Positions 1 through 64,000 of a stretch of DNA of 64,000 nucleotides are shown here, piece after piece (the first letter of the stretch is position 1; every line of letters begins with the position of its first letter). The notes under the pieces were generated by a model, which saw only the letters and a program-made list of their open reading frames with translations, did no database searches and had not been told where the DNA came from. Made by a program: the position numbers and the translations under genes. Source of the DNA: Sulfurimonas sp. HSL3-1 (GTDB lineage: Bacteria > Campylobacterota > Campylobacteria > Campylobacterales > Sulfurimonadaceae); NCBI RefSeq assembly GCF_039645995.1, contig NZ_CP147920.1, positions 2,418,001 through 2,482,000 on the forward strand, in the 5' to 3' direction.

Positions 1-954
1 CTGCCGGAGAAGGGCCTCGTCGTCCCCGGTGACGTCATCATCGGCGCCGACAGCCACACCTGTACCCACGGCGCACTGGGCGCTTTCTCCACCGGTATGG
101 GCTCCACCGACCTCGCCTTCGCCATGGTCACCGGCGGCAACTGGTTCAAAGTGCCCGAAAGCATCAAAGTCGTACTCTCCGGAAAACCGGGGCCCTTCAC
201 GACCGGCAAGGACATCATCCTCGAAGTGATCCGCATGATCGGGGTCGACGGCGCGCTTTACCGCACCCTCGAGTTCACGGGTGACACGATCGCACACCTC
301 AGCATGGACGACCGGTTCAGCATGTGCAACATGGCGATCGAAGCGGGAGCCAAGAGCGGGATCGTCGCCGTCGACGAGATCACAGAAGCCTTCCTGGCCG
401 ACAAAACACTGGCGCGCCCGGCGAAGATCCACCACTCCGACCCTGATGCGACCTACGTCCAGGTGCTTGAGATCGACGTGGACAAGCTCGAACCGGTCAT
501 CGCCTACCCGTTCCTGCCCTCCAACGGCCACAGCCTGAGCGAGGCCGTCAGCGACCATATCAAGGTCGACCAGGCCTTTATCGGCAGCTGTACCAACGGC
601 CGCCTCAGCGACCTGCGCATCGCCGCGAAGATCCTGGAGGGCAAAAAGGTGCACGAGGACGTCCGCCTCATCGTCACCCCGGGTACGCAGCGCATCCTGC
701 GCGAAGCGACAAAACTGGGCTACATCGACATCATCGTCGATGCCGGCGGCGTCGTCTCGAACCCGACCTGCGGCGCCTGCCTCGGCGGATACATGGGGAT
801 CCTCGGTGACGAAGAGGTCGCCATCTCCACCACGAACCGCAACTTCGTCGGCCGCATGGGTTCACGCTCGTCCAAGGTCTACCTCGCCAACTCCGCCGTC
901 GCCGCCGCCTCGGCCATCACCGGCTACATCACCGACCCGGCAACGATCGACTAA
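1..954 (+). CDS. leuC: 3-isopropylmalate dehydratase large subunit, 5' truncated by the window edge
   Basis: The frame is open from base 1 and ends with TAA at 952-954, so 317 C-terminal residues are present. The protein is the aconitase-type [4Fe-4S] isomerase that converts 2-isopropylmalate to 3-isopropylmalate in leucine synthesis. Visible family signatures are [20 protein letters not shown] near the start of the fragment, [11 protein letters not shown] in the middle, and [14 protein letters not shown] near the C-terminus. The last one holds the two closely spaced cysteines that, with the SCTNG cysteine, bind the cluster. The N-terminal part lies outside the window. The next gene starts 9 bases after the stop. 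Confidence 0.95.
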
Positions 955-963
955 GCCGCACCC

Positions 964-1815
964 ATGTCCTGGAAGGCGATCGCGCTCGGTACGGTACTCG
1001 TCATCGTCATCGCCTGGAACGCGGCGGTCTATTTCGCCGACCGCCAGATCGCGGCCAAACGGTATGACGGTGTCTACGACAGCTGCCACAAGGTCTGGTC
1101 GTCCCGCGGACTCTACGACACCAAACAGGAGCGCAACTCCCTGACGGCCTTCCGCCGCGCCTTCGAAGCGGGTGCCCACGGCGTCGAAGTCGACTTCAGT
1201 TACGATGCGGACTCGGACCGCTTCATCATCGGACACGGCCACCCCCGCAAAGGTCCGGACGGTCGGACGGTCTACACGGAAAAAGAGGGGGGTCTCTTCA
1301 CCCTGGAGACCCTGTTCCGGGAACTGGGCGAAGAGCACGCCTTCTGGCTCGATTTCAAAAACCTCGACCACCTGAGCAGTGAGGAGACCCAAAAAGCGAT
1401 CCGCAGACTTGAGAGCATTGCCGTCAACAGCAACGTGCATGACCGTCTCTACATCGAAGGCTCCAACCCCCTGCGCCTCTCCTTGTATACCGACGCCGGT
1501 TTCAAAACGCTCCTCGGCACCTTCCCGCTTGCCGACAGCAACCCGGTCGCATCCATTGTCCTCAACGCCTACAAAATGATTTACGCCGTCTTCGACATCA
1601 CGGGAATCGCGATGAACTACGGCAGCGTCGACAAACCTATCTACGGGGAGAATACCCGCAAACAGCTCGGGATGATCCCGGCGTTCGTTTTTCATATTCC
1701 CGATGATCCGTCACTGCTGCAGGAGCTGGTACACAACAGCCATGTCCGCGTCATGCTCGTCGGCCGCGACATCAGCATCGACCGCTTTGCCGTCACCGCC
1801 TGCGGCCGGGAGTGA
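964..1815 (+). CDS. Membrane-anchored glycerophosphodiester phosphodiesterase-like protein
   Basis: 283 residues. Residues 5-25 are a hydrophobic segment (ALGTVLVIVIAWNAAVYF) that can act as signal anchor. The following region has the order of elements typical of the GDPD/PI-PLC-like TIM barrel: a His-x-x-x-Ser-x-Arg-Gly-like start (SCHKVWSSRG), NSLTAFRRAFEAGAHGVEVDF with the Glu/Asp pair, and IGHGH in place of the usual catalytic HD. The superfamily cleaves phosphodiesters of deacylated lipids or related substrates. The substrate cannot be read from the sequence, and the HD-to-HG change makes activity uncertain. The start codon is 9 bases after leuC, so co-transcription with leuC is likely. 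The stop overlaps an in-frame upstream GTG of mobA. Confidence 0.6.
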   Translation: MSWKAIALGTVLVIVIAWNAAVYFADRQIAAKRYDGVYDSCHKVWSSRGLYDTKQERNSLTAFRRAFEAGAHGVEVDFSYDADSDRFIIGHGHPRKGPDGRTVYTEKEGGLFTLETLFRELGEEHAFWLDFKNLDHLSSEETQKAIRRLESIAVNSNVHDRLYIEGSNPLRLSLYTDAGFKTLLGTFPLADSNPVASIVLNAYKMIYAVFDITGIAMNYGSVDKPIYGENTRKQLGMIPAFVFHIPDDPSLLQELVHNSHVRVMLVGRDISIDRFAVTACGRE

Positions 1816-1847
1816 CCGGCGGCCCGATCCACAGAAGGAGCGTCCCC

Positions 1848-2441
1848 ATGCCTGAAAACACTTTTCCCCTCCCCTGCGTTATCTTTGCCGGCGGAAAGAG
1901 CTCCCGGATGGGCCGCAACAAAGCCCTGCTCCCCTTTGACGGTTTCGACACCCTCGCCGCGTACCAGTACGCCCGGCTCTCTCCCCTCTTCGCGTCCGCC
2001 GTCCTCTCCGTCAAAACGACCAAAGGCTATCCGGAAGGACTCCCCTATCTCCCCGACGATCCGTCGTTGGCGGATGCCGCACCAACTGCAGGCTTTATCA
2101 CCGCGTTTCGGAGCCTGGATGCGGAGCGTATTTTCGCCCTCAGCGTCGACACCCCCTTCGTCGATGGTACTGTCATCCGAGCCCTGCTAGCGCGCGACAG
2201 CAGGGAGCTTGATGCCGTGATCGCCAGGACCGCGAGGGGCACGCACCCCCTCTGCGGCATCTACCACCGAAGCCTGCTGGCGCGTTTCGAGGCGATGGCC
2301 GCTTCCGGTGATCATAAACTGGGCAGGATGCTCTCGGAGAGCCGGGTCCGTTACGTCGATTTTGATGATGAGCAGCTTTTCAGCAATCTCAACCATCCGC
2401 ACGAATACGAAGCGGCATTGAAGACGCTGGATAAAAAGTAA
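1848..2441 (+). CDS. mobA: Molybdenum cofactor guanylyltransferase MobA
   Basis: 197 residues from the ATG at 1848, chosen because it is preceded by AAGGAG at 1835-1840; an in-frame GTG at 1812 lacks such a site. The N-terminal motif FAGGKSSRMGRNKALLPF is the nucleotide-binding signature of MobA-type transferases, followed by SVDTPFVD with the metal-binding aspartate and a C-terminal FSNLNHPHEYE motif. MobA attaches GMP to molybdopterin to make the MGD cofactor. With moaC downstream and the molybdoenzyme SoxC 4 kb away it fits a local molybdenum-cofactor theme, although the SoxC family itself uses the non-dinucleotide form. Confidence 0.88.
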   Translation: MPENTFPLPCVIFAGGKSSRMGRNKALLPFDGFDTLAAYQYARLSPLFASAVLSVKTTKGYPEGLPYLPDDPSLADAAPTAGFITAFRSLDAERIFALSVDTPFVDGTVIRALLARDSRELDAVIARTARGTHPLCGIYHRSLLARFEAMAASGDHKLGRMLSESRVRYVDFDDEQLFSNLNHPHEYEAALKTLDKK

Positions 2442-2751
2442 GTGTTGTCGGAGAAAAGGTGCCGCCAAAGGGCGGCGGAAGAGGAGAAACGTTGTTGTAT
2501 GATACATCAATCATGGGGCTTACCTATAGTAGGCGGCTATAGTGCCCAAAGTCGCGATGTTAGGCTTTGAAAACTTCGTCGGCAAAAGGCGTATCCTTGT
2601 TGCACATTCAAATCATAGAACAAATTATCCACAATTAATCCAATAGCATGATTAATTATTGAACAACACTCTGCTTATACTCTACTTTTCGCCATCAAGT
2701 TCCTTCTAATCGGCTTTACTATAAGATAGCGTTAAAAACGGGATACAATAT
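2442..2751. other. Intergenic region between mobA and moaC
   Basis: 310 bases without a convincing gene. A short GC hairpin (GCCGCC-AAAG-GGCGGC, 2461-2476) follows mobA and could help termination, but it has no U-run. The second half is AT-rich. It contains one TTATCCACA word (2625-2633, identical to the classical DnaA box) and a TATAAG hexamer at 2721-2726, about 25 bases before the moaC start, that could be a -10 element. No ribosome-binding site of normal strength precedes moaC. Confidence 0.5.
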
Positions 2752-3225
2752 ATGCAGCTGACCCATCTGGATGAAAAAGACCGGCCGAAGATGGTCGACG
2801 TCTCAGCCAAAGCGCCCACCGAACGCGTGGCCGTCGCCAGCGGTAAAATTACGATGAGCCCCGAAGCGTACAGCGCGATCGTCGAAGAGCGCACCAAGAA
2901 GGGCCCTGTGCTTCAAACGGCGGTCATCGCCGCGATCATGGGGACCAAGAAAACCTCGGACCTCATCCCGATGTGCCACCCCCTCAACCTCAGCGGGATC
3001 AACTGCGACGTAGAGGAGCTGCCGGAACTGCCGGGCTTCCGCCTCAGCGTCACCGCCAAACTGACGGGGCAGACGGGGGTGGAGATGGAGGCGCTGACCG
3101 GTGTCAGCATCGGCCTACTGACCATCTACGACATGGTCAAAGCCATCGATAAGGGGATGGTCATCTCCGACGTACAACTCGAAACGAAACGAGGAGGCAA
3201 AAGTGGTGAATATCAACGACATTGA
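2752..3225 (+). CDS. moaC: Cyclic pyranopterin monophosphate synthase MoaC
   Basis: 157 residues, the usual length. It catalyses the second half of the first step of molybdenum cofactor synthesis, making cPMP from the product of MoaA. Diagnostic stretches are [46 protein letters not shown] and [15 protein letters not shown], and the C-terminus has the conserved GGKSG. The last 23 bases overlap the start of the downstream DUF493 gene, so the two are translationally coupled. Confidence 0.95.
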
Positions 3226-3472
3226 GCAGAAGCTCGAACTAGAATACCCTTGTAACTGGTGTTATAAAGTCGTCGGCGAAGAGCGGGAGAAACTGGAAAA
3301 CGCCATCCGGGAGGTTATCGTGGAGCGCGAACACAAGATTGCCCACTCCAATACGAGCCGCACCGGAAAATATATCAGCCTGAATCTCGAACTGCTTGTG
3401 CATAACGAAGAGGACCGCCAATTCATCTACGATGCCCTCAAGGCGCACCAACACGTCAAAATGGTTTTATAG
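3203..3472 (+). CDS. DUF493 family protein (HP0495-like)
   Basis: 89 residues, a normal size for this small alpha/beta family found throughout the Campylobacterota and in gamma-proteobacteria (YbeD). Two consecutive GTG codons at 3203 and 3206 are the possible starts, with GAGGAGG at 3191-3197 as ribosome-binding site inside the end of moaC. Typical features are the N-terminal [11 protein letters not shown] stretch and the short C-terminal HQHVKMVL strand. The fold is ACT-like or ferredoxin-like; the biochemical role is unknown and nothing here adds to it. Confidence 0.75.
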
Positions 3473-3481
3473 GAGGCTCCG

Positions 3482-4507
3482 ATGCTGGACCTGGAACAAC
3501 TGCAGCGCGATATCCGCAATCATTACAAGAACCAAGCACCGATGGAACTCGATGCTCGTATCGTTGACCTCATCGGCTATCTGGGAAGTGAATACGGCCT
3601 GAACGAGACCGACCTGACCCTCCCGGAGATCCGGCTCGTCGTCAACACGATCCTGGCCGAGCAGACGGCGGCCCTTCAAGAAGAGCTGGAGGCGCTGCTC
3701 GTACAGAGAGAACGCATTGAACGGCAGATCGAGCGCAAAAGCGAACGGATCCAGGATGAAAAACATCAGATCTTCAATACGCTGGAGGGTATCCTGGGCG
3801 ACGCCCCCAGTGACGCCCAGGCGAAGCTGCACCAGGTCAAACTCCAGTCCATCGACCTCTTCGACATGCTTGAGGAGGTGGTTGAGTCCGCGATCATCAC
3901 CACCCTCGAGAAAAACCACGACATCGAAGAGACGGTCGAGGAGATCTGCAAGGAGATTACCTATGTGACACTGGGGGAAGGCCCGTTGGAGACCGGACGC
4001 ATCCGTCTGGTCATCGGCAGCATTCTCCACAGTGCCGTCGAAGTAGGCGAAGCCACACCGAACCAGGCCGAAGCGATCCTGCTCGGGACCCTGCGGGGCG
4101 TACGCAGCGGCCTGATCAAGGCCATCCGCCGTCTGAAAAAGCAGCTCCTCTTTATGCCCGAGGAGCTCAAGCTGACGGCATCAATGCAGACGGAACTGCT
4201 CCGTACCGATGTGCTCTTCACACAGATCCTGCAGGATGAAGCGCTTCAGTGTACCCCTGAAAGCCGCGCCCTGCTGGAAAAACTCGCCAAAGAGATCCGT
4301 TTCGATCTTGAAGAACTTGTCGAAGTCTCCAAGGAGACCGTCGATCTGATGCGCAGCCAGCTCAGCCAGGCGCTTTCGCGCTCCCAGGTCCTCAACTCCA
4401 AAACCGCCGCCGAAGCCAAGCGCGTCGGTATCTCCGCCTGGCGCTCGGCCAAAACGGTGCTGGAGGGCGCCCTGCAGAACGCCAAAGGGAAGATCGACAA
4501 AAAATAG
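3482..4507 (+). CDS. Uncharacterised predicted coiled-coil protein
   Basis: 341 residues, start at ATG 3482 after AGGAGG at 3472-3477, 9 bases after the DUF493 gene. No signal peptide or membrane segment is visible. Residues about 60-100 (LAEQTAALQEELEALLVQRERIERQIERKSERIQDEK) form a strongly charged heptad-like coiled coil. Helical segments follow to the C-terminus, which ends in a basic GKIDKK tail. The composition (many Glu, Leu, Arg, no conserved catalytic-looking cluster) suggests a structural or scaffolding protein. I do not recognise a characterised family. It ends the mobA-moaC side of this block; a terminator-like hairpin follows at 4530. Confidence 0.6.
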   Translation: MLDLEQLQRDIRNHYKNQAPMELDARIVDLIGYLGSEYGLNETDLTLPEIRLVVNTILAEQTAALQEELEALLVQRERIERQIERKSERIQDEKHQIFNTLEGILGDAPSDAQAKLHQVKLQSIDLFDMLEEVVESAIITTLEKNHDIEETVEEICKEITYVTLGEGPLETGRIRLVIGSILHSAVEVGEATPNQAEAILLGTLRGVRSGLIKAIRRLKKQLLFMPEELKLTASMQTELLRTDVLFTQILQDEALQCTPESRALLEKLAKEIRFDLEELVEVSKETVDLMRSQLSQALSRSQVLNSKTAAEAKRVGISAWRSAKTVLEGALQNAKGKIDKK

Positions 4508-4529
4508 TGACTTCTTGAACCACCGTTCC

Positions 4530-4565
4530 CTGCACGCCGTATGTTGACAGCATCTGCGCGTGCAG
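4530..4565 (+). terminator. Terminator-like hairpin after the coiled-coil gene
   Basis: CTGCACGC (4530-4537) pairs perfectly with GCGTGCAG (4558-4565) around a 20-base loop and is followed by TTTCCTCCC. The U-run is poor, so this is a weak intrinsic terminator at best. Confidence 0.4.
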
Positions 4566-4681
4566 TTTCCTCCCATCAAATTCAACGAAAAAGTATTAGA
4601 TTCACCTCGGAGAAATACATTCCAATTGAAACAAACGAATACTTTCAAAAATTTAGAAAAAGCGAAGAATAAAAACTTATA

Positions 4682-5125
4682 ATGAGTGGCATGAAAAAGG
4701 TATTGATCATTGTATTGCTGGTTGTAATAGGGATTCAATTCATTCCGATGAATGTTCCCGCCGAGGTGCCGACAAAGGCTGAAGATGAACTAGAGGCACC
4801 TGAAGAGGTACTCGCCATTCTCAAACGTTCCTGTTTTGATTGTCACTCGAACCATACCACTTTCCCATGGTACAGCTCGGTTGCACCGGTTTCATGGTTT
4901 ACCAAGATGCATGTCAAAGAGGGTAGAGAGCATATGAACTTCTCGACATGGGCTAGTTATGATGATGAAAAGAAGGCAAAGTATCTTGATAAGATCCCCA
5001 AAGCGATCAAAAGCAAAATGCCGCTTCCAAGTTATCTGATCATGCACGCAGATGCCAAACTGAGTGAAGATGATAAAAAAGTACTCACGGATTGGGCATC
5101 CGAAGCTGCTTTTGATTTAGAATAA
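4682..5125 (+). CDS. Exported haem-binding domain protein (Haem_bd type)
   Basis: 147 residues. An N-terminal hydrophobic stretch (residues 5-20, KVLIIVLLVVIGIQFI) is a signal peptide or anchor. The mature part has the family pattern CFDCHSNHTTFPWYS followed by APVSWF and HVKEGREHMNFSTW. In it CxxCH can carry one c-type haem and the tryptophan-rich stretch is conserved in the Haem_bd (PF14376-like) family. A periplasmic one-haem electron carrier or sensor is likely. Start choice is uncertain: ATG 4682 or ATG 4691, neither with a strong ribosome-binding site. The gene is visibly more AT-rich than its neighbours and stands alone. Confidence 0.75.
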   Translation: MSGMKKVLIIVLLVVIGIQFIPMNVPAEVPTKAEDELEAPEEVLAILKRSCFDCHSNHTTFPWYSSVAPVSWFTKMHVKEGREHMNFSTWASYDDEKKAKYLDKIPKAIKSKMPLPSYLIMHADAKLSEDDKKVLTDWASEAAFDLE

Positions 5126-5401
5126 TCAAAATAGACTCGTCACGATTATGGCCCCCGCTTGCTTCCATCCTCTGTGATGGGAGCAGATCCTCACCCTTCT
5201 TTCCCTTCCTCTTAGCGCAACTGTTTTCGTCCTACGTTATCCTGATTGCAGCGAAGACGTTGCTCTACTCAATCGGACCGGCGAAGATCCGCCTGCGCGA
5301 TCAGCAGCCTCTGCGAAGCAGTGCAGGCGATCGATGGAGACACGGGAAAAAGGGCGAGTAATTCAACTCCCCCGTGTTACAATCGCGCCAAAGGAGTTGC
5401 A

Positions 5402-5620
5402 ATGCAGACCTTGCTCTTGCTCGTAGATGACACCTACGCCGACACACTGAAACAATCCCTTCCCGCCGACAAGGCCTGGGTACTGGATGCGCGCTACGAC
5501 GAGTTTCGCTGCCGCGTCCGTCTCGCACTTGACGGCTACCGCACTTCTCCCGATGCCGTTCAGATCTATCATGAAACCATCGAAGACATTGATACATGGC
5601 TTGCGGAGCAGCGATCATGA
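5402..5620 (+). CDS. Putative antitoxin of a ParE/RelE-type toxin-antitoxin pair
   Basis: 72 residues from ATG 5402, chosen because AAGGAG (5391-5396) lies 5 bases upstream and a TACAAT -10-like hexamer sits at 5378-5383. The frame is open further upstream but has no good start there. The protein is small and acidic (MQTLLLLVDDTYADTLKQ at the N-terminus, ending EDIDTWLAEQRS). Its identity rests mainly on position: its TGA overlaps the ATG of the toxin gene (ATGA at 5617-5620), the standard arrangement of such modules. Antitoxins of this kind bind the toxin and usually repress their own promoter. Confidence 0.6.
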   Translation: MQTLLLLVDDTYADTLKQSLPADKAWVLDARYDEFRCRVRLALDGYRTSPDAVQIYHETIEDIDTWLAEQRS

Positions 5621-5892
5621 GAGTTGTCGCCACCCCGTCCTTTGTCGAGCAGCTCAAAGCGCTCCTCTTGACGATCGCCGAGAGCAACCCCGAGGAGGCG
5701 AAACGCTTCAAGCTCTATCTCGACACCATCTTGCTCAACCTGCCGAGCAAAGCGCAGAAATACAAGCCGTCAATCTATTTCGATGATGCTGATGTGAAGG
5801 ATATTGAACATCAGGGATGTACTATTCCCTTTTATTATGATCACGCCGGAGCGGCCCTTGTGCTTTTGGGAATTATTGACAATCGTGTGTAA
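5617..5892 (+). CDS. ParE/RelE superfamily toxin
   Basis: 91 residues from ATG 5617, translationally coupled to the antitoxin by the ATGA overlap. The sequence shows the usual small-toxin layout: an N-terminal strand (MRVVATPSFVEQLKALL), two helices (ESNPEEAKRFKLYLDTILLNLP), then strands ending in a hydrophobic VLLGIIDNRV core strand. Members either cleave mRNA on the ribosome or poison gyrase. The catalytic type cannot be decided here. The flanking DNA is AT-rich, consistent with a mobile module. Confidence 0.68.
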   Translation: MRVVATPSFVEQLKALLLTIAESNPEEAKRFKLYLDTILLNLPSKAQKYKPSIYFDDADVKDIEHQGCTIPFYYDHAGAALVLLGIIDNRV

Positions 5893-6242
5893 ACTTAACA
5901 TTATTTAATTTTTTTGTATTAATAAGCAAAACGTCGCATTTTAAGCTAAACTTATTTAAATTTTACATATTCGTAATAATAATATTTTTAAGTCGTACAA
6001 TTACCGCCATTTTTGTTTCTTTTGGTAACGATATCCGGCGCTGCGGTTTCGTATTCACTCTTTATCGGCGTTTCGTATTGTATACTTACGTTTGATAAGA
6101 TCGTGATATTGGGTTCAGCACCTGTAAAGACAGCACATCAACAGCCGAATAACGAAATGTTGCCGGAAGTTGATGTGCTGTTTTGGTCTTATGACTATCG
6201 AAATAGTAAATAGTAAAGTTATTAATATAAAAGGGAGGAAGA
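5893..6242. other. AT-rich intergenic region upstream of the sox cluster
   Basis: 350 bases. The first 120 bases are almost pure A/T (5893-6010). A short frame at about 6013-6213 exists but has no credible start codon or ribosome-binding site. The one clear structure is the long inverted repeat at 6130-6181, described separately. The sox promoter is expected here, but no clean -35/-10 pair is visible; GGGAGGAAG (6232-6240) is the soxC ribosome-binding site. Confidence 0.5.
6130..6181. repeat. 13-bp perfect inverted repeat with 26-base loop upstream of soxC
   Basis: ACAGCACATCAAC at 6130-6142 is the exact reverse complement of GTTGATGTGCTGT at 6169-6181. If the sox transcript starts upstream, this forms a stable stem-loop about 60 bases before the soxC start codon. 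It could be a leader regulatory structure, the terminator of an upstream small transcript, or a remnant mobile-element end. The sequence alone does not decide. Confidence 0.7.
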
Positions 6243-7556
6243 ATGAGAAACGAACATTCTCAACACGATGCTGAAAACGTGTCGGCCGAAAGAAGAGACT
6301 TCTTCAAGAAAACCGCCGCACTCTCAGCCACGGCGATCGCCGGTGCCGGAATGCTCTCCGGTACACGTGCGATGGCCGAAGATGACCCGGTCATTATGAA
6401 TACACCGGACTGGGGTCACAAGATCGGTTACCCGGTCACTAAAAACCGCTACGGTATGCCTTCACCGTACGAGCACAACATCACCCGCCGCAACGCGAAA
6501 CTCCTTTCCTCAGGAAACTGGCAGGCATCCATCGCCATGTGTCCGATCCAGGACCTCAGCGGTATCATGACGCCGAACGGCCTCTTCTTCAGCCGCTGCC
6601 ACGGTGGTATCCCGACCATCAACCCGAGCGAATGGCGCCTGATGATCCACGGTCTTGTCGAAAAGCCGCTAGTTCTGACCCTTGATCAGCTCAAGCGCTA
6701 CCCGAACGTCAGCCGCGTTCACTTCGTCGAGTGTCCGGCAAACGGCGGTCCGGAATGGCGTGGACCGCAGTTCAACTCCATCCAGTTTGCGAAAGGGATG
6801 ATGAGTAATGCCGAGTGGACCGGCGTCTACCTCAAAGACATCCTCAAAGACCTCGGTCTCAAGCCGAGTGCAAAATGGATGCTAGCAGAGGGTATCGACA
6901 GCTCACACATGGGCCGTACGGTTCCTGTCGACAAGGTACTTGACGATGCTATGATCGTTTGGGGCCAGAACGGCGAAGCACTTCGCCCGGAGCAGGGCTA
7001 CCCTGTCCGTCTCCTCCTCCCGGGATGGGAAGGTAACCTTTGTGTCAAATGGCTCGGACGCCTCGAATTCGCCGCTGAACCGTTCTACGCGAAAGAAGAA
7101 ACAGCGAAATATACGGCACTCAAGCCGTCAGGAAAAGCGATCCAGCACTTCTATGCGAACGAAGTCAACTCTATCATTACCTCACCGTGCCCGGAAAAAC
7201 CGTGGACGGATCTGAAAGCCGGCGACATGGTCGAGATCGAAGGTCTCGCATGGAGCGGTATGGGTACGATCGACGGCGTCGACATCAGCTTCGACGGCGG
7301 AAACAACTGGGTAGAAGCAAACCTCAAGGGCCTCGTCCTTCCGAAGTCCTGGACACGCTTCAGCTTTATGTACAAATACGAAGGCAAGCCGCTTATCCTC
7401 GCCAGCCGTGCACGCGACGACGCAGGCTACATCCAGCCGACAATCGATCAAGAAACCGCAGTGATGGGTGTCGAATCCGTTTACCATAGAAACGGTATCG
7501 CCTCATGGGAAGTCACTGCAGAAGGGAAGGTAAACAATGTTCAAGTTCGATCGTAA
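6243..7556 (+). CDS. soxC: Sulfite dehydrogenase-like molybdopterin subunit SoxC
   Basis: 437 residues, normal for SoxC. A Tat signal sits at residues 18-45 (RRDFFKKTAALSATAIAGAGML), so the protein is exported folded with its cofactor. The molybdenum-binding cysteine is in FVECPANGG (around residue 165), followed by the sulfite-oxidase-family stretches WTGVYLKDILKDLGL, GYPVRLLLPGWEGNLCVKWL and a C-terminal dimerisation domain (GDMVEIEGLAWSGMGTIDGVDISFDGG). With SoxD it oxidises the sulfane sulfur bound to SoxYZ in periplasmic thiosulfate oxidation. Its last 20 bases overlap soxD. Confidence 0.95.
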   Translation: MRNEHSQHDAENVSAERRDFFKKTAALSATAIAGAGMLSGTRAMAEDDPVIMNTPDWGHKIGYPVTKNRYGMPSPYEHNITRRNAKLLSSGNWQASIAMCPIQDLSGIMTPNGLFFSRCHGGIPTINPSEWRLMIHGLVEKPLVLTLDQLKRYPNVSRVHFVECPANGGPEWRGPQFNSIQFAKGMMSNAEWTGVYLKDILKDLGLKPSAKWMLAEGIDSSHMGRTVPVDKVLDDAMIVWGQNGEALRPEQGYPVRLLLPGWEGNLCVKWLGRLEFAAEPFYAKEETAKYTALKPSGKAIQHFYANEVNSIITSPCPEKPWTDLKAGDMVEIEGLAWSGMGTIDGVDISFDGGNNWVEANLKGLVLPKSWTRFSFMYKYEGKPLILASRARDDAGYIQPTIDQETAVMGVESVYHRNGIASWEVTAEGKVNNVQVRS

Positions 7557-8721
7557 ATTTATTCTTGGTGCTTCCGCAGCGGCAGCGGTAGCCATGCTCG
7601 CTACCGGCTGTGTCGAAAGCGGCGACGCTGCGGCACCGTCTGCATCGAGTGCAGACAATGTCCTCACGTATGCAAACGGCAAGCGCGTCATTGACGGCGG
7701 TCGCTACTATGCAACCGTTAACGACAAAACCGGACCGTACTATGTGAACACTGCAGCAGAAAAAGGCGGTTACACCTACGGGCGTACACCGACAGCCAAC
7801 GAACTCGAAGCATGGAACACAACGGTAACACCGTGGCGTCTGCCGCCGAAAGGCGAAGGTACAGCCGAAGAGGGTGAAGCAGTTTACGAAGCCAAATGTG
7901 TCATGTGTCACGGCGACTTCGGTTCCGGCGGTGGCGGTTATCCGGCGCTCTCCAAAGGGAATGCATACGACAACATGGCCACACTGAAACACCAGCGTAC
8001 CGGTCCGGACATGGAAGGTCCGATCCGCGTCTTCGGTAACTACTGGCCGGAAGCGAGCACCCTGTGGTGGTACATCATGGAAGGTATGCCGCACCCGGAT
8101 ACACGCAGCCTGACTGAAGACGAAGTCTATGCACTCGTTGCCTATATCCTGAACCTCAACGAGATGGAGATCGACGGCGAAGAGGTTGATTACGAATATG
8201 TCCTCGACCAGGAGAAATTCGCGAAGATCGTTATGCCGAACAAAGACGGTTTCGAACCGGTCATCGACGGTGCAAACGGTCTTGAGAACGTCCGTGCTTA
8301 TTTCGCGGATCCTGCAAATTTCGGTGCGCAGAAAATCGCTTCTGCCGACGAGCGTTGTATGAGCAACTGTCAGAAAGAGACTGCGAAAGTCGTAGGAATC
8401 TCTATCGAGCAGAAAGAGTTCCTTCCGCCGCTTTCTGAAGTCCGTGACCTCCCGAAGGTCGAGAACACGAGCGGTGTAGACCTCGAAGCGAAGAATACCT
8501 ATGAATCCAGCTGTGCCGTTTGCCACGGTGCTGCGGGCATGGGTGCTCCGGTGGTCGGCGACAAGAAGGCGTGGGACGCTGTTGTCGGCAAGGGTATGGA
8601 CAAGGTCTATGCCCGCGCCATCAACGGTACCGACATGGGTATGCCTCCGAAGGGGGGCACAGACCTGTCTGACGACAAACTCAAGGCGGTGGTTGATTAC
8701 ATGATCAGCCAGAGCAAATAA
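7537..8721 (+). CDS. soxD: Dihaem cytochrome c subunit SoxD
   Basis: 394 residues. The N-terminus is a lipoprotein-type signal with lipobox LATGC (Cys about residue 25). Two c-type haem sites are visible: CVMCH in the first cytochrome domain and CAVCH in the C-terminal domain, each followed by a plausible distal Met segment (EGMPHPDT; GMPPKGG). An additional non-haem pair CMSNC lies between the domains. The partner of SoxC, it accepts electrons during sulfane-sulfur oxidation and passes them to cytochrome oxidases. It overlaps soxC and is followed 22 bases later by soxY. Confidence 0.92.
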   Translation: MFKFDRKFILGASAAAAVAMLATGCVESGDAAAPSASSADNVLTYANGKRVIDGGRYYATVNDKTGPYYVNTAAEKGGYTYGRTPTANELEAWNTTVTPWRLPPKGEGTAEEGEAVYEAKCVMCHGDFGSGGGGYPALSKGNAYDNMATLKHQRTGPDMEGPIRVFGNYWPEASTLWWYIMEGMPHPDTRSLTEDEVYALVAYILNLNEMEIDGEEVDYEYVLDQEKFAKIVMPNKDGFEPVIDGANGLENVRAYFADPANFGAQKIASADERCMSNCQKETAKVVGISIEQKEFLPPLSEVRDLPKVENTSGVDLEAKNTYESSCAVCHGAAGMGAPVVGDKKAWDAVVGKGMDKVYARAINGTDMGMPPKGGTDLSDDKLKAVVDYMISQSK

Positions 8722-8743
8722 ATCTCAACCAAAGGATAAACAT

Positions 8744-9196
8744 ATGCAAAGAAGAACATTCCTCTCTCTCGCAGCTGGCGCTTGCGCCCTGGCTGCTGTA
8801 CCGGCAAGCGTCCGTGCGGAAGATTTCCGTAAATCCAAGCCGACAGTTTGGACAGCAAAAACTGTCGACGACGCCCTCAAAGCGATGTACGGCACAACAG
8901 CAACTGTCGCTGAAGGCGTTACAGTCGTCGCTCCGGACGTTGCAAGCAACGGCGGTGCGGTTCCGGTTGATGTCAAGTCTGACATCGCTGCAAAATCCGT
9001 CATGATCGTTCAGAACGTCAACCCGGAATCTGCGGTTATCGTTTACGACCTCAACGAGTACAGCATCATCGACTTCTCCATCAAGATCAAGATGAAAGCT
9101 TCCGGTACGATCACAGCAATCGTACAGGGTAACGACGGCAAGCTCTACAGCGGCTCCAAAACACTCGACGTTGCACTCGGTGGTTGTGAGGGCTGA
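8744..9196 (+). CDS. soxY: Thiosulfate-carrier subunit SoxY
   Basis: 150 residues with an exported N-terminus (RRTFLSLAAGACALAAVPASVRA; Tat-like RR). SoxY carries the sulfur substrate covalently on a cysteine of a flexible C-terminal arm, normally GGCGG. Here the protein ends GGCEG: the carrier cysteine is kept and the penultimate glycine is replaced by glutamate. ATG 8744 is preceded by AAAGGA. The gene is between soxD and soxZ, as in other soxCDYZ clusters of the Campylobacterota. Confidence 0.9.
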   Translation: MQRRTFLSLAAGACALAAVPASVRAEDFRKSKPTVWTAKTVDDALKAMYGTTATVAEGVTVVAPDVASNGGAVPVDVKSDIAAKSVMIVQNVNPESAVIVYDLNEYSIIDFSIKIKMKASGTITAIVQGNDGKLYSGSKTLDVALGGCEG

Positions 9197-9237
9197 TCGC
9201 CTTCGCCTATAGAAAACGAAAATAGAAAGGTAATATC

Positions 9238-9543
9238 ATGAGAATCAAAGCAAAACTCAAAGGTAATGTTGTTTCTGTAAAAGCGATGGCGAAGCACGAC
9301 ATGTGGACATACGATATCGCTGAAAAGAAAACCGGCGACCGCAACAACGCGAACTTCATCACGCACATCGACGCTAAAGTCGGCGCTGCGACTGTTCTGG
9401 ACGCTTCCGTCAGCCAGTTCCTCTCTAAGAACCCTATTTTCAAGTTCGCGTTCAAAGGCGACTTCAAAAAGGGTGACGAACTCGTGATGACTTGGGTTGA
9501 CCTCAAGGGCAACACCAAGACTTCCAAAGCCAAAATCAAATAA
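9238..9543 (+). CDS. soxZ: SoxZ, partner of SoxY
   Basis: 101 residues without a signal peptide, as usual for SoxZ, which is exported bound to SoxY. The immunoglobulin-like strand pattern (MRIKAKLKGNVVSVKAMAKHDM; MTWVDLKGNTKTSKAKIK) is characteristic. GAAAGG at 9224-9229 is the ribosome-binding site. A UUCG-loop hairpin follows directly (9550-9572). Confidence 0.92.
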   Translation: MRIKAKLKGNVVSVKAMAKHDMWTYDIAEKKTGDRNNANFITHIDAKVGAATVLDASVSQFLSKNPIFKFAFKGDFKKGDELVMTWVDLKGNTKTSKAKIK

Positions 9544-9549
9544 TCCTCG

Positions 9550-9572
9550 GGTGGACGCTTCGGCGTCCCACC
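9550..9572 (+). terminator. UUCG-capped hairpin after soxZ
   Basis: GGTGGACGC-TTCG-GCGTCCCACC: a nine-pair stem with one bulged base and a very stable UUCG loop, 7 bases after the soxZ stop. Only a short pyrimidine stretch (GCTTTCTCT) follows, so it may act as an mRNA 3' stabiliser or partial terminator before the downstream thioredoxin gene. Confidence 0.55.
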
Positions 9573-9595
9573 GCTTTCTCTCCAAGGCACCAACA

Positions 9596-10072
9596 GTGTA
9601 TAAACACCACTTCATCACTCTTTTAATGCTCACGTCGTTCTTTTTCTCCTTGTCCGCACGCGATATCGACCTTAACCGTATAGCGATCGATACGGCCAAG
9701 CAGAAGAAGACCCTCCTTGTCTGGCTTCACAAAAATGACTGCGGTTACTGTGAAGCGATGTACGAATTCACCCTCGGCGACGACAAAGTCTCATCTCTGA
9801 TTCAAGCCTCTTTTGAACTTGTCGATATCAACATCAACGACGATGACACCGTGATGTTCAAGGAGTTCAGGGGGAGCGGGCACGACTTCGCCAAACATGT
9901 CGGATACAACTTCTACCCCTCCTCGCTTTTTCTGGATGCCGACGGGGAGATCATCTTTGCCGCACCAGGGTATGTCGAAGAGAAGGATTTTTTCAAAATG
10001 CTCGACTATGTCAGCAGCGGTGCGCATAAGAGCATGACCTATGACAGCTTTAACCGGGAGGGAAAAAAGTGA
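9596..10072 (+). CDS. Exported thioredoxin-like protein (SoxW-like)
   Basis: 158 residues from GTG 9596, preceded by AAGG at 9584-9587. The longer open frame upstream runs back into soxZ and is not needed. Residues 5-20 (HFITLLMLTSFFFSLSA) are a signal peptide. The redox motif is CGYC in HKNDCGYCEAMYEF, followed by a thioredoxin-type NFYPSSLFLDADG cis-Pro region. Its position after soxZ suggests the SoxW/SoxS role of keeping SoxY or periplasmic cysteines reduced. The stop overlaps the GTG start of the MOSC gene. Confidence 0.75.
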   Translation: MYKHHFITLLMLTSFFFSLSARDIDLNRIAIDTAKQKKTLLVWLHKNDCGYCEAMYEFTLGDDKVSSLIQASFELVDININDDDTVMFKEFRGSGHDFAKHVGYNFYPSSLFLDADGEIIFAAPGYVEEKDFFKMLDYVSSGAHKSMTYDSFNREGKK

Positions 10073-10509
10073 ATAACCACGAAGGCAAGGTCCTAGGCCT
10101 TTTTCATGCCCTGAAAGGGGTTGAAGGGCGCCATGAGTATGACATGATTGAAATCGACGAGCAGGGTATCATCGGCGATAAATATTACGGCAAAAACCTC
10201 AACCGAACCATTCTGATCACTTCCGAAGAGGCCAGCTACGTCATGGCGGCCGACGAAGGCATCACGATGCCCTACGGCTCGTTGGGAGAGAACATCGTCA
10301 TCGATATCAACCCTTATCATCTTCAGGCCGGCCAGCAGCTTAAAATCGGTGAGACGATCGTCGCCATCACCCAGAACTGCACTCTCTGCAGCAGCCTCGG
10401 CAAAGTCGACGCCAGACTGCCGGAGCTTCTCAAGAACGACCGCGGTATTTTTGCCAAAACACTCCAGGGCGGTAAAATAAAAAAAGGTGATACAGTCACT
10501 ATACTCTGA
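10069..10509 (+). CDS. MOSC domain protein
   Basis: 146 residues, GTG start at 10069 overlapping the previous stop (GTGA). The MOSC fold is recognisable by the N-terminal GLFHALKGVEGR strand, GDKYYGKNLNRTILITSEE, GENIVIDI and the C-terminal cysteine in TQNCTLCSSLGK. MOSC proteins bind molybdenum cofactor or transfer sulfur via that cysteine. In a cluster with the molybdoenzyme SoxC and a thioredoxin, a role in cofactor delivery or sulfuration is reasonable but not proven. Confidence 0.8.
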   Translation: MNNHEGKVLGLFHALKGVEGRHEYDMIEIDEQGIIGDKYYGKNLNRTILITSEEASYVMAADEGITMPYGSLGENIVIDINPYHLQAGQQLKIGETIVAITQNCTLCSSLGKVDARLPELLKNDRGIFAKTLQGGKIKKGDTVTIL

Positions 10510-10562
10510 ATTAAGGACTCTGCCGCTACACTAGTCTCACAAACTTATCACGAAGGAGTGAG

Positions 10563-11522
10563 ATGAAACCGCTTGCAAGGACCCTTCTCTGGACATTACT
10601 GTCCCTGACACTGCTCATCAGTACCGCGGCCACCGATACGAATATACAGCAGGATATCCGGATCTTTACCGTTGAAAACAGCGGCGGGAAAATTACCGGG
10701 AAAAGCATAGAAAAAGCCTTTGAAGCGGCCGGTTTTCTGATCGATGGCAACAACGACATGAACAAGCCTTTCAAAGCCCGGTTCGGTACGACGCACTACC
10801 CGGTCTACCGTCTGGCGACCATTCACGATCCCGATCTCTCTGCCAGGCTGATCGCTCTCAATCCGCTGATGGGACTGCTGACGCCGCTCTCCATGTCTAT
10901 TTGGCAGGATAATGAGGGAAGCATGAATATCTCCGTCCTCTCCTTGCGCGGCCTTTCGCGTATGACGCAGATCCCGATGAACAGCCCCGACCTTATCGCC
11001 CTGGCAGCTAAAATGGAGAAGGCACTGCGTGCGGCTCTTCCTGGAGGCCATTTCAAGCCGCTGGCCTATCAAAAGGTCGCAGACCCTACCACACCCCTTT
11101 CGGTGACCTTTAAGGCCGTATTTGAGGCTCCCAAGGATGGATCTATTCTTGATGCCAAAGATGACTTTGAAGCCGAATTCGAAGGGGAGATGGAGCCGAT
11201 CGGTTTTCTTTTCCCAGGGTTCATCGATGTCAACGAAGAGCTGCAGGAACGTGGTGATGAAAGTTATGACTTTTATGACACCTATTCCGTCTGCAAACTC
11301 GACGTCATCTTCCCGATCCATCAAACCCATCCGGAAGTCGGTGCCTTCGCCCCCTGTACCTTTTTCCTCTACAAGAAAAAAGGGGAGAAAACGGTCCATA
11401 TGGGTTTCCCGTCCGTCCAGAACTGGATCGCTTCGACGGATATTGCGGACAAAGCCTCTCTTGACCCTCTGATCGAAGCGGAAAACCTCTTCATCGATAC
11501 GGTTAACGGCATTACGGAATAA
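10563..11522 (+). CDS. Exported DUF302 domain protein
   Basis: 319 residues, ATG 10563 after AAGGAG at 10551-10556. Residues 4-22 form a signal peptide (LARTLLWTLLSLTLLISTAAT). The C-terminal half has the DUF302 pattern (SVCKLDVIFPIHQTH, then GAFAPCTFFLYKKKGEKTVHMGFPS). The N-terminal half looks like a diverged copy of the same fold. The function of DUF302 proteins is unknown; in sulfur oxidisers they are often periplasmic. The gene faces a second protein of similar architecture (11687-12508). Confidence 0.7.
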   Translation: MKPLARTLLWTLLSLTLLISTAATDTNIQQDIRIFTVENSGGKITGKSIEKAFEAAGFLIDGNNDMNKPFKARFGTTHYPVYRLATIHDPDLSARLIALNPLMGLLTPLSMSIWQDNEGSMNISVLSLRGLSRMTQIPMNSPDLIALAAKMEKALRAALPGGHFKPLAYQKVADPTTPLSVTFKAVFEAPKDGSILDAKDDFEAEFEGEMEPIGFLFPGFIDVNEELQERGDESYDFYDTYSVCKLDVIFPIHQTHPEVGAFAPCTFFLYKKKGEKTVHMGFPSVQNWIASTDIADKASLDPLIEAENLFIDTVNGITE

Positions 11523-11526
11523 CGTT

Positions 11527-11548
11527 CGGGACGGCAGGACCGTCCCCG
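11527..11548 (+). terminator. GC-rich hairpin after the first DUF302 gene
   Basis: CGGGACGG (11527-11534) pairs with CCGTCCCCG (11540-11548) with one bulged base, 4 bases after the stop codon. No U-run follows. Confidence 0.45.
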
Positions 11549-11660
11549 ACCATCTTCACACGATCACACCCGGCAATCCCCTAATCCACAGCAGAAACTT
11601 ATACGATACAAAGGAGTGCTGGTTAAGCCTCTAGAACAACTGACTGAAATGAAAGGTGAA

Positions 11661-11688
11661 AGCCATGCAGCCGGGAGGCTGCATGGTT
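11661..11688 (-). terminator. Strong hairpin between convergent DUF302-like genes
   Basis: CCATGCAGCC (11663-11672) pairs perfectly with GGCTGCATGG (11677-11686) around GGGA; two outer pairs (A-T and G-U) extend the stem to 11661 and 11688. The stem begins at the stop codon of the minus-strand gene, so it most likely ends that transcript. Read on the plus strand it is followed by TTATTTAAAT and may also stop read-through from the other side. Confidence 0.6.
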
Positions 11689-12508
11689 ATTTAAATGGTG
11701 TCGAGAGTTCTTCTTCAATCGCACCCGGCGTATTGACGATACGCATAAACTCCCCCATGCTCAGCAGAGGATAGCTGATGGCAATGTAGTATTTTGCCGC
11801 CAAAGCCTGCGCTTTACCCTCTTCGATCAGGATCGTATACGGCAAAATCTCGGCGTTCTTCGCACCAATCGTCTTGACGAACGCCTTTGTCTCATCACTC
11901 AGGGCGTATCCCACCAGTACTTTGCCCTCGCCAAGCGGCAGTTTAAAAACAACCGAACTGCCGTCATTATACGCCTCAAGCTTTGCAAGCAGTGCTTTCG
12001 TGTCACCCTCTGCCAGCGCATACGTGTCCTCATAATAGGGCATACCGATCATAAAATGGTAGCCGGCGAGTTTGTCGTATTCGAAAGCGTCCTCGGATTC
12101 GCTGAGATCACCCAGCGCTTTTTGAAGCGCCGCTGTCAGCGTGTCGCCCAGGGTGTGGTCATACTCCGACTGGAAAAATGCCTTCCCGAAATAGACCGGA
12201 TTCGTGACGGCGATGCGTTGGTTTTCAGCATCCACGAGCACACGAAGGAGCGCGCCGAAACCACGCCCCGGTTTCGTTGCAGCCGCTTTGAGTGCTTCCG
12301 TCGTCATGACAATCGTTTCGCTCTTATCTGTTGTCGCATAGCTCCCGACAATCTCAAACCCTGCCGCTTGTAATGCAGACGTTACGGCAGCCTTATCTGT
12401 ATAGGGTGCGTAATAGTAGGCACTCACCTTCTCACCAATCGGCTCGGCCGCGGCGTGGGCATTCACCCAAAAAAAGATGGCAGCTGAAAAAATCAAAAAT
12501 GCTTTCAC
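11687..12508 (-). CDS. Exported DUF302-like protein
   Basis: 273 residues from the GTG at 12508, preceded on the minus strand by GAAAGGA; the frame is open 24 codons further but without a ribosome-binding site. A signal peptide is clear (VKAFLIFSAAIFFWVNAHA). The body has two halves with similar order, including GFGALLRVLVDAENQRIAVTNP and EILPYTILIEEGKAQALAAKYY. These resemble the layout of the neighbouring DUF302 protein. Family assignment is by eye and tentative. It is transcribed toward the first DUF302 gene. Confidence 0.55.
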   Translation of the reverse strand: MKAFLIFSAAIFFWVNAHAAAEPIGEKVSAYYYAPYTDKAAVTSALQAAGFEIVGSYATTDKSETIVMTTEALKAAATKPGRGFGALLRVLVDAENQRIAVTNPVYFGKAFFQSEYDHTLGDTLTAALQKALGDLSESEDAFEYDKLAGYHFMIGMPYYEDTYALAEGDTKALLAKLEAYNDGSSVVFKLPLGEGKVLVGYALSDETKAFVKTIGAKNAEILPYTILIEEGKAQALAAKYYIAISYPLLSMGEFMRIVNTPGAIEEELSTPFK

Positions 12509-12647
12509 TCTATTTTCCTTTCTATTGGTTGTACCTCTGCCCTCCCGGGAGAGACACATAGACACTTTTGCAGTCAGCACTGAAAATTCGGCACAGAAAT
12601 ATCCTGTTCTTATTCACAGAAGTGACAGTTGCCGATGATTCAGTGGA

Positions 12648-12665
12648 TTCCGCCCGAGGGCGGAA
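12648..12665 (-). terminator. Perfect 8-bp palindromic hairpin between fadL and the DUF302-like gene
   Basis: TTCCGCCC-GA-GGGCGGAA, 19 bases beyond the fadL stop. It is a candidate 3' end of the fadL transcript, although no U-run follows on the minus strand. Confidence 0.45.
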
Positions 12666-12684
12666 GTGTGGGGGTGTGCGTTTA

Positions 12685-13896
12685 TTAAAAGTCGTACGTC
12701 AACTGGAACGTGACACCGGACTGCGAGTGTTTTACTTCATTGCTCGGTCCTGTCAACCCCATGCCATCAAGGGCGGAAGTGTCGAATGAGACTTTCGTTT
12801 CCAGCGCGTACGTAAGCGCCAGATCGACGGAGAGCTGCTCTGTCAGCGGCGCGGAAGCACCCGCCGTAATATGGTCTTCTACGACCGCAGGGAACCCAAG
12901 GAGATTGAAGACATTGATAGCTGCCCCGGCCTGTGTCGTGCCGTCAGCCTCTTTGATCGGCTGTGTACCATGGTTATACCCCGCACGCAGCGCATAGCCG
13001 TCTATTTCGAACTGGTACCCGACGGCAAACACATCCGTGTTTTTCCAGTTGAAATCTTTATACCCTTTTGCGTCACCCCATTTCACCTGCTTATAGTCAA
13101 ACGCGATGGTGTTGTCACGGGTAATCTTGAATGAGAATCCAACACCAATCTCCGCAGGCTGGGTCAGTTCATCCCCAAATGGAGCAGGCAGAATACCCAG
13201 ACCGGCGAACGGTCCGGTAGCTCCGGAAATCTGCCCCTTGTACTTCATCGGGATTTCAGCACGATAGACCGCACCGAGTGTCAATGCACCGACATTATAG
13301 GAGAGCCCGAAGTTGTAAGTAAATTTCAGGTCCTGTGCCAGCCCCTCCCCGACAGTCGTACCCATAGCATTATAATTGATGTCCAATGCGCCATACTGGA
13401 GGATCGGAGTAAACCCGACGCTGAGTCCGTTCATCTCATAAGCGACCGGTACCCCCAGCTGCATCAACTGGAGGGCGGTGACCATGTTCATGGTGCTTTG
13501 AGAATTCTCACTACGGTAATCCGTACCCATACCGGCAGTCCCCCAGATACCGATACCCCAGTAGAAGTGCTCGCCGACCTTGTTGCCGACAGAAACTTCC
13601 GGGATCACGTTCAGATCCGCAGCACTATCTTGAATACCATTGCCGTCATTGGCATTATATTTTACATTCGGCATAAAGAGTGTACCACCGAACGAAATCT
13701 CTGTTCCCTTGACGCTGCTCAATAACGCAGGATTGTTAATACCGGACTCTGCACCGAACGGCATCCCGATGCTCACACCACCCATCGAACGTGATTTCGC
13801 ACCGAGACCGATCAGGTGGTCACCGTTTGTTGCAAAAGCAGATGTTGCTCCCAACGCCATAGCCGCTGCAACAGCCAATTTGATTGTACGTGTCAT
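12685..13896 (-). CDS. OmpP1/FadL family outer membrane transporter
   Basis: 403 residues. A signal peptide (TRTIKLAVAAAMALGATSAFA) is followed by the FadL hatch signature NGDHLIGLGAKSRSMGGVSIGMPFGAESGINNPALLS. Alternating amphipathic beta strands run to the C-terminal aromatic residue (VTFQLTYDF), as in beta-barrel proteins. FadL-type channels take up hydrophobic compounds; the substrate is unknown here. The ribosome-binding site AGGAG lies just upstream of ATG 13896, and a TATAAT box and a palindrome lie in the leader. Confidence 0.88.
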   Translation of the reverse strand: MTRTIKLAVAAAMALGATSAFATNGDHLIGLGAKSRSMGGVSIGMPFGAESGINNPALLSSVKGTEISFGGTLFMPNVKYNANDGNGIQDSAADLNVIPEVSVGNKVGEHFYWGIGIWGTAGMGTDYRSENSQSTMNMVTALQLMQLGVPVAYEMNGLSVGFTPILQYGALDINYNAMGTTVGEGLAQDLKFTYNFGLSYNVGALTLGAVYRAEIPMKYKGQISGATGPFAGLGILPAPFGDELTQPAEIGVGFSFKITRDNTIAFDYKQVKWGDAKGYKDFNWKNTDVFAVGYQFEIDGYALRAGYNHGTQPIKEADGTTQAGAAINVFNLLGFPAVVEDHITAGASAPLTEQLSVDLALTYALETKVSFDTSALDGMGLTGPSNEVKHSQSGVTFQLTYDF

Positions 13897-13907
13897 TTAT
13901 ACTCCTA

Positions 13908-13958
13908 CGAATACAGTTATTCGACAGAAAGCCTACGCTTTCAACTCGGATCATTATA
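13908..13958 (-). promoter_or_regulatory. fadL -10 box and leader palindrome
   Basis: On the minus strand a perfect TATAAT occupies 13958-13953; the matching -35 region is weak. CGAATA-CAGT-TATTCG (13923-13908), a 6-4-6 inverted repeat, lies between the expected start point and the ribosome-binding site, where an operator could block transcription. Confidence 0.5.
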
Positions 13959-14680
13959 GAGAGGCAAAAATAAATTGAATCTGAATATAAATAATGCATT
14001 ATCACGGAAACTTATTATTTTTTTTATCGGAATGCAGAAAAATGGGGAAATAAAAGATTTTTATACTTATAACTTATCTTAATAGGGGTTTTAACCCCAG
14101 AATAAAGCTGTTTCTGAGTGTTTTTGTTTTTGATACAAAAGAGAGATTTTTTTGAGAATTTTATCATATTGTTTCGTTTCGAAACAGTTTTTTTAATTTT
14201 TCTGTTATATATTAATTCATTATTGAACTTTCTTTCCATGCAATAGTTTTTCATGACATGCTCTTGCGGCGATGCAACAGCACTAAATCAATAGCGGGTC
14301 GATAAACTGATAGGCATATTTCTCGTGCATATAGCGAGGTCTCAATAGAACATAAACACATTACTGGATAAGACATAACGAAGCAGATAAGGCGATTGTT
14401 TGCAAGAGATACAACTAGCGTGGCTGCAATGATATAAAGGAAAATACAGCGCGAATTACTCATAGATTGTTACTGGTCTTTTGGATTACATACCTAAATC
14501 CCAGACCAACATAGCTCATAAATGATATGCATTATAGAAGTGGAATATAAACAGACGGGACATAATCTGAACAGAGCGAAGAGCACAGAATAATGACGGT
14601 ATCAATCAAAGTTGGATTATTTAGTAGTGATGATTTTGATATTGTTGTTGTGATTGATGTAAGGAGTAGAAAATCCGAGA
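13959..14680. other. AT-rich gap between fadL and the rRNA operon
   Basis: About 720 bases with no convincing coding sequence; two short minus-strand frames (14024-14254 and 14251-14463) lack ribosome-binding sites and recognisable products. Visible structures are a GGGGTTTTAACCCC hairpin at 14095-14108 and a classic plus-strand terminator at 14170-14194. I see no terminator for the rRNA operon immediately after 5S. Confidence 0.5.
14170..14194 (+). terminator. Intrinsic terminator on the plus strand without an annotated upstream gene
   Basis: TGTTTCG-TTT-CGAAACA (14170-14186) is a perfect 7-bp stem followed by G and seven T residues (14188-14194), then AATTTT. The polarity is plus. The only thing upstream on this strand is the AT-rich gap, so a short unannotated plus-strand transcript is implied (see findings). 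Confidence 0.6.
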
Positions 14681-14796
14681 ACCAGGCGGCGACCTACGTT
14701 CCCAACCCTGAAAGGGTCAGTATTATCAGCGATGAGAGGCTTAGCTTCCGGGTTCGGAATGGGGCCGGGCGTTTCCCTCTCTCTATAGCCACCTGG
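14681..14796 (-). rRNA. rrf: 5S ribosomal RNA
   Basis: The minus strand reads CCAGGTGGCTATAGAGAGAG at the 5' end and closes with CGTAGGTCGCCGCCTGG. The ends pair to form the terminal 5S helix, and the CCATTCCGAACCCGGAAG loop B/C region is diagnostic. Ends are estimated to within a few bases. Confidence 0.93.
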
Positions 14797-14800
14797 ACAA

Positions 14801-14836
14801 TCGGATCTAAAGGCTCCGGAGAGCGCTTAGATCCGA
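14801..14836 (-). repeat. Inverted repeat in the 23S-5S spacer
   Basis: TCGGATCTAA (14801-14810) and TTAGATCCGA (14827-14836) form a perfect 10-bp stem with a 16-base loop just upstream of 5S in the transcript, probably a processing signal. Confidence 0.6.
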
Positions 14837-14892
14837 CTGTGTCGGTTATGATTGTTAAAGTCAACGGGTGCAACTACTTTGATTACAGCCTC

Positions 14893-14922
14893 TCATATTC
14901 AGTAAGGCAGTAAGACACTAAT
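14893..14922 (-). repeat. 3' arm of the 23S processing stem
   Basis: This arm is complementary, with few mismatches, to 17798-17826: both contain ACTGCCTTACT / AGTAAGGCAGT. Together they would enclose the whole 23S precursor in a long helix, the usual RNase III substrate. Confidence 0.7.
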
Positions 14923-14929
14923 TTTAGGG

Positions 14930-17796
<2,867 letters not shown>

Positions 17797-17797
17797 A

Positions 17798-17826
17798 ATT
17801 AGCGCTTACTGCCTTACTCAATATGA
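17798..17826 (-). repeat. 5' arm of the 23S processing stem
   Basis: Pairs with 14893-14922 across the 23S gene. It begins right before the mature 5' end. Confidence 0.7.
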
Positions 17827-17987
17827 ATAAGACTGTAATATTTAATTGTAGTTGCAATACTCATGAATTTTACTTCATAAATATTTGTTGACTTTAACAA
17901 TGATAATTCAATGAACGATTTAGACTCTTAGACACTAAGAAGTCTAATATGAATACTTCATCAAGTACTCGTATTAGGCTTCGTCCG

Positions 17988-18063
17988 TGGTGGAGAATAG
18001 CGGGATCGAACCGCTGACCTCCTGCGTGCAAAGCAGGCGCTCTCCCAGCTGAGCTAATTCCCC
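17988..18063 (-). tRNA. tRNA-Ala (anticodon TGC)
   Basis: 76 bases including an encoded CCA. The minus strand begins GGGGAATTAGCTCAGC and ends ATTCTCCACCA, giving a 7-bp acceptor stem with one G-U pair. The anticodon loop reads CTTTGCACG with anticodon TGC. It is located between 16S and 23S, as in most bacterial rRNA operons. Confidence 0.97.
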
Positions 18064-18075
18064 ACATAGTGATCC

Positions 18076-18152
18076 TGGTGGGCCTAGGAGGACTTGAACC
18101 TCCGACCTCACCCTTATCAGGGGTGCACTCTAACCAGCTGAGCTATAGGCCC
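18076..18152 (-). tRNA. tRNA-Ile (anticodon GAT)
   Basis: 77 bases including CCA. The minus strand begins GGGCCTATAGCTCAGC and ends TAGGCCCACCA. The anticodon loop reads CTGATAAG, anticodon GAT. It is 12 bases upstream of tRNA-Ala in the transcript. Confidence 0.97.
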
Positions 18153-18183
18153 CTTCTCGGCATTTCTAATTCAATAGAACACA

Positions 18184-18218
18184 GATCACTGAAAACTAAG
18201 CAAGTAAGCGGACAGACA
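18184..18218 (-). repeat. 3' arm of the 16S processing stem
   Basis: Reads GAAAACTAAGCAAGT near its centre and is the near-exact inverse of 19923-19958, so the two arms would pair around the 16S precursor. Confidence 0.7.
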
Positions 18219-18278
18219 CAATCTGAAATGTGAGATTTTCTCTTCGGGCCCTCAAACGAATGAGGCCCGGTTACTCTA

Positions 18279-19787
<1,509 letters not shown>

Positions 19788-19922
19788 AAGACGCTCCATA
19801 AATGAAGCGATTACTGATCCAGCCCAAGATATAAAATCATTGGCTGTATAGTGTCTATACTTTGTCTCCAAAGTTATAGACGGTTATGTATTGTGTCTTA
19901 TCTAAGTAAGACTTCCAGACCT

Positions 19923-19958
19923 TGTCTGTCCATCCCACTTGCTTAGTTTTCAATGATC
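19923..19958 (-). repeat. 5' arm of the 16S processing stem
   Basis: Inverse of 18184-18218; it encloses the 16S gene in the primary transcript. Confidence 0.7.
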
Positions 19959-20035
19959 TCAAACTCTCGCGATCTTCAACCCGAAGTACCGCTAGATCGG
20001 CTTCTTTCGATGCCTCTCATCGTTTGTGGACGGGA

Positions 20036-20064
20036 ATTATAGGGGATTCCTAAAGCAATGTCAA
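20036..20064 (-). promoter_or_regulatory. rRNA operon promoter
   Basis: On the minus strand TTGACA (20064-20059) and TATAAT (20041-20036) are both perfect consensus and separated by exactly 17 bases. A GC-rich discriminator (TCCCGTCC) follows, typical of stringently controlled rRNA promoters. The leader to 16S is then about 240 bases. Confidence 0.85.
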
Positions 20065-20275
20065 GAGGTTTTCGAGGGGAATTGCAAAATATGTCAAATT
20101 TCTTTTTTTTGGCCCATTTTCACCTCTTTTTTGTTACAAAAATATACATCTGCCGATCGGCTGCTACTATTATCCTGTATTTTCACGCCAAACACCCCGA
20201 TTTTATTTACTATCTGTTTGACATGAACCATGTATAGTTCAGAAATCAAACTCCAATATAATAGAGGAATAGACT

Positions 20276-20977
20276 ATGGGACTTTATGATAGAGAATATG
20301 CACGCGGAAGAGCAGCGGATCACTACGCAGCCAACCGCAGTGAAACACAGGTCGTTTCATTTGTAAAAGAGACTTATAAACTGTTTGCCGCCTCCCTGAT
20401 GGCTGCGGCGGTCGGTTCGTACGTGGGGATTCCGATCGCCGGGACCCTTCAGGCGATGCACTGGCCGCTCTTTTTCCTGGTCATCGGTCTGCTGATCGGT
20501 CTGCACTTTGCAAAACACAAGCAGGGGCTCAACCTGATCCTGCTCTTTGCCTTCACGTTCGCAACCGGGATGATGATCGCCCCGCTGCTTTCCGTTGTCC
20601 TCGGCATGTCCGGCGGCGCGACGATCGTCGGTAACGCTTTTGCCATGACTTCCGTCATCTTCGGGGCCATGAGCTTTTACGCCATCCGTACGACGAAAGA
20701 CTTTACCTCTTTCAGCAAGCCGCTCTTTATCGCCCTTCTGGTGATCATCGGTTTCTCCATCATCAACATCTTCCTCGGAAGCCCGATGATGGCCGTCATC
20801 ATCTCCGCCGCTGCGGTTTTCCTGTTCAGCATCTTCGTCGTTTACGACACGCAGGCAATCATGCGCGGGATGTTTGAGACACCGATCGAGGGAGCCGTTG
20901 CCCTTTACCTCGACTTCTTCAATATCTTCGTCAACCTGCTCCAGCTCCTGGGCATCTTCGGTGGCAGCGAAGACTGA
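20276..20977 (+). CDS. Bax inhibitor-1/YccA family membrane protein
   Basis: 233 residues, ATG 20276 after AGAGGA. About seven hydrophobic segments, with the family pattern ending in DTQAIMRGMFETP followed by ALYLDFFNIFVNLLQLLGIFGG. BI-1 family proteins are pH-sensitive leak channels. The bacterial YccA/HflBKC interactor modulates FtsH. The gene follows the divergent rRNA promoter and overlaps the next gene by 17 bases. Confidence 0.9.
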   Translation: MGLYDREYARGRAADHYAANRSETQVVSFVKETYKLFAASLMAAAVGSYVGIPIAGTLQAMHWPLFFLVIGLLIGLHFAKHKQGLNLILLFAFTFATGMMIAPLLSVVLGMSGGATIVGNAFAMTSVIFGAMSFYAIRTTKDFTSFSKPLFIALLVIIGFSIINIFLGSPMMAVIISAAAVFLFSIFVVYDTQAIMRGMFETPIEGAVALYLDFFNIFVNLLQLLGIFGGSED

Positions 20978-21377
20978 CGCCCTTTCACCCGATCTTTTTC
21001 GGGTGATCGACGCCAACCTGAACCGCCTCAAAGAGGGCATCCGCGTTATCGAGGATATCGCCCGCTATCTCCAAAACGACAAAACAACCGCTTCCAGCCT
21101 CAAAGCCCTTCGCCACCGCAGCCGCATCGACGATCTGCAAAATCTGCTCTCTTCCCGGGACAGCATCAATGATGTACTGCGTCCGACGGTAGAGAGCGAA
21201 CTGAACCGCTCCTCGATCGAAAGCATCCTTATCGCCAACTACAAGCGGGCCCAGGAGTCCTCACGGGTACTGGAAGAGATGTATAAGATCGTCGATCCGG
21301 CACTCTCCGAAACTTTCAAGCAGATCCGCTACGAACTCTATACATTGGAGAAAGAGCACCTGCTCAGCTCTGAATAA
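20961..21377 (+). CDS. Stand-alone ThiD2-like protein (thiamine phosphate synthase-associated domain)
   Basis: 138 residues if GTG 20961 is the start; GTG 21003 is an alternative that would cut into the conserved motif, so the upstream one is preferred. The signature RVIDANLNRLKEGIRVIEDIARY, later SIESILIANYKRAQESSRVLEEM, is that of the domain found fused to the N-terminus of ThiE in some bacteria (ThiD2). This domain is credited with HMP phosphate kinase activity. Here it is a separate small protein, coupled to yccA by overlap, with no ThiE fused to it. It overlaps the convergent bioC-like gene by 14 bases. Confidence 0.65.
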   Translation: MAAKTDALSPDLFRVIDANLNRLKEGIRVIEDIARYLQNDKTTASSLKALRHRSRIDDLQNLLSSRDSINDVLRPTVESELNRSSIESILIANYKRAQESSRVLEEMYKIVDPALSETFKQIRYELYTLEKEHLLSSE

Positions 21378-22047
21378 AGAGTACCTCGAACTCCAGCCGA
21401 TCCAAAGGGTAGTTCTCCATCAGCTGTTTCGTCTCTTTATAGGTCAACACATTTCGGTTCCCGCTGACCCCGCTGCGCTTAATATAACGGAACATATCGC
21501 GGGTGTTGTCAAAGGCGAGGGAGTAGCGGACCACTTCACATGATGCGTTGAAAAAACGCTTTGCCAACCGCTCCACCTCGTCGGCACTCCGAAGCAGCGG
21601 CGGCAGCCCCGCCGTTTTAAAAAGTGTCCCGAACGTTCCGGCTGTAAAGATTGCAAGGGAAACCGGCGCATTCAGTGAACGGATCAGTGCGAAAGTGTGC
21701 GCCAGGTCCGGCGACCACTGCAGGGCGGAGGCGGAAAAGATACGGTCAAAGTGCGTCGCCTTCAGCGAGGCGTAGAGCTTGGGATCGTCGAAGTCCCCCT
21801 GCAAACAGGTGATCCGTTCCCCCTGGGGGTGCAGTGCCAGCATCCCCGGCGCGAAATCGATGCCGACAAGCTGCTGATAGGGCCACGCTATCTGCTCTGC
21901 GACGGCACCGCGCCCGCAGCCGATATCGAGCAGGTGCTGCGGTGCATCCTTCACCCCCGCGACCAGTCTTTCAGCCACTTTCTTCTGAATAACGTTATAG
22001 CTGCCGTAATGGTCGGCATAACGGGAGAACTCGTTCTGAACGTTCAT
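21364..22047 (-). CDS. BioC-like SAM-dependent methyltransferase
   Basis: 227 residues from ATG 22047, fixed by the ATGA overlap with the end of the permease gene. The SAM-binding motif is LLDIGCGRGAVAEQ, followed by LVGIDFAPGML and CLQGDFDD, and then FDRIFSASALQWSPDL, which resembles the BioC family. BioC methylates malonyl-ACP to start pimelate synthesis for biotin. Placement at the end of a metal-transport operon is unusual, so other methyltransferase roles remain possible. Confidence 0.65.
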   Translation of the reverse strand: MNVQNEFSRYADHYGSYNVIQKKVAERLVAGVKDAPQHLLDIGCGRGAVAEQIAWPYQQLVGIDFAPGMLALHPQGERITCLQGDFDDPKLYASLKATHFDRIFSASALQWSPDLAHTFALIRSLNAPVSLAIFTAGTFGTLFKTAGLPPLLRSADEVERLAKRFFNASCEVVRYSLAFDNTRDMFRYIKRSGVSGNRNVLTYKETKQLMENYPLDRLEFEVLFIQS

Positions 22048-22841
22048 CGGCGGTTGATCACCAGGGAGATAACGAAGATCAACAGGACGCACATGACGAT
22101 GGTCGCGCCGCTGGGGAGTGCAAACGCGTAGGAGAGCAGCATGCCGGCCGCCACGGAAAAGAGTGCGAACAGCACGGAGAGCCCCACCGTCACGGAAAAG
22201 CCCTGGCGGAAACGCAGGGCTGCTACGGTTGGGATAACCATCAGCGCGCCAATCAGCAGGGTACCGACGATGCGGATGGAGAGGGCGATGATGACGGCGA
22301 CAATACTGACCAGCATAAAGTTGAGCAGCGTCACAGGGATACCGCCCGTCTTGGCAACCTCTTCATCGAAGGCAATAAAGTAGAACTCTTTATAAAAGTA
22401 GCCCAGTAGCGCCAGGGCCGGGACACCGACGGCAAAAATCGTCCAGACCTCTTCCGTGGAGACAGAGAGGATCGAGCCGAAGAGGTAGCTGAAAAGCGAA
22501 CTGTTGAACGCCCCCGCCAGGGAGACGATGATGACGGCCAGGGCGAGAGAACCCGAAAGGAAAATAGCCAGGACCGCATCGGAGTAGAGATGGAAGAAGC
22601 TGCGCAGGTACTCGATGGTCCACGCGCTCAGCAGTGCCGCCGCCACCGCCATCCAGACCGGGTTGGTCTCAGTCAGGATCCCGACGGCAACCCCGACCAG
22701 GGCCGAGTGCGCCAGGGTCTCTGTCAGCAGCGCGTAGCGGCGCAGGACGACAAAGGCCCCGCTGAAGGAGGCAAGCAGTGCGATCATGATCCCGGCGAGA
22801 AACGCATTGACCATAAACTGGTATTGAAACAGCTCCAGCAT
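22044..22841 (-). CDS. znuB: Metal (zinc/manganese-type) ABC transporter permease
   Basis: 265 residues with about eight hydrophobic segments. The ABC-3 family pattern is visible (GAFVVLRRYALLTETLAHSALVGVAVG near the N-terminus, SIRIVGTLLIGALMVIPTVAAL in the second half). It forms the inner-membrane channel for the ATPase and binding protein encoded upstream. Zinc is the most likely metal given the histidine-rich binding protein. Confidence 0.85.
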   Translation of the reverse strand: MLELFQYQFMVNAFLAGIMIALLASFSGAFVVLRRYALLTETLAHSALVGVAVGILTETNPVWMAVAAALLSAWTIEYLRSFFHLYSDAVLAIFLSGSLALAVIIVSLAGAFNSSLFSYLFGSILSVSTEEVWTIFAVGVPALALLGYFYKEFYFIAFDEEVAKTGGIPVTLLNFMLVSIVAVIIALSIRIVGTLLIGALMVIPTVAALRFRQGFSVTVGLSVLFALFSVAAGMLLSYAFALPSGATIVMCVLLIFVISLVINRR

Positions 22842-22853
22842 CCTCTCTCCTCG

Positions 22854-23615
22854 TCAGTGACGGTGATGCGCGCTGAGCAGGTGCGCATCGATGCCGTAAA
22901 GTTCGCTCATCCCCTCGCAGCTGAGCAGCGTTTTCGGGTCGTTGCAGGTCGCGAGCCGCTGGTTGACCGTAAAGACCCGCGCAATGTCATCGGCGATCAC
23001 GCCCACATCATGGGTCACGAAGAGGATCGTCAGACGCTCCTCGCGATTGAGCTGGCGCAGCAGGGCGTAAAAGCGCTGCTGTGAGGGCTGATCGACCCCC
23101 GTATTCGGCTCATCGAGGATCAATACTTTCGGCTCAGAGGCCAGCGCACGGGCGATCATCACCCGCTGGCGCTGGCCGCCGGAGAGCTCGCCGACAAGCT
23201 TCTGTCGTAAACCCGTCACCTCCATCCGTTCCATGGCCCGCTCAACGATGCGGTGGTCGTTCTCATGCCACCGCTTGTCCCATCCGAGGCCGGAAATGCG
23301 CCCCATACGGACGATCTCTTCTACGGTACCGGGAAAAAGACGGTCCGTCTGTGTCACCTGCTGGGGGACATACCCTACCTGCGCCCACTGTCGGAACTGC
23401 TTTTGCGGCTCGCCGAAGAGGCTGATACGGCCCGACGTTGGTTTCTGAAGCCCCAGCAGCAAGCGAACCAGCGTCGTTTTTCCGCCGCCGTTGGGACCGA
23501 TCACTGCGCAATACTCCCCCTGGAGCACTTTCAGCGACACGTCCGAGAGGATCGTCTGGCCGCCTGCACTGTAGTCAAGATGTTCGACCTCGAAAACGGC
23601 CGGCTCAAAGGTCAT
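22854..23615 (-). CDS. znuC: Metal ABC transporter ATP-binding protein
   Basis: 253 residues from ATG 23615, chosen over GTG 23621 because it overlaps the znuA stop as ATGA and has GGAG 5 bases upstream. Walker A is GPNGGGKTTL, the ABC signature LSGGQRQRV, and Walker B VLILDEPNTG, followed by the switch histidine in FVTHD. The C-terminus ends AHHRH, a small metal-binding-like tail. Confidence 0.88.
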   Translation of the reverse strand: MTFEPAVFEVEHLDYSAGGQTILSDVSLKVLQGEYCAVIGPNGGGKTTLVRLLLGLQKPTSGRISLFGEPQKQFRQWAQVGYVPQQVTQTDRLFPGTVEEIVRMGRISGLGWDKRWHENDHRIVERAMERMEVTGLRQKLVGELSGGQRQRVMIARALASEPKVLILDEPNTGVDQPSQQRFYALLRQLNREERLTILFVTHDVGVIADDIARVFTVNQRLATCNDPKTLLSCEGMSELYGIDAHLLSAHHRH

Positions 23616-24538
23616 TTGCACTCCATTGCGTCATGCAGCTTCAGCAGGTTGGCATTCATCAGGCGGAAATAATCCGCCCCGATCTCGTCGGCGGTGATAT
23701 TCGCCAGCGGCTGGAGCACATCCACCCGTACGCCCGTCTCCGTTGCCAGCGATGCCACCAGCTTGTCGCTGACAAACGACTCGTAAAAAAGCGTTTTGAT
23801 ACCGTGTTCGCGTACGATGTCGGTCAGAGCTGTCATCGTTCTCGCATCGGGCATCGTATCCGGAGAGAGTCCGGTAACGGCGTCGACATGGAAGCCGTAG
23901 CGTTCGGCAAGGTAGCCGAAGGCGTTATGGCTGACGACAATCGTATCGAGCCGACAATCGCTCAGGCGTTTGCGGTAGAGGGTGTCAAGGGTCTCAAGCC
24001 GTTTGATATAGGCGGCGGCGCGTTCCCGAAGTTTCGAAACATCCAGCGCGGGGAACGCCGAAGTGAACAGTTGTTCTTCCCCGCGGACAAGCGCGATCAT
24101 ATTGTCGATATCAAGCCAGTAATGCGGATCGGTGCTGTGGCGATCCTCCTCGTGCGTCTCCCCCGCTTCATCGTGGTGCGCATGTCCCCCTTCACGCAGA
24201 CGGACGTACCGGCTCATGTCCTTGGCGTTGCCGAACGACTCGAAGGGTTCCGTCCATGGTTCAAGGCCGGCGCCGCTGTAAAGGAACAGCCGGCTCTTCT
24301 GCACCCGGATCATATCCTGCGGCGTCGGCTCGAAGGTGTGCACTTCCCGTCCGAACGGGATCAGCATCGCCACCTCGGCCTCCTGCCCCAGGAGGTGGCG
24401 GGCGATATCGTAAAGCGCGAACGTCGTCACGACGACATCCGCTTTACCGGCCTGCACCTTTTTCTCCGGCACCATGACCACGAGGGCCAGTACCAATAGC
24501 GTCAACAATGCCAGTAAAACAATGATCGCTTTTTTCAA
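23612..24538 (-). CDS. znuA: Metal ABC transporter substrate-binding protein (ZnuA-like)
   Basis: 308 residues, with an N-terminal membrane segment (AIIVLLALLTLLVLALVVMV) serving as signal or anchor. Family landmarks are the first metal histidine in GREVHTFEPTPQDM, an acidic, histidine-rich loop (GGHAHHDEAGETHEEDRHS), DPHYWLD, VVSHNAFGYLAERYG and the C-terminal TLFYESFVS. The His-rich loop is typical of zinc-specific members. It heads the operon znuA-znuC-znuB-bioC-like. Confidence 0.86.
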   Translation of the reverse strand: MKKAIIVLLALLTLLVLALVVMVPEKKVQAGKADVVVTTFALYDIARHLLGQEAEVAMLIPFGREVHTFEPTPQDMIRVQKSRLFLYSGAGLEPWTEPFESFGNAKDMSRYVRLREGGHAHHDEAGETHEEDRHSTDPHYWLDIDNMIALVRGEEQLFTSAFPALDVSKLRERAAAYIKRLETLDTLYRKRLSDCRLDTIVVSHNAFGYLAERYGFHVDAVTGLSPDTMPDARTMTALTDIVREHGIKTLFYESFVSDKLVASLATETGVRVDVLQPLANITADEIGADYFRLMNANLLKLHDAMECK

Positions 24539-24561
24539 AATCTCTCCAGGGCTTTCTTCCC

Positions 24562-24621
24562 CGAATTATAGCGAAGCTTCTCCCGCCCATTATAGAATGG
24601 GGTTTTTTTCGCTATAATTCG
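24562..24621. promoter_or_regulatory. Mirror-image divergent promoter region between znuA and secG
   Basis: CGAATTATAGCG (24562-24573) and CGCTATAATTCG (24610-24621) are perfect reverse complements, each containing a TATAAT box, one for each direction. The -10 of znuA would be 24570-24565 (minus) and that of secG 24613-24618 (plus). The -35 regions are weak. Confidence 0.65.
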
Positions 24622-24651
24622 CCACTTTAAAGCGAATGATTAAGGATAACA

Positions 24652-24993
24652 ATGACTTCTTTCTTGCTGATCGTCCAGGTCGTGCTGGTGATCCTGCTGA
24701 CCATCGTCGTCTTGCTGCAGAAAAGCTCCAGCATCGGTCTGGGAGCCTACAGCGGTTCCAACGAGTCCGTCTTCGGCGCCAAAGGGCCCGGAAGCTTCCT
24801 GGCAAAAACGACCTTCTTCTTCGGCTTCCTTTTCGTTGCCAACACGATTGCTCTGGGCTATTTCTACTCGCAGGCCGCCAACAAATCCGTCGTTGACGAG
24901 ATCGTCACACCGGTTACGGCGGCAGCCCCGAGCGCTGCAGAGAGTGCGGTTGCCCCAGCGGCGCCTGCTGTCGAAGCCAACACTTCCAACTAA
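24652..24993 (+). CDS. secG: Preprotein translocase subunit SecG
   Basis: 113 residues with the SecG pattern: two membrane segments (LLIVQVVLVILLTIVVLLQ and TFFFGFLFVANTIALGYF) separated by SSSIGLGAYSGSNESVFGAKGPGSFL. The C-terminal tail is Ala/Val/Pro-rich, as is common in the Campylobacterota. A TATAAT box lies 34 bases upstream. Confidence 0.93.
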   Translation: MTSFLLIVQVVLVILLTIVVLLQKSSSIGLGAYSGSNESVFGAKGPGSFLAKTTFFFGFLFVANTIALGYFYSQAANKSVVDEIVTPVTAAAPSAAESAVAPAAPAVEANTSN

Positions 24994-24999
24994 CCCGCC

Positions 25000-25941
25000 A
25001 TGCGCAGCCTCCTGCTGACTGCGCTGCTGCCGCTGATACTCTTCGCGGACGCGCACATCTTCGTCTTTCACCGTTTCGGCGATGCACAGCATGCCGCCAC
25101 CAACACCTCCATTCAGACGCTGCGCGCCGAATTCGACTACCTCAAGACGAACGGCTACGAGGTCATCCCCCTCTCCCGTCTGGCCAAGGCTCTGAAAGCG
25201 CACGAACCCATTGACGACAAATGGGTCGTGCTCACGATCGATGACAGCTACAAAAGCTTCTATCAGAACGCGCTTCCGATTTTCCGTGAGTACGGCTACC
25301 CCTTTACCCTCTTCGTCTATGTCGCGGCGGCGGACAAGCACTACGGCGACTTCATGACCTGGGAAGAGATCCGCGATACGGCACAATACGGCGAGCTCGG
25401 GCTGCACGGCTACGGACACCGCCACGAGTGCCACCTCGTACCCTATATGCTCAAAGATGACACCGACCGGGGGCTGCTCTCCTTTGCCAAGGAGCTCCGC
25501 CGTGTACCACGTTACTACGCCTACCCCTACGGTGAATACAACCCCGAGGTCAAGGCGGGCATCGCCGGCTACGGCTTTGAACTGATCCTCAACCAGAACA
25601 GCGGCGCGGTCAACGCCGACAGCGACCCGCACGATCTCGATCGAACGGCGCTGACCGGCGAAAACCTGATTGCACAAAAACTGAAAATCGAGCGCCTGGA
25701 CACCGAGTGGATCGCCCCCCTGCGGTGGCCCGAAGATGGCAGATTAAAAGAAATACACGCTAAAATTGCACCGACATACCGCACAGCCGAGTACTTTATC
25801 AGCGGCGGGGAGTGGGTACGCGTTCCCGTCAAAAACGGCGAAATCCGCGTGAAAACCGATGTGAAGCTCGCTTTGCCGCGCAGCCGGGTCTTTATCCGGG
25901 TCGGCCGGAAACAAGCGAGTATCATCTTAGTAAAGGAGTAA
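25000..25941 (+). CDS. Exported polysaccharide deacetylase family protein
   Basis: 313 residues with a short signal peptide ([17 protein letters not shown]). The NodB-homology signatures are present: [13 protein letters not shown] (catalytic and metal Asp pair), [12 protein letters not shown] (metal histidines) and [10 protein letters not shown] (motif 3). A C-terminal beta-rich extension of about 70 residues follows ([14 protein letters not shown]). It probably removes N-acetyl groups from a cell-envelope polysaccharide. The start is 6 bases after secG. Confidence 0.85.
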
Positions 25942-25943
25942 GA

Positions 25944-26501
25944 ATGCTTGACGAAATTTATCAAGAGTGCGAAATGGACATGGAAGGTGCGATCGAGCAC
26001 ATGCAGAGCCAGTTCAAAACGATCCGGACAGGGAAAGTAACGACACAGGTGCTCGACGGCATCAAGATCGACTACTACGGGGCGGCGACGCCCCTCTCCC
26101 AGGTCGCGACGGTCCTGGCCACGGATGCGACGACGATCACCGTCTCCCCATGGGAAAAACCGCTGCTCGGCGACATTGAAACCGCCATCGCCAAAGCCAA
26201 TATCGGCGTCAATCCGAACAACGACGGCGAGCAGATCAAGCTCTTCTTCCCGCCGATGACCGTCGAACAGCGCCAGGAGAGCGTCAAGAAGCTCAAGAAG
26301 ATGGGCGAAGATGCCAAAGTCGCCGTCCGCAACGACCGCCGCAAAGCCAACGACGCGGTCAAAAAGCTTGAGAAAGACAAAGAGGTCACCGAGGACGACT
26401 CCAAGCGTGCCCAGGACAATATCCAGAAGATCACAGACAAGATGGTGGCAAAGATCGACGAGATCATCAAGCAAAAAGAACAAGCCATCCTGACGGTGTA
26501 A
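25944..26501 (+). CDS. frr: Ribosome recycling factor
   Basis: 185 residues from ATG 25944, preceded by AAAGGAG at 25932-25938. The three-helix-bundle pattern is clear ([72 protein letters not shown]). It splits post-termination ribosomes with EF-G. It is followed 4 bases later by pyrE. Confidence 0.96.
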
Positions 26502-26505
26502 ACGT

Positions 26506-27114
26506 ATGGATATCAAACAGATCTACCTCGATGCCGACGCGATGCTTGAGGGCCACTTTAAGCTCAGCTCCGGCAACCACTCCCAGTTCTACCTCCAGTC
26601 CGCCAAAGTACTCGAGGACCCGAAAACGGCCATGAAGCTGGCCAACGCCCTGGCCGACCAGATCAAAGCCAGCGGCGTAAAGATCGATACCGTATGCTCC
26701 CCGGCGATCGGTGGGCTTATTGCCGGTTTCGCACTCGCTCAGGCCCTGGATGCCCGCTACATCTTCACCGAGCGCGTCGGCGGCGAGATGACACTGCGCC
26801 GCGGCTTTGACGTCAAAGAGGGTGAAACCATCCTCGTCTGCGAAGACATCATCACGACTGGCGGTTCGGCGATGGAAGCGGCCGCCGCGGTCGAAGGGCT
26901 CGGCGCGAAGGTCGTTGCCTTCGCCGCCCTGGCCAACCGCGGTTTCTGCCGCCGCGAGCACAGCAGCATCGAAGCCAAGCCCAGCTGCAAACTCCCCGGC
27001 GATCTCCCCTTCTTCGCCCTGGCGGATTTCGATTTCGAGATGTACGCCCCCGAGGAGTGCCCGATGTGCAAGGCGGGCAGCGAAGCGATCAAACCCGGTT
27101 CCCGCGGGAACTGA
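26506..27114 (+). CDS. pyrE: Orotate phosphoribosyltransferase
   Basis: 202 residues. The PRPP-binding loop is [17 protein letters not shown], and [14 protein letters not shown] and [19 protein letters not shown] are typical of this PyrE subfamily, as is the cysteine-containing C-terminus ([18 protein letters not shown]). It makes OMP in pyrimidine synthesis. It is co-transcribed with frr. Confidence 0.95.
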
Positions 27115-27129
27115 TCGCCCCTCTTCTTG

Positions 27130-27151
27130 CGCGGAAATTTCTTTTTCCGCG
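27130..27151 (+). terminator. Hairpin after pyrE
   Basis: CGCGGAAA (27130-27137) pairs with TTTCCGCG (27144-27151) around TTTCTT. It is followed by GCCACAAAAAAAA rather than a U-run, so it is a terminator or 3' end stabiliser of modest confidence. Confidence 0.45.
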
Positions 27152-27424
27152 GCCACAAAAAAAAGCTTTATTTAAGCCCTTTTCTGCTCCTATATAGAAA
27201 AATATATAATAAATAATTATTATACTTCACACTGTGAATAACCTGTGTATTTTTTCATCGATCTACCGTGGGGTATTTTGAGAACAAGGGCCGACGATGT
27301 GTTCAAAAAAGCGACTGGAATACACCCTTTAACCGGATGGTTCCGGCACGGAACTGCTTACTTATTATCACCGTATCGTTTCTGTCTTGATTGATGAAGG
27401 AGAGTGTTCGCGGAGGAAGAGTTG

Positions 27425-27443
27425 CGTCACAACGGTTGTGACG
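27425..27443. promoter_or_regulatory. Perfect 9-1-9 palindrome (operator-like)
   Basis: CGTCACAACGGTTGTGACG reads the same on both strands apart from the central base. The one-base centre makes an RNA hairpin unlikely, so a dimeric DNA-binding protein is the simplest reading. No promoter it would control is obvious. Confidence 0.55.
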
Positions 27444-27633
27444 AAGTTTTCATCGGCACATCGCGTCATACAAGCGGTGTTGTTGCTGTTGATTAGAAGC
27501 CTTCGGCGGTGCTTTGCACAACGCCTGCGGTTTTCCCTGAAGGAATTCCTTTGGTCACGTTCGCGAAACGACAAGCAGTTGGCTCTATCGATTAGAAGCC
27601 TCGCTGCTCACTACGTTCGACACGCTCGGTTTC

Positions 27634-27676
27634 GTTCGGGCAAGCGTGACGTTCAGTCACCCTTGCTTGTCCGAAC
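27634..27676 (-). terminator. Long hairpin directly after rnj
   Basis: GTTCGGGCAAGCGTGAC (27634-27650) pairs with GTCACCCTTGCTTGTCCGAAC (27656-27676) with a short internal asymmetry, around a 5-base loop. On the minus strand it starts at the base next to the rnj stop codon and probably defines the 3' end of its mRNA. No U-run follows. Confidence 0.55.
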
Positions 27677-29743
27677 TCACATCACAAAGATGGTCGGGGT
27701 GATAAGGGGGTACTTTTTCATTTTGCGATAGATATGCTTGCGGACGACCTGGCGCAGATCGTTCTCCATCGCTTTGGGGTTTTCGATGATCCCCGGCTTG
27801 AGATTAGTCAGGAAGTGTTCCAGGACATCTTCCATCTCCTGGGCAAACGCTTTGTCCTGCTTGTCCGGCACCAAACCGAAACTGCTGACCTTCGGCTTGG
27901 AGATCAGGTGCGAATCCGCTTTGCTGACCTGGGCAACGATCATGACCATCCCCTCCGTTGCCATCTTCTGGCGGTCGATGACGATGTCGTCTTCGATCAG
28001 GTTGTTGCTCTGGTTGTCGATGTAGGTCTTGCCTGATTTGACGGTTTTGACCTTGCGCATATACTTCGGCGTCACTTCGACACACTCGCCGTCGCTCATC
28101 AGATGGATGTTGCGCTCCGGAACCCCGCAGGCGATTCCCGTCTCTCTGTGGCGCATAACGTGGTTGTATTCGCCGTGGATCGGCAGGAAGAATTTCGGCT
28201 GCACCAGACGCAGCATCAGCTTCTGCTCTTCCGCCCCGCCGTGACCGGAGACGTGCAGATCGCGATCGCGAGCCACTTTGGCCCCGGCGCGCTCAAGGTG
28301 GTTGAGCATCTGCGAAATGGAGCCCTCGTTGCCCGGGATCGCCCGGGAGGAGAGGATGATCAGGTCGCCCGGCTTGATCTTGATGTGGCGGTGCTCGCCG
28401 ATGGCCGTTCTGAACAGTGCCGAGTTCGGCTCTCCCTGCGAACCCGTGGTGATGATGAGGACGTCCTTGTCGTTCATCCGGCTGACGTCATCCGCATCGA
28501 CGAAGATGTTTTTGGGCAGCTTGATGTACTCGTACTGCATCGCCACTTCGAGGTTGCGCTCCATGGAACGGCCGATGACGCAGACCTTACGCCCGTACTT
28601 GATACCCGCCTGGATCGCCTGGAAGACGCGGTGGATGTTCGAGCTGAACGTCGAGAGGATAATGCGCCCTTTCGTTTTCGAGAAGACGCGGTCCAGCGCC
28701 GGGGCGACCGTCAGTTCGCTCGGCGTGATCTCTTTGTTGTACGAGTTCGTCGAATCCGACAGGAGTGCCAGGACGCCCTGACTGCCATAGTGCGCCAGGC
28801 GGTGCAGGTCTGCCGGGAATCCGTCAACAGGCGTATGGTCGATTTTGTAGTCACCCGTATGGATGACCGTTCCCGCCTCTGTCGTCACCGCGATAGAAGA
28901 GGAGTCGATGATGGAGTGGGTCATGTGCATCCACTCGACCTGGAAATCGTTCCCGATCTGGTATACGACGCGCTTCTCGATCGGGCGGAAGTAGCGGCGG
29001 AACTCTTTGAGATGGTGTTCGTCGAACTTGTTGCCGATCATCGCCAGCGGAAGCGCCGTACCGTACAGCGGGAACTGCATCTCTTTGTAGAGGTATGGGA
29101 CCGCACCGATATGGTCTTCGTGGGCGTGGGTAATGATGACGCCGACGATCTTGTCTTTGATCTCGCGTACATAGGTGAAATCCGGGACAAGAATATCGAC
29201 GCCGTGCATCTCTTCGTCCGGGAAACTCATCCCGACATCGATCAGGATCGCTTCGTTATCCGTCTCCATGACCATCATGTTTCCGCCGATCTCGCCGAGA
29301 CCGCCCAGCGGGGTGATACGGACCTTCGCCTTCACCTCCGCATCAATCTTCGTATACGGACTGACACGGACGCGCTGCGACGCCTCGTTCTGGCGCGCAT
29401 TCTCCAGCAGGCTCTGCTCCGTCGGTGCCGGGGCGTTGCGGCGGCGGTTGCGGTTGCCGCCGGAACGTCCGCCGCCACTTTTCGCGCGACTTTCGCCACG
29501 GTTTTCCCCGCGGTTTTCCCCGCGGTTTTCACCCCGGTTGCCGCCACGGCCGCCGCGGCTGCGGTTCTGGCTCTGGCCTTCGCCCTCTTTTTTCGCTTCA
29601 CCCTCTTTGGGTTTCTGACGGCTGCGGCTGCGGTTGCGGTTGGATGAACGGCGGCGGCGCGGTTCGCCTTCACGGTTCTGGGCCGGTTTGTTTTCTGTAT
29701 TTTTCTTCGCTTCTGCGACAGGGGCTTGTGTTTCTTCTGACAT
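27677..29743 (-). CDS. rnj: Ribonuclease J
   Basis: 688 residues. The first about 135 residues are a low-complexity Arg/Gly/Asn/Glu-rich extension (NRSRGGRGGNRGENRGENRG) like the extended N-terminus of Helicobacter RNase J. The metallo-beta-lactamase core follows, with ITHAHEDHIGAVPYL (zinc site), HTGDYKIDHTPVDG, the beta-CASP motifs LLSDSTNS, FSSNIHR and SGHGGAEE, and LPIHGEYNHVMRH. It is the main 5' exonuclease/endonuclease of RNA decay in bacteria lacking RNase E. rsmA lies 37 bases upstream on the same strand. Confidence 0.95.
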   Translation of the reverse strand: MSEETQAPVAEAKKNTENKPAQNREGEPRRRRSSNRNRSRSRQKPKEGEAKKEGEGQSQNRSRGGRGGNRGENRGENRGENRGESRAKSGGGRSGGNRNRRRNAPAPTEQSLLENARQNEASQRVRVSPYTKIDAEVKAKVRITPLGGLGEIGGNMMVMETDNEAILIDVGMSFPDEEMHGVDILVPDFTYVREIKDKIVGVIITHAHEDHIGAVPYLYKEMQFPLYGTALPLAMIGNKFDEHHLKEFRRYFRPIEKRVVYQIGNDFQVEWMHMTHSIIDSSSIAVTTEAGTVIHTGDYKIDHTPVDGFPADLHRLAHYGSQGVLALLSDSTNSYNKEITPSELTVAPALDRVFSKTKGRIILSTFSSNIHRVFQAIQAGIKYGRKVCVIGRSMERNLEVAMQYEYIKLPKNIFVDADDVSRMNDKDVLIITTGSQGEPNSALFRTAIGEHRHIKIKPGDLIILSSRAIPGNEGSISQMLNHLERAGAKVARDRDLHVSGHGGAEEQKLMLRLVQPKFFLPIHGEYNHVMRHRETGIACGVPERNIHLMSDGECVEVTPKYMRKVKTVKSGKTYIDNQSNNLIEDDIVIDRQKMATEGMVMIVAQVSKADSHLISKPKVSSFGLVPDKQDKAFAQEMEDVLEHFLTNLKPGIIENPKAMENDLRQVVRKHIYRKMKKYPLITPTIFVM
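29499..29534 (-). repeat. Three tandem 12-bp units in rnj
   Basis: CGGTTTTCCCCG is repeated at 29499-29510 and 29511-29522, with a third diverged copy to 29534. On the minus strand the units encode the NRGE repeats of the RNase J extension and could vary in number between strains by slippage. Confidence 0.7.
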
Positions 29744-29779
29744 CCTAACTCCTTGCAGTACGCCCCTCGGGCGTCACTG

Positions 29780-30556
29780 TTAATGTAATTGTGTATAGAG
29801 TTGGTGATAGTCTGCTGTCGAGATCTGGTGAGGGCGAACGGTAGAGGGGTAGCCGCGAGAGGATAGTGCGGCCTGGACCTCTTCTTTACCGTAGCGTGCG
29901 GAGAGATTTTTCAGCAACGTTTTGCGCGGCTGGGCAAATGCCGTTTTGAGCATCTGTTCAAACGCATCCGATGCCCGATTCGCCGTTTTTTTCATGAGCA
30001 GGACGGCAGAATCGACTTTGGGCGGCGGCGCGAACGCTTCGGGCGGGACATGGACGAGGATACTGACCTCTGCCACGCTCTGGGCTATCACACTGAGTGC
30101 ACCAAAATTTTTCTCTCCAGGTGAGGCGGAGAACTTCTCCGCGACTTCACGCTGAACCATAACAAGCAGAAATTCGCACTTCGGATCGGCGAGGGCTTTG
30201 AGGATAATGTTCGTCGCGATGTAATATGGCAGGTTCGCCACCAACTCGTACGGAACATCAAGCAGCTCACTCTTCCAGTGCTCGAGGACGTCGCCGCAGT
30301 GCAGCGTCAATCGACCGGTAGTGATCTCATCCGTGAAAACTTCATTCAGGTGCTTGCATAGATCGGTATCGACCTCAAAAGCATCGACGCTTTTGACATC
30401 AACTAAAAACTTAGTTAAATCACCTAAGCCAGGCCCGATCTCCGCAACTCTTCTGTCGCTGTCGGGCATCGCTTCGATGATCTTGCGCAAAACGCTCTGA
30501 TCTTTCAGAAAATTCTGACCAAACTGTTTTTTGGCCACAATCCGTGTGTTATTCAT
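29780..30556 (-). CDS. rsmA: 16S rRNA dimethyladenosine transferase RsmA/KsgA
   Basis: 258 residues. The N-terminal KKQFGQNFLKDQSVLRKI and the SAM-binding VAEIGPGLGDLTKFL are diagnostic, and the catalytic motif is VANLPYYIATNII. The PPPKVDSAVL stretch and the C-terminal helical domain complete the family pattern. It dimethylates two adjacent adenines in helix 45 of 16S rRNA. It is upstream of rnj, probably in the same transcript. Confidence 0.95.
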   Translation of the reverse strand: MNNTRIVAKKQFGQNFLKDQSVLRKIIEAMPDSDRRVAEIGPGLGDLTKFLVDVKSVDAFEVDTDLCKHLNEVFTDEITTGRLTLHCGDVLEHWKSELLDVPYELVANLPYYIATNIILKALADPKCEFLLVMVQREVAEKFSASPGEKNFGALSVIAQSVAEVSILVHVPPEAFAPPPKVDSAVLLMKKTANRASDAFEQMLKTAFAQPRKTLLKNLSARYGKEEVQAALSSRGYPSTVRPHQISTADYHQLYTQLH

Positions 30557-30608
30557 GGCACATTATACACCAATTTTCATTAACTTTGCATGCCCGAGGG
30601 GGCAAAGG

Positions 30609-32036
30609 CTACATCAGCCCCCTCAGCATAAGGTACCAGTACATCGGTTTGAGCATGTACACGTCAAAATACCACCACATCACGCGCGGTTTTTCCGGTG
30701 CCAGGAACGGGATCGTCGGTGCGAATCCCTCGTAGTTGAACTCGGCCATGATGATTTCGCCGTACTCGGTTTTCAGCGGGCAGACCGTATAGCCGTCGAA
30801 CTTCTCTTTGGGCGTTTTGCCCTGCATGACCGCCAGGAGGTTGTCTTGCAGCACCGGACCGTGGTGCCGCGCCGATCCGCCGGTTTTCCCCATCGGGATA
30901 CCGCAGACGTCCCCGATGCCGAAGACATTCGGGAAGCGGGGGTGCTGCAGCGTATATTTGTCCACTTCGAGCCACCCGTCGCCGCCGGCCAGCGGGGAGT
31001 TGACCACGGCATCCGGCGGGCTCATCGGCGGCACGATATGGATAAAGTCGTAAGGCATCTCGATCCTGTCGGATTTGCTCACCGTTTCATACGTGTCGAA
31101 ATCCTCGTCGTACACCTCTTCATCGTACGCATGGATATAGGTGGCGACCTTGCCCTCTACGTCAATCGATTCAAGGTGGTGGCTGAAGTAGTTGGTGATA
31201 CTGTCGTAGCGTTTCTGCGCCTCGCCCAGCGCGTCGGCGATCGGTTTCAGGAAGAAAAGGTTCGGGAACGACGTCGTAAAGGCGTAATCGGCAGACAGCC
31301 CCTCCTTCTTCAGGTAGTCGGCGCTGAGGTAGAGGATCTTCTGCGGGGCGCCGCCGCATTTGATCGGCGTGTTGGGCTGGGTATAGATGACCTTCGGTTT
31401 ACCGTTCTTCGCGGCTGCTTTGAGATCGTTGAACCACTCCCAGGTGATCTCCCCGCCTTTGGCGGTCCCAGCTTCGGGGTTGTTCAGGTAGACGCTGGAG
31501 ATGCCGTGCGTACCGATATCGTCCTCGGTGAGCCCTTTGATGGCGTCGTAGTGGCAGACAATGCCCGTCGCAACGACCAGATAGTCGTAGGCGACCTCTT
31601 CGCCCCCGCGGGTCGTTACCCGGTTGTTGTCCGGGTCAAAGCTGGCCACTTCATCCTTGATCCAGGTCACGTCATCGGGGATAAAGTCGCTGTTGGGCTT
31701 GACAATATCCTCATGGGTATAGAGCCCCGCGGCCATAAAGATCTGTCCCGGCTGGTAGAGGTGGATCTCGTTGGGTGCGATAATCGTGATATCCGGGTCC
31801 GAAATGGCGCGGTGCAGCCGCGCCAGGGCCATGATCGCACCGGATCCGCCGCCGACGATAAGGATCTTCCCCTTCACATCGACGGCTTCCGCTGAAGCTG
31901 CCGGCGCGGTCGAGGCCAGCACCGACGCCGCCACCGGGGAGATCCCCATCAGTTTAAGCGCATCGCGTCGACTCAGTCCCGCCGTATCCGGCAGCTCAAG
32001 TTCATCCCGCTGTTCAAGCAACTCTTCGCGTTTCAT
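30609..32036 (-). CDS. Tat-exported sulfide:quinone reductase-like flavoprotein
   Basis: 475 residues. A Tat signal is present at residues 20-50 (SRRDALKLMGISPVAASVLASTAPAASA). The FAD motif is KILIVGGGSGAIMALARL, with YDYLVVATGIVCHYDAIKGL, TPIKCGGAPQKILYLSADYLKKEG and VFGIGDVCGIPMGKTGGSAR. The three cysteines (about residues 160, 227 and 383) lie at places where SQR enzymes use a Cys pair or triplet. The PIKCGGAPQKI block is closest to type II SQR. The protein ends with an amphipathic WWYFDVYMLKPMYWYLMLRG membrane-binding stretch. It probably oxidises sulfide at the periplasmic face and reduces quinone. It is the last gene of the hyp unit. Confidence 0.8.
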   Translation of the reverse strand: MKREELLEQRDELELPDTAGLSRRDALKLMGISPVAASVLASTAPAASAEAVDVKGKILIVGGGSGAIMALARLHRAISDPDITIIAPNEIHLYQPGQIFMAAGLYTHEDIVKPNSDFIPDDVTWIKDEVASFDPDNNRVTTRGGEEVAYDYLVVATGIVCHYDAIKGLTEDDIGTHGISSVYLNNPEAGTAKGGEITWEWFNDLKAAAKNGKPKVIYTQPNTPIKCGGAPQKILYLSADYLKKEGLSADYAFTTSFPNLFFLKPIADALGEAQKRYDSITNYFSHHLESIDVEGKVATYIHAYDEEVYDEDFDTYETVSKSDRIEMPYDFIHIVPPMSPPDAVVNSPLAGGDGWLEVDKYTLQHPRFPNVFGIGDVCGIPMGKTGGSARHHGPVLQDNLLAVMQGKTPKEKFDGYTVCPLKTEYGEIIMAEFNYEGFAPTIPFLAPEKPRVMWWYFDVYMLKPMYWYLMLRGLM

Positions 32037-32094
32037 CGTAGCTCCTTCTGTTTGCTCTTATTGTATGATAACTTCCGTCCTAATGACGAAAAAA

Positions 32095-32844
32095 TCACTG
32101 TTTTACCAAACTTGTTTCCCATCCGTCGTATTGCCCCTCGAAGGCTTCCGCCCAGGCAATGATCTGAAGCGTTACCGCATCGATATCGTAGTAATACGGT
32201 GCGTCCATGCGGTAAAACTGAACCCCGAACGGCGGGCTGACCTCCTCCGGTGGAGCATCAGCCTGCACTTTGAAGCCTTCGGTACTGATACGCTCGACGA
32301 AGCGCTCACGCCCCTCATGTTTTGAAAAAAAGGCCCGGTGCTCGATCGCCCGCCGGATGCGGAGATTGTCGCCGGCGGCTTTAAGCCGATCGCAGGTGTG
32401 GTGGTTCTGGATGAGCTGCCACTCCCGGTCCGTAGGGAAAAGGAGTTTGCGGTACACCTCCCACTCCGTATCGAGCCGGGAACCGGATTCGTAGGTGTAA
32501 TCCGTGAAAGCGCCCATCGTGGCGGCAATGACGTCGGGCCATTCAAAATCGAATTTGAGGTAATAGACAAAATGGACCTCGCCCCCCGTCACAATACGCC
32601 CGACATATTTGCCGACGCGGTAACGCAGCGCCTCCATCTCCAGCCGGTCCTCGATCTCCTTGACCATGTCCGCTTCGCTCTCAACGACGAACCCTTCGGG
32701 CGTGGCCGTGTTCAAACGGAGCTTGAGAAAGCCCACGTATCCCAGCGCATCGTTGGGGAGCGCATCGGCCACCTCGGCATTGAACGCCACGGTCGCAGGG
32801 TTTCCATCCACCGGTTTCATATAGTTTTCCCAGATCTCCTGCAT
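32095..32844 (-). CDS. DUF695/RraB domain protein in the hyp operon
   Basis: 249 residues. The N-terminal about 145 residues fit the DUF695 pattern (WENYMKPVDGNPATVAFNAE). The C-terminal about 85 residues (RAFFSKHEGRERFVERISTEGF to AWAEAFEGQYDGWET) match the RraB/ribonuclease E inhibitor B-like domain, which ends in the family's DGWET. The start is only 3 bases after the hypA stop, so it is co-transcribed with the hydrogenase maturation genes. RraB regulates RNase E in gamma-proteobacteria, but the organism here appears to use RNase J, so the target must be different. Its function is unknown. Confidence 0.6.
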   Translation of the reverse strand: MQEIWENYMKPVDGNPATVAFNAEVADALPNDALGYVGFLKLRLNTATPEGFVVESEADMVKEIEDRLEMEALRYRVGKYVGRIVTGGEVHFVYYLKFDFEWPDVIAATMGAFTDYTYESGSRLDTEWEVYRKLLFPTDREWQLIQNHHTCDRLKAAGDNLRIRRAIEHRAFFSKHEGRERFVERISTEGFKVQADAPPEEVSPPFGVQFYRMDAPYYYDIDAVTLQIIAWAEAFEGQYDGWETSLVKQ

Positions 32845-32847
32845 GGT

Positions 32848-33189
32848 CTACTCCATTTCCAAACTCATCAGATACATCTCTTCGCCGTCAACGACGTCGA
32901 CTTCCAGACTTTCGCATGCAGGGCAGCGGTACCAGACCTTCTCCAGCTCGCTTCGGCTCCCGCATTGGCGGCAGGTCAAGGTGACGGGCTGAATGTCCAT
33001 CACGAAATCTGCCCCGTCGCAGACGGTCCGCTCCTTGAACGTGTTGAAGGCGATCTCGAGCAGATGCGGCTCCACGCCGCTCATGACCCCGATTTTGACG
33101 ATCACCTTCGTCACACGCTCCGCCTCATGCTCCGCAGCGTGCTTCTCCACCTGTTCCAATAAAGCCTGTACAACGGAATACTCATGCAT
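32848..33189 (-). CDS. hypA: Hydrogenase nickel incorporation protein HypA
   Basis: 113 residues from ATG 33189, chosen because nickel-binding HypA must start Met-His-Glu (MHEYSVVQALLEQVE). An ATG 12 bases upstream would bury that motif. The zinc site is TCRQCG and RCPAC. HypA with HypB inserts nickel into the large subunit. The gap of 118 bases to hypE holds no gene. Confidence 0.93.
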   Translation of the reverse strand: MHEYSVVQALLEQVEKHAAEHEAERVTKVIVKIGVMSGVEPHLLEIAFNTFKERTVCDGADFVMDIQPVTLTCRQCGSRSELEKVWYRCPACESLEVDVVDGEEMYLMSLEME

Positions 33190-33307
33190 GAAAAACTCCA
33201 TGCAGAGTATTGATATTGTCCTCGGCTACGCCTACTCCATTTGTGCTCACTCTATTGCGCAGTTCCGCTTTGCTGCACCACTTCGTTACATCATGCATAA
33301 CAAACTC

Positions 33308-34306
33308 CTAACAGATCCTCGGCAACAGTTCGCCCTTAGGGAGATCGAGGAAACGGCGGCTGCCGAACGCGGAGTGCAGCACCACCTTGCCCGGGTACTG
33401 CGTCGTCGCCCGGCCGATCACCGCCGCGTCGCGGCAGAACCCGAACCGCTGCAGTGCGCTCACGGCAAAGGCCGCGTGCATCGGCGCGACGGCGGCAACG
33501 AAGGTCCCCTCGTTGGCCAGGTCCGTCGCTTCGAACCCGAACATTTCACAGATCCCCTGCACCTCATCGCTGACCTTGATCGCGGCCTCCTCGATCTCCA
33601 GGCAGACGTCGCTGTTTTCCGCCCATTCGTTCAAGACGGCGGCCAAACCGCCCCGGGTCGCGTCGCGTAGGGCACTGACGGAGATGTTTTCCGCCAGCAG
33701 CGCCTCGACGGCGGGCCAGAGCGTTTCGCAGTCGCTGCCGAGATCGGCGCTGACCTCCAGCCCCTCACGGGCCATCAGCACCGTCGCCCCGTGGCGTCCG
33801 ATATCGCGCGATGCGATGATCACGTCGCCCTCTTTGATCGCCTGAGAGGAGATCCCCTCACGCATGACCGCGCCGATACCCGCCGTATTGATAAAGAGTT
33901 TGTCGACGCTTCCCCGGGGCACGACCTTGGTATCTCCGCAGACGATCTTCGCCCCGGACTTTTCCAGCTCCTTGGCCATACTTTCAACAATGCGTTCCAG
34001 CTCCTCGAATGCGAAGCCCTCTTCGATCATAAAGGCCGAACTGAGATAGAGCGGCTTCGCGCCCATCATAGAGAGGTCGTTGACGGTGCCGGCGACCGCC
34101 AGCTTCCCGATGTCACCCCCCTCGAAAAAGAGCGGGCTGACCGTAAAGCTGTCCGTCGTGAACGCGATCTTCCCCTGCGTCTGCAGCACCGCCGCATCCT
34201 CGGCCTTGATGAGGATGTCGTTTTTGAAATGGCGGTAGAACAGGTCGTGGATGAGCTTGTTCGTCTCTTCGCCGCCCCCGCCGTGGCTGAGTTGTACCTG
34301 TTTCAT
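33308..34306 (-). CDS. hypE: Hydrogenase maturation protein HypE (carbamoyl dehydratase)
   Basis: 332 residues from ATG 34306, set by the ATGA overlap with hypD. The N-terminal HGGGGEETNKLI and the C-terminal PRIC are diagnostic. The terminal cysteine receives the carbamoyl group from HypF and is dehydrated to the thiocyanate that supplies the CN ligands. It lies downstream of hypD. Confidence 0.95.
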   Translation of the reverse strand: MKQVQLSHGGGGEETNKLIHDLFYRHFKNDILIKAEDAAVLQTQGKIAFTTDSFTVSPLFFEGGDIGKLAVAGTVNDLSMMGAKPLYLSSAFMIEEGFAFEELERIVESMAKELEKSGAKIVCGDTKVVPRGSVDKLFINTAGIGAVMREGISSQAIKEGDVIIASRDIGRHGATVLMAREGLEVSADLGSDCETLWPAVEALLAENISVSALRDATRGGLAAVLNEWAENSDVCLEIEEAAIKVSDEVQGICEMFGFEATDLANEGTFVAAVAPMHAAFAVSALQRFGFCRDAAVIGRATTQYPGKVVLHSAFGSRRFLDLPKGELLPRIC

Positions 34307-35430
34307 CCGAGCACCCCCGCATAGCGGTAGTAGGCGTTGCACGCCCCTTCCGAACTGACCATGCAGCTGCCCAAAGGGCTGTTCGGGGTACAGGCCGTTC
34401 CAAAGACCTTGCACTCCATCGGCTTCGCGAGCCCCTTGAGGATCGTGCCGCAGATGCAGAGTTTATGGTCGTCGATGGGTTCCGTCGGCAGCACCTCTGC
34501 GAACACTTTTTCCGCATCGAGATACGCAAATTCGTCCCGAAGCTCCAGAGCGCTGTCGGGAATATCCCCGATCCCGCGCCAGCGGAAATGGCTGCGCGGC
34601 TGCAGATACATGTCAATGAGCTGCTGGGCTTTAACGTTGCCTTCCATCGTCACCGAACGGGAGTATTCGATCTCCAGTTCGGCGCGCCCCTCTTTCTGCT
34701 GCCGTACAGCCATCAGGATCCCCTGCATCACATCGACGGGTTCGAAACCGCATACGACGACAGGGGTGCCGTACTTCTGAGGCAGCGGCGCGTAGATCTT
34801 CGCCCCGGTGATGACGCTGACGTGCGAAGGCCCGATAAAGGCGTTGATCTTCGCCTGGCCGTCGCTCATGATCGCGTCGATCGCCGGCGGCACGAGCACA
34901 TGGTTGATATGGAAATAGAGGTTGTCGACCTTCTGGGTAACTACCGCGTGCAGCAGCGCTGCCGTCATCGGCGTCGTCGTCTCAAACCCGATCGCAAAAA
35001 AGACCACCCGCTTGTCAGGGTTTTCCTTGGCGATCTTGAGCGCGTCCATCGGCGTATAGAGCGGCCGGATATCACGCCCCGCAGCCCGTTCGGCGGCCAG
35101 GGAGCTCTGCGATCCCGGCACGCGGATCATATCGCCCAGGGTCACCAGGATCGTATCCTCCATCCGTGCCAGCGCGATGGCGTGGTCAATCCGCTCTTTG
35201 GGCATGATACAGACCGGGCAGCCGGGGCCGTGAATAAAGTCGATGTTGTCCGGCAGCAGCTGCGGCAGACCGTATTTCATAATCGTATGCGTATGGCCCC
35301 CGCACACTTCCATGATCCGCAGCGGTTCGTGCAGCGCTTTCGCCTCCTCCCCGATCTGTGCGGCCAGCATCCGGATTGTGGCGGGGTCTCTGAACCCGTC
35401 GTAAAGGTCTTTGAGTTTCAGTTCGCTCAT
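34303..35430 (-). CDS. hypD: Hydrogenase maturation protein HypD
   Basis: 375 residues. Characteristic stretches are IMEVCGGHTHTIMKYGL, FIHGPGCPVC, FFAIGFETTTP and the C-terminal iron-sulfur region with KLCICGTILKGLAKPMECKVFG and CTPNSPLGSCMVSSEGAC. HypD with HypC forms the scaffold on which Fe(CN)2CO is built. It overlaps hypC (ATGA) and hypE (ATGA). Confidence 0.96.
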   Translation of the reverse strand: MSELKLKDLYDGFRDPATIRMLAAQIGEEAKALHEPLRIMEVCGGHTHTIMKYGLPQLLPDNIDFIHGPGCPVCIMPKERIDHAIALARMEDTILVTLGDMIRVPGSQSSLAAERAAGRDIRPLYTPMDALKIAKENPDKRVVFFAIGFETTTPMTAALLHAVVTQKVDNLYFHINHVLVPPAIDAIMSDGQAKINAFIGPSHVSVITGAKIYAPLPQKYGTPVVVCGFEPVDVMQGILMAVRQQKEGRAELEIEYSRSVTMEGNVKAQQLIDMYLQPRSHFRWRGIGDIPDSALELRDEFAYLDAEKVFAEVLPTEPIDDHKLCICGTILKGLAKPMECKVFGTACTPNSPLGSCMVSSEGACNAYYRYAGVLG

Positions 35431-35720
35431 GGTGCACCCCTGTTCTCGCAGTTGTCATCCTCCAGGACGACACGCGAGCGCTCTTCTTCGTCCATCTTCG
35501 CCAGGATCTCGTGGTAGACCTTGAGTGATTCGAGCGCGTCCTCCTCATCGATCTTGTTCATCACGAAACCGATATGGATCAGGACATAATCATCTATGTT
35601 GACGCTGCCCTCTTCCATCAGGTCCAGCCCCGCTTCGCGCTTGACACCCATTGTATCGACCACGGCACTGTTTTTCTCACGGTCGACGGAAACGACCTTT
35701 GAAGGGATAGAGAGACACAT
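35427..35720 (-). CDS. hypC: Hydrogenase maturation chaperone HypC
   Basis: 97 residues starting MCLSIPSKVV, with the essential Cys2, and the HypC pattern DYVLIHIGFVMNKIDEEDA. HypC carries the iron group from HypD to the large subunit. It starts 1 base after hypB. Confidence 0.95.
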   Translation of the reverse strand: MCLSIPSKVVSVDREKNSAVVDTMGVKREAGLDLMEEGSVNIDDYVLIHIGFVMNKIDEEDALESLKVYHEILAKMDEEERSRVVLEDDNCENRGAP

Positions 35721-35721
35721 C

Positions 35722-36516
35722 TTAGCTCCTCATCCTGCGTTTGAACTCGATCCACTCGATAACGCGCTGCACGGACGCTTCGTCTTTGATGCTGACCTCC
35801 AGGATATCGACGCCCGGTTTGATCTTGCGCGCCTCCGCCTTTTCATGTTCGATGTCGTAGTCAAAATAGGGAAGCAGGTCGGTTTTCGTGATCAGCACCA
35901 GGTCCGCCTGCCGGAACATGACAGGATACTTTTCAATCTTGTCGCTCCCTTCGGGCACGGAAACGAGTACGATGTTCAGGTGGGAACCGACGTCATAACT
36001 GGCCGGACAAACGAGGTTGCCGACGTTCTCGATAAAACAGACATCCAGGTCATCAAGCGGCATGTCGTGCAGCCCCTCGTGCACCATGAACGCATCGAGG
36101 TGGCAGGCGCTGCCCGTCTGGATCTGGTAGGCAGGTACCCCCTTAGCCTTGATGCGCTCGGCATCCCGGCTCGTTTCCAGGTCCCCCTCGATCACGCCGA
36201 AGCGGAAAGGGGCACGTTCCGCCATCTGCTCCAGCAGGGTCGTCTTCCCGCTGCCCGGACTGCTCATCAGGTTGATGGAGAGCACCCCGTGGTCGTCGAA
36301 GTGGGCACGGTTATGGCCCGCTTCGTGATCGTTCTTGTCCAGGATCTTTGTAATCACATCGATCGTCTTCTTGTCATTAAGCTGCGGATTATGGTGCAGC
36401 GTCTCGTGCGCCGCCTGATGGGCATGCGAATGCCCGTGGTGGTCATGATCGTGCTCATGATCATGATGGTGTCCGTGTGAATGTTCCGTCACACTGCAGC
36501 CGCAATCTTTACACAT
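35722..36516 (-). CDS. hypB: Hydrogenase nickel GTPase HypB
   Basis: 264 residues. The N-terminus has the high-affinity nickel motif CKDCGC and a long histidine stretch (residues 12-42, HSHGHHHDHEHDHDHHGHSH). The GTPase core shows LMSSPGSGKTTLLEQ (P-loop), FGVIEGDLETSRDAERI, CFIENVGNLVCP and ITKTDLLP. It is the first gene of the hypB-C-D-E-A unit. A palindromic site lies 230 bases upstream. Confidence 0.95.
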   Translation of the reverse strand: MCKDCGCSVTEHSHGHHHDHEHDHDHHGHSHAHQAAHETLHHNPQLNDKKTIDVITKILDKNDHEAGHNRAHFDDHGVLSINLMSSPGSGKTTLLEQMAERAPFRFGVIEGDLETSRDAERIKAKGVPAYQIQTGSACHLDAFMVHEGLHDMPLDDLDVCFIENVGNLVCPASYDVGSHLNIVLVSVPEGSDKIEKYPVMFRQADLVLITKTDLLPYFDYDIEHEKAEARKIKPGVDILEVSIKDEASVQRVIEWIEFKRRMRS

Positions 36517-36846
36517 ATTTTCTCCTTCTCAACCCGTCATAACCCGGGCCCTTTCATAGTATTGGTATTCTCTCATAAAGAAACAAACACCGGTGATCAT
36601 CGAGGATGATACCGACGAAACTGCCAAAAAAGACTGAGGATTTCCGCCCGCGCCGCTCATCCGTATTCCGACGAATCTCCACAGCGGCAGCGCTCCTGGG
36701 GGCGCAGGCATCCTACCGATTTCATTGCGTATTTCTTTCTGCAAATGAATAAGTATTCAGTTTTATATTAATTATAGTCTTGTTATGTAAAATTAAACTA
36801 AAAAAACGTCACTCTTATATAGCTTTGGAACCGGGAAAGGCGAAGG
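36517..36846. other. Divergent control region between hypB and the transposase-like gene
   Basis: 330 bases. The hypB-proximal part is GC-rich and holds no gene I can support. The distal part is AT-rich and contains TGAATAAGTATTCA (36746-36759). ATTATAGT at 36771-36778 offers a TATAAT box for the minus strand and TATAGT for the plus strand. Confidence 0.55.
36746..36759. promoter_or_regulatory. TGAAT-N4-ATTCA site upstream of hypB
   Basis: TGAATAAGTATTCA; only the two central bases break the dyad symmetry. It lies next to the divergent -10-like boxes at 36771-36778, in a position able to control both directions. Same pattern as 46660-46673 and 55927-55940. Confidence 0.6.
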
Positions 36847-37530
36847 ATGTCAACGCTTCAACACTGTCCCTACTGTCAAGGAAGTATTTACCGTCTGGGA
36901 GACGGCCGGTACAAGTGCGGGCGCTGCCGCCGAAAAGTCAGTCCCGCGCGCGTCGCGAAGGTACGAACGCTCATCGCGAGCTTCTCCCGGGACGAAAATG
37001 CCAGCGTCTCCGCCGAAGCGCTGGGACTGTCCTACGTCTCGGTCCACCGCTATTTCGGACAGTTCAGGCAGTTGTGCGCCCGCATCTGCGAGGATGAATA
37101 CGAGACGAGACGGCACCTCTCCTGCGAATACGAGGAGTATTTCTACCTGGAGCGGGCCAAAAAGCGGCGCAAAAACGCCGTGTTCGATGCCCACAACTTT
37201 CTCACCTTCGATTACGAGGGGCATCTCTACACGATCGTTATGCCCTCCCTGCAGCAGTTTCGCAACCAGTTCATCGAAGATGACCTCGAATCCGTCTACG
37301 CGGAGGAGTTCGCCCGTTTCCGGCGCCAGAGCCGCCTTATCAAGATCTCCTCGCGGCATAACAACATCGTCCGCTTCTGGGAATACTTTGAAGTGAACAT
37401 CCTCCGTTACCGGGGTGTATGCGACGAAAGCTTTCCCCTCTATCTCAAGGAGATGGAGTTCAAGTTCAACCACCCCGCCTCCGAACGGGAGCGGCTGCTG
37501 ATCGATTACTACTTCAAGGAGCACGAATGA
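36847..37530 (+). CDS. Transposase-derived (IS1595/ISXO2-like) protein, probably a domesticated DNA-binding protein
   Basis: 227 residues. Residues 7-27 form a zinc ribbon (CPYC then CGRC), followed by a helix-turn-helix (AEALGLSYVSVHRYFGQFRQL) as in the N-terminus of IS1595-family transposases. The C-terminal part keeps the family's end pattern (NNIVRFWEYFEVNILRYRGV, then YLKEMEFKFN). The catalytic core is shortened, and the usual VEVDETYFG block reads CEYEEYFYLE. No inverted repeats or target duplications are visible around it. Its stop overlaps the start of a hydrogenase protease gene (ATGA), so the two are co-expressed. I infer a regulator rather than an active transposase. Confidence 0.6.
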   Translation: MSTLQHCPYCQGSIYRLGDGRYKCGRCRRKVSPARVAKVRTLIASFSRDENASVSAEALGLSYVSVHRYFGQFRQLCARICEDEYETRRHLSCEYEEYFYLERAKKRRKNAVFDAHNFLTFDYEGHLYTIVMPSLQQFRNQFIEDDLESVYAEEFARFRRQSRLIKISSRHNNIVRFWEYFEVNILRYRGVCDESFPLYLKEMEFKFNHPASERERLLIDYYFKEHE

Positions 37531-38069
37531 TTCAAGCGACCACCGCCGTCCTGGGGGTCGGCAACATTCTCGAAAATGACGACGGCATCGCCGTCTACGC
37601 CGCGGCCTACCTCGATGCCAACTACCGCTTTGAGCCTTCAGTACGCATCATCAACGGCGGGGTCGAGGGGATCAATCTCCTCGACGTCTTTATCGAGCAC
37701 GAACGGGTGCTGATCCTCGACGCGATCGACATCGACGACGACGCGGGGAGCATCTATCATATCCCGGCGTCCGAGCTCACCGGTTACGGTCTGGGAAACG
37801 GGGGCGCGCATGAAGTGGGGGTGATCCAGTGCCTTGACATGCTGGAGCTGATGGGGAGGCCGCAGCCCGAATCGAGTGTACTGGGAATCGTGCCCGAACG
37901 CGTGGAAGTGCGCATCGGGCTTTCACCCTCCCTCACCGCCGCGTTCGAACGCTATGTCGAGAGCGCACTGAAAATTTTGCAAACCGCCGGCATTGACGTG
38001 CAGCGGCGCGAACCCGCCAGCTCCCTCGCGGAGGTTATCGAAGCCTTCCAGGCCTCCGGCGTCTCCTAG
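37527..38069 (+). CDS. NiFe hydrogenase maturation protease (HyaD/HybD family), active site intact
   Basis: 180 residues from ATG 37527, translationally coupled to the transposase-like gene. Family motifs are VLGVGNILENDDGIAV, IINGGVEGINLL and IVPERVEVRIGLSP. The three nickel ligands known in HybD (E16, D62, H93) correspond to an Asp in ENDDG, the Asp in LILDAI and the His in GGAHEVG, so the site looks functional. Such proteases clip the C-terminal tail of large subunits after nickel insertion. In this window HydB has such a tail and HupL does not, so HydB is the likely local substrate. Confidence 0.85.
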   Translation: MIQATTAVLGVGNILENDDGIAVYAAAYLDANYRFEPSVRIINGGVEGINLLDVFIEHERVLILDAIDIDDDAGSIYHIPASELTGYGLGNGGAHEVGVIQCLDMLELMGRPQPESSVLGIVPERVEVRIGLSPSLTAAFERYVESALKILQTAGIDVQRREPASSLAEVIEAFQASGVS

Positions 38070-38623
38070 AAGCCCCGCCCCAGGGCGACGCTGGGGGCGG
38101 CGAAGGTCTCAAGGATCGTCTCCAGGGTCACGCCGTCGTCCGATCGCTTTGTGCAGACGACGCCGGCGTGGGCCAAACGCGCCGTTATCGTTTCAATGTA
38201 GCGCTCCCAGGCGGCGCGCAATGGCGCGGAGAGCCCGACTTCGACGGAGATGATGTCGTCGGGCACGATGCTGATGACAGAGGTTTCGGCCATATTACCC
38301 GTCAGCGAACAGATCTGCAGCATCTCCGCTATTTCCACCTCGTTGGCCGTTTTTTTGATGAGCGATCCCTCCAAAAAGGTATCGCAGTCGCGCACGGTCA
38401 CCGTGCCGGCGGGCACATCCTCGTCCGAAGCCGTATTGACGATCAGCACCTCGTCATACTCCTGCAGCAGCGGCATCAGCCCAAACCCGAGCGTCCCGCC
38501 GTCGACGATATCGACGCCCGGTTCGAAGGTGTAGTTCTCTTTGAGGTATTTGGCCGCGTAAAGCCCGATTCCCTCATCCTTGAAAAACGCGTTTCCCGAT
38601 CCGATCAGTGCGATACGGTTCAT
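38066..38623 (-). CDS. hydD: HydD-type maturation protease homologue with altered nickel ligands
   Basis: 185 residues. The fold signature is present (LIGSGNAFFKDEGIGLYAAKYL, IVDGGTLGFGLM, ISIVPDDIISVEVGLS). However, aligned by eye to HybD the ligands read E17, N63 (in LIVNTAS, normally Asp) and N94 (in TANEVEI, normally His). Two of the three nickel ligands are therefore changed to Asn. It is the last gene of the hyd unit, overlapping hypF by 4 bases. Its stop codon overlaps that of the convergent intact protease in the four bases CTAG (38066-38069). It could be a chaperone or regulator rather than a protease. Confidence 0.7.
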   Translation of the reverse strand: MNRIALIGSGNAFFKDEGIGLYAAKYLKENYTFEPGVDIVDGGTLGFGLMPLLQEYDEVLIVNTASDEDVPAGTVTVRDCDTFLEGSLIKKTANEVEIAEMLQICSLTGNMAETSVISIVPDDIISVEVGLSAPLRAAWERYIETITARLAHAGVVCTKRSDDGVTLETILETFAAPSVALGRGF

Positions 38624-40896
38624 TCCTTCCCTCCTTGTCGGTACAGTGCATGGTAAAGCTGCCCCAGGGCGACGCCACCGTCGTTGACGGGCGTATCGCG
38701 CTGGACATAATAGCGGATCCCGAGCTCTTCCAAGGCGTCGCAGGCCATGGCCATCAGTGTCCGGTTTTGAAAAACGCCCCCGCTGAGCATCACCGGCATG
38801 CCGGGATGGCGCTGCGCAATCTCAGTGATCACTCCGGTGAGCGCCGCGTGCAGTCCCGCCGCCGCCCGGGCGGGGGCTTCAAGTGTCTGCCGCAGCAGCG
38901 GCTCCCAGTCGATCACCCCCTCTTCCACGGCGAAGGCAAATTCCCCGGGCAGCACCGTCCCGGCCGCCGCTTCCAGCCGCATTCCGCTTTCGCCCTCGTA
39001 GCCGAGGGTCTGCGCGCACCCCGTTAGTGACGCCACGGCATCAAAAAGGCGGCCGACGGAGCTGCTTTCTGGAGCATTCAGGCCGCGCTGCCATATGGTA
39101 TGAAGCGTCCTGATCTCCTCGGGTGTGAAACTCCCGACGGTCGGATGCGCCATCGCAAGCACGTCCTCAAGGCTATAACACTCGAATAACAGCGATAACG
39201 CCACCCGTCTCGGCTCCCGCACGGCCTGTTCCCCGCCGAGCAGCCGGAAGGGGCGGAAGTGGTATGCCCGTTCAAAACGCTGCGGATCGGCCAGAAGCAC
39301 CTCGCCGCCCCAGAGCGTCCCGTCGCTCCCGTATCCGGTGCCATCGAAACAGAACGCCAGCACCGGCTCATCCAGCCCGTATTCGGCCATGCAGGCCAGC
39401 GCGTGGGCATAATGGTGCTGCACCCGCACAAGCGCCGTGCCGGGATGCGCCGCGTGGAACGCTTCCGCCCACTTGGTCGTTTCATACCCCGGGTGCAGGT
39501 CGCAGACGACGATATCGGGTTCGAAGGCGTAAAAACGTTTGAACGTTTCGAGGGTGCGCTCAAAATACTCAAAGGCGTCGACGGAGACGAGGTCCCCGAT
39601 GTGCGGTGAGAGCACGATGTTTTTATCGAATCCCAGCGCGATCGTACTCTTCTGATTGGCTCCGACGGCAAGGATCCTGCCCGGTGCTTCAAAAGACAGC
39701 GGCAGGCTTCTGGGGGCATACCCCCGCGCCATCCGCAACATCAGCGTGCGGGAGCCGGCCACGGTCACGACGCTGTCGTCGCAGGCGTTGACGATCTCCC
39801 GGTCGACGTCCAGCACCGCGTCGACGACACTGCCCAGTTTCTCCCGCACCTGTACCGCGTCGGTGAGAATGGGCTCCTCGCTGATATTGGCGCTTGTGGC
39901 GACGACGGGCTGCTGCAATCGGTCCATCAGGAGCAGGTGCAGCGGCGTATAGGGCAGAAAGACGCCGATGCGGTCGATGCCCGGGGCAATCGGCTCCCCA
40001 AAAGCAAGCGCCGCTTTTTTCCGCACGACGACAATAGGACGTGTGTTAGAGAGGATGAGCCGCTCCTCCGCGTCGCTCAGCGCCGCGGCCTCCCGGATCA
40101 TCTCCAGGGAGGGGAACATCACGGCCAGCGGTTTGCTCGGGCGCCTTTTGCGCTCGCGCAGGCGCGCCACGGCGGCGCCGTTCGTCGCATCGCACATCAG
40201 GTGAAAGCCCCCCAGCCCTTTGACCGCGACGATCTGGCCGTCGGCAAGCAGCGCCGCTGCCCTGTCGATGCTCTCGTGCTCCGTCCCGATCGCCGCACCC
40301 GAGGGATCGGTCAGGGCAAGGTGCGGGCCGCACTCATAACAGCTGATCGGCTGGGCGTGATAACGCCTGTTAGCCGGGTCGTTATACTCGTGCGCGCACT
40401 GCGGGCACATGGCAAAAGGGGCCATCGAGGTCTGCGGCCGGTCATAGGGAAGTGCGCGGATGATGCTGTAGCGCGGACCGCAGTCGGTGCAGTTGATCAG
40501 CGGGTAGCGGTAACGGCGGTTCGCGGGGTCGAAAAGCTCGGCGGCGCAGGCATCGCACACGGCCATGTCCGGCGAGACCATCGTTTTTGCCGCACTGCTC
40601 TCGGAGCCCCGGATAGCAAAGGCCGTTTCGCCGAGAGGAGCCAGGACGTCGCGATGCACCTCATCGATCCGCGCCAGCGGCGGCGGGGATGCCGTCAAAG
40701 CCCTCTCGAACGCCTCCAGGGACGCCGGGGGACCTTCCACCTCGACTTCAACGCCGTCGCCGTCGTTGAGCACATGGCCTCCCACCCCTTCTCGGACGGC
40801 GAGCTGGTAAACGAAGGGGCGGAAACCGACACCCTGGACGATGCCGCGGATTCGGAACCGAAGGCGTTTAGAGGTAGACGCAGCCGACAACGGCAT
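38620..40896 (-). CDS. hypF: Carbamoyltransferase HypF
   Basis: 758 residues from ATG 40896, which has AGGGAGA directly upstream; a TTG 4 codons earlier is less likely. Domains in order: acylphosphatase (RGIVQGVGFRPFVYQLA), two HypF zinc fingers (CDACAAELFD, CTDCG, CPQCAHEYND, CYECG), YrdC-like domain (VAVKGLGGFHLMCDA), and Kae1-like domain with the metal motif HHYAHALACMAEYG and the C-terminal LSGGVFQNRTLM and NDGGVALGQ. It makes the carbamoyl group that becomes cyanide on HypE. It overlaps hydE upstream and hydD downstream. Confidence 0.96.
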   Translation of the reverse strand: MPLSAASTSKRLRFRIRGIVQGVGFRPFVYQLAVREGVGGHVLNDGDGVEVEVEGPPASLEAFERALTASPPPLARIDEVHRDVLAPLGETAFAIRGSESSAAKTMVSPDMAVCDACAAELFDPANRRYRYPLINCTDCGPRYSIIRALPYDRPQTSMAPFAMCPQCAHEYNDPANRRYHAQPISCYECGPHLALTDPSGAAIGTEHESIDRAAALLADGQIVAVKGLGGFHLMCDATNGAAVARLRERKRRPSKPLAVMFPSLEMIREAAALSDAEERLILSNTRPIVVVRKKAALAFGEPIAPGIDRIGVFLPYTPLHLLLMDRLQQPVVATSANISEEPILTDAVQVREKLGSVVDAVLDVDREIVNACDDSVVTVAGSRTLMLRMARGYAPRSLPLSFEAPGRILAVGANQKSTIALGFDKNIVLSPHIGDLVSVDAFEYFERTLETFKRFYAFEPDIVVCDLHPGYETTKWAEAFHAAHPGTALVRVQHHYAHALACMAEYGLDEPVLAFCFDGTGYGSDGTLWGGEVLLADPQRFERAYHFRPFRLLGGEQAVREPRRVALSLLFECYSLEDVLAMAHPTVGSFTPEEIRTLHTIWQRGLNAPESSSVGRLFDAVASLTGCAQTLGYEGESGMRLEAAAGTVLPGEFAFAVEEGVIDWEPLLRQTLEAPARAAAGLHAALTGVITEIAQRHPGMPVMLSGGVFQNRTLMAMACDALEELGIRYYVQRDTPVNDGGVALGQLYHALYRQGGKE

Positions 40897-42793
40897 TCTC
40901 CCTGCCAATGGGGTAGTTGACGTTCATCAGCGGGGGCGTGGCCTTCAGGTTGCGCTGCATGCGGCTGAAAAGTGACTGCTGTGCGAAATGGGCGCCGCAG
41001 AGAATAAAATGCTCCGCTTTTGTTTTGTCTTTGATCTGCTGCATTAGGTCGTTGAAATAGTCGCCGAAAGATTCAAAGATGGAGTAGGCGATCATCTCCG
41101 TCTCCACCCCTGCCAGGCGGTAGCTCACCAGGCTGGCCAGGAAAGCCGCGTGGTCGAAACGGTTGTCCTTGACGTGTGTATCGACCTGCACCCCGCCCTT
41201 CCCGTAAAAGCCCAGTGCCGCTTTGCTGACCCCGGAGAAATTTTCCTCCTCCAGTTCCAACACGGCGGCGGCCGCTTCGAAGAGGCTCGTCGCGCTGCGC
41301 TCCTGCAGCGCTTCGACGCGCGCATAGGCAGCGGGCAGTCCCTTCTTGAAGTTTTGTACCAGCCTGTCGGAACCTTCGCGCAGGGAGGCGATCTTCTCCA
41401 ACAGCCCCTCGGGTGCGAAGGCGATGGGCGGGACCAACCGGATCACCTTTCGCCCGTCATAATAGAGGAAAGAGGGTTCGTCGTCGAAATGGGCGCCGAC
41501 GCACTTCTGCCCGAAAAGGCCGTGCTCCGCGACGACTGACATAAACGACGCCTCGTCCTGGGCGGCGGGGCGCTGATGCGTATGCCACTGCTCCTCCGAC
41601 TCCCCCTCCAGCACGACGGCATTCTCGACCGTCACGCTGCCGAAATGCTCCGGTCGGTCGAACACGACGCTCTCCCCTTCGGGCACCCCGACCAGGCCGT
41701 GCGCCATCCCGAGGGTCTGCGACGCCGGCGCCATGCGCGACGGGAAACTCACCCGCTCGCCGGCGGCGACGAAACGGACATCCTTATTGATAAAGAGGTA
41801 CTGGTCGCTTTGGGAGGAGAGCTCCAGGTCATACTCCATCCGCAGGTCCGCGTCGCTCCGGGCGTCCGCCTCCTCGTAGTAGACGTAATCCACCCCCAGG
41901 CGCTGCAGCTCCGTCGCCAGCAGGATCGTAAAGCCGTCGTCGGGGTATTTCACATCCGCCGTGCGGCCGGCAACCGCCTGAAGCTCCGGGGCTTTGACCG
42001 ACACATGCAGCACGGGACGTTCGATGCCCAGCAGCGCATGGAACTCTTCGCCGATCAGGGAGAGGTAGTCGGTGATCTTCTCCGCATCGATCATCAGGAT
42101 CACGGCGTTGCCGAGTCCCTCGGGGCTCAGTTGAAAGCGGCGGTAGCCCATCGTCGTTTTGACCAGCAGCGACTTGGCATCGGCGACGGCCTTGGCCGCC
42201 ACCTCGAACATCGTTCTGAAGCTTCCGGCATCATTGGCATAGCGCTCGCGCCCCCCGCTTTCCAGGCGCACGGGCACGCCGCAGGCGTGGCAGCTGTTAA
42301 GGTGGTCCTTCTCCCGGCGGCCGTGCGTCTCCTGCTCCGATTCGCATGCCGTGCAGGGGCGCAGGTAGGAGAGGGCGCTGTTGGCGCGCTCAAAGGGGTA
42401 CGCTTCGAAAAAAGCATACTGCCCCCCGCACTGTGCGCAGTGGGTGAAGGGGTAGTAGTAGCGGCGCGACGAAGGATCGAAAAGCTCCTTCTGGCATGCG
42501 GGGCAGAGGCCGAGCCCCAGCGGGGGCGCATCGACCAGTTCCGGCAGCGTATCCGGTTCTCCCGCCGCCTCGTAGTGCCGGCTGCCGCTGAGATGCCAGG
42601 AGGCGGGAAGCCGCTCGGCGATGGCGCCGACACACGCCTCCAGTTGCGGGTGCTCCGAGGCAAATGCACAGGAGAGCGTCCCTTTTGACTGGACAATCTT
42701 TGCCGGTACGCCGAATTCACGGGCAATGCCGGCGATACAGTTACGCAGGTAAAATTGGGACGAGCTGCTCTGCAGTTCCATCACGAAGGCCAT
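40868..42793 (-). CDS. hydE: HydE-type protein: full-length HypF paralogue lacking catalytic residues
   Basis: 641 residues, ATG 42793 after AAAGGA. The zinc-finger region matches HypF almost exactly: four CxxC pairs spaced 18, 24 and 17 residues (CPAC, CAQC, CTAC, CHAC). The N-terminal segment has the size of the acylphosphatase domain but no VQGVGFR motif. A YrdC-like stretch follows (AAKAVADAKSLLVKTTMGYRRFQLS). The Kae1-like part aligns as SFMSVVAEHGLFG where HypF has HHYAHALACMAEYGLDE, so the metal histidines are gone. It ends HFILCGAHFAQQSLFSR, parallel to LSGGVFQNR. It sits between hydC and hypF. A HydB-specific assembly factor is a reasonable guess. Confidence 0.75.
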   Translation of the reverse strand: MAFVMELQSSSSQFYLRNCIAGIAREFGVPAKIVQSKGTLSCAFASEHPQLEACVGAIAERLPASWHLSGSRHYEAAGEPDTLPELVDAPPLGLGLCPACQKELFDPSSRRYYYPFTHCAQCGGQYAFFEAYPFERANSALSYLRPCTACESEQETHGRREKDHLNSCHACGVPVRLESGGRERYANDAGSFRTMFEVAAKAVADAKSLLVKTTMGYRRFQLSPEGLGNAVILMIDAEKITDYLSLIGEEFHALLGIERPVLHVSVKAPELQAVAGRTADVKYPDDGFTILLATELQRLGVDYVYYEEADARSDADLRMEYDLELSSQSDQYLFINKDVRFVAAGERVSFPSRMAPASQTLGMAHGLVGVPEGESVVFDRPEHFGSVTVENAVVLEGESEEQWHTHQRPAAQDEASFMSVVAEHGLFGQKCVGAHFDDEPSFLYYDGRKVIRLVPPIAFAPEGLLEKIASLREGSDRLVQNFKKGLPAAYARVEALQERSATSLFEAAAAVLELEEENFSGVSKAALGFYGKGGVQVDTHVKDNRFDHAAFLASLVSYRLAGVETEMIAYSIFESFGDYFNDLMQQIKDKTKAEHFILCGAHFAQQSLFSRMQRNLKATPPLMNVNYPIGRENAVVGCVYL

Positions 42794-42913
42794 AGGGGGT
42801 CCTTTGAACGGTCATCACACCCTCAGCGGGGGCTGAAACCTTGTTATCTTAGCATAGTTTGGGAGGTTGAAAACGTCCCGGGTGCCCCGGAACGCGGGGG
42901 AAAATCCTGCTGC

Positions 42914-43621
42914 TTAGGATTCCTGCTCTTTGGCGAACTTGCTGCCGCCGAAGACAATGGCGATATCCCCCTCTTTCCAGAAGATCGTCCGCCATATCTG
43001 GTAGTAGATATGGAAAGCGACCCAGGTAAGGATGAGCCACATCGATTCATGGTGCGAAATGCGCACATCCATCAGCGTTCCGCCCGTTACCGGGATGGTC
43101 CAGTCGGTGGCAAGGTGCAGCAGCGCCGGCCACCACGCCCCGATCGAACTCTGGCCGGACTCCAGTCCGTGAACATAGAGCTGCAGCCCGGTAAAGAGCA
43201 TCCAGATCAGGAGCAAGTGGAAAATCGTAAAATAGACCGTGTTGAAACTGTCGCTGTGCGTCGAATCAAACTTCTTGCGCCGGTTGAGCGTGACGAGGTT
43301 CAAAAGCACCTCGCCAAACTCGGCAATGTTTTTGCCGGTGGGAATAAGCTTCTTGTACGGCTTCTCGAAACGGCTGAAAAAATAGAGATAGGCGACGACG
43401 ATGGAGGTGACGTCAAAGATGATCGCCACGATAAAGTGCCCCCACCGGTTCCACGCCATCACGTATTTGTCCACCGCACCGTCGGCGATAAGCGTCTGGT
43501 AGTACGGGTGCCCTATGTAGAGCCCGGTGATCACGGCAGCCACCATCGAAATCGCGTTGGCCCAGTGGATGATGCGCATGGCGCCCGTCATCCGCTTAAC
43601 CTGTTTACGTTCGGATTTCAT
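42914..43621 (-). CDS. hydC: Hydrogenase cytochrome b subunit HydC
   Basis: 235 residues with four main hydrophobic segments. Histidines suited to haem ligation lie in MRIIHWANAISM, WGHFIVAII, IFHLLLIWML and WVAFHIYYQIW. It is the membrane anchor that passes electrons from the hydrogenase dimer to quinone. It is 9 bases downstream of hydB. A hairpin-capable GC-rich stretch separates it from hydE. Confidence 0.92.
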   Translation of the reverse strand: MKSERKQVKRMTGAMRIIHWANAISMVAAVITGLYIGHPYYQTLIADGAVDKYVMAWNRWGHFIVAIIFDVTSIVVAYLYFFSRFEKPYKKLIPTGKNIAEFGEVLLNLVTLNRRKKFDSTHSDSFNTVYFTIFHLLLIWMLFTGLQLYVHGLESGQSSIGAWWPALLHLATDWTIPVTGGTLMDVRISHHESMWLILTWVAFHIYYQIWRTIFWKEGDIAIVFGGSKFAKEQES

Positions 43622-43630
43622 GGGATCTCC

Positions 43631-45409
43631 TTAGATACTGCACTGGCTGTCGAGCTTGTAAACACCCAGCGATTTGCCCTTGGTATCGACGACGTGCACG
43701 GCACAGGCGATACAGGGGTCAAAACTGTGAATGGTCCGGATGATCTCCAGCGGCTGTTCCGGATCGGCGACCTTGGTCCCGATCAGGCTCGCCTCGTAAG
43801 CGCCCATCCGTCCTTTATAGTCCCGCGGACCCGCGTTCCAGGTGGAAGGGACGACGGCCTGATAGTTGGCTACCTTCCCGTCCTCAACGCGGACCCAGTG
43901 TCCCAGGGATCCGCGCGGCGCTTCGGCCAGGCCCATCCCCTTGGTTTTCACACTCACCTTGTCGAAGTCAAACTCCGTCCAGGTGCGCAGGTCGCCGGCC
44001 GCCGCGTTGGCGGCAAGCTCGTCGACCCACTCCACCAGCGCATCCGCCATCAGTTCAGTCTCAATGGCACGGCCCGCCGTACGGCCGACGGTACTGAACA
44101 GTACCGATACCGGCAGGTTGCCGCGCTTGAGGAAGTTCGTCACGTACTTCGTGATCCGCTCGTCCTTGCTCGCCACCCCGACGATCATCCGTGCCAGCGG
44201 CCCGACCTCGACGCGGGTATCGTTGTACATCGGCGTCTTGATCCAGCTGTACTTTTCCCCTGTCTTCAGGTAGGCGATGCCGTCATCACGCTTATCGAGG
44301 CCCGTATATTTCGGGATCGTCTGCCCGTTGTACGGGTGCAGCGGTTCGCTCCCCTCGTACCAGGAGTGCGTGACGTCTTCAGCGATCTTCTCATGGTCGA
44401 CCGGCTCGACCTTGCTCAGGTCGCCCCCGTAGACAATACCGCTCGGGAAGAGGGTTTTCGCATTGTAGAACCCGGTATCGTCCAGGCGGAAGTCGCCGTA
44501 GCTCATGTAGTTGAGCAGACCGCCGCCGGTCCCGCCGACGCCTTTGCCGCCGATGAGTTCCGTAAACGTCGCTTTGGAGTCCGTCGCTTCGTCTGCGTAC
44601 ATCGTCCCCGCCATGTAAACGTCAGGCAGATAGGCCTGCTTGATAAATTTGTTCGTGTCGGTCAGCAGCTGTTTGAACAGCGCAATGCGCGCCGGATTCT
44701 CAATATCCTGGACACAGGTGACGCCGCCGACGACGATGGATTGCGGGTGTGGGTTCTTCCCGCCGAAGATCGCCTGCATCTTCGCCATATCACGCTGAAT
44801 ATCCAGGGCCTGGAGGTAGTGCGCTACCCCGATCAGGTTCTGTTCCGGCGTGAGCTTGTAATGTTTGTTCCCCCAGTAGCCGTTGCCGAAGATCCCCAGC
44901 CGGCCCTGTTTGACGAACTTCGCGACACGTTCCTGGATCGCTTTGAACTCGCTCGGGCCGTCCGTGTACGGTGAAACGCCTGCGACAGCGGCCCATTTGC
45001 GTGCCTCTTCCGCCGTTTTGTCGGGATCGGCCGACAGTGCGGAAACGACGTCGACAAAGTCCAGTGCATGCAGGTGGTAAAAGTGCACAAGGTGGTCATG
45101 CACATACAGTGACCCCTGGATCAGGTTACGTACGATCCGTGCATTTTTCGGAATCGTAATGTCAAAAGCATCCTCGACGGCCTCGATGGAACGCTGATAA
45201 TGCGTCCCGGTACAGACACCGCAGATACGCATGGCCAGCAACCCGCAGTCCCGCGGATCGCGCCCCTGAAGGATCGTTTCGATCCCCCGGAACATTGTCG
45301 AGGAGCTGTAGGCATCCACGATGGTGTTGTTTTCATCAATCACCGCCTCGATACGCAGGTGTCCTTCGATCCGCGTAATCGGGTCGACTACAATATGTCT
45401 CTTGCTCAT
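43631..45409 (-). CDS. hydB: NiFe hydrogenase large subunit HydB (membrane-bound uptake type)
   Basis: 592 residues. The active-site cysteine pairs are in RICGVCTGTH near the N-terminus and DPCIACAVH near the C-terminus. A 20-residue tail follows the final His (VVDTKGKSLGVYKLDSQCSI) and must be cut off by a maturation protease. It has no signal peptide; it is exported with HydA. The subunit order and sequence fit group 1b of the Campylobacterota. Its ATG overlaps the hydA stop (TAATG). Confidence 0.96.
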   Translation of the reverse strand: MSKRHIVVDPITRIEGHLRIEAVIDENNTIVDAYSSSTMFRGIETILQGRDPRDCGLLAMRICGVCTGTHYQRSIEAVEDAFDITIPKNARIVRNLIQGSLYVHDHLVHFYHLHALDFVDVVSALSADPDKTAEEARKWAAVAGVSPYTDGPSEFKAIQERVAKFVKQGRLGIFGNGYWGNKHYKLTPEQNLIGVAHYLQALDIQRDMAKMQAIFGGKNPHPQSIVVGGVTCVQDIENPARIALFKQLLTDTNKFIKQAYLPDVYMAGTMYADEATDSKATFTELIGGKGVGGTGGGLLNYMSYGDFRLDDTGFYNAKTLFPSGIVYGGDLSKVEPVDHEKIAEDVTHSWYEGSEPLHPYNGQTIPKYTGLDKRDDGIAYLKTGEKYSWIKTPMYNDTRVEVGPLARMIVGVASKDERITKYVTNFLKRGNLPVSVLFSTVGRTAGRAIETELMADALVEWVDELAANAAAGDLRTWTEFDFDKVSVKTKGMGLAEAPRGSLGHWVRVEDGKVANYQAVVPSTWNAGPRDYKGRMGAYEASLIGTKVADPEQPLEIIRTIHSFDPCIACAVHVVDTKGKSLGVYKLDSQCSI

Positions 45410-46641
45410 TATCCTTCTCCTCCCTCTTCTTTCTTACCGGCAACTGCACTGGCGACGGCATGAATACCGATACCGATACCCGCCGCCGTCAGGAGACCGA
45501 GACCGAACTGGTCCACGGTCTTTTCGACACCGCCGGTCGGTGCTTTGATATTCGCATTGGCCATCGGCCGCTCATAGGCGTATTTGTCCCAGAAGTCCGG
45601 TTCGGCACAGCCGATACAGCCGCGACCGACGCCGATCGGCCAGTTGACCCCTTCGTTGTAGCGGATAATGGAGCAGTTGTTAAAGGTCATCGGTCCTTTA
45701 CACCCCATTTTATAGAGACAGAAGTTGTTCTTCGCACCTTCGTCGCCCCACTCCTCGACGTACTCGCCCGCGTCGAAGTGCGCACGGCGTTCGCAGTTGT
45801 CGTGGATACGGTATCCGAACGCGAATTTCGGACGCAACAGGGAGTCAAGCTCCGGCACCTGCCCGGTGAGGGCATAATGCAGGACAACGCCGACCATATT
45901 CGCCGGGTTCGCCGGGCAGGCCGGGATGTTGATCACCGGTTTGCCCTTGATAACGTCCATTACCCCGACGGCTCCCGTCGGGTTCGGCGCCGCGGCGGGA
46001 ATACCGCCGAAGGTCGCACAGGCACCGACCGCCACAACGGCGGCGGCGTCTTCGGCGACACGGTTCAGGTGATCCAGAAAGTTCTCGCCGGAGGCACCGA
46101 TGGTACACCACTCCCTGCCGACACCGACGGGAATGGAGCCCTCGACAAAGAGAAGGTAGTTCCCTTTAAAGTGCTCCATCGCATCTTCAAGCTGTTTCTC
46201 CGCCTGGTGTCCCGCCGGTGCCATCAGCGACTCGTGGAACTCCAGCGAAATGATGTCGAGAACGATCTCGTCGATCTTCGGCCCGTCGCTGCGGAGCAGC
46301 GCTTCGGAGTTGCCCGCACAGTCCTGAAGCTCGAGCCAGATAACCGGCAGGCGGTTCATCAGTTCGGCGGCTTCCGCGACAAGCGGCGTGAACATCGGCG
46401 GCAGCATCAGCATCGCCGTGACCGCACTGACCCATTTCATAAAGTCACGGCGGTCCTGCCCCTCGTCGCTGAGCAGGGATTCGAAGTCGAGCCGGTTGAC
46501 CGCCGGCTGCTCCCGCAGAGCGTCCAAACGCGTCCGACACGTATCGAACAGTTGTTGATAATATAGGTCACCCCGGTTCGTATCTACCCTGGCGCTTTTC
46601 GAGGTGAAGAGTTTCCGCACCCCATCTATTCGTTCAGCCAT
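45409..46641 (-). CDS. hydA: NiFe hydrogenase small subunit HydA
   Basis: 410 residues from ATG 46641, preceded by GAGGAGGAAACG. An upstream in-frame ATG at 46677 would place the palindromic site inside the coding region. The Tat motif (DRRDFMKWVSAVTAMLMLPPMF) begins only at residue 63, an unusually long n-region. Cluster ligands follow in DCAGNSEALL (Asn in place of the second Cys), GACATFGG, PACPANPAN, HDNCERRAHF, FCLYKMGCKG and RGCIGCAEPDF. A C-terminal hydrophobic helix (FGLGLLTAAGIGIGIHAVASAVAG) anchors the dimer to the membrane. Confidence 0.95.
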   Translation of the reverse strand: MAERIDGVRKLFTSKSARVDTNRGDLYYQQLFDTCRTRLDALREQPAVNRLDFESLLSDEGQDRRDFMKWVSAVTAMLMLPPMFTPLVAEAAELMNRLPVIWLELQDCAGNSEALLRSDGPKIDEIVLDIISLEFHESLMAPAGHQAEKQLEDAMEHFKGNYLLFVEGSIPVGVGREWCTIGASGENFLDHLNRVAEDAAAVVAVGACATFGGIPAAAPNPTGAVGVMDVIKGKPVINIPACPANPANMVGVVLHYALTGQVPELDSLLRPKFAFGYRIHDNCERRAHFDAGEYVEEWGDEGAKNNFCLYKMGCKGPMTFNNCSIIRYNEGVNWPIGVGRGCIGCAEPDFWDKYAYERPMANANIKAPTGGVEKTVDQFGLGLLTAAGIGIGIHAVASAVAGKKEEGGEG

Positions 46642-46659
46642 CGTTTCCTCCTCGATAAA

Positions 46660-46673
46660 TGAATGATCATTCA
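46660..46673. promoter_or_regulatory. TGAAT-N4-ATTCA palindrome upstream of hydA
   Basis: TGAATGATCATTCA is a perfect 14-base palindrome, 18 bases before the hydA start codon and just upstream of its ribosome-binding site. A weak TAGAAT -10-like box (46681-46676, minus strand) is 2 bases away. It is placed as a repressor operator would be. Confidence 0.65.
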
Positions 46674-46857
46674 CCATTCTATGTGCTAATAACTTAAACT
46701 TATCTAAAGTTGGGGTTTGGCCCCTTTCCCGGTGAAATTCTTATATCTTTTTGGAACCAGCTTTAGAAGAGATTTTTGTGAAGATCCATATCTATGATAA
46801 CAATATTTCAAGACATAATGTCTGCCCTGTACGGCCTCTCTGCCCGGTCCCATCGGA

Positions 46858-48165
46858 CTAGACGGCGTTTGCCGCCGCCCGCTCCGCTCTTTTGCCGCCC
46901 TCGAGGTAGCCTGGCAGTATGGCATGCAGCCTGACGACGTCGCCGAAGACGATAATGGCCGGTCCTTCGACTGCCCCGGCGGCGTCGGCAAGCTTGCCAA
47001 GCGTCGTAACCCGCGTCTGCTGATTCGGACGCGTTGCATTGGAAACGATCGCCGCCGGCAGTGTCCGGCTGATACCCCGCTCCAGCGCGGCGTCACGGAT
47101 GGCCCGGGAAAGCGACAGCCCCATCAGCACCACTGTCGTATGATCGGGCTGCCGGAGCAGATCGATCCACGATAGGTTGGTCTTCGCCCCTTTCAAATGG
47201 GCCGAAACAACGGAAAAGTTCGCCGCGTACCCCCGGGCGGTCACGGGGATGCCGGCGACTGCCGGCCCCGCGATCGCTGATGAGATGCCGGCGACCACGC
47301 TGACGCGGAACCCTTTTTCGGCCAGGTATGCTGCCTCCTCCGCCCCGCGTCCAAAGATATAGGGATCGCCGCTTTTGAGCCTGGCGACGCTGCACCCCTT
47401 CTCCGCATACTGCACGATCATACGGTTGATCTCATCCTGCGTACGGCTGTGGCACCCCTTGCGCTTGCCCACATAGATCTTGATGCTCTTTGTCGGGATC
47501 AGCGCCAGGATCTCCTCGCTGATCAGGTGGTCGTACAGGATGACATCGGCCTCTTTTATAATATGGTACGCCTTGAGCGTCAACAGCTCCACATCCCCGG
47601 GGCCGCACCCCACCAGGGAGACGCTGGCGAGCAGACGACCGGTGGCGTTACGCGTCGCCGCGGCATCGATCATCCCCCCGGAACGTTCGCCGGCTTTCTC
47701 CCGTGCGAGTGTTTCGAGCTCCGGCGGCAGGGTGCGCCGTATCTTGTCCCGGACGCACTGCGTCAGCGTGGGACTCGCCCCGTCGCTCGAGACGGCGATC
47801 TTAAGCGGCCCGTAGTGCAGCAGGGAAGCGAAGTAAAAGTCGCACAGAGACGGGACGTCGACAACGTTGAGCAAAAAACCCTTTGCGGCCTTCAGACCGA
47901 GCAGCATCTCCGTCACGGCGTTGTCGCCGGTAGCGTCAATGACCACCGAAGCCCCCTTCAGATCGCCGGCTGCCACGTTTTTGCGCAACACTCTGTGCAG
48001 GGGCACTCCTTCAAAGCCGGCATGGACGGCGGGTGCAATCACCGTTGCCGCAATGCCGTTGGCCGCAAGGACCTCCGCTTTGTGCAGCCCCACTTTTCCC
48101 GCACCGACAAGGACGACCCCGCCCTCTTTGGGCTTAAGTAACACCGGAAGCGATGCCGTTTTCAT
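46858..48165 (-). CDS. cysG: Sirohaem synthase CysG-type (precorrin-2 dehydrogenase plus uroporphyrinogen-III C-methyltransferase)
   Basis: 435 residues, both halves of CysG. The N-terminal NAD-binding domain (GVVLVGAGKVGLHKAEVLAANG) with a dehydrogenase/ferrochelatase region reaches to about residue 180. The methyltransferase follows with VSLVGCGPGDVELLTLKA, VILYDHLI, RLKSGDPYIFGRGAEEA and GISSAIAGPAVAGIPVTARG. It makes sirohaem for the sulfite/nitrite reductase two genes upstream. Its first 32 bases overlap the class V aminotransferase gene. It is the last gene of the sulfate-assimilation operon. Confidence 0.93.
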   Translation of the reverse strand: MKTASLPVLLKPKEGGVVLVGAGKVGLHKAEVLAANGIAATVIAPAVHAGFEGVPLHRVLRKNVAAGDLKGASVVIDATGDNAVTEMLLGLKAAKGFLLNVVDVPSLCDFYFASLLHYGPLKIAVSSDGASPTLTQCVRDKIRRTLPPELETLAREKAGERSGGMIDAAATRNATGRLLASVSLVGCGPGDVELLTLKAYHIIKEADVILYDHLISEEILALIPTKSIKIYVGKRKGCHSRTQDEINRMIVQYAEKGCSVARLKSGDPYIFGRGAEEAAYLAEKGFRVSVVAGISSAIAGPAVAGIPVTARGYAANFSVVSAHLKGAKTNLSWIDLLRQPDHTTVVLMGLSLSRAIRDAALERGISRTLPAAIVSNATRPNQQTRVTTLGKLADAAGAVEGPAIIVFGDVVRLHAILPGYLEGGKRAERAAANAV

Positions 48166-49480
48166 GTTTCTCTCCTAGACTCCGAATCGTATTTCGGATC
48201 GATGCAAGGAGGTAGTCGATATCGGCGACCTCCTGCGAATAGTGCACGCTGATGCGCACCCAGCCCGGACGCGTCTGCAGCTCCGCATCATCCGCCAGCC
48301 CGAGCAGATCGTGCCCGTAGGGTCCAGCGCACGAACAGCCCGCCCGGGTCTGGATCCCCCACGCTTCCGAGAGTCCGGCGCACAGTGTGTAGGGATCGAT
48401 GCCCTCGACATTGAACGAGACAATCCCGAGGTTCTCTCTCTCCAGATCCCCGTACACCGTACAGCCCGGAATGTCCCTCAGTCCGGAAAGCAGATAGTCC
48501 GTGAGCTGCTTTTTGCGGTTTTTGATCCAGGCCAGTCCCAGTTCGTTGCGCAGCTGGTAGGCGAGTGCGGCCCGGATGAGCTGCAATATCCCCGGCGTGC
48601 CCGCATCCTCCCGGCTCTCCTTCTCGTCGATGAAACGGTGTTCGCTCCGGTTCACGTACGTCACGGTGCCCCCGCCGGCGAACGTCGGTGCGACCGTATC
48701 GTTGATCAGCGATTTGCGAATGACCAGCAGCCCGCACGACCCCGGCCCCCCGAGCAGTTTGTGCGGGGAGAGGAACATGGCGTCGTAGAGCTTGCTGGGC
48801 ACGTTCATATACGGCGATGACGCGGCCGCGTCGAAACAGACCATCGCGCCGTAACGGCGCAGCAGACGCGAGATGCGCTGATAGGGGGTGATGATCCCCG
48901 TCACGTTCGAAGCGATGCAGAACGCCCCGATCACCTCCCGGTGGCGGTTCGCCTGCAGCAGCATCTCCATGTACTCCAGGTCGATCTCCCCTTCGGCATC
49001 GAAGCCGATGCGCACGGTGTCGCAGATCCCTTCGCGGTAGCTGATCTCGTTCGAATGGTGCTCGTAGGGGCCGACGATGACCAGCGGCCGGTTCTTGGGC
49101 CGTACCCGTACGATGCAGCGTTTCCGCGTCGCCGGGGGGATATAGACCCCCAGGATCTCCTGCAGACGCTTGATCGCCGAGGTGGCGCCGCAGCCGCAGG
49201 GCAGGATGGCGAAGGCGTCGTCCAGCCCCAGCAGCGTTTTGAGCTGCTCTCGGGCCCCGTTGTAGTAGTGTTCCGTCACCGCCGCCATCGACGCCTCTTT
49301 CGAATGGGTGTTCGCATAGGTCTCGAGGACCTCCCGGATCCGCGATTCGATCGGTTCAAATGCCAACCCCGACGCGGTGTAGTCAAAATAGTGCTTCTTA
49401 TGGCGGCCGATCGTCTGCTCAGCGACGAAAGTCTTGCGGTTCCCCCGTTTAAGCAACGGCCGAAATAGCTGTTGTGTCAT
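48134..49480 (-). CDS. Class V aminotransferase / cysteine desulfurase-like PLP enzyme
   Basis: 448 residues from ATG 49480, which overlaps the reductase gene by 32 bases. The PLP lysine lies in FLSPHKLLGGPGSCGLLV. VCFDAAASSPY supplies the cofactor-binding aspartate. TRAGCSCAGPYGHDLLG occupies the place of the SufS active-site loop RAG-x-x-C and retains the cysteine. The frame HYFDYTASGLAFEP at the N-terminus is typical of the Csd/NifS-like branch. Located between the sulfite reductase and sirohaem synthase genes, it may provide sulfur for the reductase's iron-sulfur cluster or act on cysteine produced by the pathway. The exact activity is unknown. Confidence 0.7.
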   Translation of the reverse strand: MTQQLFRPLLKRGNRKTFVAEQTIGRHKKHYFDYTASGLAFEPIESRIREVLETYANTHSKEASMAAVTEHYYNGAREQLKTLLGLDDAFAILPCGCGATSAIKRLQEILGVYIPPATRKRCIVRVRPKNRPLVIVGPYEHHSNEISYREGICDTVRIGFDAEGEIDLEYMEMLLQANRHREVIGAFCIASNVTGIITPYQRISRLLRRYGAMVCFDAAASSPYMNVPSKLYDAMFLSPHKLLGGPGSCGLLVIRKSLINDTVAPTFAGGGTVTYVNRSEHRFIDEKESREDAGTPGILQLIRAALAYQLRNELGLAWIKNRKKQLTDYLLSGLRDIPGCTVYGDLERENLGIVSFNVEGIDPYTLCAGLSEAWGIQTRAGCSCAGPYGHDLLGLADDAELQTRPGWVRISVHYSQEVADIDYLLASIRNTIRSLGEKHENGIASGVT

Positions 49481-51032
49481 ATGCCTGCTCCCGTAAAAAT
49501 GCTCCGAATGTTTCATACCCGCTGCTAAGATACTGCAGCAGCAGGCGCTCGATAATGCCGGCGGCCTCTTCGGGCGCCACCTTGATGCCGCTCTTTTCAC
49601 CGAACGCGCTGCGCTCGCCTTCCAGGTGGCCGCCGAAGATCAGCTCGAAACCGCTGATCCGCCGCTCCCCGCGCTTCAGTATTGTCCCCACGAACCCGAT
49701 GTCGACGATGTGCGGATGCGCACAGGCGTTCGGACAGCCGTTGACGCTGATCGAGACCGGCTCGCTGAAGTCGGGGAAGCGCTCATTCAGGTAGTCGACG
49801 ATCTCCCGCGCCAGCTCCTTCGTTTCGCTGATGGCGAACTTGCAGAAGTTCAGCCCCGTACACGCCAGCGTTCGCGCTTTGAAGGGGGTGGGATTGGACG
49901 ACAGCCCGGCCTGCTCCAGCTCCCCGGTCATGGCGCTAACCCGACTCTCGGGGACGTCGAGCACGACGACGTTCTGCGTCGTCGTGAACTTGGCCCTGCC
50001 GGCACGGTGACGCTGCATCGCCTTGGCCAGTTGCAGCAGCCCGCCCCCGCCGATGCGCCCCGACGTCACGGCACAGCCGATGTAGCTCCTGCCCTCGACG
50101 CTGCTCGCATGGGCGCCGAAATGGCCCCGCAGGGCGTAGGGCGTGTAGGCCCGGGCCTGCGGCGGCAGCAGCTCGAATCCCAGCAGCGCCTGCAGCCGGG
50201 CGACGAAGGCGTCGACTCCCCAGGCATCGACAAGGTGCCCCAGTCGGGCCTTGGAACGGTTTTCGCGGTTCCCCTCGTCGCGGTACAGGGTCGCCACCGC
50301 CTCGGCGATGGCAACGACCTGCTCCGCCGCCGCATAACCGATATGTGAAGCGATGCGCCGGTTCTTGGCCAGCCCGCCCCCGACGCTAACGTCGAAAAGC
50401 ACGCGGCCCGACGGGTGATCGACCGCCGTAAAGCTCAGGTCCTGTATCTCGTGGGAGATACAGTGACTGCGGCAGCCGCTGATGCCGATCTTGAACTTGC
50501 GCGGCAGGTTCGAAAAATCCCGGTTGTCCCGGAACAGCGCGTTGACCGCCCTGACCAGCGGGCGCACGTCCGCCACGGCTCCGCGGTCAATGCCGTCCAC
50601 CGGGCAGCTTACGACGTTGCGCGGACAGTCGCCCGCGGCCATCTTCGTACTGAGCCCGACGCGTTCTAACAGGGCGAATATCACCGGCAGATGCCGCACT
50701 TCGATCCAGTGGAACTGCAGGTCCTGCCGCGTTGTGATATCGGCGCTGCGCCGGGCGTATGCATTGGAGATGTAACCGAGTGTTTTGAGCTGTTCGGTCG
50801 TCACCTCCCCCGCCTCGAGCTTGACCCGCAGCATGAAATAGAGCGTCGGGTCCTCCTCGCCCTGGAGGTTTCTGTTCTGGGTGTAGAGCCCGTACCATTT
50901 GAACCGGTCGATATCGTCTGGATGCGGGTCGCTGCCGCTGCGGGCATACTCCTCAATCGCGCCGATAACGTCCAGGCCGTCCTTTTCGCGCTTGATGCGC
51001 TCCACGCGCTGCGCTTTCGTTTCGGATGCCAT
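49449..51032 (-). CDS. Sirohaem-dependent sulfite (or nitrite) reductase
   Basis: 527 residues. Two ferredoxin-like half domains are present; DITTRQDLQFHWIEVRHLP and CPRNVVSCPVDG lie in the first half. The coupled [4Fe-4S]-sirohaem ligands are ACTGLNFCKFA (C-x5-C) and VNGCPNACAHPHI (C-x3-C). The single-chain ferredoxin type can reduce sulfite or nitrite by six electrons. The surrounding cysH, cysD and cysN genes argue for sulfite. It lies 10 bases after cysN. Confidence 0.88.
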   Translation of the reverse strand: MASETKAQRVERIKREKDGLDVIGAIEEYARSGSDPHPDDIDRFKWYGLYTQNRNLQGEEDPTLYFMLRVKLEAGEVTTEQLKTLGYISNAYARRSADITTRQDLQFHWIEVRHLPVIFALLERVGLSTKMAAGDCPRNVVSCPVDGIDRGAVADVRPLVRAVNALFRDNRDFSNLPRKFKIGISGCRSHCISHEIQDLSFTAVDHPSGRVLFDVSVGGGLAKNRRIASHIGYAAAEQVVAIAEAVATLYRDEGNRENRSKARLGHLVDAWGVDAFVARLQALLGFELLPPQARAYTPYALRGHFGAHASSVEGRSYIGCAVTSGRIGGGGLLQLAKAMQRHRAGRAKFTTTQNVVVLDVPESRVSAMTGELEQAGLSSNPTPFKARTLACTGLNFCKFAISETKELAREIVDYLNERFPDFSEPVSISVNGCPNACAHPHIVDIGFVGTILKRGERRISGFELIFGGHLEGERSAFGEKSGIKVAPEEAAGIIERLLLQYLSSGYETFGAFLREQAYDTTAISAVA

Positions 51033-51042
51033 GTATCACCTC

Positions 51043-52449
51043 CTATGCAATCGCTTTGGCTTCCCAGTGCGGGAAGTGTCTGCGTATCAGGGCGTTGAGT
51101 TCCGCCTCGAACGATGCGGCCGCCGTCTCCGGCAGCGTATTCTCTTCCGCCGCCGCGACGATCATGCCGGCCCCCGACGTGTTGTTGCTGACGCGGTCGA
51201 TCAAAATGAAGCTGCCCGTGTAGCGGTTCGCTTCGTACGGGTCACACGCAATCGGCGCCCCCAGGAGGAGCCGCACCCGCGCGATACCGTTGAGCCCGAG
51301 TTCCGCCGCCTCGTGCTGCGTGAGGGTATTGACGTCGTAGCGGTAATCGATCGCCTCCACCTTCGCAGCCACCGTTGTCGCCGCGCGCTTGAGCGTATAG
51401 GTTCTGCCGATCTCGAGCGGCGTCTCGTCCATCCAGACCAGCTCCGCAATGAGTTTCCCGGCAAGCGCGATCTCGGCATCGCCGTCGACGAGGATGTCGC
51501 CGCGGCTGATGTCGATCTCGTCTTCGAGGGTCAGCGTCACGGCATTGTCCGCCTCCGCAACCGCCAGTTCGCCGTCAAAGGTCACGATCGAACGCACCCG
51601 CGACCGTTTCCCAGACGGCACAACCTTCACCGTGTCGCCCTTGCGGATCGCGCCGGAAGCCACGGTCCCGGCAAAGCCGCGGAAGTCGGCGTTTGGCCGG
51701 TTGACGTACTGCACGGGGAAACGGAAAGGCGCCCCGTCGACCTGCCTGTCCAGTTCGGCCGTCTCAAGCAGTTCGAGCAGCGTCGCGCCCTCGTACCACG
51801 GCAGACGCGCCGAGCGTTCCACGACGTTGTCCCCCTCCAGCGCCGAGAGCGGAATCACCGACACCTCGGCGATATCCAGGCCCGCCGCGAACGCCATGTA
51901 CTCCTGCCGGATCGCTTCGAAACGCCCCTCGGAGAAATCGACGAGGTCCATCTTGTTCACCGCGACGATTACCCGGGTGATCCCCAGCAGCCGGACGATA
52001 AACGAATGGCGCCGCGTCTGCGTCTGGATGCCGTAACGGGCGTCGATCAGGATGATCGCCAGGTCGGCGGTCGACGCGCCCGTCGCCATGTTCCGCGTAT
52101 ACTGCTCGTGCCCCGGGGTGTCGGCAATGATGAACTTGCGCCTGTCCGTGGCAAAGTAGCGGTACGCGACGTCGATGGTAATCCCCTGCTCGCGTTCGCT
52201 CTGCAGACCGTCGACGAGCAGGGCCAGGTCGACCCGCTCGCCCGTCGTTCCGGACTTGCGGCTCTCCTTCGTGATCGCCGCCAGCTGGTCTTCGAAGATC
52301 ATCTTCGTATCGTGCAGCAACCGGCCGATGAGGGTGCTTTTCCCGTCATCCACGCTGCCGCAGGTGATGAACCGGAGCAACTCCTTGTTTTCGTGTTCAT
52401 GCAGGTAGCGCTCGATGTCCGAGGCTATCAGTCTCTCTTGTGCTTCCAT
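51043..52449 (-). CDS. cysN: Sulfate adenylyltransferase large subunit CysN (GTPase)
   Basis: 468 residues. GTPase motifs are [18 protein letters not shown], the switch region [29 protein letters not shown] and [11 protein letters not shown]. An EF-Tu-like second domain follows. There is no C-terminal APS kinase (CysC) extension, and none is encoded nearby. It drives APS formation by CysD. Its start overlaps the cysD stop. Confidence 0.95.
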
Positions 52450-53360
52450 TAGAAATATCCTTCCATTTTCTTCTTCTCCATGGAACCGGCCTGATCGCTG
52501 TCGATCACCCGCCCCTGGCGTTCGCTGGTCTTCGCCAGCAGCATCTCCTGAATGATCTCCGGCAGCGTCGTCGCCGTCGAAGCGACCGCGCCGGTCAGCG
52601 GGTAACAGCCGAGCGTCCGGAATCGCACGCTCTCGAGGCGGGGTTCTTCCCCCTCCTGCAGCGGCATCCGGTCGTCGTCGACCATGATTGTCACGCCGTC
52701 GCGCTCCACGACGGGGCGCTCCTGCGCAAAATAGAGCGGGACGATCGGGATCTGTTCGAGGTAGATGTACTGCCAGATGTCCAGCTCCGTCCAGTTCGAC
52801 AGCGGGAAGACCCGGATGCTCTCGCCCCGGCGGATACTGCCGTTATAGACGTTCCACAGCTCCGGGCGCTGGTTTTTCGGGTCCCAGCGGTGGTTCGCGT
52901 CGCGGAAAGAGTAGATCCGCTCCTTAGCGCGGCTCTTCTCCTCGTCGCGTCGCGCGCCGCCGAAGACGGCATCGAACCCGTACTTCTTAAGCGCCTGCTT
53001 CAGCCCTTCGGTCTTCATCACGTCCGTGTGCACCGCGCTCCCGTGGGTAAAAGGGCCAATACCGCGGGCGACGCCCTCTTCGTTAACGTGAACCAGCAGC
53101 TCCAGCCCCAGCGCGTCGATCCGGCTGTCGCGGAACGCGATCATCTCCCTGAACTTCCAGGTCGTATCCACATGCAGCAGCGGGAAAGGCAGCTTGGCGG
53201 GGTAAAACGCCTTGAGCGCCAGGTGCAGCATCACGGAGGAATCCTTCCCGATGCTGTAGAGCATGGCCGGGTTATCGAACTCGGCGGCGACTTCGCGCAT
53301 GATGTGGATCGCCTCTGCCTCCAGTTTCCTCAGATGGGTGCGACGTTGTCTGTCGATCAT
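52449..53360 (-). CDS. cysD: Sulfate adenylyltransferase small subunit CysD
   Basis: 303 residues with the PP-loop-type motif [59 protein letters not shown] and the C-terminal [21 protein letters not shown]. It makes APS from sulfate and ATP together with CysN. It lies 3 bases after cysH. Confidence 0.96.
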
Positions 53361-53363
53361 TGT

Positions 53364-54071
53364 TTACTCCTTTCGGTGCAGTCCGCACTCTTTGTGTTCG
53401 GGCGATTCCCACCACCAGCGCCCCGAGCGGATATCGTCGCCCGGGACGACGGCCCGGGTACACGGCGCACAGCCGATACTCGGGTACCCGTGGTCGTGCA
53501 GCCGGTTGTAGGGCACGCCGTTGGCGTGGAGATGCTCCCACACCTCCGCCTCGCTCCACTCGATGAGCGGGTTGAGCTTCAGCAGGCCGTTGGCCTCGTC
53601 GTGCTCGACCATGCGCATCGATTCGCGGGTCGGGGACTGCTCGCGCCGGAGCCCCGTGATCCAGACCTCCACGCCCCGAAGCGCGCGCTTCAGCGGTGCG
53701 ATCTTCCGGGCATGGCAGCAGCGCCTGCGGTTTTCGACGCTGTCGTAAAAGCCGTTGATCCCCTGCGCTTTGTAGAGAGCCTCCACGTCCGAGGGATCGG
53801 GGAAATAGACGTCGATGTTCATCCCGTACTTTTGGTTTGTTCTGTCCATCACGTCGTAGGTCTCATAAGGCAGCCTGCCCGTGTCGATCGTAAAAACCCC
53901 GATGTGCTCCCGGTGCGGCTGCAGCAGATGCGTCAGCACCTGATCCTCCGCGCCGAAGCTCGAAGCCAGTGCGATCCGTCCGCCGTACTGCTGTGCGAAA
54001 TACGCCAGCACCTCATCGGCGGTTTTCCCCGCCAGACGGCGGTTCAATGTTTCAATGTTCTCTTTCATCAC
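53364..54071 (-). CDS. cysH: Adenylyl-sulfate (APS) reductase, assimilatory
   Basis: 235 residues (ATG 54071 or the adjacent ATG 54068). The PP-loop region is ALASSFGAEDQVLTHLL. Two cysteine pairs, RRRCCHARKIAPL and IGCAPCTR, indicate a [4Fe-4S] cluster and thus APS rather than PAPS as substrate. ECGLH at the C-terminus holds the catalytic cysteine. This agrees with the absence of an APS kinase gene. Electrons come from thioredoxin or similar. Confidence 0.93.
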   Translation of the reverse strand: MMKENIETLNRRLAGKTADEVLAYFAQQYGGRIALASSFGAEDQVLTHLLQPHREHIGVFTIDTGRLPYETYDVMDRTNQKYGMNIDVYFPDPSDVEALYKAQGINGFYDSVENRRRCCHARKIAPLKRALRGVEVWITGLRREQSPTRESMRMVEHDEANGLLKLNPLIEWSEAEVWEHLHANGVPYNRLHDHGYPSIGCAPCTRAVVPGDDIRSGRWWWESPEHKECGLHRKE

Positions 54072-54076
54072 CTCTC

Positions 54077-54307
54077 CTAAATCTGATAGTCGTCGCCGGT
54101 CGGCCGGTGCAGACCGATGCCGATCCTCGTCCAGGCCCGCTCGTGCAGGTAGTACAGGACCATTTTCGTAAAGACCTCGATTGAACCGATCGAGGCGGCC
54201 ATCGCCAGGCTGCCCGTAATCAGGAACGAGATCACCATCGTGTCCAGGGTGCCGACGGCGCGCCAGGAGAGGGTTTTCACCGCACTCCGATAGGCTTTTT
54301 CTTGCAT
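54077..54307 (-). CDS. DUF2061 membrane protein
   Basis: 76 residues from ATG 54307; the open frame continues upstream into cysK sequence without a ribosome-binding site. The family pattern RSAVKTLSWRAVGTLDTMVISFLITGSLAMAASIGSIEVFTKMVLYYLHERAW is complete, with two hydrophobic helices. DUF2061 genes are often found in sulfate-assimilation operons. The function is unknown. Confidence 0.8.
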   Translation of the reverse strand: MQEKAYRSAVKTLSWRAVGTLDTMVISFLITGSLAMAASIGSIEVFTKMVLYYLHERAWTRIGIGLHRPTGDDYQI

Positions 54308-54363
54308 AATGTCACCACACTTTTCATGGAGCCGTGCGACCGGCCCTCTTGTTGTTTTCGCCG

Positions 54364-55299
54364 CTACTCGGCTGCTTCGATGTCGTACAGCGGCGTCGAC
54401 AGATACCGCTCGCCGGTATCGCACAGCATCGTCACGATCATCTTCCCCCGGTTCTCCTGCCGGGCCGCCACTCTGCGGGCGGCGAGCACGTTTGCGCCCG
54501 AAGAGATGCCGACGAGCAGCCCCTCGTCCCGGGCCAGCTTCCGCGCCGAAGCCATTGCCTCGTCGTTTCCGACGGTCAACACCTCGCCGTAGGCCCAGGG
54601 GTCGAGTACCTTGGGCACGAAGCCCGCCCCGATTCCCTGGATTTTGTGCGGCCCGGGCTTGCCGCCGGAGAGGACCGCCGAGTCTTTGGGCTCCACCGCA
54701 ATGATCTCGATGTTCGGGTTGTACGCCTTGAGGATCGACCCCACCCCGGTGATTGTGCCCCCGGTGCCGACAGCGGCGACGAAGATATCGATCTTCCCGG
54801 CCGTATCCCGCCAGATCTCCTCCGCCGTCGTCACCATATGCGCGACCGGGTTGGCCGGGTTCTCAAACTGCTGCAGCACCACCCCGTTCTCGATCGTGGC
54901 CGCGAGCTCTTTGGCCCGTACCACTGCGCCGGCCATCCCCGCGGCGGGATCGGTCAGCTCGAGTTCGGCCCCGAGTGCCAAGAGCAGCTTCCGGCGTTCG
55001 ATGCTCATGGAGCTCGGCATCGTCAGGATCAGCTTCAGTCCCAGCCCCGCCGCGATCGATGCGAGCGCGATCCCCGTATTGCCGCTCGTCGGCTCGATGA
55101 TCACGCTCTGTTTGTTCAAAAGCCCGCTCTCCAGCGCCCGCGTGATCATATTCTTCCCGATCCGGTCCTTGACCGATCCGGAGGGGTTCATGAATTCACA
55201 CTTGCCCAGCAGCGTCGTTTCCGTTTCGTCCGAAGCGTTGTTCAGCTTCACCAGCGGCGTATTGCCGATCAGTTCTGTTACATTGGTTGCGTAATGCAT
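54364..55299 (-). CDS. cysK: Cysteine synthase (O-acetylserine sulfhydrylase)
   Basis: 311 residues. PLP lysine in NPSGSVKDRIGKNMI; TSGNTGIALASIAAGLGLKLI, the phosphate loop VGTGGTITGVGS and GISSGANVLAA are all canonical. It makes cysteine from sulfide and O-acetylserine, the last step of the pathway encoded downstream. It lies 51 bases after the DUF4395 gene. Confidence 0.95.
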   Translation of the reverse strand: MHYATNVTELIGNTPLVKLNNASDETETTLLGKCEFMNPSGSVKDRIGKNMITRALESGLLNKQSVIIEPTSGNTGIALASIAAGLGLKLILTMPSSMSIERRKLLLALGAELELTDPAAGMAGAVVRAKELAATIENGVVLQQFENPANPVAHMVTTAEEIWRDTAGKIDIFVAAVGTGGTITGVGSILKAYNPNIEIIAVEPKDSAVLSGGKPGPHKIQGIGAGFVPKVLDPWAYGEVLTVGNDEAMASARKLARDEGLLVGISSGANVLAARRVAARQENRGKMIVTMLCDTGERYLSTPLYDIEAAE

Positions 55300-55350
55300 G
55301 CCGTCTCCTTGAAATACGGATAAATGCGGTACCTTCGCACCTGTTTGGGC

Positions 55351-55794
55351 CTACAGCGCCACGACCTCGATCTCATGCCGTTTCAACCAGCGGTAGAGGG
55401 CACACCCCATACAGCTGTCATCCACCGCTTCGGCCGCCGTCCAGATCGCAAATGCGCCGGCAAACAGTCCGGCGATGTTCGTGTATCCCGCCAGGTCCGT
55501 GCCCAGCGTCCCCAGTGTCACGCCGAACTTGATCTGGTCGGCAAAACGCTTTTCCGCCGCGTCGGCCCTGCGCTCCCCGAACCGTATCATGTACGTTGCG
55601 GCGCGCGCGCTCAGCGCCAGCGGGCTGATCCATGGCGTCGCATTGAGCAGCACGAAATAATCCAGTGCCAGCAGCAGAAGCCAGACGGTACTGTCCGTTT
55701 GCAGGTACATGGTCGCCGCCAGCGCGACGATAGCTGCCCGCAGCCGGGTCTGGTTGGCGTCGCTGCCGTAACCGGGTGGTGTATTGACTTTCAT
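55351..55794 (-). CDS. DUF4395 membrane protein
   Basis: 147 residues, with several hydrophobic segments (TVWLLLLALDYFVLLNATPWIS; FGVTLGTLGTDLAGYTNIAGLFAGAFAIWTAAEA) and a conserved DDSCMGCALYRWL near the C-terminus. That C-x-x-C suggests a redox or sulfur-handling role. DUF4395 proteins are recurrent neighbours of sulfur-metabolism genes. First gene of the sulfate-assimilation operon, it lies about 125 bases downstream of the promoter at 55919-55947. Confidence 0.75.
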   Translation of the reverse strand: MKVNTPPGYGSDANQTRLRAAIVALAATMYLQTDSTVWLLLLALDYFVLLNATPWISPLALSARAATYMIRFGERRADAAEKRFADQIKFGVTLGTLGTDLAGYTNIAGLFAGAFAIWTAAEAVDDSCMGCALYRWLKRHEIEVVAL

Positions 55795-56164
55795 TCCAAT
55801 CTCCTTTCTGCAGCCGGGAGAGATTCGCCGCCCTGCTGCCTATTGTTTTTCGGCTTGTCGCCGTGAAACGGACGCCGGTAAAGACGTCGGAATCTTGGTA
55901 GCCGTTTGGAATGGAAAAACTATAAATGAATATTCATTCAGTGTCAAGCGCTTTTATTTTTATGGGATTCTACTCTGGGACCCAAAACCGCCAAAAGCCC
56001 TGCCGGAAGGGATTGAACGGCAATATATTTTTCTTGATTTTATACCTTAGTATTCTACTATAGTTACTTATGTATCAGAAGATGAAATATGCAGAATTGG
56101 ATATATTATATTTATTTTTTATAATATAAATATGGATGGATTATTTTATAGTGCCGTCCGGGGG
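55795..56164. other. Intergenic region between the cys operon and hupL
   Basis: 370 bases. The cys promoter with its operator is at 55919-55947 (minus strand). The part from about 56030 to 56145 is very AT-rich and carries nothing I can name; it follows the hupL stop codon in the minus-strand transcript. No clear terminator hairpin is visible after hupL. Confidence 0.55.
55919..55947 (-). promoter_or_regulatory. Promoter of the sulfate-assimilation operon with an operator in its spacer
   Basis: On the minus strand TTGACA (55947-55942) and TATAGT (55924-55919) are exactly 17 bases apart. The spacer contains TGAATATTCATTCA as read on the plus strand (55927-55940), the same TGAAT-N4-ATTCA pattern as in front of hydA and hypB. 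A protein bound there would compete directly with RNA polymerase. Confidence 0.75.
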
Positions 56165-57466
56165 TCAGTGCGTCGTGCACACCGAACAGACGTCAAAACT
56201 GCGGAAAACGAACGTCGCCTCGGCGATATCGGCGGCACCGACCATCGCTTTTTGCGCCGGGGCGGGATCGGACATCACGGAACTGCCGAGGTTCCACTGC
56301 GTCGGCGTAATAATCCCGTATTCGGCGACGATCCCCCGCTCCAGACGCATGCGATGCATCAGCGGTCCGCGCGGGGCCTCGACGATCCCCTCCCCTTCGG
56401 CGCTGATGCGTTCAAGGGGCGCCGGCGGGACATAGGAGGGTTCGGAGAGCTCCAGTTCCGCCAACAGCGTTTTCGCATGCTGTAGCAGCACGGCCGTCTC
56501 GTACGCCCTGGCCATCACCCGTGTGTACACGCTGTCCTTGTAGCGTCGATGCATGTTTTTGATCAGGGCGGTATCGGCCGAGATCGACCGGGCGAGCGGC
56601 CCGACTTCATAAAAGTGCTTCCCGTAGCGGACATTGCGGGCATGACTCGTCTCATCCCGGCAGACTGCCGGTTCCGTCGATACCTGGGAGGGATCAGCTT
56701 TCATCGGACGGGTATGTTTCAGCCGTGCCCGCACCGTAAAGCCGTGTTCTCCCAGAACGACAAACCGGTCGTATGCCATCCCCTTTTTATGCATCTCCGT
56801 CGCGATCAGGCCCTTTTCCAGACGCCCGAGATCGCTCTGCAGCGGGTTGAATTCCCGGCAGGAGGCAAAGGAGAGCAGCGCATCCAGCCCTACGCCCGCC
56901 GTCTCCTTTTCGAAAAAACCGATCAGCTCGTCCAGAAGCCCCGCCGCCTGGATCCGCTCCAGGTGTGTCGGGTCGCAGGTGACACCGCCGGGGATCATGT
57001 AGGAGCTGTGGGGCCACTGCCCGGCGAAGAGCGCAAGGATCTTCGTCGCCTGCGCTGCGGCGTAGGCGCCCTTGAGCGGGGCCGGAGAGATGCCTCCGAC
57101 ACCCAATTTTTCCAGTTCGGGCAGGATGACGAGGTAGAGCCATTTGAAATGGTTCTGGATCATCTCGAGTACCAGCGTCAGCTCCCGGATGCTCCGCGCC
57201 TTTCGCGTCAGCTCGACCGGATAGCCCGCCTGCGCGTATGCCGCCTCGATCGCCCGGACGGTCGCCATCAGGTGAGCGTGCCCGCAGATGCCGCAGACCC
57301 GCGGCGTGATCACCAGGGCATCGGTCGCCTTGCGCCCCTCGAGCATGCGCTCCATCCCCCTGAAATGCGGAAAGGCGATCTCCGCCCAGGTGATCTTCTC
57401 CCCGCGGGTGTCGAAATAGAGCGACGCCTCCCCCTCGATGTGTTCAATCAGTGCCTTAGTCATCAT
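56165..57466 (-). CDS. NiFe hydrogenase large subunit, HupL/HupV-like, without C-terminal extension
   Basis: 433 residues, shorter than most large subunits. Active-site pairs are RVCGICGHAH and DVCSVCTTH; the second is the very end of the protein, so there is no tail to cleave. The usual DPC is DVC. No signal peptide is present. Members of group 2 include cytoplasmic uptake enzymes and H2 sensors; sensors typically lack the tail. It overlaps hupS by 11 bases and lies downstream of a tetR gene. Sensor or rTCA-related uptake enzyme remain open alternatives. Confidence 0.85.
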   Translation of the reverse strand: MMTKALIEHIEGEASLYFDTRGEKITWAEIAFPHFRGMERMLEGRKATDALVITPRVCGICGHAHLMATVRAIEAAYAQAGYPVELTRKARSIRELTLVLEMIQNHFKWLYLVILPELEKLGVGGISPAPLKGAYAAAQATKILALFAGQWPHSSYMIPGGVTCDPTHLERIQAAGLLDELIGFFEKETAGVGLDALLSFASCREFNPLQSDLGRLEKGLIATEMHKKGMAYDRFVVLGEHGFTVRARLKHTRPMKADPSQVSTEPAVCRDETSHARNVRYGKHFYEVGPLARSISADTALIKNMHRRYKDSVYTRVMARAYETAVLLQHAKTLLAELELSEPSYVPPAPLERISAEGEGIVEAPRGPLMHRMRLERGIVAEYGIITPTQWNLGSSVMSDPAPAQKAMVGAADIAEATFVFRSFDVCSVCTTH

Positions 57467-58349
57467 CGGTAAGCCGCTCCTCCAGCCGTTTGATTTTGAA
57501 GCTTTTGGCGATGCCGGTCATCGTCAGGTAGGCGCGCTTGGAGACGCCGACCGGCACCTCTTCGGGAATCGACATGTTCGTCTTCGTTTCAAAAAGGTTG
57601 CGGCGCGGGAAATCGGGCTCGGTACAACCGAAACAGGGCGTGCCGACGCGCATTTTCGAACTGACGCCGTTCCAGAGCGTCCGGTTGCACGAGGCGTGGG
57701 TCAACGGCCCGCGGCAGCCGTGTTCATAGAAGAGGCACCCCTCCTTCCGCCCGAACTGCTCCGCATCCACCTTCCACTCGAAGTATTCGTTACGGAGGCA
57801 GCCGTCATGCGCCATGTGGCGGTAGAGCGCCGTCGGCCTTCCCAGGGCGTCGACGGAAATAGGACGCCCCTCCGCGATGTTCATCAGGGCGAATCCGAGC
57901 CATTCGGGGTGCACGGGGCAGCCGGAGAGATTGATCACTTTGCCGGCTTTTCCGAGCAGGGGGCCGTCGGGATGCTCCCCGGCGTAGGCCAGGCCGCTGT
58001 TACGTTCCGGCGCCGCCGCTTTGAAGATACCGCCGAAGCTGGCGCAGCTGCCCGCCGCGATGACGTGACCGGCTTCCTCGGCATAATACGCCACCAGCCG
58101 CTCCAGCGTCACGCCGGCGCGTTCCATCATCGGATCGAAGGCACCTTCGAAGACAAGGACGTCACATCCGCGTCTGCAGCGCGCAATCTCCTCCAGGTTC
58201 TGGGAACAGGGGAGCAGCGGATGGTAGAGGATCTCAAAACGCGCCAGCAGCTGCGGCAGATAGGGAAGGTTTAAAAAGGAGTGGGTGTTGCCGTTGCAGG
58301 TGACACCCTGAAGCCAGATCAGCGTCGGTTTAAACAGTCTTGAGCGCAC
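57456..58349 (-). CDS. NiFe hydrogenase small subunit, cytoplasmic HupS/HupU-like
   Basis: 297 residues with no Tat signal and no C-terminal anchor, so cytoplasmic. The proximal cluster motif is [15 protein letters not shown], with Asn where most small subunits have the second Cys, as known for cyanobacterial HupS. The other ligands are [38 protein letters not shown] and [11 protein letters not shown]. The start overlaps the tetR gene by 20 bases. Confidence 0.88.
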
Positions 58350-58923
58350 GGTAGATATTCTCCGCGATGGAGGCCTCGTAGCTGCTCAGCGGTTCGGGCA
58401 GAATCTTCTCACCGAAGAGAAAGACCATCCCCCCGAGGTACCCCATAAAGAGGCCGAAGGCGCTGAAAAAATCCTGGTCGCGGAGTTCGCCCCCGGCAAC
58501 ACCGTCATCAAAGAAGATCATCATCTCCGTAATAAAAGGCGAGACGCAGACCATCCCTTCGCACGACTCTCCGAACACCTCGCGGTTGGAGAGGTAGATC
58601 CGGAGGAAATACTCGATCATCTCCGGGCGTTCGGTCGCCATCGTGAAATAGAAGGTAACGATCGCGCTGATCTTATCCTTTGCGCTGCCCGGACCTTCGT
58701 TGATCTCGCGGATATGCTTGCCGAGGTATTCGGAAATATAGAGGATGAGTTCTTTGGCGAGAATATCCTTCGAGCTGAAGTAGTTGTAAAAGTTCCCGAC
58801 GCTCATGCCGACCTTCGCCGCGATATCGGGAATGGTCGTGACATAAAAACCCTTCTCCGCAAACAGCTTCAATGCCGTCGAAATGATGTTCTCTTTACGT
58901 TCTTCTTTGCTCACGCGCGCCAC
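58330..58923 (-). CDS. TetR family transcriptional regulator
   Basis: 197 residues from GTG 58923, preceded by AAAGAGGGTGAC. An upstream open frame exists but would run through the presumed operator. The DNA-binding helix-turn-helix is at residues about 10-50 ([50 protein letters not shown]). The C-terminal ligand domain is about 140 residues with a C-x5-like pair of cysteines absent except ESCEGMVC. It is translationally coupled to hupS and hupL. A one-mismatch copy of the TGAAT-N4-ATTCA palindrome lies upstream, suggesting self-regulation. Confidence 0.9.
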
Positions 58924-58974
58924 GTCACCCTCTTTAAATAATATTAATCGTTCCCCTAATGGTAGCACAAATAG

Positions 58975-58988
58975 CGAATAGCCATTCA
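58975..58988. promoter_or_regulatory. One-mismatch TGAAT-N4-ATTCA site upstream of tetR
   Basis: CGAATAGCCATTCA on the plus strand (TGAATGGCTATTCG on the minus strand), 51 bases before the tetR start codon and 50 bases before hisF, which is divergent. Confidence 0.5.
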
Positions 58989-59038
58989 CATTAAGATGCA
59001 TTACCTTATAATTTGATACCTTTAATGAAAGCGAACCC

Positions 59039-59797
59039 ATGGATTATTTCGCCAAACGTATCATCCCCTGTCTCGACGTCAAGGACGGCCGCGTCGTCAA
59101 AGGGGTCAACTTCGTCGGACTCAAAGATGCGGGCGACCCCGTGGAGATCGCCAAACGCTACAACGAGGAGGGTGCGGACGAACTGACCTTTCTCGACATT
59201 ACCGCGTCGCACGAAGAGCGCGATACGATCGTCCATATCGTCGAACAGGTCGCCAAAGAGGTCTTTATCCCGCTGACCGTCGGCGGGGGGATCCGCAAAC
59301 TCGACGACATCTACAAACTGCTCAATGTCGGCTGCGACAAGGTGAGCGTCAATTCCGCGGCGGTCAAACGCCCCGACCTCATTAACGAGGGGGCGAAACG
59401 GTTCGGGGCGCAGTGCATCGTCGTCGCCATCGACGTGAAAAAGACGGGCGACCGCTATCACGTCTACCTCAACGGCGGGCGGATTGATACGGGTATCGAC
59501 GCCGTCGAATGGGCCAAAGAGGCCGTCGACCGCGGCGCCGGTGAGATCCTGCTCACCTCCATGGATACCGACGGCACCAAGGCCGGTTTCGACATCCCCA
59601 TCACCGAGCAGATCAGCTCGCTCGTCAACGTCCCGGTCATCGCCAGCGGCGGGGCGGGCACGATGGGCCACATCAAAGAGGCGTTCGAGCACGGTGCCGA
59701 CGCGGCACTGGCGGCCAGTATCTTCCACTTCAAAGAGATCGACATCATGGAGCTCAAACACTATCTCCGCGACAACAACATCCCGGTCCGGCTCTGA
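59039..59797 (+). CDS. hisF: Imidazole glycerol phosphate synthase subunit HisF
   Basis: 252 residues, normal. [22 protein letters not shown] holds the first catalytic Asp, and [18 protein letters not shown] the second. The phosphate-binding repeats [15 protein letters not shown] and [15 protein letters not shown] are clear. It closes the imidazole ring in histidine synthesis with HisH. It is divergent from tetR. Confidence 0.96.
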
Positions 59798-59798
59798 G

Positions 59799-60053
59799 AT
59801 GTCCGATATCGTCGTATTTTCGCCCGAAGAGAAGGCGATCCTGATCGAAAAGATCAAAACCTATGTTGCCAAAGAGCTCGACCAGGAGATCGGCGGCTTC
59901 GACGCGGAATTCCTCTTGGACTTTTTTGCCGAAGAGATAGGGGTTTACTTTTATAACAAGGGTTTGAACGACGGACTGGATGAGATGCGGGTTCGGATCG
60001 ATACGATCGCCGACGATGTCGGCTACACCCTTGAAAAAAATTCACATTCATAA
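59799..60053 (+). CDS. DUF2164 family protein
   Basis: 84 residues from ATG 59799, 1 base after the hisF stop. The pattern FSPEEKAILIEKIKTYVAKELDQEIGGFDAEFLLDFFAEEIGVYFYNKGLNDG is that of DUF2164, small proteins of unknown role. It is co-transcribed with hisF and the following genes. Confidence 0.8.
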   Translation: MSDIVVFSPEEKAILIEKIKTYVAKELDQEIGGFDAEFLLDFFAEEIGVYFYNKGLNDGLDEMRVRIDTIADDVGYTLEKNSHS

Positions 60054-60067
60054 GGAATGCAATCGCG

Positions 60068-60607
60068 ATGATCATCTGTGCCGGCAATAACGAGACCTTC
60101 GACTTCGCGACACCGATGGGCGTCGGGCTGATCGAGACGACCATGAACATCACCCGCCTCTGCCTCTTCGACAAACCGGAGTTCCTGCTTTTTGTCGGGA
60201 CGGCCGGCAGCTACGGGGAGAATGCGATCTTCGATATCGTCGAATCGAAAACGGCCGCGAATATCGAACTCGCCTTTTTGCAGAACAAAGCCTATACTCC
60301 CATCGACAATGTCGTCTCCACCAATACGGAGGGGACCAAAGAGATCATCGTCAACTCCAGCAACTATATCACGACCGACGCCGAACTTGCCAAAGGCTTT
60401 CTGCGCTTCGGTATCGGCATTGAAAACATGGAGTTCTTCGCCGTCCTGCGCGTCGCGCAGGAGTTCGGTATCCCCGCGGGCGGCGTCTTCTGCGTCACCA
60501 ACTACTGCAACCAAGATGCCCACGCCGATTTTGTCGCCAACCACGACAGAGCCAAGGCGCTGCTGGGCGAGCATGTCAAGCGACGCATCAAGGAGTTGAC
60601 GGCATGA
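60068..60607 (+). CDS. Purine nucleoside phosphorylase/nucleosidase family protein, short
   Basis: 179 residues, about 50 fewer than typical MTAN-type enzymes. Recognisable elements are [11 protein letters not shown] (phosphate/ribose site), the central [21 protein letters not shown], which keeps the catalytic ENMExxA pattern, and [14 protein letters not shown] with the purine-binding Asp. The N-terminal strand is shortened. It could split a nucleoside or S-adenosyl derivative; the substrate is unknown. Its stop overlaps rlmN (ATGA). Confidence 0.75.
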
Positions 60608-61689
60608 ACACACCCAAACCGACGATCATGGACCTCACCAAAGAGGAGCTTGCCCAGGCCGTCAAGCCCGCGTTCCGCGCCAAGCAGATCTACGGCTGGA
60701 TCTACCACAGCTTCGTTGACAGTTTCGACGAGATGGCCAACATTCCCAAAAGCCTGCGTGAAGAGCTGAACGAGCGCTACATTCTCAACCCGCTTAAAAT
60801 CCTGCGCAAGGAGGAGGCGGCCGACGGCACGATCAAGTACCTCTTCGAACTCCCCGACGGCAAAACGGTCGAAACCGTCTGGCTGAAGATGAAAGAGACA
60901 CAGTACAACGAAGACGGCTCCGTCGCCCAGGAGGCCAAACACACGGTCTGCGTCTCCACCCAGGTCGGCTGCAAAGTCGGCTGCAGTTTCTGCCTGACGG
61001 CCAAGGGGGGCTTCACCCGCGACCTCACCCCCGGCGAGATCGTCGCCCAGGTCCTCTCCGTCAAGAAAGACAACGACCATGCGGCGAACCGCCGGGTCAA
61101 TATCGTATATATGGGCATGGGGGAACCGCTGGACAACCTCGACAACCTCGCCAAGGCAATTCGCATCCTCAAGGACGAAGACGGTCTCTCCATCTCGGGC
61201 AAGCGCCAGACGGTCTCCACAAGCGGCATCAGCACCCGCATCGACAAACTGGGGCAGATGGACCTTGGTGTGCACATCGCCATCAGCCTCCATGCCGTCG
61301 ACGACGAGCTGCGCACAGAGCTTATCCCGATGAACAAGGCGTACAATATCGCCTCCATCATGGATGCCGTGCGCCGATTCCCCATCGACACCCGCAAACG
61401 CGTCATGTTCGAATACCTCGTCATCAAAGGGAAAAACGACGACATCGCCTCGGCGAAGAAACTGATCAAACTGCTGCACGGCATCAAGGCGAAGGTCAAC
61501 CTGATCTACTTCAACCCCTACCCGGGCAGTGACTACCAGCGCCCCGAACGCGAAGACATGGTGAAGTTCCAGCAGTATCTGATCGACCACGGGCAGCTCT
61601 GCACCATCCGTGATTCGAAGGGGATCGACATCAGCGCCGCCTGCGGGCAGCTCAAAGAGAAAACAAACGAAGAGAAGGAAAAAGCATGA
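60604..61689 (+). CDS. rlmN: Dual-specificity 23S rRNA/tRNA methyltransferase RlmN
   Basis: 361 residues. The radical-SAM motif is CKVGCSFC (C-x3-C-x2-C), with [24 protein letters not shown] and [14 protein letters not shown]. The C-terminal [16 protein letters not shown] contains the methyl-carrying cysteine. It methylates A2503 of 23S rRNA. It is coupled to the preceding gene and to the small peptide gene that follows. Confidence 0.96.
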
Positions 61690-61784
61690 CAGGATTGGAT
61701 ATCGTACAGATCGTTTTTTTGATCGGCGTCGTCCTCGTCGGCCTCGGCGGGATCGTCTGGGTCGTCAAGAACGAAAAAAAGTAA
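61686..61784 (+). CDS. 32-residue single-span membrane peptide
   Basis: ATG 61686 overlaps the rlmN stop (ATGA); the product is [20 protein letters not shown] followed by [12 protein letters not shown]. One hydrophobic helix of about 22 residues with a basic C-terminus predicts a small inner-membrane protein, N-terminus out. No family is recognised. The overlap and lack of any interruption support translation. Confidence 0.6.
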
Positions 61785-61794
61785 CGCGGCTCGC

Positions 61795-62175
61795 TTAATG
61801 GGCGAGTTCGTCGACCGTCCCACCCTCCAGTGAAAAACGGCGCGAGACTTCGCGCTCGCTCCCGTCCTCTTCCGTCAGCGTCACCGTCACCGTCCACACT
61901 CCCTGCGCCCGTCCGCGAAGGTATCGGTAGTCATAGACCGAACCGTTTCGGGTCGGCAGCGCCATGGTGTGCTCTCTGTCATCCTGCGGAAACATGTCCG
62001 AATGCCAATAGAAAACAACCTCGCGTTCCCAATCTTTACGGGGTGTTACGAATGTACACTGAATCTTTTCGACACCATCATCGAGCACACTGCAGTGAAC
62101 CGTGTCCCCCCGTGCCGAAAGTGTCAAAACCGACCCGACAACCGTCACAAGGCCTATACTGACGATTTTATGCAT
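61795..62175 (-). CDS. Exported protein of unknown function
   Basis: 126 residues from ATG 62175 (GAGGG 8 bases upstream); the frame is open much further into AT-rich DNA without a start signal. A signal peptide is clear (MHKIVSIGLVTVVGSVLTLSARG). The mature part has two cysteines (TVHCSVLDDGVEKIQCTF) and beta-strand-like sequence (GVWTVTVTLTEEDGSEREVSRRFSLEGG), suggesting a small immunoglobulin-like periplasmic domain. A TATAAT box (62217-62212) lies upstream. It is convergent with the rlmN unit. Confidence 0.6.
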   Translation of the reverse strand: MHKIVSIGLVTVVGSVLTLSARGDTVHCSVLDDGVEKIQCTFVTPRKDWEREVVFYWHSDMFPQDDREHTMALPTRNGSVYDYRYLRGRAQGVWTVTVTLTEEDGSEREVSRRFSLEGGTVDELAH

Positions 62176-62457
62176 ATTAAACACCCTCATTCTGTTTTTT
62201 TTTGCTAAGCAATTATAGCCTATCTCAGAAAAAGAGGGGGTACATCTGACAAAGTGCCTAGCGAAAAAAAATTTAAAAAACCCTAGATTTTTTCCTCCCT
62301 TTTTGTTACTATTGCACTTACAATACATGCAGCAGTATAAGAAATCATGAAATTCATCGATTTTCATGTTTCTTGACAGACTGTATGACGACGGTTCCCC
62401 CCAACATGTTTTACCGTCTGTGGCTGTATTGTAGAATTCCCGCCGGAAAGTAGTACT

Positions 62458-62721
62458 ATGAAAGCAATTGGATATCTCGTTCTTATCAACAATGCTTACC
62501 CAGATACTATTGCATTCAACAAAAGAGTAGCGATGGAAGCTGCCAACCGTTTTAATCCGAATGCGATCAACTATATCGAGCGCACCTATACGGAACGCCG
62601 TTCAGCTTCTGAGCTGGCGAAAATGCTCGCCTTCGACAATAATGAGTCTCGCGAAGAGATCCTTGCCCGGGTCCGCCGCGAACTCACCGAGTACTGGGAA
62701 GGGAAAAGACTGAGCAGCTAA
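62458..62721 (+). CDS. Small protein of unknown function
   Basis: 87 residues, ATG 62458 with GGAAAG at 62445-62450. The N-terminal part is a hydrophobic strand followed by NNAYPDTIAFNKRVAMEAANRF; the rest is helical and charged (RSASELAKMLAFDNNESREEILARVRRELTEYW). No domain is recognised. It stands alone between AT-rich spacers. Confidence 0.55.
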   Translation: MKAIGYLVLINNAYPDTIAFNKRVAMEAANRFNPNAINYIERTYTERRSASELAKMLAFDNNESREEILARVRRELTEYWEGKRLSS

Positions 62722-63010
62722 TGCTCGTCTCCCTTGCACATCCCTTTTTTTCTCTTCACATCCCTTTTAAAACGCCCTTTTTTGTTACTTTATTCACCTA
62801 TTGTTCAAAGCTGTGAATAACTTCAAACAACATCACATTCTTATATTTGATTTTCTTATACTTATTTTTTGCACCTCTTTTACATGTAACAGCACTGTAG
62901 CGAAAATGTAATGGCCGTGTAATTTCGGCAACCTATACTGCTTTCCATAAAAATCCGGCATCTCCGCTGCAGCGCATCAGTGCAGCGGAGATGCCGCCAC
63001 GGAGCATACC
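62722..63010. other. AT-rich intergenic region with DnaA-box-like words and a hairpin
   Basis: 289 bases. TTATTCACC (62790-62798) and TGTGAATAA (62812-62820, TTATTCACA on the other strand) are two DnaA-box-like words in opposite orientation, followed by a long AT-rich stretch to about 62885. A 16-bp hairpin lies at 62956-62996, and GGAG (63001-63004) is the ribosome-binding site of the next gene. Confidence 0.5.
62956..62996 (+). repeat. 16-bp perfect stem-loop in the leader of the acyltransferase gene
   Basis: CGGCATCTCCGCTGCA (62956-62971) and TGCAGCGGAGATGCCG (62981-62996) are perfect complements around a 9-base loop. The stem ends 14 bases before the ATG at 63011 and 4 bases before its ribosome-binding site. 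No U-run follows. Confidence 0.75.
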
Positions 63011-64000
63011 ATGCTGAATATCGAAGGCACACTGCATCAAGAGTACCCGCGTTTCTTCCACTACCCGACAGCAGTCAGGAAGCCGGCCCTCTCTTTTTTG
63101 AGACTGCTGCTACAAGAAGAGAAGATCAACCACTTTCTCACCGACCACCGCAAAGTGAAAAACCTTGCATTCATCGACACGGCGCTGGAGCATCTGAATA
63201 TTTCATATAAAACGGACCACCACCAGATCCAGAACATTCCGGCCATCGGAAAAGTGATCATCGTCGCCAACCACCCCATGGGTGCCATGGATGCCTTTAC
63301 ATTGATCAAAATGGTCAGCAGCATCCGCCACGACAAAAAGGTAAAGATCATCGCCAACAAGGTGCTGGCAGCCTTTGACCAGATCAGCGACCTCCTGATC
63401 GCCGTCGACACTTTTAACGGCCGCCTGACCAAGGAGAGCATGAAGAAGGTCGACGAGGCGCTGCGCAACGAAGAGGCCGTCATCTTTTTCCCTGCGGGCG
63501 AAGTCTCACGCGCCTATCTCAACGGGATTGTCGACAGCAAATGGAAAAGCGGTTTCATGAAGTTCGCCAAACGGACCCAGAGTCCCATCCTGCCCATCCA
63601 TATCAAAGCGCGCAATTCCATGCTTTTCTACGGCGCCTCCTGGCTCTACCGACCACTGGCGACCATGCTGCTCGCCAAGGAGATGTTCTCCGCCCGAAAC
63701 AGCGTCGTCGAGTTCACCGTAGGCGAAATGATCGGCATCGATACGATCAACGATATGCCGCTGAGTTACAAACGCCACGCGAAGATGATGCGCAAGCACC
63801 TTTACAGAGTCTCCAAGGGGCGTAAACCGCTCTACCCGACCCAACAGTGCATCGCCCACCCCGAACCACGCCACCTGATCAAAGAGGAGCTCAAGCGGGC
63901 CCAGCATATCGGTTCGACCTCGGACAACAAGCAGATCTATCTCGCCGATTTCGAAGAAGCGCCGACCCTCCTCAATGAAGTCGGCCGCCTGCGCGAATAC
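63011..64000 (+). CDS. Bifunctional acyltransferase, PlsC domain plus start of a GNAT-type N-acyltransferase (OlsF-like), cut by the window end
   Basis: Open from ATG 63011 to the last base (330 residues seen, no stop). The acyltransferase motif is VANHPMGAMDAF, followed by FFPAGEVSRAYLNGIVDSKWKSGFMKFA, the PlsC substrate region. From about residue 310 a second domain begins (IYLADFEEAPTLLNEVGRLREY), the start of the OlsB-like N-acyltransferase pattern. Fusion of an O- and an N-acyltransferase is the layout of OlsF, which makes ornithine lipids. The remainder lies outside the window. Confidence 0.7.
   Translation, partial: MLNIEGTLHQEYPRFFHYPTAVRKPALSFLRLLLQEEKINHFLTDHRKVKNLAFIDTALEHLNISYKTDHHQIQNIPAIGKVIIVANHPMGAMDAFTLIKMVSSIRHDKKVKIIANKVLAAFDQISDLLIAVDTFNGRLTKESMKKVDEALRNEEAVIFFPAGEVSRAYLNGIVDSKWKSGFMKFAKRTQSPILPIHIKARNSMLFYGASWLYRPLATMLLAKEMFSARNSVVEFTVGEMIGIDTINDMPLSYKRHAKMMRKHLYRVSKGRKPLYPTQQCIAHPEPRHLIKEELKRAQHIGSTSDNKQIYLADFEEAPTLLNEVGRLREY

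Follow-up and report, generated by a model that had tools for sequence, protein, structure and literature searches.

HydE of Sulfurimonas, a HypF paralogue stripped of its catalytic motifs and probably a private assembly helper of an exported NiFe hydrogenase

Two unrelated proteins carry the name HydE, and for this reason the name can mislead. The maturase of [FeFe]-hydrogenases is a radical-SAM enzyme unrelated to the HydE of NiFe operons; it has the name alone in common with the protein described here, in which no Pfam or NCBIfam match to a radical-SAM CxxxCxxC domain was obtained. One member of the NiFe kind belongs to the hydrogenase operon of Helicobacter pylori, hp0631-hp0635. According to PMC7695850, citing Benoit 2004, hydE mutants of this bacterium have no hydrogenase activity and are not rescued by nickel, with urease remaining normal. 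Years after this loss of activity was reported, authors still call the function of H. pylori HydE unknown or incompletely understood. In the literature searched, which was mostly outside subscription papers and is thus weak evidence of novelty, no paper linking the NiFe-operon HydE to HypF was found.

The window analysed here is a stretch of 64,000 nucleotides from Sulfurimonas sp. HSL3-1 (NZ_CP147920.1, positions 2,418,001 to 2,482,000), which holds the following features, in window coordinates and all on the minus strand:

33308..36516 (-), hypB, hypC, hypD and hypE, ORFs assigned from sequence and used as references for the synteny comparison
38066..38623 (-), hydD, hydrogenase maturation protease (HycI/TIGR00072)
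38620..40896 (-), hypF, genuine carbamoyltransferase (TIGR00143, 778 bits)
40868..42793 (-), hydE, HypF-derived pseudoenzyme of 641 aa (Pfam, PDB search, hhalign, Foldseek, motif count)
42566..42793 (-), HydE residues 1-76, acylphosphatase-like domain (AlphaFold secondary structure, Foldseek acylphosphatase matches, motif count)
42281..42505 (-), HydE residues 97-171, two HypF-type zinc fingers with eight Cys (zf-HYPF 8e-14, spacing)
41831..42271 (-), HydE residues 175-321, YrdC-like domain without KGLGG, RKRRPSKP and TSAN (hhalign to residue 270, Foldseek YrdC/Sua5)
40871..41782 (-), HydE residues 338-641, Kae1-like region without HHxxH, DGTGYG and NDGG (HypF_C_2 at 492-624, Foldseek Kae1/TsaD)
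42914..43621 (-), hydC, cytochrome b subunit (PF01292)
43631..45409 (-), hydB, NiFe large subunit (PF00374 at G000:C1:2461694-2463289)
45409..46677 (-), hydA, small subunit with an RRDFMK Tat motif (profile and motif)

Three further elements surround these genes. At 36847-37530 (+) lies a 227-aa zinc-ribbon protein with a weak likeness to IS1595 transposases, annotated as 'transposase' in relatives, which occupies the same place beside hyd/hyp genes across many Campylobacterota families and may serve as a domesticated regulator instead of being a mobile element. Hydrogenase maturation proteases form a tail-to-tail pair at 37503-38069 (+) and 38066-38623 (-), the second protease of the pair being confined to window-like clusters. 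Finally, a large and a small subunit, both short and hydrogenase-like, are encoded as a pair at 56165-57466 (-) and 57456-58349 (-), possibly a sensor hydrogenase; many relatives have similar short pairs directly upstream of hydA.

A preliminary description of this DNA had seen in hydE a HypF-shaped protein without HypF chemistry, with HypF-like zinc pairs, the HypF domain order, replaced catalytic motifs and a genuine hypF beside it, a picture that was borne out in nearly every part. The reading frame is real and encodes exactly 641 aa, and hypF lies directly downstream, its start (ATG 40896 or TTG 40890) overlapping the last 23-29 bases of hydE. The four CxxC pairs (C97/C100, C119/C122, C147/C150 and C168/C171) show the spacing 18/24/17 in 13/13 full-length HydEs checked, that of the window among them; in nine HypFs it is 18/24/18, so that the pairs and the first two gaps agree with HypF and the last gap falls one residue short; the eight zinc cysteines are kept in 21/21 full-length HydEs of the alignment. 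Pfam finds two zf-HYPF stretches (E=8e-14) and, at 27.2 bits for a cut-off of 27, HypF_C_2, the second Kae1-like subdomain, and the NCBIfam hypF model TIGR00143 gives 85.6 bits, far under its family cut-off of 466.1. A PDB sequence search matched HypF chains alone (1e-15), and a profile of 25 HydEs aligned with one of nine HypFs across residues 16-270 (hhalign E=2.8e-31). The order acylphosphatase-like, zinc, YrdC-like, Kae1-like is kept according to Pfam, hhalign and fold search together. Residue correspondences in the Kae1-like part are less certain, since the alignment there has only about 20% identity.

The predicted structure is likewise HypF-like. An AlphaFold model built from HydE sequences alone, without HypF rows, was poor overall because of the shallow alignment (pLDDT 55, pTM 0.34), and every one of its nine best Foldseek matches in the PDB was a HypF; the next matches were structures of YrdC/Sua5, Kae1 and acylphosphatase, each corresponding to a single HypF domain. 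Addition of HypF rows raised the model to pLDDT 69 and pTM 0.47, with a TM of 0.65 (by query length) to the HypF of the HypE-HypF complex 3VTI, a figure which is not independent evidence because HypF sequences were in the alignment. Two trivial explanations of the resemblance were discarded. A chance likeness of zinc fingers is ruled out by the hhalign result, the Kae1 Pfam match and the fold search, and a decaying hypF duplicate by the intactness of the ORF and its conservation (33-88% identity) across many families.

The loss of chemistry was followed in an alignment of 32 HypFs and 50 HydEs. The acylphosphatase motif VQGVGFR, the YrdC motifs KGLGG and TSAN, the Kae1-like metal and nucleotide motifs HHxxH, DGTG (DGTGYG) and NDGG, and WGGE are all conserved in the 32 HypFs and intact in 0/50 HydEs, so that the replacements of VQGVGFR, KGLGG and HHxxH first noticed in the window hold across orthologues. 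In residues 1-76 the beta-alpha-beta-beta-alpha-beta order is retained in the AlphaFold secondary structure with the catalytic VQGVGFR gone by motif count. Single motif residues survive, such as K212 and some glycines; full-length forms retain both K212 and G216 in the YrdC loop. HydE has in turn signature residues of its own: E258, D538 and S557 in 50/50 and E574 in 47/50. All HydEs split from all HypFs with full SH-aLRT support in a midpoint-rooted tree with long branches. Profile comparison, fold search and this family-wide loss show HydE to be a HypF-derived pseudoenzyme, in which a predicted HypF fold is kept and the residues needed to hydrolyse carbamoyl phosphate, make carbamoyl-adenylate and transfer the carbamoyl group are lost.

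HydE proteins form a graded series, from full-length forms of ~640 aa with 8 Cys, labelled 'hypothetical protein' in RefSeq (Sulfurimonas paralvinellae, Sulfurovum mangrovi), through mid forms (585-610 aa) and short forms (465-515 aa, with the YrdC-like part strongly reduced), to the classic operon HydE of 505-630 aa with one CxxC/CxxC site or none. The classic protein aligns end to end with the full-length family (hhalign E=4e-73 across 551 columns) and matches the HypF profile at E=2e-9. Along the series a protein can lose its zinc module and much of its YrdC part and still retain an N-terminal domain, SIE[RK]P region and Kae1-like core; as shorter HydEs do without zinc fingers and much of YrdC, the surface that does the work may be another than the HypF-like one. 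The gene order hydA-hydB-hydC-hydD-hydE occurs in small genomes of one Campylobacterota family and is that of H. pylori hp0631-hp0635, from which, together with the profile, we infer that the classic HydE includes HP0635.

The distribution of hydE was surveyed in 200 Campylobacterota genomes, with HydC called at a profile E<1e-50; the counts are not independent, since the genomes are related to each other. A strong HydC is present in 190/200, and a HydE match well above the HypF background in 190/190, among them G196, whose broken assembly holds just a fragment of HydE. Conversely, intact HydE was found in 0/10 genomes without HydC, cases that fall in several families and suggest several separate losses. 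Full HypF is kept in 4/10 of them: in G126 and G129 the sole hydrogenase has its HydA fused to an FAD oxidoreductase without a Tat motif, and a hyp set is present, and in G142 and G179 hydABC has been lost, hypF kept, and decayed hydE remnants with several stops persist (G142:C1:721417-721608, locus L107, and G179:C1:696905-697246, locus L105). Every examined HydA of hydABC sets has an RRxF Tat motif and the FAD-fused HydA none. HydC-less hydrogenases have no HydE of their own, and this includes the second one of the window genome (L065 9311-13493, G000:C1 about 1731310-1735492), whose 833-aa small subunit carries a fused FAD/BFD-type oxidoreductase and which is without Tat motif, HydC and HydE.

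The association extends to subtypes. HydB of at least 71% identity to the window HydB shares its genomes with HydE of the full/mid/short type, and in two genomes with two hydABCDE sets, G122 (in tandem, with one hypF) and G125, each HydE type follows its own HydB type. hydE is linked to hydABC and/or hypF; at locus L077 it lies with hypFBCDE, apart from hydABC. In mirror-tree comparison HydE correlates about as well with HydB as with HypF, which gives no separation of the partner. Two interrupted copies were seen with intact neighbours, one in three frames in a second hyd cluster of G163 (L080 11064-13016) and one split into two overlapping frames in G036 (L083 6322-8081). On plasmids of S. 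paralvinellae and S. mangrovi (L108, L109), hyd and hyp clusters with hydE lie near an integrase or IS21 gene, for which reason the module may move as a unit. In a plasmid collection, both full-length HydE matches were from Campylobacterota and the others among the matches listed were HypF; a single close-relative scan of chromosomes for HydE outside the phylum returned Campylobacterota MAGs.

Altogether, genomics and the published H. pylori mutants strongly indicate that HydE is dedicated to maturing the HydABC hydrogenase, which is exported by Tat and linked to cytochrome b. Given that its catalytic residues are lost and that it travels only with one exported hydrogenase kind, it is probably a private assembly helper of that kind. 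The preliminary description had offered two roles, a scaffold for HypE/HypF and a HydB-specific assembly factor. Sequence surveys favour the second, as HydE tracks the Tat-type HydABC and not HypF, in a different wording: 'specific to exported HydAB(C)' is preferable, because HydC and Tat export are here indistinguishable as correlates, the HydC-less but Tat-type hydrogenases of G125:C18 and G004 having HydE elsewhere in the genome.

As to mechanism, HydE would bind apo-HydB, and its HypF-derived surface would dock HypE or a HypCD(E) complex, letting cofactor insertion, HydD cleavage and Tat export run in order. Most likely, then, HydE would join apo-HydB to the Hyp machinery ahead of cleavage and export. 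The reading as a whole, a HypF paralogue with fold kept, chemistry lost and a dedicated role in HydABC maturation, with docking as the most likely mechanism, is held with good though not full confidence. A bolder version, in which HydE adds an undescribed stop to the delivery of the [NiFe] cofactor, where a dead HypF captures HypE-thiocyanate or HypCDE and hands Fe(CN)2CO to one exported hydrogenase only, is a tentative proposal.

Among the alternatives, a late-acting HydE survives best, although we consider it rather unlikely: a Tat proof-reading or HydAB-HydC assembly chaperone in a role like that of HyaE/HybE/HoxO/HoxQ and without contact with Hyp proteins would agree with the tracking of HydC and Tat-type HydA, and with one paper (PMC4992972), where HydD and HydE are described as involved in membrane localization of the hydrogenase complex, but would account for neither the HypF ancestry nor the hypF linkage, even if paralogues can be fully repurposed. 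The first of the two roles originally offered, a general HypE/HypF scaffold or regulator serving every hydrogenase, for instance as a dead partner in the HypF-HypE complex, is disfavoured and appears improbable. The overlap of hydE with the adjoining hypF, the arrangement at L077 and a partial distance correlation of 0.69 between HydE and HypF speak for it; against it, complete HypF persists without intact HydE in the four genomes where HydC-type hydrogenases are absent, and where a genome has two HydEs these track its two HydB types, although the locus has one hypF only. Finally, an enzyme of altered chemistry acting through the new conserved residues D538, S557, E258 and E574 is very improbable, since the invariant polar residues peculiar to HydE and the retained K212 and G216 are set against metal, ATP and carbamoyl motifs that are all broken and a YrdC-like part much reduced in short forms.

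For HydE as a dedicated, HypF-derived helper, the ancestry provides candidate partners (HydB, HypE and HypCD) and surfaces that can be tested. To produce Campylobacterota HydABC in a foreign host, HydE would probably be needed. Compared with HypF (TIGR00143; PDB 3VTH, 3VTI, 4G9I, 3TSP), HydE shares the domain order, the eight zinc cysteines, the predicted fold and the genomic neighbourhood, and differs in the broken catalytic motifs of all three enzymatic domains, a length shorter by ~100 residues, the last zinc gap (17 vs 18) and a score of 85 bits against the 466-bit family cut-off. With the classic HydE of NiFe hydABCDE operons (H. pylori HP0635, Wolinella type) it has in common operon position, homology and the linkage to HydABC; the classic protein is shorter, with at most one CxxC/CxxC site and a weak visible similarity to HypF, whereas the window HydE keeps the whole HypF layout. 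In function, the nearest parallel, by analogy, is HoxV, a large-subunit relative without activity that a passage of a 2025 review regards as a probable intermediate scaffold. Like HydE, HoxV/HupK is an inactive relative of a hydrogenase-system protein that serves one exported hydrogenase, but it derives from the large subunit rather than from HypF and has no homology to HydE, which would join HoxL, HoxV, HupF, HupK and HypX, the factors named in that passage, as a HypF-derived ancillary factor.
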